The position numbers were made by a program, and so were the translations under genes. Below, piece after piece: positions 1 to 64,000 of a stretch of 64,000 nucleotides of DNA (the stretch's first letter is position 1; every line of letters starts with the position of its first letter). Origin of the DNA: Haloferax marinisediminis (lineage in GTDB: Archaea; Halobacteriota; Halobacteria; Halobacteriales; Haloferacaceae); contig NZ_WKJP01000001.1 in the NCBI RefSeq assembly GCF_009674585.1, forward strand, positions 2,294,001-2,358,000, in the 5' to 3' direction. The notes under the pieces are model-generated. The model made no database searches. It saw only the letters and a program-made list of their open reading frames with translations, and was not told where the DNA came from.

Positions 1-997
1 AGATGTTCATCAGGCCTTCCATGCCGATGCCGTGGTTGATGCGGCGCTTCGACGGTGCACCGACACCCGACAACCGGGCGACGGCGTGGTAGTCACCGAA
101 GGACTCGACCATCGAGGCGGCGACGCCGGCGAGCATGCCGATGATGAACGAGGTGGTGAACTGCGGGATACCGAAGGCGACAGCACCCACGACGGGGAGC
201 GCGACTTCCATCGTTCCAGCACCGCCTGCGAAGCCCCACTGGAAGGGGTAGATAGGCATGACTGCCGGTGCGGTGAGGACCGACTGGAAGTTGACGTACC
301 CCGGTGCACCCGCGGCGATGACGCCCGTGACAGACAGAATCGCCGCCACGATGTAGGAGACGAGGACACCGAGGAGCACGGGGAAGAGTTTGAACGCCGA
401 GTGAGTGGTGTCGAGGTACTGCGAGAAGAGGACGATGAGTGCCAGCGTCAAGCCGAGCAACCACCAGTTGTTGGTGGCCGACGTGACCTGTGGGACGCTG
501 AACAGCGACAGACCGATGAGCGCGATGGTCGGCGCGATGACGACCGGCGAGATGAACTTCCGGAGGCGTCCGAGCAAGCCGAAGTAGCCGACGAGGACTT
601 CGACGCCCGCCGCGACGATGATGGCGCCCTGAAGTTGGAGCAACGCACTCTGCCACGCGACTCCTGCTGGGTCGGTGGCTTTCACGACGCCGATGACGGC
701 GATTGCCGGTGCGAGCATCGAGAACGGTGCCCCCTGCACGATTGGGTAGCGGTTCCCGAACGTCGTCTGCATCAACGTCGCGATGCCGGAGACGACGAAG
801 AACGTCCCGACGAAGCGTGGGACGACGTCGCCGGGCATTCCGAGGACTCCAGCGAGAATGAGGGGAACAGCGATGTTTGCGCCCACCATCGTGAGATAGT
901 GTTGGGCGCCGAGAAGGAGAGCGGTTGGGAGGGGTGGTTTGTCGTCGATACCGTACTGCACGAATGAAGAGGGTGATGAGTCGTCCGTCACGACCAT
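1..997 (-). CDS. NCS2-family nucleobase (uracil/xanthine) permease, 3' end cut by window
   Basis: The minus frame is open from an ATG at 997 to the window edge, so about 332 residues are visible and the C-terminus is missing. The protein is a chain of hydrophobic segments. It starts with a short hydrophilic N-terminus (VQYGIDDKPPLPTALLLGAQH), followed by MVGANIAVPLIL, a QTTFGNRYPIVQGAPF motif near residue 85 and FGDYHAVARLSG near residue 305. The last two are hallmarks of the NCS2 (xanthine/uracil) transporter family, which imports nucleobases with a cation. It is transcribed away from the MFS gene; a TATATA stretch at 1055-1060 could serve it. The exact substrate cannot be read from sequence. 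Confidence 0.88.
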   Translation of the reverse strand, partial: MVVTDDSSPSSFVQYGIDDKPPLPTALLLGAQHYLTMVGANIAVPLILAGVLGMPGDVVPRFVGTFFVVSGIATLMQTTFGNRYPIVQGAPFSMLAPAIAVIGVVKATDPAGVAWQSALLQLQGAIIVAAGVEVLVGYFGLLGRLRKFISPVVIAPTIALIGLSLFSVPQVTSATNNWWLLGLTLALIVLFSQYLDTTHSAFKLFPVLLGVLVSYIVAAILSVTGVIAAGAPGYVNFQSVLTAPAVMPIYPFQWGFAGGAGTMEVALPVVGAVAFGIPQFTTSFIIGMLAGVAASMVESFGDYHAVARLSGVGAPSKRRINHGIGMEGLMNI

Positions 998-1093
998 CCC
1001 CCCGTATGCGGCGGTTTTCTCCCGAGCATGGTTGTTCCAGCATTCCACTGGTGGTATATATGTCCTACTTTTTCGTGTGACCGGGGCACAACG

Positions 1094-1101
1094 ACTATAT
1101 T
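1094..1101 (+). promoter_or_regulatory. TATA box of the MFS gene
   Basis: The CTATATTT-like box at 1094-1101 ends 22 bases before the ATG at 1124. This is the spacing expected for a leaderless haloarchaeal transcript. Confidence 0.55.
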
Positions 1102-1123
1102 TCACCGTTTTGACTGTTGGCCC

Positions 1124-2467
1124 ATGTTCGACCGACAGTCCTCTCAGAACTCGGCCCGCGACCGGTGGCTCATCGGGTGGGCACTCGGCTACGCCGCCGT
1201 CGGTGCATCGTCACTCGTCGTTCCACTCTACGCCATCGAGTTGGGTGCGAGCGCCCTCTTCGTCGGTCTCATCGCGGCCACCGCGGCGTTTGCCGGGGCA
1301 CCCGGTGCGATACTCTGGGGCCGACTCGCGACCCGAGCGAAACGCAGACGTCCGTTCGTTCTCGTCGCACTCATCTCGACGGCCGGCGTGCTCGGACTAC
1401 TCACCGCCGTCGACTCACCGACAGCAGTCCTCGCCGCAAATACGCTCCTGTGGTTCGTCGTCGCGGCCGCTGCGCCCGTGTTGAACCTCATCGTCGTCGA
1501 AGGCGTACCCTCGCATCGGTGGGACCAACGGTTCGGCGTTCTCAACCACTATCAGGGCTACGGCTGGTTGGGTGGCCTCGTCGTCGGCGCAGTCTGGTCG
1601 GCGCTCGCGCCACGACTGCTCGGCCTCGACGCACTCGCCGTCCAACGATGGTTCCTCCTGATTTCGGCAGTTGCCGCCGCGGTCGGAGCAGTCTTGGTTC
1701 GAGTGTGGTACCCCGAACACTCCACGGTGTCTGCCGAGAGATTCGCGCGTCTCTCAGCGGGAATCCGCCGACAAAGTGGCCTCATCGGGCGCTCGGTCAG
1801 GGCGGTTCCGTACGGTCCATCACGGATGTACTGGGCGCTGCACGGACTGGACCTCTCGGAACTACGGACTCGTGTGAACCCAACCTTGCTTCGGTACCTC
1901 GCGGCCGCGACGCTCTTTTTCGTCGGGTTCTCCGTCTTCTTCGGCCCACTCCCTGCGTATCTCATCGCTGCGGGTCGGTCGGCGGATGAAGTGTTCATCC
2001 TCTTCGTCCTCTCGAGTCTCGGGTCGGCCCTGAGTTACGCCCGCGTCGGGTCGTTGACGACGACACACGACTCACGAGAGTTACAGGTCGGCGCACTGGC
2101 GACGCGTGGACTCGCGTTTCCGCTCGTCGCCGTCGTCGGAACGCGCCTCACGGCAGGGACGAGTTTCCTCGTCCTCGGGGCGACGTTCCTCGTCATCGGT
2201 GTCACGTGGGCCGTCATCGCCGTGACGGCGACGGGAATCGTCACCCGCCTCGCATCCGACCGCATTCGAGGTGACGCGCTCGGCGCGTACACGGCGCTCG
2301 CAAGCCTCGGCGGCGGTATCGGGGCAGCACTCGGCGGTGTCGTCGCCACCTCCTTCGGATACGTCACCGCCTTCGCACTCGCTGGCGGAATCGTCGTGAC
2401 GGCGCTCGTCGTCGTCTGGTCGTCGGGCGAAAAATCAGTGCGGGGCCAGTTGCTCTCGACCCAGTGA
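1124..2467 (+). CDS. MFS-type transporter
   Basis: The 447-residue protein has about twelve hydrophobic helices and a basic cytoplasmic loop after helix 2 (GRLATRAKRRRP), as expected for the major facilitator superfamily. A longer frame opens at 1028, but the ATG at 1124 lies at leaderless distance from a TATA box and removes a non-membrane N-terminal stretch rich in Cys and Trp. The C-terminal half repeats the N-terminal half pattern, ending in small-residue helices such as GAYTALASLGGGIGAALGG. The gene abuts cheW tail to tail with no spacer. Substrate unknown; drug or metabolite efflux is a guess from the family. Confidence 0.8.
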   Translation: MFDRQSSQNSARDRWLIGWALGYAAVGASSLVVPLYAIELGASALFVGLIAATAAFAGAPGAILWGRLATRAKRRRPFVLVALISTAGVLGLLTAVDSPTAVLAANTLLWFVVAAAAPVLNLIVVEGVPSHRWDQRFGVLNHYQGYGWLGGLVVGAVWSALAPRLLGLDALAVQRWFLLISAVAAAVGAVLVRVWYPEHSTVSAERFARLSAGIRRQSGLIGRSVRAVPYGPSRMYWALHGLDLSELRTRVNPTLLRYLAAATLFFVGFSVFFGPLPAYLIAAGRSADEVFILFVLSSLGSALSYARVGSLTTTHDSRELQVGALATRGLAFPLVAVVGTRLTAGTSFLVLGATFLVIGVTWAVIAVTATGIVTRLASDRIRGDALGAYTALASLGGGIGAALGGVVATSFGYVTAFALAGGIVVTALVVVWSSGEKSVRGQLLSTQ

Positions 2468-2938
2468 TTACTCGATTGCGTGGACCGGCGAAATCCAGAC
2501 GACGAGTTCCCCATCACGCTTGATGACGCCCTCGATGGAGTCGTCTTTCTCTAACGGTGGGTCTTCGACGTCGTTCATCGAGACGCGGACGACCTGATAC
2601 ACTTCGTCGACCAGCCATCCCGTCGCTGCTTCGTCTTCGAACCGGTTGGGGTCGAAGATGACGATGCGCTTCGAGTCGCCCTCGTCGTCGATGTTGAACA
2701 GCGACTTCGGGTTGATGATGGATGTCGTCCGGCCGCGCAAGTCCATCACGCCCTCGACGTACTCGGGGGAGTTCGGAACGGCCGTGAGTTGACCCTTGTC
2801 GACGATTTCGCTCACGTATTCGATATCGACGCAGTACGTCTCCGGCCCCAGTTGGAATTCGAGGACTTGCACCTCTTCTGTGGAGTCTTCATCCGCGTCG
2901 TCCGCTGCCACGTCGGGCGTGATTGCATCCTGTCGCAT
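2468..2938 (-). CDS. cheW: Chemotaxis coupling protein CheW
   Basis: The 156-residue protein has an acidic N-terminal tail of about 20 residues, followed by one CheW domain. Recognisable elements are VQVLEFQLGPETYCVDI, the loop VPNSPEYVEGVMDLRG (residues about 55-70) and the C-terminal strand VIKRDGELVVWISP. CheW bridges CheA to transducers at the membrane arrays. The gene is divergent from cheB across a 240-base intergenic region holding a palindrome and two TATA boxes. The mRNA leader is predicted to contain a stable hairpin just before the ATG. Confidence 0.95.
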   Translation of the reverse strand: MRQDAITPDVAADDADEDSTEEVQVLEFQLGPETYCVDIEYVSEIVDKGQLTAVPNSPEYVEGVMDLRGRTTSIINPKSLFNIDDEGDSKRIVIFDPNRFEDEAATGWLVDEVYQVVRVSMNDVEDPPLEKDDSIEGVIKRDGELVVWISPVHAIE

Positions 2939-2948
2939 GGTAAAATTC

Positions 2949-2964
2949 GGCGGTGCACACCGCC
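2949..2964 (-). promoter_or_regulatory. Hairpin in the cheW leader
   Basis: GGCGGTG-CA-CACCGCC is a 7-bp GC-rich inverted repeat lying 11 bases upstream of the cheW ATG. The likely TATA box (CTTTATGC on the minus strand, 2996-3003) puts transcription start near 2975, so the hairpin would be in the mRNA leader. It could affect translation, or be a protein site. Confidence 0.45.
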
Positions 2965-3015
2965 GTCTGTCTGCCTCACAGTGGACAGATTCGGTGCATA
3001 AAGGTACGTACCCGA

Positions 3016-3031
3016 TTATCAGCCGTGATTC
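3016..3031. promoter_or_regulatory. Motility-locus palindrome, copy 1 (cheW|cheB)
   Basis: TTATCA-GCCG-TGATTC matches the TTATCA-N4-TGATAA element seen at other motility promoters in this window. It sits midway between the cheW TATA box (2996-3003, minus) and the cheB-side TATA box (GTTTATATA, 3044-3052, plus), with 12 bases to each. That symmetry suggests one dimeric regulator serving both genes. Confidence 0.65.
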
Positions 3032-3077
3032 TCCTCGGCGAGCGTTTATATATCCGATTTCCGAACCTCGACAGTAG

Positions 3078-3188
3078 ATGAGCGGTCAACGAAACGGCAC
3101 TCCGACGACTTCTACCAGCCATCGACAGGGGGCGCTCCCGACGCCTCTCGTGTCGCCTCGGCGTGGCCTCTCCGGGTGGAGACGATGA
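3078..3188 (+). CDS. Small upstream ORF coupled to cheB
   Basis: The 36-residue ORF starts with an ATG 26 bases after the TATA box at 3044-3052, the distance for a leaderless message. Its stop TGA overlaps the cheB ATG at 3185 as ATGA, so ribosomes finishing it could start cheB. The product is basic and rich in Ser/Thr/Arg (starts MSGQRNGTPTTS, ends GLSGWRR), with no recognisable domain. It may be a real small protein or only a leader that couples translation; the sequence cannot decide. Confidence 0.45.
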   Translation: MSGQRNGTPTTSTSHRQGALPTPLVSPRRGLSGWRR

Positions 3189-4282
3189 GCACGTCTCCCG
3201 CCGGTGGGCCGACCCGTGCCGTCGTCGTCGACGACTCACGGTTCATGCGGACGCTGATTCGAACACTCCTCGAAGACGCAGACGTCGACGTGGTCGCCGA
3301 CGCGAGCAACGGGAGAGAGGCGATTTCGGTTGTCGGTGAACACCGTCCCGACGTGGTGACGATGGACATCGAGATGCCCGAGATGAACGGCCTCGACGCG
3401 GTCGAAGGCATCATGGACGAGTGTCCGACACCCGTCCTCATGCTCTCGGCCCACGCCGAAGAGGACGCCGACGTCACGTTCGAAGCACTCGACAGAGGCG
3501 CAGTGGACTTCGTGACCAAACCCGGTGGCGAAGTCACCTCCGAGATGCCTCGCGTGAAACGCGAACTCGTCGAGAAGATTCAGTCCGCCGCGGCAGTGGA
3601 CCTCCGCGCCACGCAACGACGGTCACGCCCACCGAAGACCGAGACGAAACGCCGACCCAAATCCGAGTCGACGACGCCGAAACCCTCTCTCACGGCACTG
3701 CCGCAAGAGGGGTCGACGCTCGTCATCGGCGCATCGACTGGCGGGCCGAACGTGGTCGAACGAGTCCTCGCTGCACTTCCGGCGGAGGCGGGGCTCCGGG
3801 TCATCGTCGTCCAACACATGCCGGAGGGCTTTACGAACCGATTCGCCGAACGACTCGACGGTCGCTGTGACTACGACGTTCGAGAGGCCGAAGATGGCGA
3901 ACGAATCGGCCCCGGGCAGGTTCGAATCGCGCCGGGTGGATCACACCTCCTCGTCACCGGTGACCGTGCCGGCCGACTCACCCTCCACCTCTCCGACGAC
4001 GAACCACTCCACGGCGTCAAACCAGCAATCGACCTCACGATGGCCTCGGCGGCCGAAGTTGTCGACGCACCGCTCGCCGGTGTGCTGTTGACCGGAATGG
4101 GTCGCGACGGCGTCGAGGGGATGTCTCGAATCAGTCGTGCAGGCGGTCACACGGTCGCACAGGACGAAGCAACATCAGCAATCTTCGGGATGCCGAAGCG
4201 AGCCATCGAAGCAGGCTGTGTCGACGTTATCGCACCCGACGGGCGCATCACCGACGAAACACTTCGCGGGATTTCTACCTGA
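3185..4282 (+). CDS. cheB: Protein-glutamate methylesterase CheB
   Basis: The 365-residue protein has a receiver domain (residues about 10-130, VVVDDSRFMR, phospho-acceptor Asp61 in VVTMDIEMPEMNG), a basic/proline-rich linker, and a methylesterase domain from about 175. The catalytic motifs are GASTGGPN (Ser), VVQHMPEGFTNRFAERL (His) and LLTGMGRDG (Asp). CheB demethylates transducers for adaptation. The ATG at 3185 is preferred over a GTG at 3176 because it overlaps the stop of the small upstream ORF. It is first of the cheB-cheA-cheR-cheF operon; cheA follows after 2 bases. Confidence 0.95.
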   Translation: MSTSPAGGPTRAVVVDDSRFMRTLIRTLLEDADVDVVADASNGREAISVVGEHRPDVVTMDIEMPEMNGLDAVEGIMDECPTPVLMLSAHAEEDADVTFEALDRGAVDFVTKPGGEVTSEMPRVKRELVEKIQSAAAVDLRATQRRSRPPKTETKRRPKSESTTPKPSLTALPQEGSTLVIGASTGGPNVVERVLAALPAEAGLRVIVVQHMPEGFTNRFAERLDGRCDYDVREAEDGERIGPGQVRIAPGGSHLLVTGDRAGRLTLHLSDDEPLHGVKPAIDLTMASAAEVVDAPLAGVLLTGMGRDGVEGMSRISRAGGHTVAQDEATSAIFGMPKRAIEAGCVDVIAPDGRITDETLRGIST

Positions 4283-4284
4283 CC

Positions 4285-6612
4285 ATGGACGAAGAACTCT
4301 ACCAGGCATTCATCACCGAGAGCGAAGAGAGCATCACGCAGTTGAACAACTCCCTCCTGTCGTTAGAGTCCAACCCCGACGACACCGACGCCATCGACGA
4401 CATCTTCCGGCAGGCACACACCCTGAAGGGGAACTTCGGTGCGATGGGCTTCGACAACGCCGCGACGGTCGCACACGCCGTCGAAGACCTCCTCGACGAG
4501 ATTCGTCACGAACGGCTCGACGTAACTGCCGAGCGGATGGACCTCGTCTTCGACGGGATGGACCTCATCGTGGACATCCTCCACGACATCGAGGAGAACG
4601 GCGAATCGACGACCGACCCCACCGAGACGGTCGAAGAGATTCGTGCCGCCGCCCAGACCGGCGGTGACACGGGAAACTCGGAGCAGGTGGCATCTGACGG
4701 CCCCTCCCGCGAAGACGTCGACCTCCTTTCACTCGCTGCCGAGCGTGTGGATGTCGACGCCATCGACGCGGCAACCCTCGCACACGCCTACGTCGAACTC
4801 GGCGCGGGCCAGATGAAAAGTGTCGACGCCGGCATCTTCCTCAGCAACATCCCCGAGCGCGTCGATGTCGTCGGGTTCTCTCCGTCACGAGACGCCATCG
4901 AATGTGGCGAGTTCGACGACGGATTCGACCTGTTCGTCGCCAACCTCGCTCCCAAAGCAGTCGAATCGAGACTCGGCGACCTCTGGAAGGTCGAATCCGT
5001 CGACGCGACCGACGTCTCCGACGTACTCGACGGTGTTGCGTCCGCTGTTCCCGATTCAGACGAGACTGTCGATGCGGACGCGACCGAACAGGCTGTCGAT
5101 GCGGACGCAAGCCAGCAGGTCGAACCTGCCGACGACGTAGCAGACGCGGACACTGACGAATTCTCCGCAGACGAACCGTCGGCGGACGACGCCAGCGGAC
5201 TCTTCAGCGACGATTCGGACGCCGATGTCACCACCGACAGTGACACCGACCAGAGTTCGGACACCAGTGACGAGAAGAGCGTGGACACCAGCGCCGACGA
5301 GAACACGAAAACCGACGCCGATGACGGAGACAAAGACGCCAGCAACGACGCTGACGCTGACGACGGCGAATCGAACGACAAGAAGGAGGCACAGTCCATC
5401 TCCGCAGTCAAGTCCGTCCGTGTCGACGTCGACCAGCTCGACGAACTCCACGAACTCGTCGAGCAACTCGTGACGAGTCGGATCAAACTCCGAAACGCCA
5501 TCGACGAAGAACAGCACACGGCGCTCGACACGCTCGACGAACTGGACAAAATCTCGTCGAACCTCCAGAACACCGTCATGGACATGCGCCTCATCCCGCT
5601 GAAGAAGGTGTTCGACAAGTTCCCACGGCTCGTTCGTGACCTCGCACGCGAACAGGACAAGCGTGTCTCGTTCACCGTCGAGGGCGCGGATATCGAACTC
5701 GACCGGACCATCCTCGACGAGATTTCAGACCCATTGATGCACGTGCTCCGGAACGCCGTCGACCACGGCATCGAAGAACCCGACGTGCGCGAAGCCAACG
5801 GCAAACCGCGGATGGGGACGATTAGACTCTCCGCACAGCGACAACACGACACTGTCATCGTGACGGTCGAAGACGATGGCGGCGGTATCGACGCCGACGC
5901 CGTCCGCGACAAAGTCGTCGCTGAGGGCGTCGAGACCCGCGAAGAGATGAACGCGATGCCCGACTCAGAGGTGTACGACTACATCTTCCATCCGGGCCTG
6001 TCCACCAACGACGAGATTACCGACGTCTCCGGCCGTGGTGTCGGGATGGACGTCGTGAAGACCACTGTCGAGTCGCTCGACGGGGCCGTCTCGGTCGAGA
6101 GCGAACCCGGGCAGGGGAGTACAGTCAACATCCGACTCCCCGTGTCGGTGGCGATTATCAAGGTCCTGTTCGTGCAGGTCGACGACCGCGAGTTCGGCGT
6201 TCCCATCAAGTACATCGACGAGATTAGCCGCCGTGAACGGGTGCAGTCGGTCAACGGTGCGGAAGTCATCGTCCACGAAGACACGATCTTCCCGCTGATT
6301 CGCCTTCGCGAAGCACTGGAAATCGACGCCCCCGAACTCGACCACGGGATGGTCGTTCGCATCCGCCCCGACGACAGACAGGTCGCACTTCACTGTGACG
6401 GCGTGACCAAACAGGAAGAAGTCGTCGTGACGCCGCTCCAAGGGCCGCTCTCCGGCGTCGACGGACTGTCCGGCACCGCCGTCATCGGCGACGGAAACGT
6501 CATCCCGATTCTCGACGTTTCGACGCTCGAACTCCCCGCCGAAGGGAAGCACGCGATGCGCGAGTTCGACCCGAGTGAACTCCCGAACACCGTCGAGGAG
6601 GCGGCAGACTGA
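4285..6612 (+). CDS. cheA: Chemotaxis histidine kinase CheA
   Basis: The 775-residue protein has class II CheA layout. An Hpt domain carries phospho-His45 in QAHTLKGNFGAMGF. A P2-like response-regulator-binding region covers about 150-245, followed by a very acidic Asp/Ser/Thr linker (about 250-365). The dimerisation helices (about 370-430) come next, then the HATPase (N box HVLRNAVDHGIEEP, G boxes DDGGGI and GRGVGMDVV) and a C-terminal CheW-like domain. CheA phosphorylates CheY and CheB in response to transducers. The long acidic linker is low complexity and is probably disordered at high salt. Its stop shares one base with the cheR start. Confidence 0.96.
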   Translation: MDEELYQAFITESEESITQLNNSLLSLESNPDDTDAIDDIFRQAHTLKGNFGAMGFDNAATVAHAVEDLLDEIRHERLDVTAERMDLVFDGMDLIVDILHDIEENGESTTDPTETVEEIRAAAQTGGDTGNSEQVASDGPSREDVDLLSLAAERVDVDAIDAATLAHAYVELGAGQMKSVDAGIFLSNIPERVDVVGFSPSRDAIECGEFDDGFDLFVANLAPKAVESRLGDLWKVESVDATDVSDVLDGVASAVPDSDETVDADATEQAVDADASQQVEPADDVADADTDEFSADEPSADDASGLFSDDSDADVTTDSDTDQSSDTSDEKSVDTSADENTKTDADDGDKDASNDADADDGESNDKKEAQSISAVKSVRVDVDQLDELHELVEQLVTSRIKLRNAIDEEQHTALDTLDELDKISSNLQNTVMDMRLIPLKKVFDKFPRLVRDLAREQDKRVSFTVEGADIELDRTILDEISDPLMHVLRNAVDHGIEEPDVREANGKPRMGTIRLSAQRQHDTVIVTVEDDGGGIDADAVRDKVVAEGVETREEMNAMPDSEVYDYIFHPGLSTNDEITDVSGRGVGMDVVKTTVESLDGAVSVESEPGQGSTVNIRLPVSVAIIKVLFVQVDDREFGVPIKYIDEISRRERVQSVNGAEVIVHEDTIFPLIRLREALEIDAPELDHGMVVRIRPDDRQVALHCDGVTKQEEVVVTPLQGPLSGVDGLSGTAVIGDGNVIPILDVSTLELPAEGKHAMREFDPSELPNTVEEAAD

Positions 6613-7454
6613 TGTCCTCGTCCAGTGCTGGGGATGCAGACTTCGAACGACTCTTGGAGTACATCGAAGACTCGCTGCGGTTCCAGACGAGTTCGTACAA
6701 CGACGCCTACCTCGACCGGCGTATCTCTGCCCGAATGCGTCGGCGACGGGTCGACGAGTACGACGAGTATCAGAACCTGTTGCGTACGGAAGACGACGAA
6801 CAGGCCGCGCTCCTCGACGCGCTCTCTGTCAACGTGACCAGTTTCTTCCGAAACCCGAAGGTCTGGGACGCACTCCGAGACGTCCTTCGTGACCTGAGTT
6901 CGAGGGGAAGCAGACACGACCCAATCAAGGTATGGAGCGCCGCCTGTTCGGACGGCCGTGAGGCGTACTCCCTCGCGATGCTCGCACACGACGACGACCA
7001 CGTGGACGAACGACGAATCGAAATCGTCGGTACCGACATCAAACGCGAGATACTCCGCGCTGCACGAAACGGCGAGTACCGCGCCTCGGAGACGAACGAC
7101 ATCGCCGAACAACTCGACCCAATCGGGCGCTGGGACCGCTACGTCGACCGGGATGGCGACATCTTCCGCGTCAAAGACAAAATCACGGACATGGTCCGCT
7201 TCAGCAGGCGTGACCTCATCCGTGAAGACCCTCCGGGGACGTTCGACCTCGTCGTCTGTCGGAATCTGTTCATCTACATCAACGCCGAGTCGAAGCGTGC
7301 CGTCTTCGAGACGCTCGGGTCGGCCCTCAAGCCGAACGGCTACCTCACCATCGGGATGACCGAGACGATTCCGCCACGCGTTCGAACACAGTTCGACCCC
7401 GTCGAGAAACGACTGCGTATCTACCGCGCGAGCGACGCCGCGGCTCAGAGATAA
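6612..7454 (+). CDS. cheR: Chemotaxis protein methyltransferase CheR
   Basis: The 280-residue protein has an N-terminal helical CheR domain (residues about 10-85) and a C-terminal SAM-dependent methyltransferase. The SAM motif is KVWSAACSDGREAYSLAML, where most CheR proteins have STGEEPYS, and the late motif is LVVCRNLFIYIN. It methylates glutamates on transducers, opposing CheB. The start overlaps the end of cheA by one base (TGATG), implying coupled translation. Confidence 0.95.
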   Translation: MSSSSAGDADFERLLEYIEDSLRFQTSSYNDAYLDRRISARMRRRRVDEYDEYQNLLRTEDDEQAALLDALSVNVTSFFRNPKVWDALRDVLRDLSSRGSRHDPIKVWSAACSDGREAYSLAMLAHDDDHVDERRIEIVGTDIKREILRAARNGEYRASETNDIAEQLDPIGRWDRYVDRDGDIFRVKDKITDMVRFSRRDLIREDPPGTFDLVVCRNLFIYINAESKRAVFETLGSALKPNGYLTIGMTETIPPRVRTQFDPVEKRLRIYRASDAAAQR

Positions 7455-7457
7455 GCG

Positions 7458-8324
7458 ATGAAACCCGGTGAACACAAACTTGGAGACACTCGCGGACGCT
7501 TCCTCCAGGTTATCAAGAACGGCCGGGAGCGACACGACGTCGACTGGACGAGTGGCCGGATTCTCCTGTCGAACAAACGGCTCATCCTCGCAGGCACGGC
7601 AGGAAAACGGACGATCCCACTCGGGGATATCGAGAAACTCGGCGGCCGATTCGACGTCAATCAGCGAATCGCGACCGTCTCTGACTACTTCAGCCTCCGA
7701 ATCCCATCGGGCGTCGTCCTCCTCGCACCGGTCGACTACGACGAGTTCGAGACCGATTTCTTCGGTGCGCTGCTGAACTCCGAGCAGTTCCTCGCGCGAC
7801 ACCCGGCGGTCGCTGGTGGCGTCGTCCAGAACACCGAGTGGGAGAACTCACGACTGAAAGTCGAAGAAGAGGCCGTGAGTATGGCAACCGTCGGTGGCAA
7901 GTTCGTCGAGATTCGCCTCGACGACATCGGCGCAATCAAGACGGGCGAACGGAAGGTCGACGACGACGTTCGGAGCGTCATCGAAGTCGAACACTCAGAC
8001 GACGAAGGGACGAGTCTCCAGACGTACATCTCCGGGCCAGAACGAGCGATTACGTTCCTCTACTCACTCTTACGCGAAGGCGAGGAACTCTCGGAGACCT
8101 CTATCGAGTTGAGCGAGACGGACAAGCAGGTGCTCACCGCGCTCTACTCTGGGGTCGCCCCGTTCGATATCCCTGACTTCCTCGGCCTCGACGTCGACAA
8201 AGTAGAGGAACTGTTCGAACGCCTCATCGACCACAACGTCGTCGAAGAAGTTCGCATACGGCACGAAGTGCAGTTGAATGCCCGTGGCCGCAACATCGCG
8301 TCCGACGCCATCAACGAGCAGTAG
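7458..8324 (+). CDS. cheF: Archaellar chemotaxis protein CheF (first copy)
   Basis: The 288-residue protein belongs to the archaeal CheF family. In Halobacterium CheF links CheY, CheD and CheC2 to the archaellum base. An N-terminal PH-like region is visible (GRILLSNKRLILAGTAGKRTIPLGDIEKLGG), and the C-terminus is winged-helix-like (VLTALYSGVAPFDIPDFLGLDVDKVEELFERLIDHNVVEEV). It lies 3 bases after cheR and ends the operon. A second, longer cheF is at 9,109 in the arl operon. This copy lacks the charged N-terminal extension of that one. Confidence 0.9.
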   Translation: MKPGEHKLGDTRGRFLQVIKNGRERHDVDWTSGRILLSNKRLILAGTAGKRTIPLGDIEKLGGRFDVNQRIATVSDYFSLRIPSGVVLLAPVDYDEFETDFFGALLNSEQFLARHPAVAGGVVQNTEWENSRLKVEEEAVSMATVGGKFVEIRLDDIGAIKTGERKVDDDVRSVIEVEHSDDEGTSLQTYISGPERAITFLYSLLREGEELSETSIELSETDKQVLTALYSGVAPFDIPDFLGLDVDKVEELFERLIDHNVVEEVRIRHEVQLNARGRNIASDAINEQ

Positions 8325-8485
8325 CAGTCTGTTGCTTTTTCACGTCTTCTGCTGGAGATGGATGCTATGGCTCGTCGAAATTGAGGGAGTGTAATCGTTT
8401 GGTGACGTCGTGCTGAATAGAGTGTGCATATCTCGCAGAGCCACTCTGTCAAACTCGCTTACGAAGAGATGCTTTTCATGGTACT

Positions 8486-8944
8486 TTAGGAAGTACTGAT
8501 AGCTTCGGTTTCAAGGATGGTCTTCAAATTCTCACCTTCTTCTTTTATATGTTCCCGAACGGCATCGAATTCACGCCGGTTGAGTCGAGCACCGATCGGT
8601 CCAGTGCGGACCTTGATTCGCTGAGTTAGGTCACAGCCGTCCTCGTGAGAATCGATAGTAAAGCTAATTGATGGCATGAGTAGCCCAACAAGCCGTGATG
8701 TTGGTGTGAACTCGATGTGTTCGCAAGGAACGATGTCCGTGAACCGCACGGTCTTCTGCTGTATCTTTCCCGCGATTCGTTCCTCGAAGTAGGCTTCTGC
8801 TCCCTGCACTAACCCGTTTCCGTCGGTCCATCTGAATTCAATGTGATCTGGATGCCATCGCTCGTAATTTTCATCCATCGTTTCGAAAAAGCGGTAGATG
8901 TCTTCCGGAGAGGCGTGTACTCTCGTAGATTCCTCTAATAGCAT
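8486..8944 (-). CDS. SRPBCC (START/polyketide-cyclase fold) family protein
   Basis: The 152-residue protein starts VHASPEDIYRFFETMDENYERWHPDH. That pattern, a conserved strand and helix then a polar loop, is typical of small SRPBCC ligand-binding proteins. Its codons are visibly AT-richer than the flanking che and arl genes (many ATT, AAA and TTT codons). It sits alone between the convergent cheF copies, with poorly conserved spacers on both sides. This suggests a later insertion into the motility cluster. A motility role is not supported. Confidence 0.7.
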   Translation of the reverse strand: MLLEESTRVHASPEDIYRFFETMDENYERWHPDHIEFRWTDGNGLVQGAEAYFEERIAGKIQQKTVRFTDIVPCEHIEFTPTSRLVGLLMPSISFTIDSHEDGCDLTQRIKVRTGPIGARLNRREFDAVREHIKEEGENLKTILETEAISTS

Positions 8945-9108
8945 TTCTACTATTAATAGTTGGACTCTGAGAGCATAATCTTTTGTTCAAGGATTTGTTC
9001 AATTTTCATCGATGCTGTGATGGGCACACCCTCTGCATTCAGCACACCACATCTCTCAACCGCTAGCAATTCCGACAGAACCACTGAGTTCTCGCAGCCC
9101 CAGTGCCC

Positions 9109-10221
9109 TCAGACGTTCACGTCTTCTATCTCTTCGTTCACGACGAACCGACCCTGTGGCGTGAGCGAGGTTGGCAGCGAGTCGTCTTCGATGAGTTTCT
9201 CGTCGTTGAGGGTCTCCAGCGCGTCGTCGAGGACTGCCTGTTCGACGCCGAGGAGTTCGCTAAAGTCGACTTCTGCGGCCATCTCGCCGGCGGAGTAGAG
9301 ACCGACGAGCACTTCGAGGCCCTGTTCTGTGACCTCCACGTCGCGCACGTTGGACTTGATCCAGTGGTAGACGAGTCGGAGGTAGCGCCCGAGGATGTTC
9401 ATCTTCCGCCGGGATTTGAGGGATATCTCGGACGTGACCGTTTTCCCCTGTTCGACGTGCTGGACCGAGAGGACGAGCCGCTTTTCGTCGTCGACTGTCC
9501 GTTCGAGGACTTCGAAGAAGATGACGCTCGCGAGGTCGATGTGGAACGGTTCGCCGTGTTCAGTGAGTGGGCCGTCGTTGTCCGGGAACGTGACTGCCTC
9601 GTAGTCGAGGTGGAGTCCGGAGGGTCGGCGCGGTGTATCGAGGACGCGACCTCCGATTCGGGCAGGATGTGTAACCTGCGCTTGCGACCCGTTGAGTACC
9701 GCACGGAACAACAACAGGGTGAACTTCTCGATAGTCTCGCGGTCACCACCGATGACGGTCGTTCGTCGGCGTCTCCCGATGATGTATCCAACCATCACCG
9801 TGTAGTCGAAGAACTCCTCGACTTCCGGTGGGACCTGTCCGACGGCGATGTCGAAGATGGACGTGATGGGGATGTCGGTCTTCGAGTTCGAGGTGGCGAG
9901 GATGAGTCGACGTTGACTCATCAGGACGCGCCCCTTGACGGGTTCGAACGATGCGTTGCCACCGGCGACGAAACTGGCGACGAAGTCGACGACGATAGAC
10001 TCTCCGTTGGCAGTGCGCTTTTCTTGGCGCTGTTTCGACTGCTTCCGTTCGTTCTGTTCGCGTTTGTCCGTTGGCTCGGACTTCTGCCGACGATACGCTT
10101 GCAGGAGTTCGCTCTCTGCGACGTCACCTCCCTCGGGCGTTCGAGCACGTGCTTGTTCGACCATCTGGTCGCCCGACTCACCTGTGTTCGACGTTGGTGG
10201 CTGTGTTGGTTCGTCCGTCAT
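9109..10221 (-). CDS. cheF: Archaellar chemotaxis protein CheF (second copy)
   Basis: The 370-residue CheF paralogue is closing gene of the arl operon. About 95 N-terminal residues are charged and disordered, including a Lys/Arg/Gln-rich stretch (REQNERKQSKQRQEKR). The CheF core follows, with VKGRVLMSQRRLILATSNSKTDIPI and a C-terminal winged-helix-like segment (QGLEVLVGLYSAGEMAAEVDFSELLG). The ATG overlaps the arlJ stop (ATGA). Having one copy transcribed with cheA/cheR and one with the motor genes fits a pair of adaptors between CheY and the switch. Confidence 0.88.
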   Translation of the reverse strand: MTDEPTQPPTSNTGESGDQMVEQARARTPEGGDVAESELLQAYRRQKSEPTDKREQNERKQSKQRQEKRTANGESIVVDFVASFVAGGNASFEPVKGRVLMSQRRLILATSNSKTDIPITSIFDIAVGQVPPEVEEFFDYTVMVGYIIGRRRRTTVIGGDRETIEKFTLLLFRAVLNGSQAQVTHPARIGGRVLDTPRRPSGLHLDYEAVTFPDNDGPLTEHGEPFHIDLASVIFFEVLERTVDDEKRLVLSVQHVEQGKTVTSEISLKSRRKMNILGRYLRLVYHWIKSNVRDVEVTEQGLEVLVGLYSAGEMAAEVDFSELLGVEQAVLDDALETLNDEKLIEDDSLPTSLTPQGRFVVNEEIEDVNV

Positions 10222-11960
10222 ATGCTGATCAGCGCTCCTGCGAGCGACGAGGTGGCGACTGCCATGAGCGACCCGACCCAGACGAGCGCCACGAAGTGGA
10301 GGTACGCGTTCGCCTTGTGGCCGCCGTCGACCATCCGAATCATGAGCGAAGAGAGGAGGGCGTTGAACAGGATGATGAGGGTGAGCATGTACTCGATGAA
10401 CGGCACGTCGTAGACGCCTGCGTAGATGAGCGTCCCGAACTGGAGGCTGTCGAGGTTCATCTGCGTCGAAAACGACGCGAGAATCTCGACGACTTCGAGG
10501 CCGATGAAGAACGCGAACGACGCAGACGCCGTGATGCCGTAGAGGACACCGATGAGCGTAATCGTCGACTGCTTGCGCTGCCGACGGAGTTTGATAATCT
10601 CGTTCATGTTCCGACTGATGAGTTCACCGAGGAGTTTCGGCTTCCCACCCATCGACCGGCCGACGTTGTACATCTCACTGAACTTCTGGATGAGGTAGGA
10701 GTTCGACTCGGCGGTGAAGAAGAACCACGACCGGTCGGGGTCGAGACGCATCCGAAGTCTGGTGTGCAGACGGCCGATTTCACGAGAGAGAACCCCGAAG
10801 TCTTTCTTCCGGAGCGTCTCCAACACGGCCGTCGTCGTACTCTGCTTTGCCGTCTCGGACGCCCCGAGCGCACGGATGAATCCGGGGTACTCGTCGTCGC
10901 GTTCGCCGATTTGCTTCTCGTGACGCCGGGCGACGATACCCGGGACGGCCAGCGGCGTCAGTGGGGTCGAGATGAGGAGCGGAACCGGCAGGTCGACCAT
11001 GATTGGGCGGACGATTTCGCCGACGATGGTCAGATTGAACGTTCCCATCGCGAGGACGAACACCATGGCGATAGAGAGGCCGACAGCACCGTACAGGGTG
11101 ATGTCGATCTGGCGGTCGGCTTTCGTTCGGTAGTCTCGCTGGTGGTACCACAGGGGGTCGTGTGGGGACATCGTCCGGATGACGAAGTAAAAGCCCAGCT
11201 GGACGAAGACGAAGAGCACGATGACTGCACCAATCGTCATCGTCGCGTCCGTCCCGGTGAGGATGGGAAGCACGATGGCGTTGATGATAGCGAACGTCAT
11301 CGAGAGAATCATCGAGAGGTAGAGGTCTTTCATCACCTCGAGGTTCCCGAGGGCGCTCTCGTAGACGGTGATGTATTTCTGAATCATCGCGTTCTGCTCA
11401 CCGAGCAGGAAGTCGTCGATGCTCTGACCGGCGTTGATGGCGTACGCGAGTCTGTCGAGGAAGTCTGAGAGCGGTTTCGACGGCACCTCGCGTGCGCGTC
11501 GGACACAGGCGTCGTCGAGCGACTGATTCCACGCGTCGACCAGTTGGACGATGCGGTTCATCTCCGTCGCCAACTCACCGTATTCTTCTTCACGCGCGAG
11601 CGTGCGGAAGACGGCGACGCGGTCGATGTTCGTCGTCGAAAGCACCGTCATATGCGTGATGAGCAGGTGAATCTGGTTTTCGAGGCTTCGCCGGGTCTGT
11701 TCGACGAGGAGACGCGGGTAGAGGACTGCACCCCCGAGGAGCAGCGCCCCGAGCATGAACACGGGGATGCGGACGAGGATGGGGAGAGGAAGTGCGATTG
11801 CACCGGCGATAGAGAGGAGAAACGCCACGATACCGGGTCCAAGCACGAACACGAGGTACCGCGAGAGGTCCATCGGCATCTTCTCGTACGACTCGACGAC
11901 GTCGCTGACGAAGTCTCGAACCTGAACCGCTTGCACCGACGCGTTCGTTTCCCCGGCCAT
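10218..11960 (-). CDS. arlJ: Archaellum membrane platform protein ArlJ (FlaJ)
   Basis: The 580-residue polytopic membrane protein has two GspF/TadC-like domains, each with cytoplasmic helices followed by paired membrane helices, around 60-110, 250-330 and 490-575. It anchors the ArlI ATPase and forms the core for filament assembly. It is preceded by arlI with a 4-base gap and overlaps cheF. Motifs such as FLDRLAYAINAGQSIDDFL and FSEMYNVGRSMGGKPKLLGELI are typical of the family. Confidence 0.94.
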   Translation of the reverse strand: MAGETNASVQAVQVRDFVSDVVESYEKMPMDLSRYLVFVLGPGIVAFLLSIAGAIALPLPILVRIPVFMLGALLLGGAVLYPRLLVEQTRRSLENQIHLLITHMTVLSTTNIDRVAVFRTLAREEEYGELATEMNRIVQLVDAWNQSLDDACVRRAREVPSKPLSDFLDRLAYAINAGQSIDDFLLGEQNAMIQKYITVYESALGNLEVMKDLYLSMILSMTFAIINAIVLPILTGTDATMTIGAVIVLFVFVQLGFYFVIRTMSPHDPLWYHQRDYRTKADRQIDITLYGAVGLSIAMVFVLAMGTFNLTIVGEIVRPIMVDLPVPLLISTPLTPLAVPGIVARRHEKQIGERDDEYPGFIRALGASETAKQSTTTAVLETLRKKDFGVLSREIGRLHTRLRMRLDPDRSWFFFTAESNSYLIQKFSEMYNVGRSMGGKPKLLGELISRNMNEIIKLRRQRKQSTITLIGVLYGITASASFAFFIGLEVVEILASFSTQMNLDSLQFGTLIYAGVYDVPFIEYMLTLIILFNALLSSLMIRMVDGGHKANAYLHFVALVWVGSLMAVATSSLAGALISI

Positions 11961-11964
11961 CTGG

Positions 11965-13629
11965 TTACACCCTCGCCATGTCGAACGGCAGTCCCTCGGT
12001 GCCGTCTCGGTAGTAGTCCTCGATGAGTTCGTTCACTTCGTGGTAGCCGAGGACGTTCTCCTGTATCGCACGGCGGATGAGCTCTGCCCGGAACTTGATG
12101 TCGTCGTAAATCTTCCGCGTGTCGTCGTACCCGAGGAGCGTCGCGACTTTCTGTTCCATGATGAACGAGTTGTTCATCCCCTGGAACACGATCTCGTCGT
12201 TGACGGGGTCCCAGTAGAACACCTCACGAGTGACGACACCGCCCATCTCCTTCGAGTACCCCTCTATCTCTTGGACACTCGTCACGCGTCGGAGGATGTC
12301 GTTGCCACGCTTCACGCGGTTCTGGAACAGCGCGATGTCACAGTTCGACATGAACGTCTCGGGGACGTTGATGGGGTCGCCCGTGAACCGCTGAATCATC
12401 GAGACGATGTCGGATGCGTGGAACGTGAGCATGACCGGGTGACCGGTCTGTGCTGCCTGGAACGCCATGCGGCCTTCCTCGCCACGAACCTCCCCGACGA
12501 TGATGTAGTCGGGACGGGAACGAAGCGCCGCCGCAACGAGGTCGAACATGTCGACTTCGGAGTCAGAGCCACGCCCTTCACGCGTGAGGAGTTGCTGCCA
12601 CGTATCGTGCGGTGGCAACACTTCGGCGGTGTCCTCTGCGGTGTAAATCTTCGAATCCTGTGGGATGAACGAGAGAATGGCGTTGAGCGTCGTGGTCTTG
12701 CCCGACGCCGTCTCCCCGACGACGAACACGGTCCGTTCGTTCTCCAGTGCAATCCAGAGGTACGCCGCGAGTTCGGGTGAGACCGTCCCCCACTTCGTAA
12801 TCTGCAGGATGGAGAGCGGAACATCGTCACCCTGACGAATCGTGAGCGACGACCCTTTCAGCGACACGTCGTCGGAGTAGATGATGTTGATACGCGACCC
12901 GTCTGGGAGCGTCGAGTCGACGATGGGGTGGGCGTCGGAGACGGGGTCACCGATGCGCTCACCCATGTTGCGAAGCCAGTTGTCGAACTGTTCTTTGCTG
13001 TCGAACTCGACGCTCGTCTCCAACAACCCGAACGTCCCGTGGTCAACGTCGACCTGTCGGGGGCCGATGACGTGAATGTCTTCGTTCTCCGGGTCGCGCA
13101 TAATCGGTTCGAGCGGGCCGAGACCGACGATGTCGCGGACCAATCGGTACTCGATTTTGTCGTAGGTCACCTGCGAGACTTCGATACCAGCGACGTCGAG
13201 TCGTTTCGCCACCGATTCGAGTGGCCCGTGGTCTTCGCCTTCGATACGGACGATTTCTTCGAGGAGCTCTTCGATTCGCTCTTCGTAGTCGGCACTCTCT
13301 TCGGGTGCCGGCTTGGAGACACTGCGTTCGAGCAGTTTGTCTTTCACCCGAGCGAACACCTCGAGTTCGTCGTCGTCCATCTCCGGTTCGATGACGTAGT
13401 ACTTGGTCGTCTCACCGAAGTTGCCGTAGATTTGGCAGAACACGGGGCCACCGAGATGGTAGAGGATGTTCGGACGACGCGACTCGTAGTCGCCGGGTTC
13501 GTCGACGAGCATCGGAAACTCACCCGTAATCTGTCGGAACCGCTTGAGGTGGTCCCGCAGGTGCGGCCACTTCATGGCGAGGCGCTTGAGGTCGTCCGAG
13601 AGTCTGGCAGAGCCGTGTTCGGTCGCCAT
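11965..13629 (-). CDS. arlI: Archaellum motor ATPase ArlI (FlaI)
   Basis: The 554-residue type IV secretion superfamily ATPase carries Walker A (VVGETASGKTTTLNAI), an Asp box (YTAEDTAEVLPP), the Walker B-type DYIIVGEVRGEEGR and a His box (GHPVMLTFHASD). ArlI drives both assembly and rotation of the archaellum. The long N-terminal region (1-200) contains KWPHLRDHLKRFRQITGEFPML and a linker like other haloarchaeal ArlI. It lies directly downstream of arlH. Compare with the paralogous pilus ATPase at 60,486. Confidence 0.96.
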   Translation of the reverse strand: MATEHGSARLSDDLKRLAMKWPHLRDHLKRFRQITGEFPMLVDEPGDYESRRPNILYHLGGPVFCQIYGNFGETTKYYVIEPEMDDDELEVFARVKDKLLERSVSKPAPEESADYEERIEELLEEIVRIEGEDHGPLESVAKRLDVAGIEVSQVTYDKIEYRLVRDIVGLGPLEPIMRDPENEDIHVIGPRQVDVDHGTFGLLETSVEFDSKEQFDNWLRNMGERIGDPVSDAHPIVDSTLPDGSRINIIYSDDVSLKGSSLTIRQGDDVPLSILQITKWGTVSPELAAYLWIALENERTVFVVGETASGKTTTLNAILSFIPQDSKIYTAEDTAEVLPPHDTWQQLLTREGRGSDSEVDMFDLVAAALRSRPDYIIVGEVRGEEGRMAFQAAQTGHPVMLTFHASDIVSMIQRFTGDPINVPETFMSNCDIALFQNRVKRGNDILRRVTSVQEIEGYSKEMGGVVTREVFYWDPVNDEIVFQGMNNSFIMEQKVATLLGYDDTRKIYDDIKFRAELIRRAIQENVLGYHEVNELIEDYYRDGTEGLPFDMARV

Positions 13630-14373
13630 CTATGCCACGCTCCTCGACTCGATGACGAGCCCGATTCCTGACCGGACGGAGAAGCCGACGCGGTCACCGA
13701 CCTGTTGGCCCATCCCCGCGAATCGCTTCACGAAAATGTTCCGACGGACGTCGTTTCCGACCTCGACCATCTCGAGTTCGAAGTAGACGTCGGCAATCGA
13801 CCGGAACGGTCCGATCGAGCCTTCGTCGACCGACGACGGGTCGACGGTGAGGATGATGGTCTTACCCTTCGTCGTCAACTCACGGAAGAACGAGATGATT
13901 TCGAGGGCCGCCTGTCGCTCTTCGTTCTGTCGAACCAGTGCTTCGAACTGCGGGTCGTTGCGGAGGATGGCGTCGAACGTGTCGATGATGATGACGTCTG
14001 CGTCCCAGAGCGTCTCTGCGTCCATCAACCGGCGGAGGAGTTGCTTTCGCTCCTGTTGACCGCCGGAGAGTGCGCCACTGCTGTCGATTTCGGCCTGTAA
14101 GAACAGGATTTCTTCGTTCAACAGGTGTTTGACGACGTCGTACGACAACGAGTGCATCTGGTCGAGGAAGCCACGGACGCCCAACTCCGTCGAGACGAGC
14201 GTCGTGACGGTGTCTTCCTGACAGAACCCGTAGCTGAATCGCTGCGAGAGCACGCTCTTTCCGGCGCCGTAGTCGCCTTCTATCAGGACGATTGCGCCCT
14301 TCGGCATGCCGCCACCGAGTTCCTTTTCGAGACGGTCGTGCCCCGATAATCCGAGAGAGTATTGACTGCTCAT
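13630..14373 (-). CDS. arlH: Archaellum ATP-binding protein ArlH (FlaH)
   Basis: The 247-residue RecA/KaiC-fold protein has Walker [15 protein letters not shown] and Walker [10 protein letters not shown]. ArlH forms a ring at the motor base with ArlI and binds ATP without strong turnover in studied archaea. Its start overlaps the arlG end by four bases and its end abuts arlI. The fold is related to the CirA protein encoded at 16,951. Confidence 0.95.
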
Positions 14374-14828
14374 GGTACGTAGAATTCGAACACCTCTTCG
14401 TCACCGTCGACGACGACTTTCAGTCGATGGTCGGCGGACTGCGAGAGGCTGAGGTTGGTGATATCCAGTCGAACGACGTTGCTTGGACGCCACTCGGTGC
14501 CGTCTTCGACGGTCACGGTCACGTCTGACTGGGATTGGTACTGTGCATCGACGATGAGATCGAACCCACTGGCCGTCGCTGGGAGCGTCCGTAACCCGGT
14601 GTTTTTGACGTACACGGACAGGGTGTCACTCCCGGTGTCGTAGACGCCGCCTTCCGGGTCGCTGATGACTTCGATATCCGTTCGGATCTCTGAACTCACG
14701 TCACCGCCACGTTCGTCGACCGAACTGCTGATTCCAGTGACCGTGTCGATAAGTACGCCGGAGACACCGGCAGCGACGACGATGCTGGCGATAAACAGGA
14801 TGAGACTCGGCACGGAGATGTCAGCCAT
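14370..14828 (-). CDS. arlG: Archaellum stator-type protein ArlG (FlaG)
   Basis: The 152-residue protein has one N-terminal membrane helix ([23 protein letters not shown]) and a beta-rich extracytoplasmic domain ending in [14 protein letters not shown]. In studied archaea ArlG filaments are capped by ArlF and link the motor to the S-layer. It lies immediately downstream of arlF and overlaps arlH. Confidence 0.9.
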
Positions 14829-15254
14829 TTAGCTCACAACTCCCGTCGCAGCGACGCCGTTCCCAGTGACGAGTTTGACACGGGTCGGTGCGCTCGGCTC
14901 TGCCACGTCTATGGAGAGCGTCCCACCGGGATGCCACAGGTTTGTCGCCTGACTGCCGTCGACGCTCGTGGTGTCGGGTGCCGTGAAGTTGTTGTCGACG
15001 AGTAACGTCGTCTCGTCGACTGCCAGCGTTTCGGCACCAGTGTTCGTGACGTTCACAGTGAGCGTTCCCGTGTCGTAGGTCGCGTTCGTGAGAGAGATCG
15101 CGGTGTTCTGTCGTTCGAGGGCCAACTCCGCGTCGGCGTCTCGCGCCTCGACGAGGTTCTCTGCCGCGTGAGACGTCGCTGTGTAGAACGTCCCTGTCGC
15201 GATGAGGACGCCCAAGAAGATGATTGCGGTCGAACCACTAACACCGAATCCCAT
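14829..15254 (-). CDS. arlF: Archaellum stator-type protein ArlF (FlaF)
   Basis: The 141-residue protein starts MGFGVSGSTAIIFLGVLIATGTFYTATS, an N-terminal membrane helix. A beta-sandwich-like domain follows (TYDTGTLTVNVTNTGAETL). ArlF binds the S-layer protein in Sulfolobus. The start overlaps the end of arlCDE by 17 bases, so translation is probably coupled. Confidence 0.9.
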   Translation of the reverse strand: MGFGVSGSTAIIFLGVLIATGTFYTATSHAAENLVEARDADAELALERQNTAISLTNATYDTGTLTVNVTNTGAETLAVDETTLLVDNNFTAPDTTSVDGSQATNLWHPGGTLSIDVAEPSAPTRVKLVTGNGVAATGVVS

Positions 15255-16641
15255 CGATTTCCCCTCCGTAGGCGAGTACCTCTTCGAACAGTCGTCCGGC
15301 AGGAACGCCGTCGGCGAGTCTGCTGACGTAAGCCAGACTCGTCTGGTGGTCCTCGATGCGTAGTTCCGTGTCGTCTTCGGTGTCTATCGCCGCGGCGATC
15401 TGTCCGACGTGCGCGTTCAGTTCGTTCTCGACGGGACGCGAAATCCACTCCTGTTCGCGGTACTGGCGGAGTGCGCGTGAGGCACCGAGCGCACCGCCGA
15501 CCGAGACGAGGTGTTCGGCCCATTCGATGACGAGCACTTCGGCGACGTAGCTCGCGGGTAACTGTGTGAGATACGCGTTCGACTCCACCACGGCGGCCTC
15601 GAACGGTTCGTCTACCGGGTCGGCTGCTTCCACGGACTCGGTCGGTTCGTCGTCCTCGTCCGAACTGGCGCCCAACTCCTCTTTTGCCATCGCCGCAGAG
15701 GCGTACTCTGCTTCCAGTTCGTCGAGGGTCTGTTCGATGTCGTCGTGGTCGTCGCCAGACACGGAGTCGGATTCGTCGGTTAGCTCTTCGGCAGTGACCT
15801 CGGGTTCGACCTGCTCGTCGGTCGGCGGCGTGTCACCGTCGTCGTCAGAGACGACTGGTTCGTCGAACTCGGCTTCTGATTCGACCTCGTCGAGGTCAGC
15901 GCCGTCGTCTTCGTCGTCGTCCCAGCCACCGGACTCCTCGTACTCTTGCTTGAGGTCGTCGAAGCTCGCGCCACCGGCCGTTCCAGCGCCCGAATCGTCG
16001 TTCTCTTCGAACCCGTCGTCGAGTGTATCTGCCGGACTCTGACGCTCTGCGTCGGTGAGTTCGTCTTCGGCCGCGAGTTCGGCTTCTTTCTCGCCAGTCT
16101 CGGCGTCGAGTTCGCCGAAGTCGTCGTCGAAGAACGACTCTGCGTCTGCACTCGCCACTTCGGGGTCGAGGTGCTCTTCGTCTTCTGCTTCCGCTTCGAA
16201 GAGCCCGAAAGAGCCACCACCGTCGAGGCCGCCCATCTCACGGGCGTCGTCGACGAACGGGTTGATACCGCGGGTGACCATCTCGTAGATGTCGAGCAGT
16301 TTTCGAATCGTATCTTCGAGCTCTTCGACCGTCTCGCCGATCTGTTTGTTCTCTTCGCGGACGGTGTTCATCCCTGACGAGATGGCGCTCACTTCGTTCT
16401 CGAGTTCTCCGACTCGGTCCTCGAGCTCTGCGAGTTCCTCGTTGTTTCCGTCGTCGAATCCGCCGAATCCACCGTCGTCGAATCCGTCGTCGAGGTCGTC
16501 GCCGAAGTCACCAAACTCGTCGGAGAGATCGTCTATCCCCTCCTCGAATCCAAGTCCATCGTCTGATGACATATGTTGGTCTTCCGTTTCAGCATCGTCC
16601 CCGGCGTCGGCAGTCTCCGTGTCGTTCATCCGTTCCATCAT
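15238..16641 (-). CDS. arlCE: Archaellum cytoplasmic-ring fusion protein ArlC-ArlD/E (ArlCDE)
   Basis: The roughly 467-residue protein fuses an ArlC-type coiled coil (ELEDRVGELENEV to LLDIYEMVTRGINPFVDD) to a C-terminal ArlD/E domain (SYVAEVLVIEWAEHLVSVGG). They are separated by about 200 residues of Asp/Glu/Ser-rich linker. The N-terminus also has Gly/Asp/Phe repeats (DEFGDFGDDLDDGFDDG). ArlC/D/E form the euryarchaeal cytoplasmic ring that receives the CheF-CheY signal. The ATG at 16641 follows a GGAGGTG sequence by 12 bases; a GTG at 16662 is less likely. It is first gene of the arl operon and divergent from cirA. Confidence 0.92.
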   Translation of the reverse strand: MMERMNDTETADAGDDAETEDQHMSSDDGLGFEEGIDDLSDEFGDFGDDLDDGFDDGGFGGFDDGNNEELAELEDRVGELENEVSAISSGMNTVREENKQIGETVEELEDTIRKLLDIYEMVTRGINPFVDDAREMGGLDGGGSFGLFEAEAEDEEHLDPEVASADAESFFDDDFGELDAETGEKEAELAAEDELTDAERQSPADTLDDGFEENDDSGAGTAGGASFDDLKQEYEESGGWDDDEDDGADLDEVESEAEFDEPVVSDDDGDTPPTDEQVEPEVTAEELTDESDSVSGDDHDDIEQTLDELEAEYASAAMAKEELGASSDEDDEPTESVEAADPVDEPFEAAVVESNAYLTQLPASYVAEVLVIEWAEHLVSVGGALGASRALRQYREQEWISRPVENELNAHVGQIAAAIDTEDDTELRIEDHQTSLAYVSRLADGVPAGRLFEEVLAYGGEIDGIRC

Positions 16642-16803
16642 GCTCGGGGCGGACACCTCCACACTGCGTGTGGCGTGTTCTCCCCGAGTGGCTGCCTGTC
16701 ACCCACCAGGTCGTCGGACCGGCCGGGGACGGCCGACAGACCCGAGGGAGCAGGTAACATTAGTGCAAGGTACGTAAGTCGATACAAGAAAGTTCCCGTC
16801 CCG

Positions 16804-16819
16804 TTATCAGAAGAGATAT
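16804..16819. promoter_or_regulatory. Motility-locus palindrome, copy 2 (arlCDE|cirA)
   Basis: TTATCA-GAAG-AGATAT has one half site perfect and the other with one changed central base. It lies in the 309-base region between divergent arlCDE and cirA. Possible TATA boxes are TTGTAT (minus, 16782-16787) for arlCDE, about 16 bases away, and ATAATAAAA (16852-16860) for cirA. The rest of this gap is an AT-rich double promoter with no other gene seen. Confidence 0.55.
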
Positions 16820-16950
16820 TCAGGCAGGAGAGAATTTCAATATCCCAGCCACATAATAAAAGTCTGATGGAGGCGTAGCGCCGGTAAGAAGAATTATCCG
16901 GCGGGGGAACAGATGGTCGTTCGACAGTCAGCACTCGTCTCAATCAAATT

Positions 16951-17691
16951 ATGACAGAACTAGTCAAGACCGGTGTCGAAGGACTCGATTCCATCCTGAA
17001 CGGCGGTATCGTAAAGGACGCCGCAGTGCTCATCAGCGGCAACCCGGGGACAGGAAAGAGTATTCTCGGGCTGCAGTACCTCTACAACGGCGTCGACCAG
17101 TTCGACGAAGGTGGGTTGTATCTCACGTTCGAAGAGGCCGAAGACGACATTCGGGAAGCGGCAGAGTCCATCGGATTCGACCGGTGGCACGAGTACGTCG
17201 AATCGGGAGATATCAAAGTCTACGACAAGCGAACGCTCCTCCGTGACGGAGACTTCTCTTCGACGCTCGACCGCATCCTCGACGACTTACAGGATACCAA
17301 CTACGACCGACTCGTCCTCGACTCACTCACGATGTTCCAACTCTTCTTCGACGACGAGAAGGAACAACGACAGTATCTCCTGAAGTTCATCGACATCCTG
17401 AAAGACAGCGGCCTCACGTCGCTGTTGACGACAGAGCAATCCGCAATCTTCCCCGAGACGGATATCGGTCTCGAGAACTTCCTCACCGACGGGAACATCT
17501 ACCTCATCCAGAGTCCCGCCGGCGCGACGAGCAACCGATACATCTGGGTCGCTAAGATGCGCAAACAGAGCATCAAGAACTCCATGTTCCCGCTGGAGAT
17601 TGCACACGGCGGAATCAAAATCTACGAGCAAGCGGCGGGCTTTTCGATGGTCGGCGAGTCCCCGCCGTGGTTCGGCGAAGAGACCGAATAA
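16951..17691 (+). CDS. cirA: KaiC-like RecA-superfamily ATPase, CirA family
   Basis: The 246-residue single-domain KaiC-like protein has Walker A ISGNPGTGKSILGLQYL and a Walker B region YDRLVLDSLTMFQLFF. CirA-type proteins of haloarchaea were named for light-responsive expression, and in Haloferax CirA is linked to repression of motility. The position directly divergent from the arl operon fits that role. It shares a fold with ArlH but lacks ArlH context and clusters in sequence with KaiC-like regulators. A U-rich tract follows the stop. Confidence 0.85.
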   Translation: MTELVKTGVEGLDSILNGGIVKDAAVLISGNPGTGKSILGLQYLYNGVDQFDEGGLYLTFEEAEDDIREAAESIGFDRWHEYVESGDIKVYDKRTLLRDGDFSSTLDRILDDLQDTNYDRLVLDSLTMFQLFFDDEKEQRQYLLKFIDILKDSGLTSLLTTEQSAIFPETDIGLENFLTDGNIYLIQSPAGATSNRYIWVAKMRKQSIKNSMFPLEIAHGGIKIYEQAAGFSMVGESPPWFGEETE

Positions 17692-17704
17692 CGACTGGCG
17701 TTCG

Positions 17705-17820
17705 TTTTTATTTCGCTTTACCCCGAGTCCAGTGACGTTGAATCACACAGAGACGACTGACACGCTTTGAGAGTCATCATCGAGCGCCGCCGCTCAGTGG
17801 GACGTAAAATAAAGTAAAAA
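17705..17820. terminator. U-rich convergent terminators (cirA and arlA2)
   Basis: TTTTTATTT at 17705-17713 follows cirA. On the other strand TTTTTACTTTATTTT (17820-17806) follows arlA2. Archaeal termination favours such U-runs. The 145-base gap between the two convergent genes holds nothing else recognisable. Confidence 0.5.
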
Positions 17821-17836
17821 CCGCTCGTGGCCGTGG

Positions 17837-18445
17837 TTACAGTTCGACCGGTTCGCCTTCGGATTTCCCAGCGAGTTGCTGCGGCATCGTCAGGATGACC
17901 TGCGTCGTACCACCGGTACGGCTCGTAATCTCGAGGTTGACGGTTTCACCAGTGGAGAGGCCGCCGGTGTTCGTCTCGATCGCGGAACTGTTGATCTTGA
18001 CCTCGTAGCGGTCGTTCATGCTGTTGAGGACACCGAAGGAGTTGTCGTCGTCAGTGACTTCGGTGAGGTTGAACGAGGTTGCCGTCGCGTACGTCTCTGC
18101 AGTCGTACTGTTCGTCAACGTCGTCACCTCGGTTTCACTGAGGTACTTGATCGACGTCTCGTTCATGTCGACTGCGTCCGACCCCGCGGCGAGACGGACC
18201 GTCATCGTGATGTTGGCGATGTCTTCGTTGCCGCCCACCGTACCGTGGGTGTTCAGCACTTCGACACGGTTCGTCACTTTGTTCACGCTTTGCTGCCCGG
18301 CGTCTTCAGCCGTCGCCTGCAGGAATCCTGCCGTGTTCACGAGGACGCCCGCCGCGATCGCAGCGACGAGAACCATCGCAATGAAGACGATGAGCGTACC
18401 GATACCGACCTGACCGCGATCTTCGTTGTTGAGTTTATCGAACAT
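17837..18445 (-). CDS. arlA2: Archaellin ArlA2 (FlgA2)
   Basis: The 202-residue archaellin has a short prepilin leader (MFDKLNNEDRGQVG) with a predicted ArlK/PibD cleavage before QVGIG. The hydrophobic filament-core helix ([24 protein letters not shown]) follows, then a variable surface domain and a conserved C-terminus ([13 protein letters not shown]). Five N-glycosylation sequons are visible (for example NITM, NETS, NLTE). The ATG at 18445 is preceded by GGAG with 8-base spacing; the upstream GTG at 18454 is rejected. It lies 11 bases after arlA1, so the two are co-transcribed. Confidence 0.94.
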   Translation of the reverse strand: MFDKLNNEDRGQVGIGTLIVFIAMVLVAAIAAGVLVNTAGFLQATAEDAGQQSVNKVTNRVEVLNTHGTVGGNEDIANITMTVRLAAGSDAVDMNETSIKYLSETEVTTLTNSTTAETYATATSFNLTEVTDDDNSFGVLNSMNDRYEVKINSSAIETNTGGLSTGETVNLEITSRTGGTTQVILTMPQQLAGKSEGEPVEL

Positions 18446-18456
18446 TGTAATCACTC

Positions 18457-19128
18457 CTACAGAGCCACCGGGTTGTTGTTCTGCTTCCCAGCGAGTTGCT
18501 GCGGCATCGTCAGGATGACCTGTGTCGAGCCACCCGAGCGACTCGTAATCTCGAGCTTCACCGTCTCACCGGTGGAGATACCTTCGCCGTTCTCCTCGAT
18601 CACCGACGCGTTGATGATGATCTCGTAGCGGTCTGCCTGGTTGTTCAGGACAGGGAACGAGGTGTCGCCGCCGTCGTCGAGCTTGTGGGCTGTGAATTCA
18701 GTCCGGTTGAGACCTTCACCAGCAGCACCGCCCGAAAAGGCACTGACGTTTCTGAGCGTGTCCCCAGTCGCATCAGTCTCGTTGTTGTAGACGAGGTTTC
18801 GTGCGGTCTCGCCACTCAGGTACTTGATGCTAGTATCTTCCAAACTAACACTGCCAGAACCTGCTGCGAGGCGAACGGTGAGGTTGATGCTGTCGACAGC
18901 CAGCCCGCTACCACTGTCGTTGACCATTCCGTGTGTCGACACGACGTCGAGGCGGTTGGTGACTTTGTCTACACTTTCCTGTCCTGCGTCCTGTGCTGTG
19001 GCCTGCAAGAAGCCAGCAGTATTGACGAGGACACCCGCCGCGATTGCGGCGACCAAAACCATCGCGATGAAGACGATGAGGGTCCCGATACCGACCTGAC
19101 CCCGGTCTTCAGTTATGTTTTCGAACAT
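18457..19128 (-). CDS. arlA1: Archaellin ArlA1 (FlgA1)
   Basis: The 223-residue archaellin has the leader [10 protein letters not shown] and cleavage expected before QVGIGTL, the same core helix as ArlA2, and about six N-glycosylation sequons (NDS, NLT, NET, NVS, NRT, NAS). It probably encodes the major filament subunit, being first in the pair and behind its own promoter. The longer frame from 19179 adds a non-leader N-terminus and is rejected. Parts of arlA1 and arlA2 are identical at DNA level, for example the 36 bases at 17868-17903 and 18488-18523, so the pair is a tandem duplication. Confidence 0.94.
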
Positions 19129-19212
19129 GGGTTGTCGTGGGGGCCGCACTCTGGCGAGCGGCGACCTTCGACTGTTCACTTGAGTAGGGTGTACATAACG
19201 ATACGGCCCTCA

Positions 19213-19228
19213 ATATCAATTCTGATAT
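19213..19228. promoter_or_regulatory. Motility-locus palindrome, copy 3 (arlA1)
   Basis: ATATCA-ATTC-TGATAT has perfect 6-bp arms with a 4-base spacer. It lies 12 bases upstream of a TATA-like CGTTATGTAC (minus strand, 19200-19191) that would start arlA1 transcription about 40 bases before its ATG. The 205-base gap up to the wHTH gene has no other gene. Confidence 0.65.
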
Positions 19229-19333
19229 CGAAGTGCGGTAGCGCAATTACAGAGAATACTTCGGGCGCTCACGCGAGGGTAGAAACTCGAACAGTTCAGA
19301 AAGCAGAGGAGAAGAGTACGGAGCCGAATAGGG

Positions 19334-19672
19334 TCAGTCTTGTGCGATCTTGCGCCAGACGTCGTCGAGTTTGTTCTTGACCTCTGGGCGCTCGGTCACA
19401 CTCACAGTGTAGTCGTCGCTTTCGAACCGGACGACGATTTCGTCGACTTCACGCCGATACACGTTGGTCCGGCGGTGTTCGTCCGAGAGGACTCTGTCGT
19501 GAAGTTCAAGAAGCCCGGCTGCCGTCAGTTCCTCGATTCGGCGATAACAGGTTGCGATGGGGATATCCAACATCTCGCTAAACTCCTGTGCCGAGTGTGG
19601 CTCTTCGGCGGCGCGGAGGATGTCAGGGTTGTATTCGTTTCCCAGTGCAGAGAGGGTCCTGTCAGACTCCAT
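19334..19672 (-). CDS. Small winged-helix DNA-binding protein (ArsR-like)
   Basis: The 112-residue protein has an N-terminal wHTH (NPDILRAAEEPHSAQEFSEMLDIPIATCYRRIEELTAAGLL, residues about 13-55), then a beta wing (HDRVLSDEHRRTNVYRREVDEIVVRF) and a short C-terminal helix. It is encoded directly upstream of the archaellins, on the same strand, within the motility locus. This makes it a candidate local regulator. The fold resembles EarA-like archaellum activators described in methanogens, but I cannot show orthology. A TATA-like TATTAA lies about 35 bases before its ATG. Confidence 0.8.
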   Translation of the reverse strand: MESDRTLSALGNEYNPDILRAAEEPHSAQEFSEMLDIPIATCYRRIEELTAAGLLELHDRVLSDEHRRTNVYRREVDEIVVRFESDDYTVSVTERPEVKNKLDDVWRKIAQD

Positions 19673-19813
19673 AGATGGAATTCACTCGGTTCGCACGGCT
19701 TGTTAATATGTTGGTTGCCGAGTTGGCACGTTCTCAATTGTAGTACTGTAAACACAAGTTCCGTTCTTCGTCCGGACGATGGAATTATATATCGCCACTC
19801 CGAGCATCCGGCG

Positions 19814-20515
19814 ATGGACGACGACGAGCGTCCAAGGCGTCGACCACGAGCACAGGGCGTGGTCGACACTGACGACCTCGATATCAGCCACGACGAGCGG
19901 GTCGCCCAAATCGAATCCGGGCGCTACGTCATCACGACCGGTGGGACACCGCCGAGTCCGGAAGATTTCTCGACAGACGACGAAGACGAAGCCGAACCGC
20001 AGAACTCCCCAGATGACACCGAGGAGACCAGCGGTGACGAGGGTGGAGAAACCGACCAGACCGACCAGACCGACCAGACCGACCAGACCGACCAGACCGA
20101 CCAGACCGACGACCGGCCAGAAGTCGTCCTCCCCCGGGACCCACGGAAGCGAGCGATTCTCGCACGACGGCTCCTCGCCGAGCGTGTCGGGTCGATTCGG
20201 GCAGACCACGCGGTCGTTGCGACGGCGTTGGTCGATGGAAACGTCGAACGGCACGAGAGCGTCTCGAACGACGTGACCGACGTCTTCCACTCGATGGTGA
20301 ACTGGTACGCGAACGCTGTCGGGAGTGGCGAAACTCCCACCGACGAGGTGCTTGGAATTCTGCTCTTGGCTTCTGAGGTTCAGGTCACATACCCGGGTCG
20401 TGCAGTCGCAGCACTCGCAGCGTCTCACGGACTCGGTCGAGACGACTCGATAGGCAACCTCCTCGACGCTGTCGAGGAGTCAGGTGCGTCGTTCCCGCCG
20501 CGGAGTCGTCGCTGA
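19814..20515 (+). CDS. Acidic haloarchaeal protein with TDQ repeat (DUF7500-like)
   Basis: The 233-residue protein has an Arg-rich start (DDDERPRRRPRAQGVVDTDD), a motif DERVAQIESGRYVITTGG, and a disordered acidic centre with six Thr-Asp-Gln repeats. An alpha-helical C-terminal half (HSMVNWYANAVGSGETPTDEVLGILLLASEVQVTYPGRAVAALAASHGL) follows. The start at 19814 is 20-25 bases after ATTATATAT (19784-19792), giving a leaderless message; the longer frame to 19340 runs antisense to the wHTH gene and is rejected. Its place between the archaellins and cheY implies a motility link, but the function is unknown. Confidence 0.65.
   Translation: MDDDERPRRRPRAQGVVDTDDLDISHDERVAQIESGRYVITTGGTPPSPEDFSTDDEDEAEPQNSPDDTEETSGDEGGETDQTDQTDQTDQTDQTDQTDDRPEVVLPRDPRKRAILARRLLAERVGSIRADHAVVATALVDGNVERHESVSNDVTDVFHSMVNWYANAVGSGETPTDEVLGILLLASEVQVTYPGRAVAALAASHGLGRDDSIGNLLDAVEESGASFPPRSRR
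20051..20104 (+). repeat. Six tandem 9-base units (Thr-Asp-Gln codons)
   Basis: ACCGACCAG is repeated six times without error, followed by a partial seventh unit. The unit is a whole number of codons, so slippage would lengthen or shorten the TDQ tract without a frameshift. Confidence 0.9.
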
Positions 20516-20579
20516 AACTCCCTCTCTGTGAGCGTTCGTTCTCTGTTCGTCGCTCGAACAGGTACACTGTCGCCTATCC

Positions 20580-20595
20580 GTATCAGCCTTGATAA
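20580..20595. promoter_or_regulatory. Motility-locus palindrome, copy 4 (cheYCD)
   Basis: GTATCA-GCCT-TGATAA is a perfect TATCA-N4-TGATA palindrome 12 bases upstream of the TATA box CTTTATAC (20608-20615). That box lies at leaderless distance from the cheY ATG at 20640. Confidence 0.7.
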
Positions 20596-20639
20596 TGGGG
20601 TGGAAGGCTTTATACGCTGATTTTTGGAAATTTCGACGT

Positions 20640-21008
20640 ATGGCAAGCAAGGTACTGGTCGTGGACGACTCTGCGTTCATGCGGAACCTCCTCAAGCAAC
20701 TCCTAGAGGACGAACACGAAGTCGTCGGTGAGGCGGAAAATGGCGTCGAGGCGGTCGAACTCTACCGAGAACTCGACCCCGACGTCGTCACAATGGACGT
20801 CGTCATGCCGATTCGAAACGGCATCGAAGCAACGTCCGAAATCAAGTCGCAAGACCCCGGTGCATCGGTCATCATGTGTACGTCGGTCGGACAGGAAGAA
20901 AAGATGCGTGAGGCTGTCGAGGCCGGAGCGGATGGCTACATCACGAAACCGTTCCAGAAACCGAACGTCCTCCAGGCGATCGCCGACGTCATTCAGGCAG
21001 AGGCATGA
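20640..21008 (+). CDS. cheY: Chemotaxis response regulator CheY
   Basis: The 122-residue single-domain receiver has acidic pocket residues at LVVDDSAF (Asp9/Asp10), phospho-acceptor Asp53 in VVTMDVVMP, Thr81 in IMCTSVG and Lys103 in YITKPF. Phospho-CheY reaches the archaellum through CheF. The ATG at 20640 fits a leaderless transcript from the TATA box at 20608; earlier ATGs at 20589 and 20595 lie upstream of or in the promoter. The stop overlaps the cheC start (ATGA). Confidence 0.96.
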   Translation: MASKVLVVDDSAFMRNLLKQLLEDEHEVVGEAENGVEAVELYRELDPDVVTMDVVMPIRNGIEATSEIKSQDPGASVIMCTSVGQEEKMREAVEAGADGYITKPFQKPNVLQAIADVIQAEA

Positions 21009-22189
21009 ATCTCGACGTACGGTCGCTCCGCACGTTTAGCCGCCTCGCCCACTCGGGCGCTGAGAAGGCGGCGGGGTCGTTGACTACCCTCGCCGGCATC
21101 GACACGTACGTCAACGTCACGAAAGTCGAACTGGGAACGAAGGCAGACGTCGAAAACGAGCTCAACGAACGTGACCTCGTGAGCGTCGAGATTGGATTCA
21201 GCGGTGGCTTAGACGGCCGCACGGTGTTGGCGTTTTCACCGGCGTCCGCCGAACGCATCGTCGAGGCACTGATGCCAGAAATCGACCCGACTGACGCCGA
21301 TGGCGAACTCGCCGCGAGCAGTCTGAAGGAAGTCGCCAACATCATGCTCGGTGGATTCATCGACGGATGGGCCGACTACCTCGACACGTCGATCGACATC
21401 ACAACCCCGACGTACATCGCCGACGGGAGTTCGGGGCCACTCGAAGGCGTGGAGACCGAGGGCTTCGAACACGAAGACGACGAGCGCATTCTCGTCTTCC
21501 GGAACCAACTCGAAGCAGCAGACGACGCAGTCGGGTTCGACCTGTACATGGTCCCGTCGCCTCGTTCTATCGGCACCATCGTCGATGCCAGTGGTGACGA
21601 CGGCGCACTCCCGGTCGAATCGTTCGCCGCGTTCTCCGAGATGATCTGTGACGGGGCGAATCAGGCGTCAGACGACATCAGCGCGATGACTGGCATCGAG
21701 ACTGCCGTCGAAGTGAGTCGATTGAGTTTCGTCCCGATCGAGGGCGTCCCCATGTCGCTGACGGACGGGGTTCGCCGCGGTGTCGTCTTGGAGTTCTCCG
21801 GAACGCCGAGCGGCTACATCGCGATTCTCTTCGACGAACCCTCTGCCGAGAACATCGCGAGTTCGCTGCTCCCGGGTATGGAGGCCGACGAAGCGATGCG
21901 ACAGAGTGCAATCCAAGAGATTGGAAACATCGTCACCTCGGGGTTCCTCGATGGGTGGGCGAACGCGCTCGAAACCACGATCGAAATCTCGCCACCGAAT
22001 CACGTCCACGACATCGGGTCGGCTATCATCGACCCACTCGCAACCGACCTCGCACAGTCGCAGGAGTACGCGTTCCTCATCGACTCGACCATCCGGACGA
22101 ACGACGACGAGTTCACCTGCGATATCTACGCACTCCCGGACGAGACGGAGTTACGGAAGGCGCTCGAACAACTCTCCCCCGCGGCCTGA
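21005..22189 (+). CDS. cheC: CheY phosphatase-type protein CheC with two CheC domains
   Basis: The 394-residue protein consists of two tandem CheC/FliY-like halves. The signature helices are LKEVANIMLGGFIDGWADYLD (near residues 103-123) and IQEIGNIVTSGFLDGWANALE (near 300-320), each with the Glu and Asn used for dephosphorylation. Most CheC proteins carry one such fold in about 200 residues, so this is an internal duplication or fusion. It overlaps cheY, the presumed substrate, by four bases. Confidence 0.93.
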   Translation: MNLDVRSLRTFSRLAHSGAEKAAGSLTTLAGIDTYVNVTKVELGTKADVENELNERDLVSVEIGFSGGLDGRTVLAFSPASAERIVEALMPEIDPTDADGELAASSLKEVANIMLGGFIDGWADYLDTSIDITTPTYIADGSSGPLEGVETEGFEHEDDERILVFRNQLEAADDAVGFDLYMVPSPRSIGTIVDASGDDGALPVESFAAFSEMICDGANQASDDISAMTGIETAVEVSRLSFVPIEGVPMSLTDGVRRGVVLEFSGTPSGYIAILFDEPSAENIASSLLPGMEADEAMRQSAIQEIGNIVTSGFLDGWANALETTIEISPPNHVHDIGSAIIDPLATDLAQSQEYAFLIDSTIRTNDDEFTCDIYALPDETELRKALEQLSPAA

Positions 22190-22213
22190 CCCAGTCTTGG
22201 AGGCACCCCAGAA

Positions 22214-22726
22214 ATGCAAGTGTACACCACGGACACCCCCACCGCGACGTCTGGCAGAGTCAAAGTCGGTATCGCAGATTTCGCCGTCGACAGCGACGGG
22301 AATACGTTGACGACGAGCGGACTTGGGTCCTGTATCGGCGTCGCACTCTACGACCCCGACACGGGCGTCTCCGGTCTCGCTCACGCGATGCTTCCAGAAT
22401 CGGACTCGAGCGCTAGTAACCCAGCGAAGTACGCCGACACCGGTATCGAGTCGCTCTTCTCGGAGATGCAGGACGCTGGTGCCAACCCCGACCGAATCGT
22501 GGCGAAACTCGCTGGTGGAAGCAAGATGTTCGATTTTACGTCGACCAACGGAATGGGAAGTATCGGAGAGCGAAACGTCGACACGGCGCGAAAGACGCTC
22601 GAACAACTGGGCGTCGACGTCGTCGCGATGGACGTCGGTGGTGACCACGGCCGGTCCTTAGAACTCGATGCAGCGACCGGAGACCTCCGAATCCGGAGCG
22701 CGAACGCTGGCGATAAAATTCTCTAA
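22214..22726 (+). CDS. cheD: Chemoreceptor glutamine deamidase CheD
   Basis: The 170-residue protein has catalytic Cys in TSGLGSCIGVALYD (about residue 40) and His in GLAHAML (about 57), plus the C-terminal VVAMDVGGDHGRSLELD typical of CheD. It deamidates transducers and interacts with CheC and, in haloarchaea, CheF. GGAGG ends ten bases before the ATG. It is third gene of the cheYCD operon. Confidence 0.95.
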   Translation: MQVYTTDTPTATSGRVKVGIADFAVDSDGNTLTTSGLGSCIGVALYDPDTGVSGLAHAMLPESDSSASNPAKYADTGIESLFSEMQDAGANPDRIVAKLAGGSKMFDFTSTNGMGSIGERNVDTARKTLEQLGVDVVAMDVGGDHGRSLELDAATGDLRIRSANAGDKIL

Positions 22727-22781
22727 CGGTCACGTTTTCCAGTCACCAGAACCGTTCCGACAGCTGGTTCGTAATAATCCA

Positions 22782-22797
22782 TTATCATCGTTGATAA
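22782..22797. promoter_or_regulatory. Motility-locus palindrome, copy 5 (arlD)
   Basis: TTATCA-TCGT-TGATAA is the only copy with perfect six-base arms matching the consensus. The TATA-like TTTATG at 22811-22816 begins 13 bases downstream. Transcription from there would give a leader of about 100 bases before arlD. The 217-base cheD-arlD gap has no further gene that I can support. Confidence 0.75.
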
Positions 22798-22943
22798 CAG
22801 CTCGGGTAGATTTATGACACCTGCTTCGAATTCTCTCACCGAAACGGTACGATAGTCGCGTGTGACATCTCACGTAGCGTTCTTCGCTACCAACCCAGGT
22901 CGGGGGACTTGGGAAAGTCGTACCGTCTACCACGAGGTGACCT

Positions 22944-23447
22944 ATGTACTTGGACCCGGACGACTACGACCCTGACGAAATTCGACGCATCGCCCGTGAC
23001 TCGCCACAACAGCGACGAAACGGAGACTCTCGGTTCGAGGACCGAAGCCCGTTCCGCTTCAACAATCCGCTGTTCGACCGAAGTCACCAGCCAGCCTCGG
23101 AGGCCCTGCGTTCGAGCCAGCTCGAACACTTACTTGTCCACCAGTCACGCGGAGACGACGAGGACGGTGTCGAGAAACCGTATCTTCGGTCACTCCCCGA
23201 CAAGTACGGCGCCGAACGCGTCGTCTTCGATTGGCTCGAGTTCCTCGTACTCAAGGGCGGATTCAAGCGGGCGATGGACGCACTTCGCTATTATCAAACG
23301 GTCGACTGGCTCACCGCTGACGTCGAACAGACCCTTCGGGACTACTTGCTCGGTTTCTCGGCAGCGGTCGAAGAACCGACGGACCTCGACGTCGACGACC
23401 ACCTCCTGAGCCTCGTCTACGTCGCCCGGCTCTCGTCGATGGTCTAA
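22944..23447 (+). CDS. arlD: Archaellum ring protein ArlD (ArlD/E domain)
   Basis: The 167-residue protein has a disordered charged N-terminus (DPDDYDPDEIRRIARDSPQQRRNG) and a C-terminal ArlD/E domain: PYLRSLPDKYGAERVVFDWLEFLVLKGG, then LRYYQTVDWLTADVE and LSLVYVARLSSM. It matches the last 110 residues of ArlCDE. It would add to the cytoplasmic ring at the archaellum base. A GAGGTG ribosome-binding site lies four bases before the ATG. The actin-like gene follows after 107 bases. Confidence 0.88.
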   Translation: MYLDPDDYDPDEIRRIARDSPQQRRNGDSRFEDRSPFRFNNPLFDRSHQPASEALRSSQLEHLLVHQSRGDDEDGVEKPYLRSLPDKYGAERVVFDWLEFLVLKGGFKRAMDALRYYQTVDWLTADVEQTLRDYLLGFSAAVEEPTDLDVDDHLLSLVYVARLSSMV

Positions 23448-23484
23448 CGACGGCGTTCCGGTCTCGATATCGGTCTCTCCTTGT

Positions 23485-23498
23485 GTAAACGAGTTTAC
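23485..23498. promoter_or_regulatory. GTAAAC-GA-GTTTAC inverted repeat
   Basis: The perfect 6-bp inverted repeat with a 2-base centre lies in the 107 bases between arlD and the actin-like gene. It may be an operator for the latter or a processing or termination hairpin. The following gene has GGTGG about six bases before its ATG. Confidence 0.35.
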
Positions 23499-23554
23499 CC
23501 ATCATGACTGACTCCTTCGACATACCCTTCGAACCCCGACACAGGTGGTAACGT

Positions 23555-24727
23555 ATGGCAAACAATGCTGTCGACGCAGCGGTCGCTAACGGATGCACCG
23601 ACGCACAGCAACCCGACGGCTCCGACGACTCGACACCACCCAAGTCAGAGAGCGACCTGTCGGTTTCTGACGGCGTCGACACTTCAGCCACGTCCGACAA
23701 CGAACCGACCCCGACTCCAATCGGCGTCAAACTCGGCAGTGACAGAACCGTCGTCGTCTTCCGCAGGGACGACGGCAAGCGCGAGACGATTCGAACACGT
23801 TCGTGTCTCGCCGTCTCCGACGAATCGGAAAGCGATGACTATCTCGCCTCCGGTGAGGAAGCCGAGACGCAGTACCCCGACCAGACGACGTACGTTCTCA
23901 GTTCGGGGCTTCCGGGCGATGCAGCACGAGCAGAGCTGACAGAACAGTTCTTCCACGAACTCTGTACGGCCCACGACCTGCCCGAACACAGCGCCGTCGT
24001 CTACGCCATCCCGATGGTCGACGACGAAGTCGGTCTCGCAAACCTCTCCACCCTCGTCAAAGCGAGCGATATCGGTGACGTACTCGCCCGTGGATACCCC
24101 GAGTCACTCTGTGGGTCGATTCCCGCCCTGAGCGACGACCTCGCCGCAATGGAGCAGATATTCGCCGCCATCAACCTTGGGGCGACGACGCTCGAAGCGT
24201 GCGCATATCGACGCGGCGAACAACTCTCTCCGTTTTCATCCACTGCTGCGACTGGCGACACCGTCGACCACGCCATCGTCGATGCCATCGCCGCAGAGAC
24301 GGACGGACGCGTCGAACTCTCCCCGGTCGTTGCGCGTGGCTACAAAGAGACACACGCAGACTTCGACTCGTTCGAACCGTTCACCGACGTGGTCAGCCAC
24401 TCCGACGATGCCGAACACGAGTTCACCGTCGAAGCGGGCGTGATGGGTCCACTCGAGACGTACCTCGACGACGTCGTCGACGAACTCACCGCCGGGTTCT
24501 TCTCACGACTGGCAACCGAACACATGCGGTCGTACCAACTCTCCCTCACACGACCACTCGTCGTCACCGGCGGGATGGCCTGTATTCCCGGCCTCACCGA
24601 CGAGTTAGCGAGTCGACTGAGCGAGGAACTCGACCGCAGTGTGACCGTCGTCACCGCCGACGACCCCGACCTCGCCGCCGCGGAAGGTGCGTTTCGTATC
24701 GCCGACCGTCTCGCATCCACACACTGA
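23555..24727 (+). CDS. Actin-like (ASKHA superfamily) protein in the motility locus
   Basis: The 390-residue protein has about 55 disordered N-terminal residues, followed by motifs that line up with actin-fold ATPases. They are phosphate-1 (TPIGVKLGSDRTVVVF), connect-1 (SAVVYAIPM), phosphate-2 (AAINLGATTLEACAYRRGE) and an adenosine-like motif (LVVTGGMACIPGLTDELASRL). The usual catalytic Asp in phosphate-1 is Lys, and that in phosphate-2 is Asn, so ATP hydrolysis may be weak or altered. Haloarchaeal actin homologues (salactin, volactin) are known, but I cannot tell whether this is their orthologue. Neighbours suggest a role in placing the motor or arrays. Confidence 0.7.
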   Translation: MANNAVDAAVANGCTDAQQPDGSDDSTPPKSESDLSVSDGVDTSATSDNEPTPTPIGVKLGSDRTVVVFRRDDGKRETIRTRSCLAVSDESESDDYLASGEEAETQYPDQTTYVLSSGLPGDAARAELTEQFFHELCTAHDLPEHSAVVYAIPMVDDEVGLANLSTLVKASDIGDVLARGYPESLCGSIPALSDDLAAMEQIFAAINLGATTLEACAYRRGEQLSPFSSTAATGDTVDHAIVDAIAAETDGRVELSPVVARGYKETHADFDSFEPFTDVVSHSDDAEHEFTVEAGVMGPLETYLDDVVDELTAGFFSRLATEHMRSYQLSLTRPLVVTGGMACIPGLTDELASRLSEELDRSVTVVTADDPDLAAAEGAFRIADRLASTH

Positions 24728-24827
24728 GCGCCGGTCTGGTTTTTCAGAAGTCGTTTCAGCAGCCTCGCTCACGAATGAGTTCTTCGGGATTCCGTCGTCG
24801 AGCCGGTCTAGTCTGTCGAGCCAGTTC

Positions 24828-24866
24828 GTCAGTCAGTCAGTCAGTCACACACTCACTCAGTCAGTC
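24828..24866. repeat. GTCA tetranucleotide repeat at the kinase 3' end
   Basis: Five GTCA units (24828-24847) are followed by CACTCACTCAGTCAGTC. The stop codon of the histidine kinase (24857-24859) falls inside this tract, so slippage could change the C-terminus by a few residues. The tract lies between convergent genes. Confidence 0.8.
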
Positions 24867-26953
24867 TGCGTCTCGGTGGTCGCACGCACACTGCTCCTGG
24901 CCGACTTGTCCAACTGTTGGAGTCGGACGATTGCGACAGTTCCTCTCGGTTCGTTCTCCGTAAAGCGGAGATGACCGTTCGAACGGTCGATAATCCAGTG
25001 GACCAACCACAGACCGAGGCCGCTGATGTGTTGCAACGGCGTCTCCGTCCCCGATTCGAGGACGGACAGTTCGGCCTGGGGGATACCCGGCCCGTTGTCG
25101 GTAATCCGAATCTCGACGAAGTCGTCCGACACGGGTGTCGCTTCGATGCTGACACCGACCTCGGGTAAGATTCGGTCGTTGTGTTCGAGCGCGTTGTCGA
25201 TGAGATTCTTGAGTCCCGACTCGACGAGTTCGTCGGCGTACACCCACTGTTCGTCCGGGAGGGTGCGATGGACGATGGCCTGAGGGTATTCCGACTCGAT
25301 GGTATCGAGGTGGCTCTCGATTCGGGCGACGATTTCGACCGGGGTGAGTCCCTCAGATTTGCGGTTGAGTGTCGTATCGATGTTCCGGGTCTGTTCACTG
25401 AGTTCGACGAGTGAGCGTGCTTTTCGCTTGATCGTCCGCGCGTGGTCTTTCGACTCCACAGGGATGCGTTCGTCGAGCAAGAGGTCTGCGTGCCCGAGGA
25501 TGACGTTCATGTCGTTTCGAAGGTCGTGGCGAAGCACACGGTTGAGAACTCTGAGCCGCTGTTCGTACCGGTGCCGATTGGTCACGTCACGAGAGTTCAG
25601 CACGATTCCATCCACAGCGGGGTCGTCGAGGAGGTTGACCCCAACCGTCTCGAAGCGACACCACGTTCCGTTTTTGTGGCGAACCCTGAACTCGGACCGA
25701 ACCGGTTCGTCACCACAGATTGCATCCACCAACCGACGTTCGACGGTGTCTCTGTCGTCGGGGTGAACGAGGTCTAGTACGTGCTCACCGACGAGCGACT
25801 CGGGGTCGTATCCGAGAACGTCGGCCATCGACGGGCTCGTATACTTGCGGACGCCCGATTCGTCGAGCACCGTAATCACGTCTCTGGAGTTCTCGATGAG
25901 CGCGCGGAACTCCTCTTCGGTCTGGCGTCGGTCGGTTACGTCGTGGAAGACGAGGAGTCGTGCACGATTGCCCGTCTGTTCTCCCACAGGGCTGCACCGA
26001 ATCTCGAAATACCGTCGTGAACGCTCGTCCTCGATGGTCGTCTCGACACGGTCACGGCCGTCGAGGACCGCTTTCACAGCAGACGGCTGTCGAACGACGT
26101 CGAGAACTGGTCGTCCGATACACTCGCCCTCAGGACAGACGAGGAGGTCGGCCGCCGCACCGTTCGACTCGATTATCCGGTCGTGGTCGTCCAGTACGAC
26201 GACTGCATCACGCATCTCCGAAAGAATCGCATTTCGGGCAATCGGCGTGATGTCGAACAGTCGGTACCGAAGGAGTGCCCAGAGGACGATGGCCGAACTG
26301 ACTGCAAACGAGGCGGGTGTGGGGTCGAGCGGAGACACCTGCCGCCAAAACAGCGTCGTCCCAAACGACGCGATGGGGATTCCACCCATCATCGAGAGGA
26401 GTGTCGCTTGCCGTCTATGGACGCCACTGCTACTGAGTGCAGTCTTTGCGAGGATGCTCAGCCCGGCGAACACGATGCCCGCCGTGTAGACGATGTGGAG
26501 GACGAATAGCGGGCTTCCCCCGACAGAAAGACTCTCTGCGAACCCTGTCCGGAGTATCGTCGGGGAGACGAAGAGGCCGTGGAACTGGTTCGTCATCGTG
26601 AGTGCAATCGTGACCGCTGGTTCGACGGTAACCAGCGCGACGACCCGCCGGCTGAGAGTTTGCCGCTCGCCGGCGTAGACGATGCTGAAGATGAACCACG
26701 CTGTCGGCACCAGCGTGGAACTCACCCACGCGATGTCGAGGTAGAACCGTGCAGCACCGGCGGTCGACGCGAGAAGAGAGAATCCGTACGCAGTGGCCCA
26801 GATTGCTCCGGAAAGAGAGAGGAGTGCGAACGGTATCCGGACGCGACGAGAGTAGAGGCGAAATCGCCCCAAGACGATGACTGTAACCACACTTGCGAGG
26901 ACGCCAGCGGCGAACAGGGCGTACACGTACGGCGACAGGCCGACGCTCGTCAT
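24857..26953 (-). CDS. Membrane sensor histidine kinase, 7TM-PAS-PAS-HisKA-HATPase
   Basis: In the 698-residue kinase, residues about 5-215 form seven hydrophobic helices of the histidine-kinase N-terminal 7TM type. PAS domains follow at about 220-335 (MRDAVVVLDDHDRIIESNGAA) and 345-465 (VRKYTSPSMADVLGYDPESL). The phospho-His lies in VLNRVLRHDLRNDMNVI, and the HATPase motifs are LIDNALEHND, ITDNGPGIP and SGLGLWLVHWI. No receiver domain or partner regulator is adjacent. Its promoter region is shared with the divergent ArlD-like gene and holds the motility palindrome, so it may feed environmental input into motility control. Confidence 0.9.
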   Translation of the reverse strand: MTSVGLSPYVYALFAAGVLASVVTVIVLGRFRLYSRRVRIPFALLSLSGAIWATAYGFSLLASTAGAARFYLDIAWVSSTLVPTAWFIFSIVYAGERQTLSRRVVALVTVEPAVTIALTMTNQFHGLFVSPTILRTGFAESLSVGGSPLFVLHIVYTAGIVFAGLSILAKTALSSSGVHRRQATLLSMMGGIPIASFGTTLFWRQVSPLDPTPASFAVSSAIVLWALLRYRLFDITPIARNAILSEMRDAVVVLDDHDRIIESNGAAADLLVCPEGECIGRPVLDVVRQPSAVKAVLDGRDRVETTIEDERSRRYFEIRCSPVGEQTGNRARLLVFHDVTDRRQTEEEFRALIENSRDVITVLDESGVRKYTSPSMADVLGYDPESLVGEHVLDLVHPDDRDTVERRLVDAICGDEPVRSEFRVRHKNGTWCRFETVGVNLLDDPAVDGIVLNSRDVTNRHRYEQRLRVLNRVLRHDLRNDMNVILGHADLLLDERIPVESKDHARTIKRKARSLVELSEQTRNIDTTLNRKSEGLTPVEIVARIESHLDTIESEYPQAIVHRTLPDEQWVYADELVESGLKNLIDNALEHNDRILPEVGVSIEATPVSDDFVEIRITDNGPGIPQAELSVLESGTETPLQHISGLGLWLVHWIIDRSNGHLRFTENEPRGTVAIVRLQQLDKSARSSVRATTETQTD

Positions 26954-27068
26954 GAATTCAGTGTGGTGTACATGTGTAGCTCTCGTCCGTCCGTTCGTTC
27001 CCGATGGATATCACATCGGTTCGACAGTACTCGTGACACGGGTGTGTGACTTAAGCCGTTCGTGCCGG

Positions 27069-27084
27069 TTATCAGACTTGGTAA
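27069..27084. promoter_or_regulatory. Motility-locus palindrome, copy 6 (kinase|ArlD-like)
   Basis: TTATCA-GACT-TGGTAA has one mismatch in the second arm. A TATA-like GATTATAT (27095-27102) lies 10 bases away on the plus side, and CTTAAGT (27053-27047) about 15 bases away on the minus side. It lies in the 320-base gap between the divergent kinase and ArlD-like genes. Confidence 0.6.
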
Positions 27085-27152
27085 ATGAGTACTCGATTAT
27101 ATCGAATCCTGCTATCGAATATGCCCAGATTTCTGCTCGTAGTTACGCTTCG

Positions 27153-27168
27153 GTATCAGAGTTGAAAT
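27153..27168. promoter_or_regulatory. Possible weak seventh copy of the palindrome
   Basis: GTATCA-GAGT-TGAAAT keeps TATCA-N4-TGA but loses the rest of the second arm. It is 68 bases downstream of copy 6 in the same intergenic gap, and about 75 bases upstream of a TATA-like CTTAATC (27242-27248) for the ArlD-like gene. Confidence 0.3.
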
Positions 27169-27273
27169 GGGCACACTCGGAAAGGGTCGCCTCACCGACT
27201 GCTAGTACCTACCTGTCACGCTCGGTCCACCGGCCCGAACGCTTAATCCGGATGGATACACAACCACGGATAG

Positions 27274-27723
27274 ATGGTGCTCGACCCAGAACACGACGAC
27301 GTTTCAGGCGGCCGCCACACGGCCGACGAGCGGAGCGACGCGTCGTTCGATTGGGTCGACGAACTGGAGAGCCAAACCTGGCGCGAAACCGTCTACGAGC
27401 GACTCCTCACGACGACTGCGATGGTGACCGCAGACGGACAGGCGTACCTAGAATCGATTCCGCGAACCCCACGCGCAGAGAAGGTCCTCCTCGATTGGTG
27501 TGTCCACCTCGTCGAGCGATTAGGCGGCCGCGGTGCACTGTTGATGGTTTCGTACTACCGGAGAATGGGGTGGGTCGGCTACGACGCTCACAAGACCATT
27601 CACGAGCGAATCGTCTCGTTTTCTGCGCCGTCAGAGTTCGAAGACGCGCCGACAGAAGAAGACCACCTCGAGAGTTTCTCGTACATCGTCCGACTCGCGT
27701 CGATGGACGATGACGACGACTGA
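27274..27723 (+). CDS. Second orphan ArlD/E-domain protein
   Basis: The 149-residue protein is short and acidic at its N-terminus, followed by an ArlD/E domain with the landmarks of ArlD: AYLESIPRTPRAEKVLLDWCVHLVERLGG, SYYRRMGWVGYDAHKTI and LESFSYIVRLASM. It is clearly a paralogue of the 22,944 gene and of the ArlCDE C-terminus. It stands alone, divergent from the 7TM kinase. It may be an alternative ring subunit or a regulator that binds the switch. CTTAATC (27242-27248) gives a near-leaderless start. Confidence 0.82.
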   Translation: MVLDPEHDDVSGGRHTADERSDASFDWVDELESQTWRETVYERLLTTTAMVTADGQAYLESIPRTPRAEKVLLDWCVHLVERLGGRGALLMVSYYRRMGWVGYDAHKTIHERIVSFSAPSEFEDAPTEEDHLESFSYIVRLASMDDDDD

Positions 27724-27796
27724 ATAGATTCCATTTTCGGGAACGACGGTCGAGTCGTGAGTGCGAACAGTCCCTGAGTGCGACCAGTCCGTGGTC

Positions 27797-28939
27797 TCAG
27801 AGTCCGAGTTGGCGACCGATGACGAGGTGTTGAATCTCGCTCGTCCCTTCGCCAATCTCCATCAACTTCGCGTCGCGGTAGAATCGCTGCGGTGCGAAAT
27901 CAGTCGTGTATCCGTATCCACCGAGGACCTGGACTGCGTCTTCGGCAACTTCTCGTGCTGCTTCTGAAGCGTCGAGCTTTGCCAGTGCGGACTCCTTGCT
28001 GACCCGGTGGCCAGCGTCGTACATCGTCGCCGACTTGTGAGTGAGGAGACGCGCCCGCTCGGTCTTGCGATACATCGAGACGAGTTTGTCGCGGATTGCG
28101 TCGAACTTCGAAATCGGCTGCCCGAACTGTTCGCGCTGCCCGGCGTACTCCTTGGCGTGGTCGTAGGCTCCCTGTGCGAGACCGACCGAGAGCGCCGCAA
28201 TCGAGATACGACCACCGTCGAGCGTCTTCATGGTCTGTTTCCAGCCCTCGCCTTCTTCGCCGAGGAGTCGGTCCTCGGGAACCCAGCAGTCGTCGAAGGA
28301 GAGTTCACACGTCGGCGAACAGTTGAGGCCCATCTTGTCCCACACCGTCGTCACCTCGAATCCGTCGTCGTTCTTCGGGTCGACGATGAACGTCGAGATG
28401 CCGTCGTATCCCGCACCGGGGTTGGTGACGGCTTTCACCAGCACCGACCCGGCGACGTTCGCGTTGGTGATGAACTGCTTCGTTCCGTTGATGACGTAGC
28501 CATCGCCGTCTTTCTCGGCGACTGTGTCCATGTCGCTCGCGTCACTGCCGGAACCCGTTTCGGTCAGTGCCCACGCACCCATGTGTTCGCCCGTCGCGAG
28601 TGGGCGAAGCCACGTCTCTTTCTGTTCTTCGGTCCCGAACAGGTCGAGTGGCTTCGACGCGAGACTGACGTGTGCTGCGTACGACAGGCCGATGCCGCCC
28701 GAGACACGACCGAGTTCCTCGACCACGAGCGAGTACATCAACTGGTCGCCGCCGAGACCACCGTACGTCTCGTCGATGGGGATACCCATCACGTCCAGTT
28801 CGGCCAACTGGTCGAATATCTCGGCCGGGAACCGGTGTTCGTCCTCGATATCCTGTGCGATGGGAGCAATCTCCTCTTCGCAGAACTCACGGACGGTGTC
28901 ACGAATCATCCGGTGTTCGGCCGGAAGGTCGAAGTCCAT
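27797..28939 (-). CDS. Acyl-CoA dehydrogenase
   Basis: The 380-residue acyl-CoA dehydrogenase has an N-terminal helical domain (MDFDLPAEHRMIRDTVREFCEEEIAP), a middle beta domain with the signature WALTETGSGSDAS, and a C-terminal domain ending VLGGYGYTTDFAPQRFYRDAKLMEIGEGTSEIQHLVIGR. It removes two hydrogens from acyl-CoA using FAD, passing electrons to ETF, in fatty-acid or branched amino-acid breakdown. The ATG at 28939 gives the family's usual length; the frame upstream of it is open but has no family residues. It is divergent from a UspA gene. Confidence 0.95.
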   Translation of the reverse strand: MDFDLPAEHRMIRDTVREFCEEEIAPIAQDIEDEHRFPAEIFDQLAELDVMGIPIDETYGGLGGDQLMYSLVVEELGRVSGGIGLSYAAHVSLASKPLDLFGTEEQKETWLRPLATGEHMGAWALTETGSGSDASDMDTVAEKDGDGYVINGTKQFITNANVAGSVLVKAVTNPGAGYDGISTFIVDPKNDDGFEVTTVWDKMGLNCSPTCELSFDDCWVPEDRLLGEEGEGWKQTMKTLDGGRISIAALSVGLAQGAYDHAKEYAGQREQFGQPISKFDAIRDKLVSMYRKTERARLLTHKSATMYDAGHRVSKESALAKLDASEAAREVAEDAVQVLGGYGYTTDFAPQRFYRDAKLMEIGEGTSEIQHLVIGRQLGL

Positions 28940-28998
28940 GAGAGCAACTATCGCCGAACAGGACATAAACCAATCGAACGACCATGAAGATTCTCGGC

Positions 28999-29013
28999 TC
29001 CCACTGTGTGGGA
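28999..29013. promoter_or_regulatory. TCCCAC-TGT-GTGGGA inverted repeat
   Basis: The 6-bp inverted repeat with a 3-base spacer lies between the divergent acyl-CoA dehydrogenase (ATG 28939) and UspA (ATG 29057) genes. It is a plausible operator, but no consensus is recognised. Confidence 0.35.
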
Positions 29014-29056
29014 ACGTCCGGGCGGTTCTTTCAGTTCTCAGAGACGACCGACTCGT

Positions 29057-29494
29057 ATGTACTCTCACATCCTGTTTCCCACCGACGGAAGCGAGTGTGC
29101 AGACGCCGCACTGGACCACGCACTGGACCACGCCCAGAAGTACGACGCGACGGTTCACGTGCTGTACGTCGCCGACGTCCGCGACGTCGCCCACGCTGCG
29201 CCCGCAGTCTCTCCCACACGAGTCCGGGACGCACTACACGACAGTGGACAGGAAGTCCTCGAACGGGTCGGCAGTAGATTACGGGCCGCCGGCGTCGACG
29301 TCGAGGCGACCGTCACGGAGGGCACTCCGGAAAGTGAGATTCTCGAGTTCGCCAACCGAGACGACATCGACCTCGTCGTGATGGGAACTCACGGGCGGAG
29401 CGGCCTCGACCGCTACCTCATCGGGAGCGTCGCCGAGCGTGTCGTCCGAAGTTCACCCGTTCCTGTGTTGACTGTCAGACAGGAATCGGAATGA
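29057..29494 (+). CDS. Universal stress protein (UspA family)
   Basis: The 145-residue single-domain Usp starts YSHILFPTDGSECADAALDHAL. It has the ATP-binding motif GTHGRSGLDRYLIGSVAERVVRSSPVPVLTV near the C-terminus (G-2x-G-9x-G-S/T type). Such proteins bind nucleotides and support stress survival. The start at 29057 matches the family N-terminus; the longer frame from 29006 adds unrelated sequence. Confidence 0.92.
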   Translation: MYSHILFPTDGSECADAALDHALDHAQKYDATVHVLYVADVRDVAHAAPAVSPTRVRDALHDSGQEVLERVGSRLRAAGVDVEATVTEGTPESEILEFANRDDIDLVVMGTHGRSGLDRYLIGSVAERVVRSSPVPVLTVRQESE

Positions 29495-29533
29495 GCCCAC
29501 GACGTTAAGCCATCCCTCGTCATACGAGGGGTT

Positions 29534-30331
29534 ATGGACCTCCGTCGGCTCGTCCGCGGCCGTGTCGGATGGCCTCGTCTCGAGGCCGTCGTCCGCGAAC
29601 TGAAGCACCGATACGACCGCGAGACCCTCCACGTCCGCTTTCTCGAAGCAGACAACTGGCTCTCTACCCCGATGGTCGTCGACGACGAGTGGTTCGTGAA
29701 GGTCATCTCTCGGCAGAACTCACTCGTCCACGCCCTGTTTACGACCGGTCGGAATCTCGGTGCGTTCTCCAGCGGGACCGAAGGCTTCTTCGAACACTTC
29801 GGGACGCCACTCGAGATGGCCCAACACGAACTGGAAGCGACGAAGCACCTGCGTGAGATTGGCCTGAACGCCCCCGCACCTGTCGAAGCGTTCGAAGTCG
29901 AGGGACTTGGCGTCCTCGTCTTGGAGTATCTTCCGGACTTCCACACGCTCGATTCGGCCCCGCGTGCGGAAGTCGTCTCACTCGCGCCGGACCTCTTTGG
30001 GGCCCTCCACGAGATGCACGACAACCACCTCGCCCACGGCGACCTTCGGGCCGAGAACGTCCTCGTCCGCGACGATGGTATCTACTTCATCGACGCGACC
30101 AACGTCAACGACGAGGGAATGCACGACGCCCGCTCGTACGACCTCGCGTGTGCGTTGGCCGCCCTCGAACCACTCGCAGGGGCGAAAGTCGCCGTCGACG
30201 CCGCAGCAGCGGTGTACGAACCGCAGGAACTCCTCGACGCCGTCGATTTCCTCGACTTCGTCAACATCCGTCCCGACCACGACTTCGACGCTGCGGCGCT
30301 CAAAGGCGAAATCGAGAAACAGGCGACATAG
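29534..30331 (+). CDS. RIO1-type/aminoglycoside-kinase-fold protein kinase
   Basis: The 265-residue kinase-fold protein has the N-lobe VVDDEWFVKVISRQN (candidate ATP-binding Lys) and the hinge LGVLVLEYLPDF. Its catalytic loop is HLAHGDLRAENVLVRDDGIYFIDATN, in which the DFG is replaced by Asp-Ala-Thr as in RIO and related atypical kinases. It could phosphorylate a protein or a small molecule; the neighbours (UspA before, Liv transporter after, convergent) do not settle the substrate. Confidence 0.8.
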   Translation: MDLRRLVRGRVGWPRLEAVVRELKHRYDRETLHVRFLEADNWLSTPMVVDDEWFVKVISRQNSLVHALFTTGRNLGAFSSGTEGFFEHFGTPLEMAQHELEATKHLREIGLNAPAPVEAFEVEGLGVLVLEYLPDFHTLDSAPRAEVVSLAPDLFGALHEMHDNHLAHGDLRAENVLVRDDGIYFIDATNVNDEGMHDARSYDLACALAALEPLAGAKVAVDAAAAVYEPQELLDAVDFLDFVNIRPDHDFDAAALKGEIEKQAT

Positions 30332-30345
30332 CGACTGTCGGTCTG

Positions 30346-30370
30346 GAAAAAAGCCACGACAGAGTCGTGG
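30346..30370 (-). terminator. Intrinsic-type terminator after livF
   Basis: On the minus strand, CCACGAC-TCT-GTCGTGG is followed at once by C and six T. This 7-bp stem with a U-tract lies just after the livF stop and also between it and the convergent RIO-kinase gene. Confidence 0.7.
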
Positions 30371-30379
30371 AAACGTGTG

Positions 30380-31117
30380 TTACTGTCCTTCGACGCCCTC
30401 GTAGTCTGCGCCACCCATGTAGAGACGCGAGACTTCGGGGTCGTCGAGGAGACTGTCGGCGTCGCCCTCGTAGGCGACGGTCCCCTGGTCGAGGACGTAT
30501 CCACGGTCGGAGATGGCGAGGCCCTCGCGGGCGTTCTGTTCGACCATCAACACCGACGTGCCGAGTTCGTTCACCTTCTGTACGTCTTCGAACACCGACT
30601 GCACGATGTTCGGTGCGAGACCTGCCGACGGTTCGTCGATGAGGAGCACGTCTGGGTCCATGACGAGGGCGCGAGCGAACGCGAGCACCTGACGTTGTCC
30701 GCCAGAGAGTGTCTTCGCCTTCGCGGATCGCTTTTCGTCGAGGATGGGGAACTGCTCGTACAGTTCGTCGATACGTGCTTGGAGGCCGCTCGAGCGAGCG
30801 ACGCCACCCATCTTGAGGTTCTCGTCGATCGTGAGCGACGAGAACACGTTGTCGACCTGCGGGACGTATCCCATCCCGATTCGGACGAGGTCTTCTGGCT
30901 CTTCGCCCGCGATGTCGCGGCCGTCGAGTTCGACCGTCCCGTTCCACGGTTTGAGGAGTCCGAAGACGGTCTTGAGGACCGTCGACTTCCCCGCCCCGTT
31001 CGGGCCGATGATACAGACGATTTCGTCGGATTTGAGGTGCAACGTGAGGTCACGAAGGACCTGCACCTCGCCGTAGCCACTGTCGACGCCTTCCACGTCG
31101 AGTGCTCGGTTGCTCAT
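30380..31117 (-). CDS. livF: Branched-chain amino-acid-type ABC transporter ATPase LivF
   Basis: The 245-residue ABC ATPase has Walker A GPNGAGKSTVLKTV, signature LSGGQRQVLAFARAL and Walker B PDVLLIDEPSAGLAP. Length and VFGLLKPWNGTVELDGRDI match LivF. It is last gene of the livJ-H-M-G-F-like operon, and its start overlaps the livG end by four bases. With LivG it powers uptake through LivH/LivM. Confidence 0.93.
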   Translation of the reverse strand: MSNRALDVEGVDSGYGEVQVLRDLTLHLKSDEIVCIIGPNGAGKSTVLKTVFGLLKPWNGTVELDGRDIAGEEPEDLVRIGMGYVPQVDNVFSSLTIDENLKMGGVARSSGLQARIDELYEQFPILDEKRSAKAKTLSGGQRQVLAFARALVMDPDVLLIDEPSAGLAPNIVQSVFEDVQKVNELGTSVLMVEQNAREGLAISDRGYVLDQGTVAYEGDADSLLDDPEVSRLYMGGADYEGVEGQ

Positions 31118-31923
31118 GGACCGGCACCTCCGAGGTAGGCTTCGATGACTCGGTCGTCCGTGCGGACTTCGTCCGGCGTACCTTCCATGAGCACCTTCCC
31201 CTGGTCGAGGACGATGATGGGGTCGGCGAGGTCCATGATAAAGGGCATGTCGTGTTCGATGATGAGGAAGGTCTGGCCCTCCTCGTTGAGTTCGCGGATG
31301 AACCGTTTGATGTCGTTCGCCAGCGTCGGGTTGACCCCGGCGACCGGTTCGTCGAGCAGCAAGATGTCCGGGTTCGTCGTGAAGGCGCGTGCCAACTCGA
31401 CGAGTTTCAACTGTCCACCGGAGAGTTCGGTCGACGGTTGGTCGATGAGGTGTGCAATCTCGAACCGTTCGAGAAGTTCGCGCGCCTGCTCGATGTTCGC
31501 CCGCTCTTCGCGAGTAACCTCGTCACTCGAGAAGAACAGCGAGAAGATGGACTCACCGGCCTGTGGTCCGGGGCCGACGAGCATCGCTTCGCGGACGGAC
31601 ATCCCTTCGAGACGCCGTGGCGTCTGGAACGTTCGCACGAGTCCCTCGTGGGCGCGTTCGTGCGGTTCCATCTCGGTCACGTCGGTCCCGTTGACCATGA
31701 CCCGACCGGCGTCGTTTTCGTAGAATCCGGAGATGAGGTTGAACAGCGTCGACTTGCCGGCGCCGTTCGGGCCAATCATCCCCGTGATGGTTCCACGTTC
31801 GACCTCGATAGAGACGTCGTCGGTGGCGACGAGGCCACCGAACGCCTTCTCCAGCCCGACCGTCTTCAACACCACGTCGTCTTTTCCGAGGTTTGCACCC
31901 TCGTAGACGCCGTTTTCGCTCAT
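31114..31923 (-). CDS. livG: Branched-chain amino-acid-type ABC transporter ATPase LivG
   Basis: The 269-residue ABC ATPase has Walker A GPNGAGKSTLFNLISGF, signature ELSGGQLKLVELARA and Walker B PDILLLDEPVAGVNP, then LIIEHDMPFIMDLADPIIVLD typical of LivG. The substitutions relative to LivF (extra segment RRLEGMSVREAMLVGPG) are normal for this subunit. Four-base overlaps with both neighbours point to coupled translation. Confidence 0.93.
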   Translation of the reverse strand: MSENGVYEGANLGKDDVVLKTVGLEKAFGGLVATDDVSIEVERGTITGMIGPNGAGKSTLFNLISGFYENDAGRVMVNGTDVTEMEPHERAHEGLVRTFQTPRRLEGMSVREAMLVGPGPQAGESIFSLFFSSDEVTREERANIEQARELLERFEIAHLIDQPSTELSGGQLKLVELARAFTTNPDILLLDEPVAGVNPTLANDIKRFIRELNEEGQTFLIIEHDMPFIMDLADPIIVLDQGKVLMEGTPDEVRTDDRVIEAYLGGAGP

Positions 31924-33017
31924 TGGTCCTCACCTCCATCGGACACGGCAGCACCACGGTTCGCGGTGGACGAGTCCGAGCGTGCGGCCGGCCAGATGAG
32001 TTCGTCCTTCGGTGGAAGGAGTCCGTCTGGGCGGAACCGCATGATGAGGATGATGAGGACGCCAACGAACAGGAGGCGAAGCGGTGCAACGTCGAGTCCC
32101 AGCGACCCGATTGCCGGAACGTCGTTGAGGAACCGCGTCCCCTCGCGGATGGCGATGACGACGGCGGCGCCGACGACCGCCCCGCGGTTCGACCCGGTCC
32201 CACCAAGGATGACGGCGATCCAGATGTAGAACGTCGTCAGGGGGACGAGGTCGGAGGGGTCGATGTAGAGGTTCAGGTGCGCGTAGAACGCCCCGGCAAC
32301 CGCCATGATGATGCTGCCGAGGACGAACGCCTGCATCTTGAACCGGTAGGTGTCCTTTCCGAGTGCCTTCGCGAGGTCCTCGTCGGACCGGATGGTCCGA
32401 AGGACACGGCCCCACGGCGACCGGTGGGTGCGCCGAAGGAACAGGTAGATGAGCACACCGAGAACGACGACGACGCTCGCAGTCGTCGCGAGTCTCGTGA
32501 GTGGTAACCACGGAAGGAGTGAGGGGATACCGCTGATACCGCTCGACCCGGCGGTCCACTGGCGCTCGTTCAGGATGATGAGGCGAATGACTTCTGCCAA
32601 CCCGAGACTGGCGATGGCGAGGTAGTCCTCGCGGAGCCGCAGCGTCGGGATGCCGATGAGCAACGCGACGAGCGCGCTCACGACGATTGCGGCGGCGAAG
32701 CCGTAGATAGGATGCAAGCCGAGTCCGAGGGGAGAGTTGGGCGCAGTCAACAGCGCAGCGCAGTAGGCACCGAGGCCCCAGAACGCGGCGACTGAGAAGT
32801 TGATGAGCCCAGCGTAGCCCCACTGAACGTTGAGTCCGAGCGAGAGCAGGGCGTACATCCCGACGAGCGAGACCTGGAACAACAGGAAACTCAACCCGAC
32901 GACGCCGGTGAGGACACCGACGACGAGCAGGGCGGTGACGATGCCCAGCACGGCGAAGATGCGACGCTCAGACGGGTCGCGGACGAGGGTGTCGCTCACC
33001 CAGGACGTGACGCTCAT
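31920..33017 (-). CDS. livM: Liv-type ABC transporter permease LivM
   Basis: The 365-residue permease has about nine hydrophobic helices and the family motif RLREDYLAIASLGLAEVIRLI near the middle. An EAA-like loop (RSPWGRVLRTIRSDEDLAKALGKDTYRFKMQAFVLG) contacts the ATPase. It pairs with LivH. The C-terminal tail is charged and extends into the livG start. Confidence 0.92.
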   Translation of the reverse strand: MSVTSWVSDTLVRDPSERRIFAVLGIVTALLVVGVLTGVVGLSFLLFQVSLVGMYALLSLGLNVQWGYAGLINFSVAAFWGLGAYCAALLTAPNSPLGLGLHPIYGFAAAIVVSALVALLIGIPTLRLREDYLAIASLGLAEVIRLIILNERQWTAGSSGISGIPSLLPWLPLTRLATTASVVVVLGVLIYLFLRRTHRSPWGRVLRTIRSDEDLAKALGKDTYRFKMQAFVLGSIIMAVAGAFYAHLNLYIDPSDLVPLTTFYIWIAVILGGTGSNRGAVVGAAVVIAIREGTRFLNDVPAIGSLGLDVAPLRLLFVGVLIILIMRFRPDGLLPPKDELIWPAARSDSSTANRGAAVSDGGEDQ

Positions 33018-33955
33018 CCGCTCTCACCCACGATTCCGCTCGGTTTGACGAGCAAGATTGCGACCATGATGACGAAAGCGACGGCGGCGGCGTACCGTGA
33101 ACCAACCGGCAGGATACCCCACTGGTTGAACAGCGGGACGAGTTCGTGAACCATCCCGATGACGAGGCCACCGAGCATGGCACCGTAGACCGACCCGATA
33201 CCGCCGAGGATGACTGCTGCGAACACGATGAGCAGGATGTCGAAGCCCATGCGGGGCCGGACGAGTTCCTCGAGTCCGAGGAAGACGCCACCTGCTGCGG
33301 CGAGTGCGCCGCCGATAAGCCACATCGCGAGGATGACTTCGCTCGTTCGAATTCCACTGATGCGTGCGAGGTCCGCGTTGTCCGCGGTGGCACGCATCTT
33401 CCGGCCGAGCGTCGTCCGCGTCAGCGTCAGGTGAAGGGCCACCACGAGCACCGTCGCAAGCGTGACGACCACGAGGTTCCGCGGCGTGACGGCGACACCG
33501 AACGTCTCACGGACCCACGGGATGGGCCCCTGTCGCGCCACACCGTAGCGATCAGAGTCGGAACCGAACGACAGGAACACCGACGCCCGATAGACGAGCG
33601 CGACCCCGATACTCGTGATGAGGAGGCCAATCGACCCGGACCCTTTCATCGGTTTGTAGATGAACCGGTCCGTGAGGACGGCGATGACCGCAGCCGAAAG
33701 CATCCCGAACGCGAGGGCGAGGAAGAACCACAGTGGGAGGCCGAAGAGACCCACGTCGCCCAGCACTGGTTGTAAGAACGACACCGAAAACAGTGCGGAG
33801 AACGCGCCAACGGTCATCAGGTCGCCGTGCGCGAAGTTCGCGAAGTCTGCGATACTGTAGACTAACGACAGGCCGATGGCCGCGAGCACGATGATGCTCG
33901 AGAACACCAATCCATTGACGACGTATTGGAAGGGGCTAATCTGAAGGGGAATCAC
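33014..33955 (-). CDS. livH: Liv-type ABC transporter permease LivH
   Basis: The 313-residue polytopic permease starts with QYVVNGLVFSSIIVLAAIGLSLVYSIADFANFAHGDLM, the LivH family N-terminus. Its coupling loop is TTLGRKMRATADNADLARISGIRT, and the C-terminal motif is GAMLGGLVIGMVHELV. It overlaps livM by four bases. A 52-base gap separates it from the substrate-binding protein gene. Confidence 0.92.
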   Translation of the reverse strand: MIPLQISPFQYVVNGLVFSSIIVLAAIGLSLVYSIADFANFAHGDLMTVGAFSALFSVSFLQPVLGDVGLFGLPLWFFLALAFGMLSAAVIAVLTDRFIYKPMKGSGSIGLLITSIGVALVYRASVFLSFGSDSDRYGVARQGPIPWVRETFGVAVTPRNLVVVTLATVLVVALHLTLTRTTLGRKMRATADNADLARISGIRTSEVILAMWLIGGALAAAGGVFLGLEELVRPRMGFDILLIVFAAVILGGIGSVYGAMLGGLVIGMVHELVPLFNQWGILPVGSRYAAAVAFVIMVAILLVKPSGIVGESG

Positions 33956-34007
33956 CGCTTCGGGCCCTCCTTATCCGACGGTTGGCGCGCGGTCCGTGCG
34001 TGCATGA

Positions 34008-35342
34008 TTAGCTGGTGATGTAGTCACCGAAGACGTACTCGTGGTTCTCGACGCTGTAAATCTGGTAGAATCCCGGCGGGTCACCGTTCTCGTTGAGGTC
34101 GACAGGACCACTGACACCCTGATAGTTGATGTCGCTGGGAGAGCCACCGTCTTTGAGAATCGCGGCGGCCTCTTCGAAGGTGAACACTTCTTCGCCGTCC
34201 GGACGGGTCACGTCGCGGACGACCGACGCGAGTGCATCACCCGTGAACTCGTCGGCCGCCTCGATAGCGAGTGCGGCAACGGTCACGGCGTCGTAGGCGT
34301 ACGCAGACCAGACCGTCGGCGTCGTATCGTAGGCCGACTCGAACGCGGAGACGAAGTTCTGGTAGTTCTCCTGGTCCTGTGGGGCACTCTCGGTGATACC
34401 CTTCATGCCGTTCATGCTGCCTTCCGGCGTGTTCTCGATGATGGAGTCGGCGACGGTCGACTCTGCACCGTAGTAGTCGACTGCCGTGTTGTAGCCCTGG
34501 TCGAACCCTTCGTTGACCATGACGGTGTACTCGTTGGCGTACGTGATGAACACCCACGCGGAGGCGTCCGTCGAGGCCATCTCCGTGAGGATACCACTGT
34601 ACGACGACTGACCCTGGTCGTGGGGTTCGTTGTAGGAGACCGTTCCGCCGAGTTCAGACTCGAACGTCTCTGCGAACACGTCGGAGAGGCCGGTCCCGTA
34701 GTCGTTGTTGATCCACGTGACTGCGACGTTCTCGTGGCCGTCGTCGTAGACGAGGTTGGCGAGGGCAGTCCCCTTCGCCGCACCGGACGGACTCATGCGG
34801 TTCAGGTTCGGACGCGACGTCAGTTCGGGGCTCGTACTGTTCTGACTGATCTGTACCACGCCGGCGTCGTTCGTGACGCTGTCGTGGATGGCGATTGAGA
34901 CACCGGACCCGACAGACCCGATGAGAAGCGGAACGCCGTCCTGGTTGACGAGTTTCTGTGCACCGTTCACACCGCCCTGGTTCGTACTCTCGTCGTCTTC
35001 GACGGAGATTTCGAGCGTCGCGCCGTCGCCGATACCGACTTCGTTGACTGCTTCGAGTGCGAGTTCGCGGCCACGGGTGTTGCGCTCGCCGTACGGTGCG
35101 AGCGACCCAGTGAGCGAGTCAACCATCCCGATGGTGTACGAGGAACTCCCGCTTCCACTGTCGTCGCTTTCGGCCGTCGTCTCTTCTCCACCGCTGTCGC
35201 CGCCACTGTCACCGCCACCGCCGCCCGATTGTTCGGTGGTGGTTGGTTCTTCTTCACCTTCGAGACAGCCAGCAGTCGCTCCGACGAGTGAGAGCCCGGA
35301 TAATTTCAGCAACGTTCTGCGGTCAATGTCTTGTGGTGGCAT
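34008..35342 (-). CDS. Liv-type substrate-binding lipoprotein
   Basis: The 444-residue protein starts with a Tat/lipobox signal (DRRTLLKLSGLSLVGATAGC). A low-complexity Thr/Ser/Gly/Glu linker follows, then a two-lobed type I periplasmic-binding domain: YTIGMVDSLTGSLAPYGERNTRGRELA and PLLIGSVGSGVSIAIHDSV. It captures substrate outside the cell for LivHMGF; the family takes branched-chain amino acids, amides or urea. The ATG at 35342 puts the twin Arg near residue 7, while the longer frame from 35450 hides the signal. TATATTTA (35376-35369 on the minus strand) gives a leaderless start. Confidence 0.9.
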   Translation of the reverse strand: MPPQDIDRRTLLKLSGLSLVGATAGCLEGEEEPTTTEQSGGGGGDSGGDSGGEETTAESDDSGSGSSSYTIGMVDSLTGSLAPYGERNTRGRELALEAVNEVGIGDGATLEISVEDDESTNQGGVNGAQKLVNQDGVPLLIGSVGSGVSIAIHDSVTNDAGVVQISQNSTSPELTSRPNLNRMSPSGAAKGTALANLVYDDGHENVAVTWINNDYGTGLSDVFAETFESELGGTVSYNEPHDQGQSSYSGILTEMASTDASAWVFITYANEYTVMVNEGFDQGYNTAVDYYGAESTVADSIIENTPEGSMNGMKGITESAPQDQENYQNFVSAFESAYDTTPTVWSAYAYDAVTVAALAIEAADEFTGDALASVVRDVTRPDGEEVFTFEEAAAILKDGGSPSDINYQGVSGPVDLNENGDPPGFYQIYSVENHEYVFGDYITS

Positions 35343-35485
35343 AACATGGACTTCTCGCGGATTGTGGTAAATATAGCTGTGACCGTCCATGGTCGGTATT
35401 GGGGGATTTTTCGGGGACGGGCGTGAGAACTCAGTAAATTCCACGGCCAAATAGTCAGATTAATTTGGTAGGCTCTCCCTTTAGG

Positions 35486-35498
35486 GTGAGACTCTCAC
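35486..35498. promoter_or_regulatory. GTGAG-ACT-CTCAC inverted repeat before proline dehydrogenase
   Basis: The 5-bp perfect inverted repeat lies between a TATA-like CTTTAGGG (35478-35485) and the ATG at 35511, overlapping where transcription would start. That is a typical repressor position; the neighbouring HTH_10 regulator is one possible binder. Confidence 0.4.
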
Positions 35499-35510
35499 AA
35501 GAGCAGACCG

Positions 35511-36350
35511 ATGATACCCCCCATCGCGAACAAGTTCGTGGCGGGTGAGACGGCCGATAGTGCGGTCTCGCGCGTTGAGTCGTTGAACCGTGAGGGAATT
35601 TCGGGGATACTGAACCTACTCGGCGAACACTACAGTGACCGACGAGGTGCCGACGCCGACGCCGAGGCGTACGTCTCGCTCGTCCGCGACATCAGCGAGG
35701 CAGATATCGATGGCTGTGTTTCTGTGAAACCCTCGCAAATCGGCATCGACATCAGCGATGGTGTCTTCCGGGAGAACCTCGACCGAATCGTGGAGGCCGC
35801 GAACGACGAAGACGTCTTCGTCTGGGTCGACATGGAAGACCACACGACGACCGACGTGACACTCGACGCCTTCGAAGAACTCGGTCATCAGACCGATGGA
35901 AACGTCGGTGTCTGCGTGCAGGCGAACCTGAAGCGGACGCCAGACGACCTCGAACGACTGGCCGACGTCCCCGGGAAGGTCAGACTCGTCAAAGGCGCGT
36001 ACAACGAGCCTGCGTCCGTCGCTCACAAGAAGAAATCCAAAGTGGACGACGTGTACCAAGAGCTGCTCGAGTACATGTTCGCCGAGTTCGACGACGGAGT
36101 CGCCGTTGGGAGTCACGACCCCAAGATGCTCTCGTACGCACGTGACCTCCACGACGAGTACGGCACGTCGTACGAGATTCAGATGCTCATGGGCGTCCGC
36201 GAAGACGCACAACGCGAACTCGCAGCAGACGACGTCGACGTCTGGCAGTACGCCCCCTACGGCGACAAGTGGTTCCAATACTTCTATCGGCGCGTGCGTG
36301 AGCGCAAGGAGAACGCCTTGTTCGCGCTCCGTGCAGTCGTCGGAGTGTAA
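35511..36350 (+). CDS. Proline dehydrogenase
   Basis: The 279-residue FAD-type proline dehydrogenase family protein has a beta-barrel pattern with VSVKPSQIGIDI, VFVWVDMEDHTTTD, VGVCVQANLKRT, VRLVKGAYNEP and the C-terminal YGDKWFQYFYRRVRERKENALFALRA. It oxidises proline to P5C, feeding electrons to the respiratory chain. The gene and the aldehyde dehydrogenase at 37,322 flank an HTH_10 regulator, so the three likely form a proline-use module. Confidence 0.92.
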   Translation: MIPPIANKFVAGETADSAVSRVESLNREGISGILNLLGEHYSDRRGADADAEAYVSLVRDISEADIDGCVSVKPSQIGIDISDGVFRENLDRIVEAANDEDVFVWVDMEDHTTTDVTLDAFEELGHQTDGNVGVCVQANLKRTPDDLERLADVPGKVRLVKGAYNEPASVAHKKKSKVDDVYQELLEYMFAEFDDGVAVGSHDPKMLSYARDLHDEYGTSYEIQMLMGVREDAQRELAADDVDVWQYAPYGDKWFQYFYRRVRERKENALFALRAVVGV

Positions 36351-36419
36351 CTGACGTTCACACGTTCGACTCTTGTCTGAGACGGGAGAATGCAGTCGAC
36401 CCTAGTGCTATCGTAGTGG

Positions 36420-37151
36420 CTACTGCGGGTCGAGCAGTTTCGATTCGGCCTTCCGCAGGTGTTCGAGCAGCGTCGTCTTCGAGATATCGAGCATCGACGC
36501 GAGTTCTCTGGTCGACACTTCGCGTGGCCAGCGGTAGTAGCCTTCCTCACGGGCCAGTTCGAACGCCTGTCGTTGACTCTGCGTGAGCGTGTCGAGTCGT
36601 TGCTCACGCTCGGGTTCTGCGCCTTCTGCCGAGGTGATAGACTGGACACGGATGTCCGCACCACTCTCGTCCATCACGGTCGCGATTCGGTCTCGAATTT
36701 CACTCCGTTCACCGGCGTACCAGACTTGCCACAGTTCACGTCCCTCCTGTATCCGTGCGGGGGCGCTGTGGATGAACCCCTGTTCGAGGAGATACGGATT
36801 TATCATATCTCCGGGGTCGTACTCCAGAAAGAACTCGCGTGCGACAGACCCCGGTGTCCCCTGCTTCCCCCGGGAGTCGAACCGCTCTTGCAACTCCAGC
36901 ACGTCGCCGGTCAATTCCGAGTCGGCGATGGTGTCGAGGAGTGTCTGAACTTCCTCGGTTGAGTCGCCGTACGCAGTAAAGAGGCCGTTCGTTCGCCCGT
37001 TCTCCCGTGCAATCTCGCCCGTCGGTGCGTCGTAAATCGCGTGTGCGAGAATCCCTCCGTCTTGTTCACTCGTTGCCTCTATCGCCCAGCAGTTCGGATG
37101 CCAGAGGTCGAGCGTCAAGCGCGTGCCTTGTCCTGCCATGCGCTCGCTCAT
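36420..37151 (-). CDS. Bacterio-opsin-activator HTH (HTH_10) transcription regulator
   Basis: The 243-residue regulator's N-terminal part (TLDLWHPNCWAIEATSEQDGGI) is of the bacterioopsin-activator GAF/HTH-associated type. The C-terminus is the HTH_10 domain: LDTLTQSQRQAFELAREEGYYRWPREVSTRELASMLDISKTTLLEHLRKAESKLL. Such proteins are usually local activators or repressors. It lies between the proline dehydrogenase (tail to tail) and the aldehyde dehydrogenase (divergent), implying it controls them. The ATG at 37151 is chosen; the frame to 37196 adds residues not typical of the family. Close homologues control amino-acid breakdown genes by analogy only. Confidence 0.85.
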   Translation of the reverse strand: MSERMAGQGTRLTLDLWHPNCWAIEATSEQDGGILAHAIYDAPTGEIARENGRTNGLFTAYGDSTEEVQTLLDTIADSELTGDVLELQERFDSRGKQGTPGSVAREFFLEYDPGDMINPYLLEQGFIHSAPARIQEGRELWQVWYAGERSEIRDRIATVMDESGADIRVQSITSAEGAEPEREQRLDTLTQSQRQAFELAREEGYYRWPREVSTRELASMLDISKTTLLEHLRKAESKLLDPQ

Positions 37152-37321
37152 ACGGCGGCGTAGTGTGGCCGACTGTAAGACGTTGTCTATGCGCACAATG
37201 AATGACAGCTGACTGACTCGAATCGGACGCTGTCACTCGGCCGGTGTTTGGATGAGAGGGTGGGATACCTCCCATGGGAGGTGCCGGGGTTATTAATGTA
37301 AGTTCCGCAAATATCACCAGC

Positions 37322-38848
37322 ATGGCGCAGGACGTCTATCAACACTATATAAACGGCGAATGGACAGACGGCTCCGGTGAGGAGACGTTCGAAAGCGAGA
37401 ATCCGGCCACCGGTGAGACGCTGGCGACGTTCCGACGCGGAACCCCCGAAGACATCGACGTCGCGGCCGAAGCGGCCGACGAAGCGTTCGAGGAGTGGCG
37501 CGAACTCTCGCACATCGAGCGTGCAGAGTACCTGTGGGACATCTACCACGAACTGCGTGACCGCACCGACGAACTCGCCGAAATCGTCACCAAAGAGTGT
37601 GGCAAGGAAATCAGCGAGGGCCGTGCCGACGTCATCGAGGCGTACCACATGGTCGAATGGGCTGCTGGCGACGCCCGTCACCCGAAGGGCGACGTCGTCC
37701 CCTCCGAGATTCCTGCGAAAGACGCCTACATGCGCCGGAAGCCTCGCGGTGTCATCGGTTGTATCACGCCGTGGAACTTCCCGGTCGCAATTCCGTTCTG
37801 GCACATGGCCGTCGCACTCGTCGAAGGGAACACGGTCGTCTGGAAGCCTGCCGAACAGACCCCGTGGTGTGGGCAGATTATCGCCGAGATGTTCGAAGAC
37901 GCTGGCATCCCAGACGGCGTGTTCAACATGGTACAGGGCTTCGGCGACGCCGGTGCCACCATCGTCGACGACGAGCGCGTAGACACGGTGCTCTTCACCG
38001 GGTCCGCAGAAGTCGGACACGAAGTCGCGAGCAAGGTCGCCCAGCAACCCGGCAAACTCGCCGCGTGTGAGATGGGTGGCAAGAACAACATCGTCATCAC
38101 GGAGAAGGCGGACCTCGACATCGCCGTTCACTCCGCCGTCATGTCGTCGTTCAAGACGACCGGCCAGCGCTGTGTCTCGTCCGAGCGTCTCGTCGTCCAC
38201 GAGGAAGTCTACGACGAGTTCAAGGAGCGATACGTCGAACTCGCCAAGGACGTTTCCGTCGGCGACCCGCTCCGCGAAGACACCTTCATGGGCCCCCTCA
38301 TCGAGGAAGGTCACCTCGACAAGGTCAAAAGCTACGCCGAACTCGCGAAGAAGGAAGGCGTGAACGTCCTCGTCGACCGCACCGAACTCGACGACGACGA
38401 GATTCCAGAGGGCCACGAAGACGGTCACTGGGTCGGTCCGTTCGTCTACGAGGCCGACGCGAAAGAAGACCTGCGCTGCACGCACGAGGAAGTCTTCGGT
38501 CCCCACGTCGCCCTGCTCAAGTACTCCGGTGACATCGAAGAGGCAGTCGAGATTCAGAACGACACCGACTACGGGCTCGCCGGCGCCATCATCTCCGAGG
38601 ACTACCGCCAGATCAACTACTACCGCGACCACGCAGAAGTCGGCCTCGCGTACGGGAACCTCCCGTGTATCGGTGCCGAGGTTCACCTGCCGTTCGGTGG
38701 CGTGAAGAAGTCCGGCAACGGCTACCCGTCGGCCCGCGAAATCATCGAGGCAGTCACCGAGCGCACCGCGTGGACGCTCAACAACTCCAAGGAGATTCGC
38801 ATGGCACAGGGTCTCTCTGCGGACATCAAGACGAAAGACGAAGAGTAA
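37322..38848 (+). CDS. Aldehyde dehydrogenase, probably 1-pyrroline-5-carboxylate dehydrogenase
   Basis: The 508-residue NAD(P)-dependent aldehyde dehydrogenase has the Rossmann/active-site motif GCITPWNFPVAIPFW, general base Glu in ACEMGGKNNIVI, the nucleophile in TGQRCVSSERLVVHE and the C-terminal LPFGGVKKSGNG. The neighbours suggest glutamate-semialdehyde oxidation to glutamate, the second step of proline breakdown, though other aldehydes are possible. The ATG at 37322 fits the family; the upstream region (a palindromic CCTCCCATGGGAGG at 37268-37281) may hold operator sequence. Confidence 0.9.
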   Translation: MAQDVYQHYINGEWTDGSGEETFESENPATGETLATFRRGTPEDIDVAAEAADEAFEEWRELSHIERAEYLWDIYHELRDRTDELAEIVTKECGKEISEGRADVIEAYHMVEWAAGDARHPKGDVVPSEIPAKDAYMRRKPRGVIGCITPWNFPVAIPFWHMAVALVEGNTVVWKPAEQTPWCGQIIAEMFEDAGIPDGVFNMVQGFGDAGATIVDDERVDTVLFTGSAEVGHEVASKVAQQPGKLAACEMGGKNNIVITEKADLDIAVHSAVMSSFKTTGQRCVSSERLVVHEEVYDEFKERYVELAKDVSVGDPLREDTFMGPLIEEGHLDKVKSYAELAKKEGVNVLVDRTELDDDEIPEGHEDGHWVGPFVYEADAKEDLRCTHEEVFGPHVALLKYSGDIEEAVEIQNDTDYGLAGAIISEDYRQINYYRDHAEVGLAYGNLPCIGAEVHLPFGGVKKSGNGYPSAREIIEAVTERTAWTLNNSKEIRMAQGLSADIKTKDEE

Positions 38849-39167
38849 GGCCTCGCGTTCGGCCCCGACTCTCGAATCGGTACGAACCACTTTTTGGGTA
38901 CGTCTACTCCCATCGCAGTTCTGTACGTGATATATCGATAGCTCACTGAGGACGAGCGCGTCGCTCTCGAATCACGTTAGTCGACTGGGGTACACTGCTC
39001 GTCTGAAGTATTGAAGCGCGAGATTTCCGGTATCCTACGTCGCAAATCTCTTGCTTCGTACGAAACTGCGATACGCTCGTTGAAAAACCCGTCGTAACGA
39101 TCGGTTCACTGACCGCCAGACGGTACGTGGTCGACACACAGTGTTCTCACTCGGATTGTCAGTGTCC
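38849..39167. other. Intergenic stretch after the aldehyde dehydrogenase
   Basis: The 319 bases contain a TTTTT tract at 38890-38894 that may end the dehydrogenase message, and then AT-richer sequence with no convincing ORF. Short frames here have no recognisable domain, no ribosome-binding site and no good codon bias. Together with the candidate RNA it makes up the longest gene-free gap in the window. Confidence 0.5.
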
Positions 39168-39378
39168 AAAAGGCGGAGGCAATCTGCCTCCCGCCATGCT
39201 CGTGTCACCAGTTGGCGGAGTGAGACGAGGCGAGGGGTGACGCCCCCTCCGGGCTTGGGGGCGTGAAACGACGTGGCCACGTCGTTGGATGCTACAACGG
39301 ACCCCGATACGTTGCAGCGAGTGCGGCGGATGTGGAGTCGCCGACGTCTGGCGAGAAAAGCGCCTATTGCGTCGGCGA
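39168..39378 (-). ncRNA. Candidate small structured RNA (about 210 nt)
   Basis: On the minus strand, a TATA box TTTATA (39406-39401) is followed about 25 bases later by a structured region. An outer stem pairs 39371-39377 with 39339-39345 (CGCCGAC) around an inner GGCG/CGCC stem. Then come a perfect 20-base palindrome (39267-39286), an 8-bp stem (39240-39247 with 39257-39264) and a terminal hairpin (39172-39195) followed by TTTT. No ORF in this stretch has coding character. It is not a tRNA and lacks the conserved RNase P or SRP RNA motifs I know. Confidence 0.55.
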
Positions 39379-39455
39379 TTTGGGCTAAGGAGCCATGGTG
39401 TATAAACCCACCGTAACACTACATAGCGCACCGCAAGAACGCGAGAATACCCGGC

Positions 39456-39887
39456 TTACGCAGTCGCTTCGAGTTCCCGCCGAAGCGCCGCTTCGAGGTT
39501 GTCGAGTTCGCGGTCGAGGTTCCGCTCGAAGAACGTCTCGACACCCGGGAGTCGGCCGTCGACGACGAACTCGTTGACGAGCCGGCACCCGCTGTCAGTT
39601 TCTTCGATAGTGTGTTCGCCCGTGACTCGCATCACGCGAGACCGGCCGATGAATTTGACGTGCGTCGGCTCTTCGACGGTGACGTCTTCGGTCTCGACTT
39701 TGACGGTCGAGCTCACGAGCGGAATCGGTAACTCGAGGTGCCACGTCGCGTGGCGTCCGTCTGCGGCGACGTCGAATCGGTCGACGACACTAATCGCTCC
39801 GGCTCGCTTCGCTGGGTCAGCGATGAACTCCCAGACGTCCTCGCCGGGGGCGTCGAACTCGAACGTTCGTTTCACGCGGACGGTCAT
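39456..39887 (-). CDS. CoxG-like SRPBCC family protein
   Basis: The 143-residue protein starts VRVKRTFEFDAPGEDVWEFIADPAKRAGAI. It has a central PLVSSTVKVETEDVTVEEPTHVKF and a C-terminal amphipathic helix, FFERNLDRELDNLEAALRREL. This is the small SRPBCC fold of the carbon monoxide dehydrogenase subunit G family, which is widespread in haloarchaea and mostly of unknown role. No cox genes are nearby. Confidence 0.8.
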   Translation of the reverse strand: MTVRVKRTFEFDAPGEDVWEFIADPAKRAGAISVVDRFDVAADGRHATWHLELPIPLVSSTVKVETEDVTVEEPTHVKFIGRSRVMRVTGEHTIEETDSGCRLVNEFVVDGRLPGVETFFERNLDRELDNLEAALRRELEATA

Positions 39888-39930
39888 GAGATATCGTCAC
39901 ACCTCGATAGTAAAAACCCGCTGAATCGGT

Positions 39931-40155
39931 TTAGCTTAGCGTGACGCGCCACGTCGTCGAGCGGGCACGTCCCCACTTCTCGATTTCGACATCTTCAGAC
40001 TTCTCAGCCAGTTGGGGGAGACGGGAACCTACCTGTTTCGCGGTCAGACCAATCGCTTCGGCGATGTTTTTCGCCCGGAAGTACCCCTCTCCGCGGCTAA
40101 CGCTATCGCGGAGGTATGCGATAATGCGTTGTTCCTCGTCGGTGTACTCGGTCAT
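39931..40155 (-). CDS. DUF7123-like small HTH protein
   Basis: The 74-residue protein is winged-helix-like: YTDEEQRIIAYLRDSVSRGEGYFRAKNIAEAIGLTAKQVGSRLPQLAE. The C-terminus (IEKWGRARSTTWRVTLS) is probably the wing. It is of the haloarchaeal DUF7123 type. The ATG at 40155 is chosen over a GTG at 40164 because GTTAAGA (40190-40184 on the minus strand) gives a near-leaderless start. Target genes unknown. Confidence 0.75.
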   Translation of the reverse strand: MTEYTDEEQRIIAYLRDSVSRGEGYFRAKNIAEAIGLTAKQVGSRLPQLAEKSEDVEIEKWGRARSTTWRVTLS

Positions 40156-40206
40156 CCTCGCCACGTCTAGGGAATGTGCGCTCTTAACGGTTACTTGTAT
40201 TCTACG

Positions 40207-40389
40207 CTACTGGAAGATGTGGACGCCGGAGACAGCCAACGAAGCGGCGATAATTGCGAACGCAAAGCCAATCGCCTGCGTCAGTTGGTCTGGTCCAGCA
40301 ATCATCAGCCCTGCACCGACGAGCGTGAGCACGCCGAACAACGCCGCAAAGCCGATTGACTTGTCGGATTGCACCGTCTTGGTTTCCAT
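40207..40389 (-). CDS. Small two-helix membrane protein (DUF7525-like)
   Basis: The 60-residue protein consists of a short polar N-terminus (ETKTVQSDKSIG) and two hydrophobic segments (FAALFGVLTLVGAGLMIAG and AIGFAFAIIAASLAVSGVHIF). It is of a type common in haloarchaea and without known function. The ATG at 40389 is preferred to a GTG at 40404. Confidence 0.65.
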   Translation of the reverse strand: METKTVQSDKSIGFAALFGVLTLVGAGLMIAGPDQLTQAIGFAFAIIAASLAVSGVHIFQ

Positions 40390-40579
40390 ATCGACGAACT
40401 TCACGGGTGCGCACTTAGTTCATTCGACAGCGCGTGCCGCGTGAGTCGGTGCCACCGACGTGTTCACTCCCGACGTGACACGTTCCTGTGTTCGTCCGAA
40501 ACTGTGTGGTCTGTAACCACGCAACGACGCCGTCTTCGGCCGTTCGACATTTGTACGAGTAGCCTCGTGTCACACGACG

Positions 40580-41785
40580 ATGGGAATCACATCCGTGCTG
40601 TTCGGCGGTAAACTCCGAATCGCACTCGTCGCACTCCTCCTCGTTGGAGGAGGCGTCGGGGGTGCCTTCGCGATGGGCGTCCTCGGTGCACCGAGCGTCG
40701 ACGGTGTCGACAACCAATTCGCAGACGTGAACGAGACGACGACCGTCATCGAGTCAGACGTCAACGTCGAGAACCCCAACCCGATTTCGGCGAACCTCTC
40801 GGGTATCAGCGTCGACTACGCGGTGTACATGAACAGTCTCGAGATGGCCAACGGCGACAAAGCCGGCGTCTCCATCGGCAAAGGCGAGACTGCAATTCCT
40901 CTCCGGACGACGCTCGACAACGAGCGCATCCCCGCGTGGTGGGTCTCGCACATTCGAAACGACGAGCACACGGACCTCCGCGTAGACGCGAACGTCACGT
41001 CCGACACGCTCGGGAAAACCTTCGAGGCACCGGCGATTTCCCGCAGCATCGATACGGACCTCCTGTCGGCGTTCAACTCCACGGAGACTCGCGAAGTGAA
41101 CGCGAACTCCGCCGTCGTCTCTGACCCCGTGTTGTACATCAACGAGACGAGCGCCGAGTGGGGCAACGCGACCGAAGACCGCACGGAACTGAAACTCACG
41201 TTCGTCGTCCACAACCCCAAATCGTACCCCGTTGCCGTCTCGGAACTCGGCTACAACATCTCGATGAACGACGTCGACGTGGGCGAGGGGACGACGAACT
41301 CCGAGTACGTCATCCCGGCGAAGTCGACGAAGACCATCGAGGCGACGACGTACATCGAAAACGAGAACCTCGACGAGTGGTGGGTGACCCACCTCGAACG
41401 GAATCAGACCACCGACCTTCGTATCGATTTCTACGCGAAGCTCGACGCTGGCGGCACGACGTTCACCGTCCCGCTCGACCCGCTAACCTACGAAAAGACG
41501 TTCGAGACGGATATCTTCGGCACCAAATCGAGTGCTGACACGAGTACGTCGGGCGACTCCTCGTCCGAAAGCACGTCTTCGGACGAGACGACCACGTCAC
41601 AGGAGTCAGAGACGACCGAATCCGGTGAGACGACGACGGCTGACTCCGGCGAGACGACGACCGAGTCGGGGTCGAACACGGAAACCACGACTTCGACGCC
41701 TACTCCAACTCCAACGCCAACACCGACTCCGACCCCAACGACGACAGATTCGGGCGGAACGACGACTGACGACGGATTGTTGTAA
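40580..41785 (+). CDS. Secreted/membrane-anchored protein with two LEA14-type (WHy) domains
   Basis: The 401-residue protein has an N-terminal membrane helix (LRIALVALLLVGGGVGGAFAMGVLG). Two LEA type 2 (water stress/hypersensitive response) repeats follow, each with a VNVENPNP or VVHNPKSYPV turn and an N-glycosylation-rich surface. The tail of Ser/Thr/Glu is followed by Pro-Thr repeats (from about 41697). The Pro-Thr tail is probably a cell-wall stalk. LEA14 proteins are linked to desiccation or osmotic stress. No catalytic motif. Confidence 0.8.
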   Translation: MGITSVLFGGKLRIALVALLLVGGGVGGAFAMGVLGAPSVDGVDNQFADVNETTTVIESDVNVENPNPISANLSGISVDYAVYMNSLEMANGDKAGVSIGKGETAIPLRTTLDNERIPAWWVSHIRNDEHTDLRVDANVTSDTLGKTFEAPAISRSIDTDLLSAFNSTETREVNANSAVVSDPVLYINETSAEWGNATEDRTELKLTFVVHNPKSYPVAVSELGYNISMNDVDVGEGTTNSEYVIPAKSTKTIEATTYIENENLDEWWVTHLERNQTTDLRIDFYAKLDAGGTTFTVPLDPLTYEKTFETDIFGTKSSADTSTSGDSSSESTSSDETTTSQESETTESGETTTADSGETTTESGSNTETTTSTPTPTPTPTPTPTPTTTDSGGTTTDDGLL

Positions 41786-41922
41786 TTAGCCGGCCGATAC
41801 CGACAATCCGTTGGTGATTTCTGGCTCAGCCGACAAGTCTTTAACTGGGGCCACGATACCAATGAGTATGAATCGGAGTACCCACGCTCCTGATCGAGTT
41901 CTTCTCCCGTGATGAGAACCCT

Positions 41923-42366
41923 GTGTCCGTCGAGAGCGACGACGAATCCATCGTCCTCACGATCGGCGGCCAGACCTGTGAACTGTCCCGTGATGCTGCT
42001 GCCGACCTGCAGGAAGCCATCGGCTCGGCGCTGACCGAGAAACGTGAGTTCTTCCGGACTGCCGGTGAGTACCGACAGGACGGAAGCTACGTCGTCTCCA
42101 GACGTGGCGCCGACTCGACTGGCAACGCGAAGGTGTTCGCCAGCTTCGAGGAACTGCGCCGCCTGTACGACCGGTTGCCCGAGACGTTTACCGCAGAAGA
42201 CGTCGGCCGGACCGGTATCACCGGGTCACGTCGCCACATGATTATCCGGCATCTGGGTGAACACCCAGCGTTCGACTGCCGTATCGCGAGTCGAAACCCA
42301 CTGACTGGCGAGAAGCAGTCTGAGACCGTCGAGAGCCGGAAAGAAGTAGAAATCGTCGCCGACTGA
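41923..42366 (+). CDS. Haloarchaeal DUF7528-like protein
   Basis: The 147-residue acidic/basic mixed protein starts VESDDESIVLTIGGQTCELSRDAAADLQEAI. Its C-terminus is ITGSRRHMIIRHLGEHPAFDCRIASRNPLTG. No domain of known function is recognised. The only in-frame start is the GTG at 41923: the frame closes at 41869 with no ATG. A 16-residue ORF (41862-41912) at leaderless distance from TTTAACT (41839-41845) precedes it and ends 10 bases before the GTG, so translation may depend on that leader. Confidence 0.65.
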   Translation: MSVESDDESIVLTIGGQTCELSRDAAADLQEAIGSALTEKREFFRTAGEYRQDGSYVVSRRGADSTGNAKVFASFEELRRLYDRLPETFTAEDVGRTGITGSRRHMIIRHLGEHPAFDCRIASRNPLTGEKQSETVESRKEVEIVAD

Positions 42367-42376
42367 GGCGACCCCC

Positions 42377-43408
42377 TCAGTCGAGCGTAACGTGTTCTGA
42401 CTCTTCGTTGAGCGCCAGGTTCGCCGCGATTTCGGCGTTCCGCATGGCGTACTGTGCAGTCTGCTGGAGACTCACGAGCACTTCACGAATCTGGAGGAGT
42501 TTCTTGTTCTCCATCTCCGGAAGGTCGTTGAGGATGTCGCGCTCGCGGTCACCGATCTCTCGGTACAGTTCGCGGCACTCGATGGTCAGGTCGTAGTCGC
42601 GCTCGACGACGGCCCGAACGGCGGTGTTCGTGATTTCGTCGACAGAGTCGGTGAACTCACGGATGCGCCGCATCGTGGACTGGTCGACGTCGATGGTGTG
42701 GCCATCGGCGTCCATGACGATGTTCGCGATATCCTCGGCGTTGTCGGCGGTGAGTTCGAGGTTCTTCGCCACGGCACGGTAGCCGATGAGCGGGAACCCA
42801 GAGTCGAGGCCGACGGCGCGTGCGAGGTTCGGGTTCTGATACGAGGTGAAGATGAGGCGAAGCAACAGGACGAAAATCTTGTTCGCCTGTCGCTCGCGGT
42901 TGAGGGCCCGCTGTGCGAGGTCAGGGTTCCCGTGTGCGAGCGCCTTGACGGCCTCTCCGCGCATCGTACTGCCAGTGTTCTCCAGTCGTTCGAGCAGGTT
43001 GTCGAGCGTGAAGTCCTCGGCGTCGACCGAACAGCGAATCGCGATTCGCTCGGGCGTCTCCTCGATGACACCGAGACCCATGAGCTGTGTCTCGGCTTTG
43101 TAGACGGCGTTGATGTGGTCGGAGTCGAGCGCGCCTTCGCTCTTTTCGATGTGGATGACGCGTCGCCCGAGGACGTACTGTGCGACGATTGCGCGTTCGA
43201 GTGCCTCTGCGTTCAGATTGTCAGCGCGAATAGTCGCCTTCGAATCTTCGTTGCTCACCGACTCCGGGAGGACAGTCAGGGTACCTTTGCCGCTCGTACG
43301 AATGGACACTTCGTCGCCCTTGTCGACGTTGTGTTCTTTGGCCCACTCCGCTGGCAACGTCATCGCCAGCGTGGAGGGACCGAGACGCTGGACTTTCCGG
43401 GTTTCCAT
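42377..43408 (-). CDS. PhoU-domain regulator with AbrB/SpoVT DNA-binding domain
   Basis: In the 343-residue protein, residues about 1-50 form an AbrB/SpoVT swapped-hairpin domain (METRKVQRLGPSTLAMTLPAEWAKEHNVDKGDEVSI). Two PhoU-type helical bundles follow (GSTMRGEAVKALAHGN and ENKKLLQIREVLVSLQQTAQYAMRNAEIA). This fusion is typical of archaea and regulates phosphate transport or related genes. The start at 43408 removes 12 residues of the longer frame. No pst genes are adjacent. Confidence 0.88.
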   Translation of the reverse strand: METRKVQRLGPSTLAMTLPAEWAKEHNVDKGDEVSIRTSGKGTLTVLPESVSNEDSKATIRADNLNAEALERAIVAQYVLGRRVIHIEKSEGALDSDHINAVYKAETQLMGLGVIEETPERIAIRCSVDAEDFTLDNLLERLENTGSTMRGEAVKALAHGNPDLAQRALNRERQANKIFVLLLRLIFTSYQNPNLARAVGLDSGFPLIGYRAVAKNLELTADNAEDIANIVMDADGHTIDVDQSTMRRIREFTDSVDEITNTAVRAVVERDYDLTIECRELYREIGDRERDILNDLPEMENKKLLQIREVLVSLQQTAQYAMRNAEIAANLALNEESEHVTLD

Positions 43409-43546
43409 GGAGAGTGACAGCCATTCAATGACCTTAAATCCCACTATATGCCAACCTTAGTGAACAATGATTTGGAACTTTCCTTTCACACACTGACCCA
43501 TACTAGAGCAGGTGTCTGGAGAGTTCCCCTGTCGGTGACGTGTGCC

Positions 43547-44611
43547 TCACTCGATTTTCATCATCCGTCGTTCGACGCGACCGACGCGAACTTTCGTCCA
43601 GCCGCGGAGGTCGTCGTCGAGCGCGGTGTCGTCGGTGTCGACGCGGAGGACCGGAATCGTGTCCAGTTTCGACCGCGAGGCGACGACGGACACGTCACAG
43701 CGGCGAATCACGTCAGGTGACAGCTGTGGGTTGCCACGGCCGAAGATGAACCCTTGGCCTCCAATCGGTGTGACCACGATGACGTTCTCGTCTCCGAGGT
43801 TCGCCAGAATCTCTGCTTCTGTCGCGTCGCGGACGAGCACCTCGCCGTCACGATACACGTCGACGCCGAGTGGCGACCCGTCGATGGCGAGTTCGGCTTT
43901 CACAGCGCCCACGGTGCTTCCGGGGCCGAGGACGTACGTGACGCCTGTACCTGCCCGGATGTCGTCGGCGACCCCCGCCGCGAGTGCTTCGACCGTTCCA
44001 CTACTCGTTTGCTTCGACGACTGGAGGTCTTCGGCGACGGGGACGTGGGCGACTGCCCTGAGTTCTGGGTGGACCTCGCCGGCGCGGTAGTCGTCTTCGT
44101 CGATGTCCATGACTTCCCGGGCCTCGGTCCGCTCGAACGTCGTCGCGATGACCGCCGCATCTTCTGGCGAGACGGCGAAGACCGACGAGTAGACTTTCAC
44201 GCCAGCAGGGACGCCGAGCATCGGAACGTCGCTCCCATCGAGGGCGTCGGCAACGTCGGCCGCCGTGCCGTCTCCGCCGACGAACAACACGAGGTCGACG
44301 TCGGCATCGACGAACGCCGTGACTGCTGCAGCAGTGTCTGCGGCCGTGGTCTCGTCACCGGTCGTCTCTCCCAGCACTTCAGGGTCGAACCCGACGTCCC
44401 GAGCGAGAGAGGCACCCATCGGGTCACCCCACGTCAACAGCTCAGTCTCGGGAGCGGCGTCGTACAGTTGGGAGAGCGCCCGCGTGGCACGGTCGGGTGC
44501 TCGCGGTTTGGCACCCCGCTTTCGGGCCTCTTCGACCTTTCCGTCGGTACCCTTCAACCCGACTCGGCCACCCATTCCCGCGACGGGGTTGACGACGAGA
44601 CCAATTCGCAT
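43547..44611 (-). CDS. ATP-NAD kinase family protein (AcoX-like)
   Basis: The 354-residue protein starts RIGLVVNPVAGMGGRVGLKGTDG, with the NAD kinase GGDGT motif at VLFVGGDGTAADVADAL and late motif PIGGQGFIFGRGNPQLS. It resembles the large NAD-kinase-like/AcoX family common in haloarchaea. It may phosphorylate NAD or another nucleotide. The ATG at 44611 matches the family N-terminus. Confidence 0.82.
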   Translation of the reverse strand: MRIGLVVNPVAGMGGRVGLKGTDGKVEEARKRGAKPRAPDRATRALSQLYDAAPETELLTWGDPMGASLARDVGFDPEVLGETTGDETTAADTAAAVTAFVDADVDLVLFVGGDGTAADVADALDGSDVPMLGVPAGVKVYSSVFAVSPEDAAVIATTFERTEAREVMDIDEDDYRAGEVHPELRAVAHVPVAEDLQSSKQTSSGTVEALAAGVADDIRAGTGVTYVLGPGSTVGAVKAELAIDGSPLGVDVYRDGEVLVRDATEAEILANLGDENVIVVTPIGGQGFIFGRGNPQLSPDVIRRCDVSVVASRSKLDTIPVLRVDTDDTALDDDLRGWTKVRVGRVERRMMKIE

Positions 44612-44758
44612 ACTGAAACGAATCCACGCCCGTGGCAAAAACACCGCGATGCCGAGGTGGTCGGTCGCCGACGTCACCACAGTCCATCGTGTATTCTGGG
44701 CTGATTGACTGTCGCCGGAACCTCACTGTTTAAGAATGGGACGGAGCAATTGTCACCT

Positions 44759-44872
44759 ATGATTCCGTTAGAAATGTCCGAACAGGTGTTGCCGATGTCG
44801 GAGACGGCCGCAACTGTGCTCCTCGTGGGTATCCTGATGACCGCCGGATGGCTCTGGTACCTCCAGCGCTGA
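44759..44872 (+). CDS. 37-residue single-helix membrane protein
   Basis: The short ORF has the ATG 25 bases after TTTAAG (44730-44735), the leaderless spacing. It encodes an acidic N-terminus (IPLEMSEQVLPMSETA) and one hydrophobic helix (ATVLLVGILMTAGWLWYLQR). Its stop is 5 bases from the convergent CinA-like stop. Such small membrane proteins occur in haloarchaea but are rarely annotated. Function unknown. Confidence 0.55.
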   Translation: MIPLEMSEQVLPMSETAATVLLVGILMTAGWLWYLQR

Positions 44873-44877
44873 CCGGT

Positions 44878-45573
44878 CTACGCTTCTTCGAACAGGTCGA
44901 CTCGTTCTTCGAGCCACGCCACCGCCGCGTCGACGGCGGCCTCGTCGCGTCCAGCGAGTTTCACACGGACGTGGTCGCCGGGGTAGCTTCCGACAGTGAC
45001 GTCGAACTGCGCTTGCACTGCCTCGAAGCGTTCGATGAGTGAACTCTCGGGTTCAGATGTGTGGACGAACCGGACGTACGTCTGTTCCCCGGCGAACTCG
45101 TCGGCGACTCTGTCGAACATCGCCTTCATCTCTCGGGGGACGCCCGGCAAGACGTAGACAGACCCGACGACTGCGCCGGGTGCGACGCCCTCGTCGTTCG
45201 GAAGCATCCGCGCCCCGGCAGGGAGGTCTGTCGTTCCTTCGACCAACTCTTTGGCCGAGTAGCCACCGTTCGTCTCCAGCCAGAGTTCGGCTTCTTCGTG
45301 TCGCTCCATCGAGCGGCCGAACGCGGCGGCGACGGCGTCCATCGTCACGTCGTCGTGCGTGGGGCCAAGTCCGCCGGTGACGACGACAGCATCGTACTCT
45401 GCGTGATACTCGTTGACCACGCGGGCGATGTCGCCGATGTCGTCGGGGAGCGTCGTCACTCGCTGGACGGACACCCCACGCTCGGTCAACTGTTTACACA
45501 ACCACGTCGCGTTCGTGTTTTGGGTGTCTCCTGCGAGCAGTTCGTCTCCCACAGTGACGACGGCAACTTGCAT
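44878..45573 (-). CDS. CinA/MoaB-type molybdopterin-binding domain protein
   Basis: The 231-residue protein has VAVVTVGDELLAGDTQNTNATWL and the motif VVVTGGLGPTHDDVTMDAVA. Both are characteristic of CinA/MoaB folds. It lacks the C-terminal amidase domain of bacterial CinA, like most archaeal members. Possible roles are nucleotide damage clean-up or molybdopterin chemistry. The ATG at 45573 is chosen over 45600. Confidence 0.88.
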   Translation of the reverse strand: MQVAVVTVGDELLAGDTQNTNATWLCKQLTERGVSVQRVTTLPDDIGDIARVVNEYHAEYDAVVVTGGLGPTHDDVTMDAVAAAFGRSMERHEEAELWLETNGGYSAKELVEGTTDLPAGARMLPNDEGVAPGAVVGSVYVLPGVPREMKAMFDRVADEFAGEQTYVRFVHTSEPESSLIERFEAVQAQFDVTVGSYPGDHVRVKLAGRDEAAVDAAVAWLEERVDLFEEA

Positions 45574-45633
45574 AGGGCAACCTAGAGTCGTGACAGGCAA
45601 AAAGGCGTCCGCCCCGGCGGTTTTCGGTGACGG

Positions 45634-46395
45634 CTATCGCTTCTTGTCGCCGCCTTCGACGTCGAGACCGAGTTCTTCGCGCTGTTCGCGAAGCGCCTCT
45701 ATTTGCCGGCGGTAGTAGAGAATTCCGGCTCCACCGATGAGGAGCGAGACAGCAGCGACAGCAGCGAAGATGCCGAGGTCACGCTGGAGGTAGAACTGCA
45801 CCACGACGCTCCCGTCCGACACGTTGTTCCACGTGATGTGCAACTGGTCGCCGACGAGTTCCGTCTGGTAGCCCTGCGGGCGGACCGACCCGAAGATTGG
45901 GAAGTCGACGCGGCGGTCCGGCGGCAAGATTACCTCGTACGACCCCTCGACGAAGACGGGAAGCGAGAATCGCTTCGGCGTCGACGAAGAGGTGAAGGCG
46001 AGTTTCCCGTCGCTGTCGGCGTCCGATGGAAGCGTGACGTTCGTGATTCGGTTGTTCTGGGTGACGTCACCACCACGGGCTTTGAGTTCGCTCCCGTTCA
46101 CCACCGTCCCGTTGGGATACTGGTACCGGAGCGATTCGACTGAGAGCGGCGTCCGACTGCCGAAGCCATCGAACCGATACAGTTCGACCGACGACGAGTT
46201 TACCTCGTACACCGCACGGAATCGGCCGTTCTCTTGGACGGTGATGTGGGCGTCAGTCTCGGCGTCCCACGCGTACGACGCGTCGGGGTCGGTGTCGAGT
46301 CGGTCGTTCGAGACGCTGGACGTGCCACCGAGACACCCCGCGGTGACGAGGAGGAGGGCGAGTCCAGCAACGCCAACGAGGAGTCGCCTGTTCAT
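45634..46395 (-). CDS. DUF5803 family lipoprotein
   Basis: In the 253-residue protein the signal RRLLVGVAGLALLLVTAGC ends in a lipobox Cys. A beta-rich extracellular domain with several N-glycosylation sites follows, then a C-terminal membrane helix (LGIFAAVAAVSLLIGGAGILYY) and a charged cytoplasmic tail (RRQIEALREQREELGL). It resembles haloarchaeal DUF5803. The gene follows DUF2110 in the conserved trm56-tfe-DUF2110 block, transcribed together. Function unknown. Confidence 0.8.
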   Translation of the reverse strand: MNRRLLVGVAGLALLLVTAGCLGGTSSVSNDRLDTDPDASYAWDAETDAHITVQENGRFRAVYEVNSSSVELYRFDGFGSRTPLSVESLRYQYPNGTVVNGSELKARGGDVTQNNRITNVTLPSDADSDGKLAFTSSSTPKRFSLPVFVEGSYEVILPPDRRVDFPIFGSVRPQGYQTELVGDQLHITWNNVSDGSVVVQFYLQRDLGIFAAVAAVSLLIGGAGILYYRRQIEALREQREELGLDVEGGDKKR

Positions 46396-46399
46396 CGTC

Positions 46400-47077
46400 T
46401 TACTGTCCGATGACGGCCTTGAGTTCCGACGGCAGATACGAGCCGATGCTCGCGAGGAGCCCCGGCGGGTCGGTCTGGTCTTTGCAGATGATACTCTGTT
46501 CGAGGAGACCGAGTCGTTCGACGGTCACGATGTCGTTCGCGTGTCCGGCGCGGTTCACCGTCGCGCGAACCTCACCGCGAGTCGCACTGTTGACGTTGAC
46601 GCGGCCGCTTCCGCGAGTCCAGTCGTAGAGTGTGTCGACGGTGTCGTCGGCCAACCGAGATGGCTCGTCGTCACCGCCGTAGACGAAAGAAATCGGCATG
46701 TGCTGGACGAGACCGAACCGGTCACGAATCTGGACTGCAGACCCGCGGCCGAGGCCGAGTTCTTCGGTCGGGATGCGAATCTCCTGTCCGGCGTCGAGGA
46801 CGAAGCCGTCGTCGTCCCAGTGTTCGAGCGTTCCGACGTACGTCTCACCGGCGGTGAGGTGCGGCGTGACCTCGCCCCACTCCTCGCGGAGGACGTTCCG
46901 TGCGACGGTTTCGTCGTCACCCGAGATGGTCACCGAGATAAAGCCGTCGTCGCGGACGCCGATGTCGTAGTCGACGTCGAGGCCACCGATGTCGTTGGCG
47001 ACGAGCGACGTGAGACTGTCGAGTGCGCGTTCACGGGCCTCGCCGTCGATGTAGCACTTTGTTGCGAGTACGACCAT
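46400..47077 (-). CDS. DUF2110 family protein
   Basis: The 225-residue protein starts VLATKCYIDGEARERALDSLTSLVANDIGGLDV, and contains an S1/OB-like stretch (GETYVGTLEHWDDDGFVLDAG). DUF2110 proteins occur next to TFE in euryarchaea, so a link to transcription or RNA is likely but not shown. Three bases separate it from the tfe stop. Confidence 0.85.
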   Translation of the reverse strand: MVVLATKCYIDGEARERALDSLTSLVANDIGGLDVDYDIGVRDDGFISVTISGDDETVARNVLREEWGEVTPHLTAGETYVGTLEHWDDDGFVLDAGQEIRIPTEELGLGRGSAVQIRDRFGLVQHMPISFVYGGDDEPSRLADDTVDTLYDWTRGSGRVNVNSATRGEVRATVNRAGHANDIVTVERLGLLEQSIICKDQTDPPGLLASIGSYLPSELKAVIGQ

Positions 47078-47080
47078 CGA

Positions 47081-47611
47081 TTAGTTCGTACCCGTCACTT
47101 CGACGTTCAGTTCGTCTCGAAGCTCTTCGATGCGCCGTTCCATCGCGTCGACGAGGTCGGCGTTGTCCATCGGTTCGAGTGGTGCGCCGGTCTCGGGACA
47201 CTGGAAGCCCAGTTCCATCGCTTCGGAGAACTCGAAGCGGATACCGGCGGGTTCAGAGAGATAGAACTCGTGGTTGCGTTCGTAGTCGAGACGCTCTTCG
47301 AGCGCCTCCAGAAGTCGGTACATCTCTTCTTCGAGGTTTTCCGGGATATTCTCGTAGTGGAACGTCCAGAGGTAGGTGAGCCATCCAGAGTCTTCGTCGC
47401 GGACGCGACGATACGACGCGAGGTCGTTCTCGTAGAGGATGAAGAGGGCGCGACGAACGTCGTTGAGCTCTAAGCCGAGCTCTTCGGCGAGTTCTTCGTC
47501 GGTGACCTCACCATCTGGGGGTGCCGCTGCGACTGGCATCCCCGTTGGCCCAACCAACTCGTGGAGGTACTTCTGGATAACAGGGTCGTTCAGTAACTCC
47601 TCAAAAGCCAT
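47081..47611 (-). CDS. tfe: Transcription factor E, alpha subunit
   Basis: The 176-residue TFE has an N-terminal winged helix (FEELLNDPVIQKYLHELVG, EVTDEELAEELGLELNDVRRALFILYENDLASYRRVRDEDSGWLTYLW), a coiled coil (ENLEEEMYRLLEALEERLDYER), and a C-terminal region where a zinc ribbon would be expected. Only one Cys (FQCPETG) is visible there. It assists promoter opening by RNA polymerase with TBP/TFB. The ATG at 47611 is preferred to 47638. Confidence 0.93.
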   Translation of the reverse strand: MAFEELLNDPVIQKYLHELVGPTGMPVAAAPPDGEVTDEELAEELGLELNDVRRALFILYENDLASYRRVRDEDSGWLTYLWTFHYENIPENLEEEMYRLLEALEERLDYERNHEFYLSEPAGIRFEFSEAMELGFQCPETGAPLEPMDNADLVDAMERRIEELRDELNVEVTGTN

Positions 47612-47723
47612 TGTCGAAATTGGCGTCAGGAACGCCATTAAGTCTTATTACTCTCGCGCACACGGAGAACTGCCCGGGGGCGTGACGTTCGACCCGTCTA
47701 CGCCTCGTCCACCGTGACGACCT

Positions 47724-48266
47724 TCACTCCTCGTCGGCCGGCACGACCTTCTTCCCCGTCGCCATCGGGATGACGGTATTCTCGGCGTCTTCCCACTCAC
47801 GGTCCAGTTCGCGGCCGTCGAACAGGCGGTCCAGGAACACCGCGAGACCAGCGACTTCCGAGTGTGGTTGGTTCGTGACACCGACGTTCCAGTCGGCTTC
47901 GTCGTACACTTCGAAGGGAACTTTCTCGCCACCCACGACGACGAGGAGTGGCTCTTCGGCGTGTGCCTCGCGGATGTCGGCTTCGACGTCCTGGACGCGC
48001 TCGCCGTACATCGTGAGGTGGACGATTTTGCCCTCCCAGTTGCGGATGATGCCGTTGAGGCCTTCGGTGAGTTCGACCGTAAACGGGCCGCCGAACCGGC
48101 CTGTGATGTCTTCGACTGTCTCTAGCGACTGCCCCGCGTTGTCGGGGAAGATGACTCGGTCGGCGCCGAGCGCTCGGGCCGTCAGGCCGACGTGTGTCGT
48201 CATCCGGTCGTCTCGTCCCGGTCGGTGCCCGTACCGAAGGACGGCGACTTCGGGTTCGTCTTGCAT
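47724..48266 (-). CDS. trm56: tRNA (cytidine(56)-2'-O)-methyltransferase Trm56
   Basis: The 180-residue SPOUT methyltransferase carries VAVLRYGHRPGRDDRMTTHVGLTARALGADRVIF, LLVVVGGEKVPFEVYDEADWNVGVTNQPHSEVAGLAVFLDRLF. These match archaeal Trm56, which modifies C56 in the tRNA T-loop. It heads the tfe-DUF2110-DUF5803 set on the minus strand and is divergent from an SDR gene. The ATG at 48266 gives the usual size. Confidence 0.92.
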   Translation of the reverse strand: MQDEPEVAVLRYGHRPGRDDRMTTHVGLTARALGADRVIFPDNAGQSLETVEDITGRFGGPFTVELTEGLNGIIRNWEGKIVHLTMYGERVQDVEADIREAHAEEPLLVVVGGEKVPFEVYDEADWNVGVTNQPHSEVAGLAVFLDRLFDGRELDREWEDAENTVIPMATGKKVVPADEE

Positions 48267-48388
48267 GCCTCTTCGAAGACGACGGGGGAAAGTGGTGCTT
48301 TCGGAACGTCGCTCTCGTCGGGACGGCCCCATCGCCGCGACCCCACAGCCGCCAGAGGTTTATCACCGATGGCGACCCACCGCAGACT

Positions 48389-49285
48389 ATGAGTCACAGA
48401 CCGGAGGCTGACGCCGGCGTCGACGGCGTCGACCTCTCGGGGCGAACTGCACTCGTCACCGGGTCCACCTCGGGTATCGGTCGTGAGACGGCACTCGCAC
48501 TGGGGAGACTCGGCGCGACCGTCTTCGTCCACGGGCGCGACCGAGACGCTGGCCGACAGGTCGCGTCAGCCATCGACGATGCAGGCGGTGACGCCGTCTT
48601 CTTCCGCGCCGACCTCGCGGACGTCGACACTGTCCATCACCTCGCCGACGAGATTCGAGACCGAACCGACCGTCTCGATATCCTCGTGAACAACGCCGGC
48701 GCACACTTCTCTGCGGGGCACCTGACCTCCGACGGGGTCGAACAGACGTTCGCCGTCAACCACCTCGCGCCGTTCGTCCTCACCCACGACCTCCACGAGT
48801 TGTTGCCGAACGATGGTCGTGTCGTCACGGTCTCTTCCGGCGTACATCACCGCGCCGACGGAACGTTCGACGTGACGACGGTGGACGACTACGATGGCCT
48901 CGACGCGTACGCCCGGTCGAAACTTGCGAACATCCTCTTCACCGTTGGACTCGCGCGCCGACTCGATGGACCGACGGCGAACTGCTGTCACCCCGGTCTC
49001 GTCCCGTCGAGTCACCTCTGGCGTGAGGCATCGCTTCCCGTCCGTCTCGGGGTGGGACTGCTCGCATTCTTGCCCCAGCGACTCGTCGGCGGGTTCGCAG
49101 AGACGCCCGCGACTGGCGCGGCGACGTCCGTCTACCTCTCGGCGTCACCTGCGGTCGAAGGCATCTCTGGACAGTACTTCTCCGAGTGCGCCCCCGCGGA
49201 CCCATCGGCCACTGCGGCAGACGACACACTCGCCCGAGAGCTGTGGGACCTGAGTGAGGAACTGACGGGAATCTCGTGGTCGTGA
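48389..49285 (+). CDS. Short-chain dehydrogenase/reductase
   Basis: The 298-residue SDR has GSTSGIGRET (NAD(P) binding), NNAG at LVNNAGAHFS, a Ser in TVSSGVHH and DAYARSKLANIL (catalytic Tyr-Lys). It resembles retinol-dehydrogenase-like reductases. Substrate unknown. A TTTATC box (48357-48362) gives a near-leaderless start at 48389; the longer frame to 48194 is antisense to Trm56. Confidence 0.88.
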   Translation: MSHRPEADAGVDGVDLSGRTALVTGSTSGIGRETALALGRLGATVFVHGRDRDAGRQVASAIDDAGGDAVFFRADLADVDTVHHLADEIRDRTDRLDILVNNAGAHFSAGHLTSDGVEQTFAVNHLAPFVLTHDLHELLPNDGRVVTVSSGVHHRADGTFDVTTVDDYDGLDAYARSKLANILFTVGLARRLDGPTANCCHPGLVPSSHLWREASLPVRLGVGLLAFLPQRLVGGFAETPATGAATSVYLSASPAVEGISGQYFSECAPADPSATAADDTLARELWDLSEELTGISWS

Positions 49286-49360
49286 GTTACTGCGACTTTG
49301 AACCCCCGCTCGGATGGCCGAGGGGAAACGGACTTACCACTCCGTTGAATCTTCTGTACC

Positions 49361-50296
49361 ATGTCGTTAGCACTCTCTGACAAGCGCGTCCTCGTGACCG
49401 GAGGCGCTGGTCTCGTCGGTTCTCATATCGCTGCCCACCTCGCGGACGACAACGACGTCGTCGTCGCGGACGACCTGTCGAAAGGCACTCGTGAGCGCGT
49501 CCCCGACGGCGTCGAGTTCGTCCAGGCCGACATGACGGACCCCGACGATGTGGCCACCGTCGTCACCGAAGATGTCGACATCGTCTTCCACTTCGCGGCC
49601 TACACGGACACGAACTACCACAACCCGCGGCAGTTGTTCGAAGAGAACACCGAGATGACGTACAACGTCCTCGAACGCATGCAGGAAGTCGGCGTGACCA
49701 ACATCGCCTTCACGTCGTCGTCGACGGTCTACGGCGAGGCACCGCGTCCAACGCCGGAAGATTACGCCCCGCTCGAACCCATCAGCATCTACGGCTCTTC
49801 GAAACTCGCCGACGAGGGTCTCCTCTCGACGTTCGCACACTCGTACGACTTCACGGTCTACATGTACCGCTTCGCCAACATCGTCGGCCCGAAACAGCGT
49901 GGGAACGTCATTCCGGACTTCATCGAGAAACTGCTGGAAGACCCCGAGACGCTCGAAATCCTCGGTAACGGTCGACAGGAGAAGTCCTACCTCCACGTCG
50001 AAGACTGCGTCGAGGCGATGTGCCACGTCGTCGAGAACGCCGAACGCGACTACAACGTCTACAACCTCGGCACGCGGACGACTACCTCGGTGACGACCAT
50101 CGCGAACATCGTCGCCGACGTGATGGGACTGGACCCCGAGTACGAGTACACCGGTGGTGACCGCGGATGGACTGGCGACGTGCCGAAGATGCGCCTCTCC
50201 GTCGAGAAACTCTCCGCACTCGGCTGGGAACCTGACGGGTCGAGCGACGACGCCGTCCGCCGCGCCGCCGAAGAACTCTACGAAGAACTGGCCTAA
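49361..50296 (+). CDS. NAD-dependent sugar-nucleotide epimerase/dehydratase (GalE-like)
   Basis: The 311-residue extended SDR carries LVTGGAGLVGSHIAAHL, FHFAAYTDTNY, TSSSTVYGEAPRPTPEDYAPLEPISIYGSSK (catalytic Tyr-Lys) and RFANIVGPKQRGNVIPDFIEKLL. It interconverts or dehydrates a UDP/dTDP-sugar, probably UDP-glucose/galactose, for surface glycans. Two glycosyltransferases lie 3-6 kb downstream, which fits but does not prove a shared pathway. Confidence 0.85.
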   Translation: MSLALSDKRVLVTGGAGLVGSHIAAHLADDNDVVVADDLSKGTRERVPDGVEFVQADMTDPDDVATVVTEDVDIVFHFAAYTDTNYHNPRQLFEENTEMTYNVLERMQEVGVTNIAFTSSSTVYGEAPRPTPEDYAPLEPISIYGSSKLADEGLLSTFAHSYDFTVYMYRFANIVGPKQRGNVIPDFIEKLLEDPETLEILGNGRQEKSYLHVEDCVEAMCHVVENAERDYNVYNLGTRTTTSVTTIANIVADVMGLDPEYEYTGGDRGWTGDVPKMRLSVEKLSALGWEPDGSSDDAVRRAAEELYEELA

Positions 50297-50338
50297 GACC
50301 CGAGGCGATACCGTCGCCTAGTCGCCCAGTTTCGCCGT

Positions 50339-50692
50339 TCACTCCTTCTCGGGAACGACGACCGCCATCGTCACGGATGCGTCTGCGTCGCTGGCTGCCA
50401 GAGATCCGGTGACTTCGTACTCGCCGGTGGGTGGCGACGACCACTCGGCCTCGTATGCGACCGACTCGCCAGGCGCGAGCGTCTCGCTTCCGAGCGCCAT
50501 CGAAAACGCCCGCCCGTCGCTCCAGCGCCACACTTCCGAACCGTCGTCGTCGACGGCGACGAACTCCGCGCGCTGGCCGTTCGCGAACGAGAGGTCGAGC
50601 GAAGCCTGTCCCTGGTTCTCGACCGTCAGCGTCAGCGACACACCGTCGGCTACCGGAGCGACTGTCAGCGTGGCATCGAGCGTGTCGTCCAT
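50339..50692 (-). CDS. BsuPI-type intracellular proteinase inhibitor domain protein
   Basis: The 117-residue beta-rich protein carries LDATLTVAPVADGVSLTLTVENQGQASLDLSFANGQRAEFVAVD and ETLAPGESVAYEAEWSSPPTGEYEVTGSLAA, the BsuPI (intracellular proteinase inhibitor) pattern. It lies 59 bases downstream of a subtilisin gene on the same strand. It has no signal peptide, so it would act in the cytoplasm. Inhibitor of its neighbour is an inference. The longer frame to 51112 runs through the protease gene and is rejected. Confidence 0.72.
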   Translation of the reverse strand: MDDTLDATLTVAPVADGVSLTLTVENQGQASLDLSFANGQRAEFVAVDDDGSEVWRWSDGRAFSMALGSETLAPGESVAYEAEWSSPPTGEYEVTGSLAASDADASVTMAVVVPEKE

Positions 50693-50751
50693 ACCGCTGC
50701 GTGTGGTCGCCACGAAAAAGAAACTACAGGTCGGTGCTATCGAACAGGGAG

Positions 50752-51921
50752 TCAGTTGTCGCTCGAATCGTAGCCGAGGGCGGCGGCCGTGTCGAGCAGG
50801 CCACTCCCCTGTTGATTCGACGCGAGTCCGATATCCTCTGCCGTGTTCTTGAGCCGCGAGCGAGCTTCGCTGTTCGTGTAGCCGTTGGCCATCAACTGCC
50901 CGGCGGCACCGGCGACGTGCGGCGTCGCCATCGACGTGCCCGAGAAGGTGTCGTAGCCGCCGGGAACCGTGGAGTAGATGTCCGTCCCGGGCGCGATGAT
51001 TTCGACCTCGGGCCCCGTCGAGGAGAACCCAGACAGCGAGTCGTCGCTCGCCGAGGAGGACACCGCCATACACTCGCTGTACGCGGCGGGGTACCCCACA
51101 CAGTCCGTACACGGCCCGGAGTTGCCTGCCGCGGCGACGAGGAAGACGCCACGGTCGTCAGCGTACGTACAGGCATCTTTCACGGTCTGCGACCCTGACG
51201 AGGCACCGAGACTCATCGACCCCACGTCCCACCCTTGGTCGGCGGTGTACTCGATTCCAGCGGCGATGTCGGAGAAGCTCCCTGAACCGCGCTTGTCGAG
51301 CACTTTCACCGCGTGGAGCGTCGCTTCGGTCGAGACGCCCTTGACGCCCTGACTGTTGTCGGCGGCGTTGGCGATACCCGCACAGTGGGTACCGTGGTCG
51401 TTGTCGTCGTCCCACGATTCCGCGTATTTCCCCCTCGACTTGACGAACGCCTTGCCTGCGCCGATGTTCGCCTGCAGGTCGGGGTGGTCCGAGTCGATTC
51501 CGGTGTCGAGGATGGCGATGTCGGCCCCCGCCCCGGTGTCACCGTTCGCGTGAGCGACTTCCGAGTCCGTGCGGTCGATGCCCCAGGTGAGCTGTTGGGC
51601 GAGCGCGTGCATCGTTCCATTCACCTCGACGTAGCGCACGTCGGGGCGGTTTCGCAGCCCTGCAATCGCGTTCTCGTTGACCTGGACCGTTACCGCATCG
51701 AAGTTGAACTCCCGGACAACCTCGTTCGCCTCGGCCAGCGCCGCGCGCTTGCCGCTTGCGTCGCTGTAGCCCACGTTGACCTCGATGACCCCCGGTTTCC
51801 CTGACGCCATTCCAGCGAGGCCGGTCGTCGCGACGGCCGCGCCGGCCGCCTTCAGTACGTCACGTCGTGTCTTTCCGCCACGGTATACCATGACGAACGT
51901 GAAAGTGTGCCATACTGTCAT
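50752..51921 (-). CDS. Tat-exported subtilisin-like serine protease (S8)
   Basis: The 389-residue halolysin-like protease has a Tat signal KTRRDVLKAAGAAVATTGLAG (residues about 17-37). An I9-type propeptide follows, then the catalytic triad in AILDTGIDSDH (Asp), DHGTHCAGI (His) and FSGTSMATPHVAGAA (Ser). There is no long C-terminal extension as in classical halolysins. The ATG at 51921 fits TTTAAA at 51947-51942 for a leaderless start; 51891 is an alternative. A BsuPI-domain protein follows. Confidence 0.9.
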   Translation of the reverse strand: MTVWHTFTFVMVYRGGKTRRDVLKAAGAAVATTGLAGMASGKPGVIEVNVGYSDASGKRAALAEANEVVREFNFDAVTVQVNENAIAGLRNRPDVRYVEVNGTMHALAQQLTWGIDRTDSEVAHANGDTGAGADIAILDTGIDSDHPDLQANIGAGKAFVKSRGKYAESWDDDNDHGTHCAGIANAADNSQGVKGVSTEATLHAVKVLDKRGSGSFSDIAAGIEYTADQGWDVGSMSLGASSGSQTVKDACTYADDRGVFLVAAAGNSGPCTDCVGYPAAYSECMAVSSSASDDSLSGFSSTGPEVEIIAPGTDIYSTVPGGYDTFSGTSMATPHVAGAAGQLMANGYTNSEARSRLKNTAEDIGLASNQQGSGLLDTAAALGYDSSDN

Positions 51922-52073
51922 AATTCTAATGGCAGAATGTTTAAATCAAGACTGAAAAGTAGAGCTAGTATATACTATCAATCATCGAACTAGATGCGGA
52001 CTGTATCGCAAGACTCGTCGCGCTACTGGCCGAGAGCGAGGACTCTTTCTACCATCGATTCGTACCCTGATTC

Positions 52074-52820
52074 GTGCAGGTCGTCGGCTACGATACCGGG
52101 ACGCCCGCCCTCTTTGTCAGTACGAGCGACGGCCTCGATTCGGTCGACCTCGAACCCGGAACCGAACTCGACTATCGACTCGAAAACCGCCACTGCGCCG
52201 GCACGATACACGACGACACCCACCTCTCGTGCCTCAACGAGCGTGCGCCCTACTGCGACGACCACCGGAGTACGTGGGTCTGTGCGAAGTGCACGGGGAC
52301 GTGTCTCAAAGACGAGATGGACTGTTACGAAGACCACGCCGTCTATCTCGCCGCGTTCGCTCCCAACACGTTCAAAGTCGGCGTCACCCGCCTCTGGCGA
52401 CTCGAAACACGCCTCCGTGAGCAGGGAGCAGACCGTGCGGCACACGTTCGGACCTTCTCTGACGGCCGCGTCGCCCGCGAGTACGAAGCAGAACTCGCAC
52501 AGACGCTCGTCGACCGGGTCCGCGTGCCGACCAAGATTTCGGGCTTCGGTCGCGACGTAGACGAAACGGCGTGGAACGAACTGCTCGCCGACTTCGACCC
52601 CATCGACACGTTCGAGTTCGACTACGGATTCGACCTCACCGACGCACCGCTCGCCGAGACCATCGCGACGGGGACGGTTCGCGGCAGCAAAGGTCGCGTG
52701 CTCGTCATCGACAACGGAGGTACAACCTACGCCGTCGATATGCGGAATTTGGTCGGCTATGAACTCGAACGCGGCGGAACGGACCGAAACCTCCAGTCGA
52801 GCCTTGGCGCGTTCGGGTGA
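52074..52820 (+). CDS. DUF2797 family zinc-motif protein
   Basis: The 248-residue protein carries several Cys (LSCLNERAPYCDDH, WVCAKCTGTCLKDEMDCYE), then a GIY-YIG-like core (HAVYLAAFAPNTFKVGVTRLWRLETRLREQGADRA). DUF2797 function is unknown; nucleic-acid binding or cleavage is a guess from the fold. The start is the GTG at 52074 (MQVVGYD is the family N-terminus). The upstream TATATACTA (51967-51975) gives a leader of about 75 bases. Confidence 0.78.
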   Translation: MQVVGYDTGTPALFVSTSDGLDSVDLEPGTELDYRLENRHCAGTIHDDTHLSCLNERAPYCDDHRSTWVCAKCTGTCLKDEMDCYEDHAVYLAAFAPNTFKVGVTRLWRLETRLREQGADRAAHVRTFSDGRVAREYEAELAQTLVDRVRVPTKISGFGRDVDETAWNELLADFDPIDTFEFDYGFDLTDAPLAETIATGTVRGSKGRVLVIDNGGTTYAVDMRNLVGYELERGGTDRNLQSSLGAFG

Positions 52821-52899
52821 GGGCGGGCGGTTCGCACCTTCGACTGACGGCCTCTGAGAGACCGTCAGCACTTTCCGGATGGACGGCTAACCCGCGAGC

Positions 52900-53316
52900 A
52901 TGGCTGACGACGAACCCGCAGACGAGACGCAGGCACCCGACGACGGTGAAAACGGCGAAGAAGAGAAGTCGTTCCGCGAGCGGGTCGAAGAGATTCGAAA
53001 GCGGCGTGAGAAAGAGCGCGAAGAAGGCGAGCGACCGAGTCCCGAAGAGATGATGGGCGGTGGCCCTGGTATGGGCGGCGGCCCCGGTGGCATGGGCGGC
53101 GGTAACCCCTTCGCACAGATGATGAGCGGCATGATGGGCGGCGGTCCCAGCGGCCCTGGCGGCATGGGCGGCGGTCCCGGCGCGCAGCGCGAAGCAGACC
53201 AGGAAAGCGGCAACAACGAGGCCCTCGTGCGCGAAGTCCGACAACTCCGCGACGAAGTCCGTGACGTGAACCGCGAACTGCGCCGCATCGCCGACGCACT
53301 CGAAAACCGCGACTAA
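52900..53316 (+). CDS. Gly/Met/Pro-rich haloarchaeal protein with coiled-coil ends
   Basis: The 138-residue protein has an acidic start, then a charged helix (SFRERVEEIRKRREKEREEGERP), a central flexible tract of GGGPGMGGGP-type repeats with MM pairs (residues about 52-95), and a C-terminal coiled coil (LVREVRQLRDEVRDVNRELRRIADALE). It is probably an oligomeric scaffold, but no function is known. The opposite-strand ORF at 52,705 has no family resemblance. Confidence 0.6.
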   Translation: MADDEPADETQAPDDGENGEEEKSFRERVEEIRKRREKEREEGERPSPEEMMGGGPGMGGGPGGMGGGNPFAQMMSGMMGGGPSGPGGMGGGPGAQREADQESGNNEALVREVRQLRDEVRDVNRELRRIADALENRD

Positions 53317-53337
53317 CGCGGCTTCCCAGTCGGTCTT

Positions 53338-54444
53338 TTACTGACTCCCGAGTCGGTCGTAGAGCGCCGCGAGTCTGTCGACCGAGTGTTCGACGCTCAC
53401 CTCGTCGCGGCGTTCGAGACATCGCGCACTCAGTTCCTCGCGCTCTGCCAGCGCCTGCTCGATTCCACGTTTGAACCCGTCGAGGTCGCCCGACTCGTAG
53501 TGGTATCCCGTCCGGCCATCGACGACGGTGTCTTCCAGTGCCCCTTCGTTTACGCCGACGACCGGGGTCCCGCAGGCGTTGGCCTCTAACGCGACGAGGC
53601 CCTGCGTCTCGACCGGACTCGGGAAGCCGAACACGTCGAGCGACGAGTAGAACGCCGGTAGTTCCTCGCGGTCTAAGAAGCCAAGGAATCGTGCATCGAC
53701 GTCGAGGCCGGCAGCGAGTTCCTCTAACTCGTCACGGGCGGGGCCGTCACCACCCAACACGAGTGTCACGTCGAGGCCCGACGCGGCACGGATGAGTTCG
53801 TCGAGATTCTTCTCGTAGCCGTGTCGTCCGGTGTACCCGACGAGTGGGCCGTCTCCGAGGTCGTATCGCTGTCGGAACCCGTCGCCGTCGGCTGGCGCAA
53901 ACTGCTCGATGTCGATGCCGTTCGAGAGGACGACGATTTCGGCGTCGACACCGACTTCGCTGATGAGACGCCGCTTTGCGTCGTCGCTGGGGACGATGAC
54001 TGCGTCGGCACGGTCGAAGAACCACCGTTCGTAACGTTCGGCGGTTCGTTCGACACCGCGTTCGATGGCACCGACCGAACTGAGATACTCGGCGTACTCG
54101 CTCGTCGGCGTGTGGTAGGTTGCGACGAACGGTAGGTCGCGCCGGCGTGCGAGTCGAAGGCCTGCCAAGCCGAGGCCGAACGGTGTGTGGGCGTGGACGA
54201 GGTCGGCGTCTTCGACGGCGTCTGGGATGCGCGGGACGCCGACTCGCATGCCTTCGTAGAACGGGAACGGGAGGCTCCGAACGGGGAACTCACCCGACTC
54301 GGGCGTGTACTCGTCGTCTTTCGGGAAGACGACATCCATGCGGCCGCCGCGGCGGTGCCACCGCTCGCGCCACGTCTGAATCGTGTACGTGACGCCGTTG
54401 ACGGTCGGCAGGTACGTGTCGGTGAAGGCGGCGACCGACTGCAT
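53338..54444 (-). CDS. Glycosyltransferase family 4 protein
   Basis: The 368-residue GT-B protein begins FTDTYLPTVNGVTYTIQTWRERWHRRGG and has TYHTPTSEYAEYLSS, VPSDDAKRRLI, GYTGRHGYEKNLDELIRA and the donor-site motif PSPVETQGLVALEANACGTPVV (Glu-x7-Glu). It transfers a sugar from a nucleotide donor, probably to a lipid or a glycan. A second GT4 gene lies 96 bases upstream on the same strand; together they suggest glycolipid or S-layer glycan synthesis. Confidence 0.9.
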   Translation of the reverse strand: MQSVAAFTDTYLPTVNGVTYTIQTWRERWHRRGGRMDVVFPKDDEYTPESGEFPVRSLPFPFYEGMRVGVPRIPDAVEDADLVHAHTPFGLGLAGLRLARRRDLPFVATYHTPTSEYAEYLSSVGAIERGVERTAERYERWFFDRADAVIVPSDDAKRRLISEVGVDAEIVVLSNGIDIEQFAPADGDGFRQRYDLGDGPLVGYTGRHGYEKNLDELIRAASGLDVTLVLGGDGPARDELEELAAGLDVDARFLGFLDREELPAFYSSLDVFGFPSPVETQGLVALEANACGTPVVGVNEGALEDTVVDGRTGYHYESGDLDGFKRGIEQALAEREELSARCLERRDEVSVEHSVDRLAALYDRLGSQ

Positions 54445-54540
54445 AGCGGGTGCTGTGAGGCGAATGGGATAAACTGTTGTGACTTTCCGCTGGCGTGTGA
54501 GCCTGTCGCGAAGAACGGTCGAGTGCCGGCTGTCGTCGGC

Positions 54541-55602
54541 TCAGTTGGCGAGCGCGCCGGAGAGCACGTCTTCGTACGTCTCGACGAGTCGGTCGCCGAC
54601 GCGGTCGAGACTGTGTTCTGCGGCCGTCTGTTTCGCGTTCTCGCCGAGTCTGCGGCGGAGGTCGGCGTCTTGTCCGAGCAGTTCGAGCGCGCGACGGAAC
54701 TCTTCGTCGGTCGAACACTTCAGGCAGTCGTAGCCGTGGGTGTAGAACTCTTCGAACACGGGGATATCACGGAGGACGACGGCCTTTCCACAGGCCATCG
54801 CTTCGAGGACAGCGATGCCCTGATTCTCGTTCTTCGTGGGGAAGAGGTAGACGTCGCCTGCGCCGAACGCGCCGCGGATGTCGTCTATCCAGCCGGTGAA
54901 GGTGACGTTCTCCGGTGGGTTCTCGACCCAGTATTTGACTTTCTTCGAGGCGTGCGGTCCGGTGTCGTACGGGCCGAACCACGCGAAGTCGTAGTCGGTC
55001 TGTTTGGCGACTTCACAGAACGTCGTCAGTCCCTTTCGCTCGAAGACGTTGCCCACTGCGAAGACGGTCATCCCGTCGAGGTCGTACTTCTCTCGGTACT
55101 CGTCACGGAACGCTTCGAACCCGTCGAGTGACTCGGCATCGACCCCGTTCGAGATAGGGCGAATCGGCGCGTCGACTGGGTAGGATTCGAGGACCTGCTT
55201 TGTGTACTCGGAGGGACAGAGAACCACGTCTGCTTGCGAGTAGAACCACTTGAGGTACTTCCCGAGGGCCGGTGCGATGGCGGTCGACCCACGGAAACTC
55301 TCGGCGAAGTCCTCTCGGGTGACGTGCGAGTGGAGGACGAGGGGGATATCGTTTCGCTTCGCGTGTCTCGCGACGGCGACTGACCCCGGTCCGATGAGGT
55401 TGCAGTGGGCGACGTCGTAGTCGCGGAAGACGCAGTCGCCACGCGCGACGCTGGCAGCAGCAGAGAGCGGGGAGTCGGGCCACGGGGACGTGACGACGTC
55501 TACGTCGGTCGTCGCCAGTGCCGCCCGCTGTTGGTCGGTGGAGGTCCCGATACCGCTCCGTTCGAGTTGCGAGGCGAACTCGAGATAGTTCAGTACGCGC
55601 AC
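54541..55602 (-). CDS. Second glycosyltransferase family 4 protein
   Basis: The 353-residue GT4 protein starts at a GTG (RVLNYLEFASQLERSGIGTSTDQQR). It has PLVLHSHVTREDFAESF, LCPSEYTKQVLESYP, VGNVFERKGLTTFCE and the donor motif PTKNENQGIAVLEAMACGKAVVL. The longer frame to 55905 runs antisense into the RNase P gene and is unlikely. It pairs with the 53,338 gene; the acceptor is unknown. Confidence 0.88.
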   Translation of the reverse strand: MRVLNYLEFASQLERSGIGTSTDQQRAALATTDVDVVTSPWPDSPLSAAASVARGDCVFRDYDVAHCNLIGPGSVAVARHAKRNDIPLVLHSHVTREDFAESFRGSTAIAPALGKYLKWFYSQADVVLCPSEYTKQVLESYPVDAPIRPISNGVDAESLDGFEAFRDEYREKYDLDGMTVFAVGNVFERKGLTTFCEVAKQTDYDFAWFGPYDTGPHASKKVKYWVENPPENVTFTGWIDDIRGAFGAGDVYLFPTKNENQGIAVLEAMACGKAVVLRDIPVFEEFYTHGYDCLKCSTDEEFRRALELLGQDADLRRRLGENAKQTAAEHSLDRVGDRLVETYEDVLSGALAN

Positions 55603-55708
55603 GCTCGCCGTTTCTTCCGGACGGGATTTGACCCTACCGGCTTCGCGGTCACTCGGTTCGCTCCGATGGTTCGGAACGCCTATGTCTCGGCCACTCTCCC
55701 GACTTACC

Positions 55709-55984
55709 ATGAGCATCGCGGAGGAGCGAATCGACCGACTCCACCACCTGGCGCGCGAGGCGGCCTCCGACCGAGACCACGACCTAGCACGTGAGTACGT
55801 TCGCCTCGCACGTCGCGTCGCAGAGCGGAATCGCTGTGGCCTCCCGAAGGAGTTTCGGCGGTTCACCTGTGACGAGTGCGATGCGTATCTCATTCCGGGA
55901 GTCAACGCCCGCGTCCGGACGCAGTCAGGCGGCCACGTCGTCGTTCGGTGTGACTGCGGCGCGACGAAACGCTATCCGTACTGA
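55709..55984 (+). CDS. rnp4: Ribonuclease P protein subunit 4 (Rpr2/RPP21)
   Basis: The 91-residue protein has an N-terminal helical half (RIDRLHHLAREAASDRDHDLAREYVRLARRVAERNRCGLP) and a zinc ribbon (FTCDECDAYLIPGVNARVRTQ, VVRCDCGATKRYPY). These match archaeal Rpr2. It supports tRNA 5' maturation. The ATG at 55709 is the family start. A YhbY-type gene follows after 92 bases, which include a small CGTGGG/CCCACG hairpin. Confidence 0.92.
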   Translation: MSIAEERIDRLHHLAREAASDRDHDLAREYVRLARRVAERNRCGLPKEFRRFTCDECDAYLIPGVNARVRTQSGGHVVVRCDCGATKRYPY

Positions 55985-56076
55985 CGCCCCAAGTGCCGCT
56001 GTGCCGTGGGTGAAGCCCCCACGCAGCGCCCAAAGCCTTACTATTGAAGGGCCCTCGCACATAGTAGAGTCCACGC

Positions 56077-56325
56077 ATGAATACGCAGGACCTCCGAAAG
56101 CAAGCTCACGACCTCGACGTGACCGTCTGGGTCGGCAAAAGTGGCATCGAGGCAGTCGTCGGCGAACTGAACGACCAACTCGGCGAACGAAACCTCGTCA
56201 AGGCGAAGTTCCTCCGCGCCTCCCTCGGCGGAACGACCATCGACGAGGCAGCAGCAGACCTCGCAGAGCGAGTGAACGCTGAACTGATAGAGACACGGGG
56301 GAAAACGGCGGTTTTCCACAGATGA
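56077..56325 (+). CDS. YhbY/CRM-domain RNA-binding protein
   Basis: The 82-residue single-domain protein carries LRKQAHDLDVTVWVGKSGIEAVVGELNDQLGERNLVKAKFL. It has the YhbY/CRS1 fold with the conserved VGKSG loop. Related proteins bind pre-ribosomes. Its end overlaps the MscS start by four bases (ATGA). Confidence 0.9.
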   Translation: MNTQDLRKQAHDLDVTVWVGKSGIEAVVGELNDQLGERNLVKAKFLRASLGGTTIDEAAADLAERVNAELIETRGKTAVFHR

Positions 56326-57230
56326 ACCTGTTTGCACTTCCGCTCCAGCTACAGGGTGACGGTGGTGCGATTGGTCGAATCCTCGCACAGCAGAACATCC
56401 CGTACGCGGGTACGCTCGGTGCGATTCTTGGATTCATCGTCGGCTTCGCCGTCGTCTACATCGTCGGGAAAGCCGTGTTGTCGTCCATCCTCAGCCGCGT
56501 CCTCGACCGACGCGATGCGGGCGAACACGCCAAGAAACCGCTGATGAAGATTGTGTCGCTCATCGTGGCGTTCGTCGCACTCGGCGCTGGGTTCGCGCTC
56601 GCCGGACTCGGAAACATCCTGCAGTCGCTCGCCACCATCGGTGCGGCGGCCACACTCGCGATTGGGTTCGCACTGCAGGACGTCATCGCCAACTTCGTCG
56701 CGGGTATCTTCATCTTCACCGACAAGCCGTTCCGCATCAACGACTGGATCGAGTGGGACGGGAACTCCGGTGTCGTCGAAGACATCTCCTTCCGCGTGAC
56801 GCGCGTTCGGACGTTCGACAACGAGCTGCTCACCGTTCCGAACTCGCAACTCACTGACGGCGTCATCAAGAACCCCGTCGCGAAGGACAAACTCCGTCTG
56901 CAGGTGCCGTTCGGCATCGGCTACGACGACGACATCGAACTCGCCACCGACATCATCCTCGATGAAGCCGAAAAGCACGACGGCATCATGAAGGACCCCG
57001 CTCCGTCGGTTCGCCTGACGGAACTGGGTGATTCGTCGGTCACGCTCAAGTCGCGAATCTGGATTGCGGACCCCAGTCGCGCCGACTTCGTCAAGACGCG
57101 CGGCGAGTACGTGACGTCGGTGAAAGAGCGGTTCGACGAGGAAGGTATCGACATCCCGTACCCGAACCGGACGCTCAGTGGCGAACTATCCGTCGCAGGG
57201 ACCGACCGCGTCGTTCAGTCGAACGACTGA
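56322..57230 (+). CDS. Small-conductance mechanosensitive channel (MscS family)
   Basis: In the 302-residue protein three hydrophobic helices are followed by the pore-lining helix LGNILQSLATIGAAATLAIGFALQDVIANFVAGIFIF. The MscS beta domain follows (FRINDWIEWDGNSGVVEDISFRVTRVRTFDNELLTVPNSQL) with the alpha/beta C-terminus. It releases osmolytes on hypo-osmotic shock. It overlaps the YhbY gene by four bases. Confidence 0.93.
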   Translation: MNLFALPLQLQGDGGAIGRILAQQNIPYAGTLGAILGFIVGFAVVYIVGKAVLSSILSRVLDRRDAGEHAKKPLMKIVSLIVAFVALGAGFALAGLGNILQSLATIGAAATLAIGFALQDVIANFVAGIFIFTDKPFRINDWIEWDGNSGVVEDISFRVTRVRTFDNELLTVPNSQLTDGVIKNPVAKDKLRLQVPFGIGYDDDIELATDIILDEAEKHDGIMKDPAPSVRLTELGDSSVTLKSRIWIADPSRADFVKTRGEYVTSVKERFDEEGIDIPYPNRTLSGELSVAGTDRVVQSND

Positions 57231-57283
57231 GACGCCTCCGCGTCGACGTCTCGGCTATTCCATTTTTCTGGGTCGCAACCCGC

Positions 57284-58096
57284 TTAGAGCTCGATCCGCT
57301 CGACGAGTTGGTCTTCGGACCGCGTGTTGACAGCGACGATTCTGACGTGGTCTTCGAGGCCCGACCCGTCGAGTTTCGCCTTCAGGAGGTTGTCGACCTG
57401 GTAGACGCCTGCCGCGTTCACCATCTCGATTTCGACGAGGACAGGTCGGTCGTCGCCTTCTTTGAGCGCGACGTTGCTAATCGCCTGACTGGAGAGGGTG
57501 TTGATACCCCGCCCGCCTTTCTCGTAGGGGATACGTGACCGTCCGTGTTCCATGTCGAGGGCGTCGGCGACGCGGATGACGCCCGCTTCGAGCGTGAGTG
57601 GGTCCTCTTCTTTGTGGTGACAGAGGATGGCGTGGAGCACTTCGGCCTTGATTCGGACGCTGTCAGCGAGGTTGTAGAACTGTGGCAGGAACCGGTCGAG
57701 GATGTCTGATGCGAGTGGAATCGAGTAGTAGACGTGGTCGTCGCGGTGGACGACGTGACCGATGTCGTGTAACTGGGCCGCGAGCGCGATGATGACGGCC
57801 TCGTCCGCTTCGTCGAGGCCCTGGTCTGCAGCGCCGTTGAACTCGCACCCACCACGTTTGAGGAGGTCGTAGAGGCGGAGCGCGCGGTTGCGGACGATTT
57901 CGATGTGTTTGGGTCCGTGGTCGTTGTAGCCCTTGCGCGTCACTGCGTTCACGTTCTGCGCTTCGAGGAGCGTGGTTACTTCTTCGTCTTCGAGGAGGAC
58001 CGGGAGAATCTCGTTGAGTCTCTCGTCGGGGAACGCGTGGTCCGCATCGGGGTCGTAGACTCGACCACCGTTGGTAGACTCTTCAGAATTAGCCAT
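57284..58096 (-). CDS. HD-domain metal-dependent phosphohydrolase
   Basis: The 270-residue protein carries DHGPKHIEIVRNRALRLYDLLKRGG, ALAAQLHDIGHVVHRDDHVYYS (His-Asp) and VLHAILCHHKEEDPLTLEAGVIRVADALDMEHGRSRIP, which together form an HD phosphohydrolase core. The substrate could be a nucleotide or a signalling dinucleotide. A C-terminal beta domain (RPVLVEIEMVNAAGVYQVDNLLKAKL) is conserved in archaeal members. The N-terminal 20 residues are disordered. Confidence 0.85.
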   Translation of the reverse strand: MANSEESTNGGRVYDPDADHAFPDERLNEILPVLLEDEEVTTLLEAQNVNAVTRKGYNDHGPKHIEIVRNRALRLYDLLKRGGCEFNGAADQGLDEADEAVIIALAAQLHDIGHVVHRDDHVYYSIPLASDILDRFLPQFYNLADSVRIKAEVLHAILCHHKEEDPLTLEAGVIRVADALDMEHGRSRIPYEKGGRGINTLSSQAISNVALKEGDDRPVLVEIEMVNAAGVYQVDNLLKAKLDGSGLEDHVRIVAVNTRSEDQLVERIEL

Positions 58097-58168
58097 ACCC
58101 GAGATAGTTCTCGCAGGGAGAAAAAAGGATTGGCGCTCGTGGTGGCTAGACGCGTGTGGCGTAGCGAT

Positions 58169-58672
58169 TTACGCTGCTTCGGACGCCTCTTCGACCGTCT
58201 GGGACGCGGCCGCTTCGACGGCGGCGTAGTCGGGTTCGACGCCGGGGTCGTCGCTGACCCATTCGTAGGTGACCTCGCCGTCGGCGTCGACGACGAAGAC
58301 GGCGCGCTTTGCGACGTCGTAGACACCGAGGTCCGCGAAGTCCATCTCGATGCCGTACGCGTCGATGAGGTTGCGGTTGGTGTCGCTGATGAGGTCGAAG
58401 TTGAGGTCGTTCTTCTCGGCGAACTCAGAGAGCGTAAACGGCGTGTCGATGCTGATACCGTACACCGTCGCGCCGATGTCGTCGAAGTTGGCCATCTGGT
58501 CGCGGAAGGTGCACATCTCCGTGGTGCACACGCCCGTGAAGGCCGCGGGGAAGAACGCGAGGACGACCGGTGCGTCGTCGAGGTTCTCAGAGAGCGTGAA
58601 CGACTCGATGTCGCCGTCGATGTCCGTCTTCGGTGCCGTGAAGTCTGGAGCGGAGTCTCCGACAGATACCAT
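58169..58672 (-). CDS. Peroxiredoxin (Bcp/AhpC-like redoxin)
   Basis: The 167-residue protein has the peroxidatic Cys49 in FPAAFTGVCTTEMC and a second Cys54 four residues later, as in Bcp-type 1-Cys/atypical 2-Cys enzymes, then a redoxin fold ending RAVFVVDADGEVTYEWVSDDPG. It reduces hydrogen peroxide or organic peroxides. A 16-base perfect palindrome between its TATA box and ATG implies repressor control, as expected for an oxidative-stress gene. Confidence 0.93.
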   Translation of the reverse strand: MVSVGDSAPDFTAPKTDIDGDIESFTLSENLDDAPVVLAFFPAAFTGVCTTEMCTFRDQMANFDDIGATVYGISIDTPFTLSEFAEKNDLNFDLISDTNRNLIDAYGIEMDFADLGVYDVAKRAVFVVDADGEVTYEWVSDDPGVEPDYAAVEAAASQTVEEASEAA

Positions 58673-58675
58673 ACA

Positions 58676-58691
58676 ACCTCAATATTGAGGT
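58676..58691. promoter_or_regulatory. 16-base perfect palindrome (operator) before redoxin
   Basis: ACCTCAATATTGAGGT is fully self-complementary. On the minus strand it lies between CTATAAGG (58704-58697) and the redoxin ATG at 58672, over the expected transcription start. A repressor bound here would block polymerase. Confidence 0.65.
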
Positions 58692-58935
58692 CGTCACCTT
58701 ATAGTCACGGGAATTGGTACGACTGCCGGGCCACAGCACCCCGGCGACGGATGCGGGACGGATGACACGACGTGGTCGAATCGGGGGCAGTCACCGTTCT
58801 GATTCCCCCGAATTATGGCTGCAAAACGGCTGAAAAGACAATTCAGGACTGTTCAACTCGTCCGATAGTCATCTTTTGATGAAGCCGTAGAAGGCAAAAA
58901 GCCTATAATTGCCACTGGGTAACGCAGAAATAGCG

Positions 58936-59190
58936 ATGTTCGAGACTATCACCCCCTTGTTCCCGGGACTCCCAGGCGGGCCGGAGCTGCTCATCGTCCT
59001 CCTCGTGCTCGTCCTGCTGTTCGGCGCGAACAAGATTCCGAAGCTCGCGCGGTCCACTGGGCAGGCCATGGGCGAGTTCAAGCGCGGACGTAGCGAAATC
59101 GAAGAAGAGCTTTCAGAGATGCAAGGCGACGAAGACGACGACGACGAACTGGCCACGGAGACGAAGACGTCGGCCAAGGCGGAGAACTAA
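58936..59190 (+). CDS. tatA: Twin-arginine translocase subunit TatA
   Basis: The 84-residue protein has one membrane helix (PELLIVLLVLVLLFG), the Tat hinge ANKIPKLARSTGQAMGEFKRG and an acidic tail. This is the classic TatA/E plan. In haloarchaea the Tat route exports most secreted proteins, including the protease and the lipoprotein in this window. CTATAATT (58900-58907) precedes the ATG at leaderless distance. Confidence 0.93.
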   Translation: MFETITPLFPGLPGGPELLIVLLVLVLLFGANKIPKLARSTGQAMGEFKRGRSEIEEELSEMQGDEDDDDELATETKTSAKAEN

Positions 59191-59275
59191 CCGCAGCTCC
59201 ACTCTTACTTGCTTTCTCTCGGCCCACTGGGGTCGAACCACGCGATTTTTGTCGAACCAGAGAGAGTTCTCGACA

Positions 59276-59348
59276 GGGCGTGTGGCCTAGTGGACAGGGC
59301 GAGAGGTTCCTAACCTCTCGATCGCGGGTTCGAATCCCGTCACGCCCG
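59276..59348 (+). tRNA. tRNA-Arg (anticodon CCT)
   Basis: The acceptor stem GGGCGTG/CACGCCC is perfect. The anticodon arm AGAGG-TTCCTAA-CCTCT gives CCT, reading AGG. The T arm GCGGGTTCGAATCCCGT is canonical. There is no intron and no encoded CCA. Its 3' end is repeated downstream. Confidence 0.95.
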
Positions 59349-59388
59349 TCACCTTCTGCGAGCAGCAGCGAGCAGTAGTGACGGCACA

Positions 59389-59579
59389 GGGATTCGAATC
59401 AGGGAGCGAACGAAGTGAGCGACTGGGGTTCGAATCCCGTCACGCCCGCTGAACGAACGAAGAGAGTGAAGCGGGCGTTCCTGACTCCCACTCGCTTCGC
59501 TCGCGGGAGTCCCACCGCGCCCGTTCTGCGACGAGACGAGCAAAGCGAGTCTTGGCACGGTTCGAATCCTGTCGCGCCC
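59389..59579 (+). repeat. Partial copies of the tRNA-Arg 3' end (integration scar)
   Basis: The 23 bases GGGTTCGAATCCCGT-CACGCCCG of the tRNA (59326-59348) recur exactly at 59426-59448, 100 bases later. A 21-base copy with two changes is at 59559-59579, and a short core GGATTCGAATC at 59389-59399. tRNA 3' ends are integrase attachment sites, so this looks like nested att remnants. No integrase remains in the 265-base gap, and no gene is seen. Confidence 0.7.
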
Positions 59580-59614
59580 ACAGTGTCCTCAAAACGACGC
59601 AGAATGAGACTCGA

Positions 59615-60145
59615 TTAGCTGTTCCGCCAGTGGTAGACGATCGCGCCGACACCGACGGTGTTGACGACGAAGTTCGTCACCCCGCCGATAACGGGGATGG
59701 CGGCGAGGACAGTGGCGACGAACGCACCGGCGACGAGGTGGCCCCAGCGAGACGTCTCGACGTTTGCGGCTTCGAGGAGTCGCTCGCCGACGTAGATGAA
59801 GACGAGAGCACCGCCGAACAGCGAGACAAATATCATCAGAATGACGAGCGGGACTGCGACGATGATGCCGATGAGCGTGATGACGAGGAGGATAATAGCG
59901 ACGATGAACGCCACGAAGATTCCGAGGCCCCAGAGGAACGACGGAATGGGTTCGTCCTCGATGGTGTCGATTACTTTCTCAGTGAAGTCAGGTGCGAGGG
60001 CAATCAGCAGTGCGCCGATGATGAGCGTCCCGACGAACGTCCCTGCGGCAGAGATGGTCGACCCAAAGAACCGAGTGAACGCACTGGGGTCTGCCCCCGG
60101 CGTAATCGGCGCTTGTTGCAGGACGGTCAGTGTGAACGGGTCCAT
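59615..60145 (-). CDS. Haloarchaeal polytopic membrane protein (DUF8173-like)
   Basis: The 176-residue protein is largely hydrophobic: TFVGTLIIGALLIALAPDF, SFLWGLGIFVAFIVAIILLVITLIGIIVAVPLVILMIFVSLFGGALVFIYVG and AGAFVATVLAAIPVIGGVTNFVVNTVGVGAIVYHW. The pattern resembles the membrane domain attached to some bactofilin-like proteins, here without the polymer-forming part. The ATG at 60145 is chosen; 60160 is possible. Function unknown. Confidence 0.7.
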   Translation of the reverse strand: MDPFTLTVLQQAPITPGADPSAFTRFFGSTISAAGTFVGTLIIGALLIALAPDFTEKVIDTIEDEPIPSFLWGLGIFVAFIVAIILLVITLIGIIVAVPLVILMIFVSLFGGALVFIYVGERLLEAANVETSRWGHLVAGAFVATVLAAIPVIGGVTNFVVNTVGVGAIVYHWRNS

Positions 60146-60485
60146 AGAGGAAAACCTCATCGAGGCAACATAGTGGTTGGCACCGCACTGAGAGTGGTCC
60201 AGTGCAGCGATTTGGCCTCGAATCGCTCTGGCCACAGCGTCTGCCCTCCAATTCGAGTTCCGACTCCTCTCCGGTCGTGAGTCGCCTCGTATTGGACACC
60301 GTATCGCTCACGACCGCCAGAACGAGCGCCATTCAGTCTGTTAAACCAACGATTTAGGGACGTACAGTCTCAGCCAGATTACAACTCAATACTTAAAGAC
60401 ATATAAAAACCAGACTTAAATGATTGCTATAATGTAAAAAGTCTGGGAAAAAGACTTTTCCATTAACCCGAATATCCGAGGGACA
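60146..60485. other. AT-rich intergenic promoter region before pilB
   Basis: The 340-base gap contains no supported gene. The last 110 bases are markedly AT-rich, with several TATA-like words (ACATATAAAAACC near 60398, CTATAATG near 60427, ATTAACC near 60462). The last one is at leaderless distance from the pilB ATG. Confidence 0.5.
60437..60459. promoter_or_regulatory. AAAAGTCT-N7-AGACTTTT inverted repeat before pilB
   Basis: The perfect 8-bp inverted repeat with a 7-base spacer ends 26 bases before the pilB ATG. It directly abuts the TATA-like ATTAACC, covering the BRE region. It is likely an operator; an mRNA hairpin is possible if transcription starts upstream. Confidence 0.5.
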
Positions 60486-63400
60486 ATGGCAAGGAAAGAC
60501 GCCGACGGATCCGGGCCAAAGGCGATCGAGGGTGATGCAGAGTCACCGGTGGAGGGCGATGCCGCCCCGGACCAGGCGTCAAACGCCCGTTTAGGCGAGT
60601 ATACGTGGGCCGACTTCCTCGACGAGTACGGGGAAGACGGCGATGTCGAGGCCCTCTATGGCTTCGACCCGCGCACCCGCACAGACACACCGGGTAGTTC
60701 ACGGTGGGGAAAAGACGAAGAACAAGAGACTCCGGCCCCAGACCGGACAGACTGGGAGAGCGTGACGCTCGACCCAGAGCGCTATCTGGACTTCCACCCG
60801 GTCGACGTGGCCGAGTTCGTCGGGAAACGGGGCGCGCACGCGTCAGACATACACGAGCAGTTCGAAGCGTTCTGCGACCCCGAGACGACGCCCGTCGTCA
60901 AAGACGAGTGGATGTGGGAGCACTACAAGCGAGAGTACTACTACGAAGACGATGGCTCCCGCCCGCGCGACAGCGACGGCGAAATCGACCGCTTCGACGC
61001 CGAAGACGCCCTCGGGTTCGACCCTGACTGTATCGAGAACGCGCTCGCCCGCGCAGGGAAGCGTGCCAAAGAACTCGACGAGGTGGTCGACACTCGAACC
61101 GTCGACGTCAACGAAGAACTCGACGAAGACGAGTTCTTCTCCAGTGCAGACGGGACGACGACGCTCGCGAACCGCTACGACCTCGAGAAGGCAGTTCCGA
61201 TGGAGAAGAAGACGCACTTCCGCGAGGTCGAACGCTACTGGGTGAACAAGCCCTACGCGTTCGTCGTCATCTTCCACTCCGTCAAAGAAAACGAGAAGAA
61301 GTACTACGCAGTCGAACCGTACCTGAACCGCATCGAAGACGACTTGACGGAGTTCCTCACGAGCAAACTCCGGAACGCGATCAAATACAGCGACGAGAGC
61401 GTCGTTCAGGGTGGGAAAGACAACCGCGGGAACGTCATCGAAGCCCAGACGTACGAACTGCTGTCCCGATACGACCTCTACGACCAACCCGCGCCAGCCG
61501 CACTCACAACTGACGAGACGGACGACTCGCCGGGACTCGCAGACCGGCTCGGACTTGGTGGACTGTTCGGTGGCAGCGACGAATCCGCTGGGAAGACGAA
61601 CACGGTGACGACCGATGGAGGCAGTTCCTCCTTCTTCGGTGGCGTAGCGTCACGACTCGGACTGGGAGGTGCCGCCGGAGGGCGCACGAAAGACAGCGAC
61701 GACACCCCAATCGGCGGAATCGAGGGAATCGCTGCCCGACCGGAGTCTGCCGTCCTCGACGACGACGAAGCAGACCTGAACGACTACCAAGTCCAGAAGT
61801 TACAGTACTACCTCAGGCGTGACTTCATCGGCTACGAGCGCATCGACGGCATCAAACACGACATCAACGTCGAGGACATCTCGTGTGACGGGTACAACTC
61901 GCCGGTGTTCGTCTACCACTCCGACTACGAACAGATTATCTCGAACATCTACCACGGCGAGGGTGAACTCGACGACTTCGTCGTCAAACTCGCACAGCGC
62001 TCCGGGAAGGGTATCTCGAAACGTCGGCCACAGGTCGACGCGACGCTCCCCGACGGGTCACGTGCACAACTCACCCTCGGCCGCGAGGTGTCCGACCACG
62101 GGACGAACTACACCATCCGTCAGTTCAAGGACGTTCCATTCACTCCAATCGACCTCATCAACTGGTCGACATTCTCGCTGGAGGAGATGGCGTTCCTGTG
62201 GCTCTGTATCGAGAACGACAAGAGTCTCATCTTCGCCGGTGGTACTGCGTCCGGGAAGACGACGTCGTTGAACGCTGTCTCTCTCTTCATCCCGTCGAAC
62301 ACCAAAATCGTCTCCATCGAGGACACGCGTGAGGTGGAGCTTCCACAGCGGAACTGGATTGCGTCCGTCACTCGCCCCTCGTTCGCAGACGACGACAAAG
62401 GTGACGTCGACGAGTTCGACCTGCTCGAAGCGGCACTGCGTCAACGTCCAGACTACATCGTCATGGGTGAGATTCGTGGTGAGGAGGGTCGGACCCTCTT
62501 CCAGGTCATGTCCACGGGTCACACCACGTACACGACGTTCCACGCCGACTCTGTGGGCGAAGTCCTCAAGCGCTTCACGACGGCACCCATCAACGTCTCG
62601 AAGACGATGTTCTCCGCCCTCGACCTCGTGTCGATTCAGACGTCGACGCGGGTCGATGGCAACAAGGTGCGCCGGAACAAGTCGCTCACCGAAATCAACC
62701 ACTACGACCCCGAGAACGACGAAATCAACGTTCAGGACGTCTACCAGTGGCAAGCGGAGACCGACGAGTTCCTCGAGATGGGGTCGTCGAACACGATCGA
62801 AGAGATAAAGTTCGACCGCGGGTGGGACCACGAGACACTCGAACTCGAGATTTTCAAACGAGAGGTCGTCCTCGCGTACCTCATCGACCGCGGCCTCAAC
62901 ACGTACACGCAGGTCGCAGCGACGTTCCAGGCGTTCATCAACGACCAGGACACCATCATCGGTCTGATGGCGACCGACGACCTCGAACGCAGTCTCGAAG
63001 ACCTCCGCGAGATGGAGTCGGTCCTCATCGACATCGACCCCGAGAGTGAGGCGATGGTCCCGCGACCGGACCCACCGGAACACGTCAGAGAACTCGCCAA
63101 GGAGATTCTCCGCCGTGCCGAAGAAGAACTGTTCCCCGACTACCGTGACCGCGACGTCGGTGAAGTCGCGGAAGCACTCGGGCACATGCGGCAGGAACCG
63201 GACGTCGAAGCGACGCCCGGCGAGCGAGACGAACTCGACTCCATCGAAGAAGCGACGAGCGACCCCGCGCTCGACGAAGGGTCCGCGCGGTCTGAACTCG
63301 ACTCGGGTGACGAGACGCCCGAACTCGAAGGAGACGACGGCCCATCTTCGCTGGATGGCGAAGAAGCGGCCCCGGCGCTCGAAGCAGCGATGGAGGACGC

Positions 63401-63740
63401 TGACGAGTCAGACGACGTGCAGTCGCGCAAAGATGCCGCGACGGACCTCTGGGAGTCACTGCTCGAAGCTGACGTCGAAGGCGAACCCAACGACTTCGGG
63501 TTCGACGAAGAGGGCGAACCGACGTTCCCGGACCCCAACGAGGACGATATCGACCTCGAAGACTTCTTCGGAGCGTTCGGCATCGAAGAGCCCGGTGATG
63601 CCGACCAGTCGTCGGACGAGGCGGAGGCGGAAGATTCCGACGATGACGAACTGTGGGGCGGTTTCAAAGCTGCAGAGACTGACACACCAGACGAGGAGAA
63701 GACGGAGTCACAGTCCGTCGAGAGCGACGAGGACGATTAG
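60486..63740 (+). CDS. pilB: Type IV pilus assembly ATPase PilB (GspE superfamily)
   Basis: The 1084-residue protein is far longer than the related ArlI (554). A large N-terminal region of about 480 residues, with a KYYAVEPYLNRIEDDL-type motif shared with secretion ATPases and a Gly-rich linker, precedes the motor core. The core has Walker A FAGGTASGKTTSLNAV, Asp box SIEDTREVELPQRNW, VMGEIRGEEGRTLFQ and the His box STGHTTYTTFHAD. The last 200 residues form an acidic low-complexity tail. It powers pilin assembly with PilC, which starts at the next base. Confidence 0.93.
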   Translation: MARKDADGSGPKAIEGDAESPVEGDAAPDQASNARLGEYTWADFLDEYGEDGDVEALYGFDPRTRTDTPGSSRWGKDEEQETPAPDRTDWESVTLDPERYLDFHPVDVAEFVGKRGAHASDIHEQFEAFCDPETTPVVKDEWMWEHYKREYYYEDDGSRPRDSDGEIDRFDAEDALGFDPDCIENALARAGKRAKELDEVVDTRTVDVNEELDEDEFFSSADGTTTLANRYDLEKAVPMEKKTHFREVERYWVNKPYAFVVIFHSVKENEKKYYAVEPYLNRIEDDLTEFLTSKLRNAIKYSDESVVQGGKDNRGNVIEAQTYELLSRYDLYDQPAPAALTTDETDDSPGLADRLGLGGLFGGSDESAGKTNTVTTDGGSSSFFGGVASRLGLGGAAGGRTKDSDDTPIGGIEGIAARPESAVLDDDEADLNDYQVQKLQYYLRRDFIGYERIDGIKHDINVEDISCDGYNSPVFVYHSDYEQIISNIYHGEGELDDFVVKLAQRSGKGISKRRPQVDATLPDGSRAQLTLGREVSDHGTNYTIRQFKDVPFTPIDLINWSTFSLEEMAFLWLCIENDKSLIFAGGTASGKTTSLNAVSLFIPSNTKIVSIEDTREVELPQRNWIASVTRPSFADDDKGDVDEFDLLEAALRQRPDYIVMGEIRGEEGRTLFQVMSTGHTTYTTFHADSVGEVLKRFTTAPINVSKTMFSALDLVSIQTSTRVDGNKVRRNKSLTEINHYDPENDEINVQDVYQWQAETDEFLEMGSSNTIEEIKFDRGWDHETLELEIFKREVVLAYLIDRGLNTYTQVAATFQAFINDQDTIIGLMATDDLERSLEDLREMESVLIDIDPESEAMVPRPDPPEHVRELAKEILRRAEEELFPDYRDRDVGEVAEALGHMRQEPDVEATPGERDELDSIEEATSDPALDEGSARSELDSGDETPELEGDDGPSSLDGEEAAPALEAAMEDADESDDVQSRKDAATDLWESLLEADVEGEPNDFGFDEEGEPTFPDPNEDDIDLEDFFGAFGIEEPGDADQSSDEAEAEDSDDDELWGGFKAAETDTPDEEKTESQSVESDEDD

Positions 63741-64000
63741 ATGAGCAACATCGACTCTGAAAACTCCGCAGGGCTCGACCGCAGCACCGACACGCTCGGA
63801 GACGCGTTCTACCCGCTGTTTCAGTTGCTCTTCGACAAAGACGGCGAGTTCGTCTCGGACGTCGAAGAGAAACTTCAGCAGGCGCGGATGCCGAACACGG
63901 TCGAACTGTATCTCTCGCGGGCGCTCGCCGTGGGCGTTCTGGTCGGCATCACGCTGTGGATTCTCGGTATGGCGATTGGATACAGTGTCTTCGCACTCGG
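63741..64000 (+). CDS. pilC: Type IV pilus membrane platform protein PilC, 5' part
   Basis: The frame is open from an ATG immediately after the pilB stop to the window end (86 residues). A polar N-terminus (SNIDSENSAGLDRSTDTLGDAF) is followed by YPLFQLLFDKDGEFVSDVEEKLQQARMPNTVELYLSRALA, the cytoplasmic entry of a GspF/TadC protein. The first membrane helix then follows (VGVLVGITLWILGMAIGYSVFAL). It resembles ArlJ and is the platform partner of PilB. The rest lies outside. Confidence 0.88.
   Translation, partial: MSNIDSENSAGLDRSTDTLGDAFYPLFQLLFDKDGEFVSDVEEKLQQARMPNTVELYLSRALAVGVLVGITLWILGMAIGYSVFAL

Follow-up and report, generated by a model that had tools for sequence, protein, structure and literature searches.

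Evidence for a vertically inherited, single-copy structured RNA gene with its own TATA promoter across nearly a whole haloarchaeal order

A gene of about 210 nt in Haloferax marinisediminis (C1:2333168-2333378), which lies in the 64,000-nucleotide stretch of DNA that was analysed as a whole (the window), belongs, with a probability that we put at roughly 0.95, to a family of stand-alone structured non-coding RNA genes that is inherited vertically, is present in single copy across nearly the whole order, and is equipped with its own TATA promoter. A preliminary description had presented this locus as an undescribed small RNA, a view that is supported by (i) the failure of any Rfam 15 family to match the RNA at gathering or relaxed thresholds, (ii) compensatory base changes in its stems, and (iii) the lack of a conserved reading frame. 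The features of the locus, all in window coordinates, are collected in Table 1.

Table 1. Features of the RNA gene and of its immediate neighbours
Feature	Position	Strand	Remarks
Non-coding RNA gene, ~210 nt	39168..39378	-	single copy in genus, family-wide covariance model matches; predicted transcript
TATA box TTTATA	39401..39406	-	22 nt ahead of the first paired base, 39378
Hairpin I: 9-bp outer stem, asymmetric internal loop, 4-bp inner stem	39338..39378	-	covariation
Apical loop of hairpin I, seven bases CUUUUCU	39354..39360	-	alignment A8, held-out loci
C-rich single-stranded linker CUCCACAUCCGCCGCACUC	39319..39337	-	alignment A7; unpaired in RNAalifold consensus
Hairpin II: 9-bp stem, CGGGGUC in loop	39291..39318	-	7/9 pairs changed on both sides; RNAalifold
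Hairpin III: 20-nt perfect palindrome AACGACGTGGCCACGTCGTT, GGCC loop	39267..39286	-	genus only
Hairpin IV: GC-rich 8-bp stem, loop AAGCCCGGA	39240..39264	-	stem varies, loop kept
Hairpin V: stem CUCGU...ACGAG	39199..39229	-	alignment A9 and MFE; genus level
Terminal stem-loop, 10 bp with one bulged G, then UUUU	39168..39195	-	probable 3' end, this species
SRPBCC (Polyketide_cyc2) protein, upstream neighbour	39456..39887	-	PF10604, E 3e-17
DUF7123 protein, upstream neighbour	39931..40164	-	PF23438, E 5.5e-13
Aldehyde dehydrogenase (ALDH), convergent neighbour	37274..38848	+	PF00171

The TATA box that had been reported ahead of the stems is present, and its distance from them is fixed across relatives. 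At 64 of 72 loci, the first base of hairpin I is preceded by a TATA-like box that starts 27-28 nt upstream (exactly 28 nt at 54 of them), as compared with a background rate of 0.6% per 15-nt window for such a box. Among 20 held-out loci, taken from genomes that were absent from the building of every model, 18 carry the box 26-29 nt upstream of hairpin I, and 18 carry the upstream neighbours. Because the held-out loci share both the TATA box and these neighbours, the hairpin I matches represent orthologous genes and not chance motifs. The RNA is predicted to start near 39380-39378, from its own TATA promoter, and to begin at hairpin I; the promoter, together with the conservation, points to its transcription. 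A scan for bacterial promoters and terminators was uninformative, as expected for an archaeon. At the other end of the gene, similarity in the genus search stops near 39167 (query positions 2-254), and conservation in the genus alignment A2 begins shortly ahead of the TATA box and extends as far as the terminal U-run.

The 211-nt sequence folds at -90.1 kcal/mol, compared with -75.1 +/- 4.3 kcal/mol in dinucleotide shuffles (z -3.5), of which 1 in 200 was as good. Covariation within the genus was too weak for any test, and cross-genus alignments were used. Alignment A8, comprising hairpin I from 47 sequences of many families, shows compensatory changes in 9 of 13 pairs, a number reached by 0 of 500 shuffles. 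Alignment A7 covers hairpins I and II of 30 sequences; here both sides have changed, with pairing kept, in 16 of 23 pairs, and again 0 of 500 shuffles match this. The A7 structure pairs 89.5% of the cells, whereas slid structures pair 20-57%, and RNAalifold independently recovered the same helices when the structure was not supplied. Compensatory changes, whose absence the preliminary description had named as the outcome that would speak against an RNA, are abundant in both hairpins. Its argument that the order of promoter, folded body, and terminator is hard to obtain by chance is also strengthened, in that the TATA position and hairpins I and II are kept across genera with compensatory changes.

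The inner stem of hairpin I has 5 bp in most relatives, and its internal loop varies among them (alignment A8). The first six bases of its apical loop, CUUUUC, are invariant in all 47 sequences of this alignment, whether the inner stem is closed by C-G, U-A, or A-U. Since the stems change and the loop bases do not, the loop is probably recognised as a single strand, by a protein or by another RNA. A heptaloop variant, CUUUUCA, occurs at 17 loci, mostly in one family (f7) and in some others.

The core of the linker that follows hairpin I, CCGCCGCA, is found in most Haloferacaceae matches; the linker zone is richer in C than in G across the order (43% versus 30%), and C exceeds G over the first 170 nt. 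Further downstream, the palindrome of hairpin III is the sole 20-nt perfect palindrome in the window. The preliminary description was right about its presence, but it has been seen in this genus only, and is not kept in Haloprofundus. The GC-rich 8-bp stem that had been claimed is likewise present, as hairpin IV, and its CCCGG loop is retained in several genera although the stem changes. GC-rich hairpins with a YCGG loop were counted at 50 of 73 loci, with the hairpin II loops of Haloferacaceae included in this count, versus 5.4 (maximum, 10) in shuffles and 16% of flanking windows. The terminator-like hairpin with its TTTT exists here as described, but is not conserved and so forms no defining part of the RNA: it is absent in two Haloferax species, where the CCUCCGCC...UUU tail stays, and no such hairpin was seen in other genera, in which a C/U-rich tail is all that recurs. 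In one further genus (g11, four loci), the body of the RNA is rearranged with hairpin I kept, and hairpins with GGUCGG and CGGGGGCC loops, located further downstream, replace hairpin II.

In a DNA search, each genome of the genus (15 of 15) had one locus, with an identity of 86-97%; additional short matches in six of them stem from the palindrome, which also matches on the opposite strand. Pattern-scan matches in GTDB came from Haloferax elongans, marinum, sulfurifontis, gibbonsii, prahovense, mucosum, larsenii, profundi, massiliensis, marisrubri, and denitrificans. A covariance model of the genus RNA (R1) found one match each in 56 of 170 family genomes, representing 14 of 28 genera, and a second model (R2; hairpins I and II, 30 sequences) extended the RNA to other families. 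With a third model (R3), made from hairpin I alone (47 sequences), the RNA was found in 337 of 392 order genomes and 84 of 95 genera, essentially in single copy; among the good-quality order genomes, the share was 314 of 345 (91%). The conservation expected within Haloferacaceae was thereby found, and its range proved wider than proposed. In three genomes of one family (f14), sub-threshold orthologues that have a TATA box are flanked by CN-hydrolase and ALDH genes; they are structural variants in which the inner stem is shortened to GCG/CGC, which places them under the model threshold. Because such genomes were scored as missing and nevertheless carry the RNA, the true coverage lies above 337/392.

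Outside the order, a sample of the phylum yielded one weak match, which we took as chance because it has neither a TATA box nor syntenic neighbours. Two IMG/VR matches to the hairpin pattern were similarly attributed to chance, since they lie in sequence that resembles coding DNA and lacks both a promoter and the syntenic neighbours, and a plasmid search returned no match to the RNA. An insertion-sequence end, the other contrary outcome that had been named, is excluded by the single copy per genus genome, the conserved synteny, and the lack of a plasmid match.

The gene order around the RNA is conserved as DUF7123, SRPBCC, often CN-hydrolase, and then the RNA on the same strand, usually followed by a convergent gene. 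An SRPBCC or CN-hydrolase gene lies directly upstream on the same strand at 56 of 77 loci, the DUF7123 cluster is present at 59, and the gene directly downstream, in convergent orientation, encodes an ALDH at 22 and a RIO-like kinase at 13. At most loci the RNA is not the leader of the next gene, since the same-strand gene upstream stops before it and the gene downstream mostly runs in the opposite direction. Its location between convergent genes at many loci could reflect a cis element: either the 3' UTR of the SRPBCC/CN-hydrolase operon after processing, or a folded spacer at which transcription stops between the two convergent genes. We consider this improbable, given that the RNA has its own TATA box at a fixed distance, that hairpin I stays while the upstream SRPBCC and CN-hydrolase genes alternate and the downstream gene changes, and that hairpin I is found on the promoter side rather than on the 3' side.

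Several other genes in the window were noted. A small membrane protein of ~60 aa is encoded at 40207-40404, and its relatives occur upstream of DUF7123 at 26 loci; a PhoU protein with an N-terminal MazE/AbrB-like domain (42377-43444), ~3 kb upstream of the RNA, is nearby at 47 loci. On the other side, genes for a proline dehydrogenase-like protein, a helix-turn-helix regulator, and the aldehyde dehydrogenase adjoin one another (35511-38848) and probably make up a cluster for proline degradation.

In favour of an mRNA for a small protein, an open frame of 90 aa runs across the locus. This frame, however, begins upstream of the predicted start site, and the longest complete frame among homologues ranges from 0 to 65 aa. 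Moreover, within the genus the RNA body has taken indels of 2 nt and of other lengths that are not multiples of three (alignment A9), so that it is not coding sequence, and the conservation is explained by covariation. The earlier judgement that no coding frame is convincing agrees with the absence of a reading frame conserved among homologues, and we regard an mRNA as the least probable of the readings considered here.

Among the known RNA classes, archaeal RNase P RNA (RF00373) gives no match at the locus and is encoded elsewhere in the genome (C1:820194-820608), as is archaeal SRP RNA (RF01857), which is a separate gene at C1:2510211-2510522; both results bear out the initial impression that neither signature is present. 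Sub-threshold Rfam matches fell outside the RNA and on the opposite strand, and were chance-like. A guide RNA of a divergent H/ACA or C/D type, directing the modification of rRNA or tRNA, would also be structured and stand-alone; few guides are known in H. volcanii, and we counted in favour of this reading that divergent haloarchaeal guide RNAs have been noted (PMC2584109). Nonetheless, box C (RUGAUGA) is absent in 73 homologues, no K-turn or conserved pocket is obvious while the internal loop of hairpin I varies, and no Rfam guide family matches, H/ACA included. Complementarity to 16S, 23S, and RNase P RNA does not go beyond chance either, whether the conserved single strands or the full RNA are considered. 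On balance, we consider a guide function highly unlikely.

With regard to function, we prefer, at roughly even odds, a trans-acting regulatory RNA to a structural RNA or a sponge; the data do not decide between the two. In the trans-acting RNA, hairpin I would be the protein handle and the C-rich single strands the pairing part. The invariant CUUUUC loop, held on a rigid two-step stem, could form a protein-binding site, for which an inner stem of about five pairs topped by a seven-base U-rich loop would be well suited. Its partner might plausibly be an oligo(U)-binding protein such as archaeal Lsm, the rings of which bind U-rich RNA (PMC10779274), and hairpin I may in addition protect the 5' end of the RNA. 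The C-rich linker, the CCCGG loop(s), and the pyrimidine-rich tail, all presumably single-stranded, would base-pair with G-rich stretches of target RNAs; the segment that follows hairpin I, being C-rich and G-poor, is predicted to be largely unpaired and suited to such targets. As judged from its sequence, the RNA also has the independent promoter, the intergenic location, and the absence of a frame by which haloarchaeal intergenic regulatory sRNAs are recognised. Two observations weigh against a trans-acting regulator: conservation as deep as the order also suits a structural ribonucleoprotein RNA, haloarchaeal sRNAs being usually fast-evolving, and the sequence beyond hairpin I differs strongly between families, which is unusual for a base-pairing regulator whose targets are conserved.

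The RNA could instead be a housekeeping ribonucleoprotein RNA, or a sponge that inactivates an RNA-binding or transcription protein in the manner of 7SK, 6S, or CsrB, and would then have no base-pairing targets. We hold this to be a serious minority reading. It would account for the near-universal, single-copy occurrence, the conserved gene order, and the invariant loop bases, as well as for the drift of the candidate pairing regions next to a fixed hairpin I, whereas neither a long bulged helix as in 6S nor repeated GGA loops as in CsrB are seen. The principle possibly shared with 7SK-, 6S-, and CsrB-type RNAs, to which we liken the RNA by principle only, would be the presentation of exposed loops to a protein. 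More speculatively, and in our estimation with less than even probability, the RNA might be the core of an undescribed, near-universal haloarchaeal ribonucleoprotein with a housekeeping role like that of RNase P or SRP RNA, the CUUUUC loop being its recognition site.

The RNA is new to Rfam 15 and to the accessible literature, although it may already be listed, unnamed, in a haloarchaeal sRNA table, as surveys of haloarchaeal sRNAs have reported hundreds of intergenic RNAs. Our literature search did not find an order-wide family with such a structure, which is weak evidence, as most subscription papers were outside its reach. The RNA represents a deeply conserved archaeal non-coding RNA in a group whose members include genetically tractable hosts, Haloferax among them, and a covariance model of it would annotate hundreds of genomes at once.

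Like archaeal SRP RNA and RNase P RNA, it is single-copy, order-wide, and structured, but these are separate genes here. Among haloarchaeal sRNAs, the descriptions of hts10, H225.2R, HM46_V, and HVO_2908s from H. volcanii and H. mediterranei come, in the texts available, without a sequence or usable map position for comparison. Two other RNAs, the 209-nt itsRNA STRG.136887.1 of Halobellus limi (PMC7002113) and the 182-nt sRNA_83 of H. volcanii (PMC12482152), are of similar size, conserved in other species, predicted to be structured, and listed with no assigned function; their descriptions define neither an order-wide family nor a motif, and as far as the available portions of their descriptions, our sole basis of comparison, allow, both may be the same RNA as the one reported here. 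The H. volcanii RNAs sRNA132 (PMC6560208) and s194 (PMC6104027) resemble it in being stand-alone, intergenic, 100-250 nt in length, and endowed with stems and an own promoter, and sRNA132 features a 13-nt pyrimidine-rich single-stranded linker (PMC6560208). Haloarchaeal sRNAs are described as usually evolving fast and as seldom common to the members of one genus, 22 of 27 being confined to one species (PMC3956466). Both sRNA132 and s194 are limited to a species or genus, whereas the RNA described here is order-wide, occupies one syntenic site, and keeps a fixed 5' hairpin.
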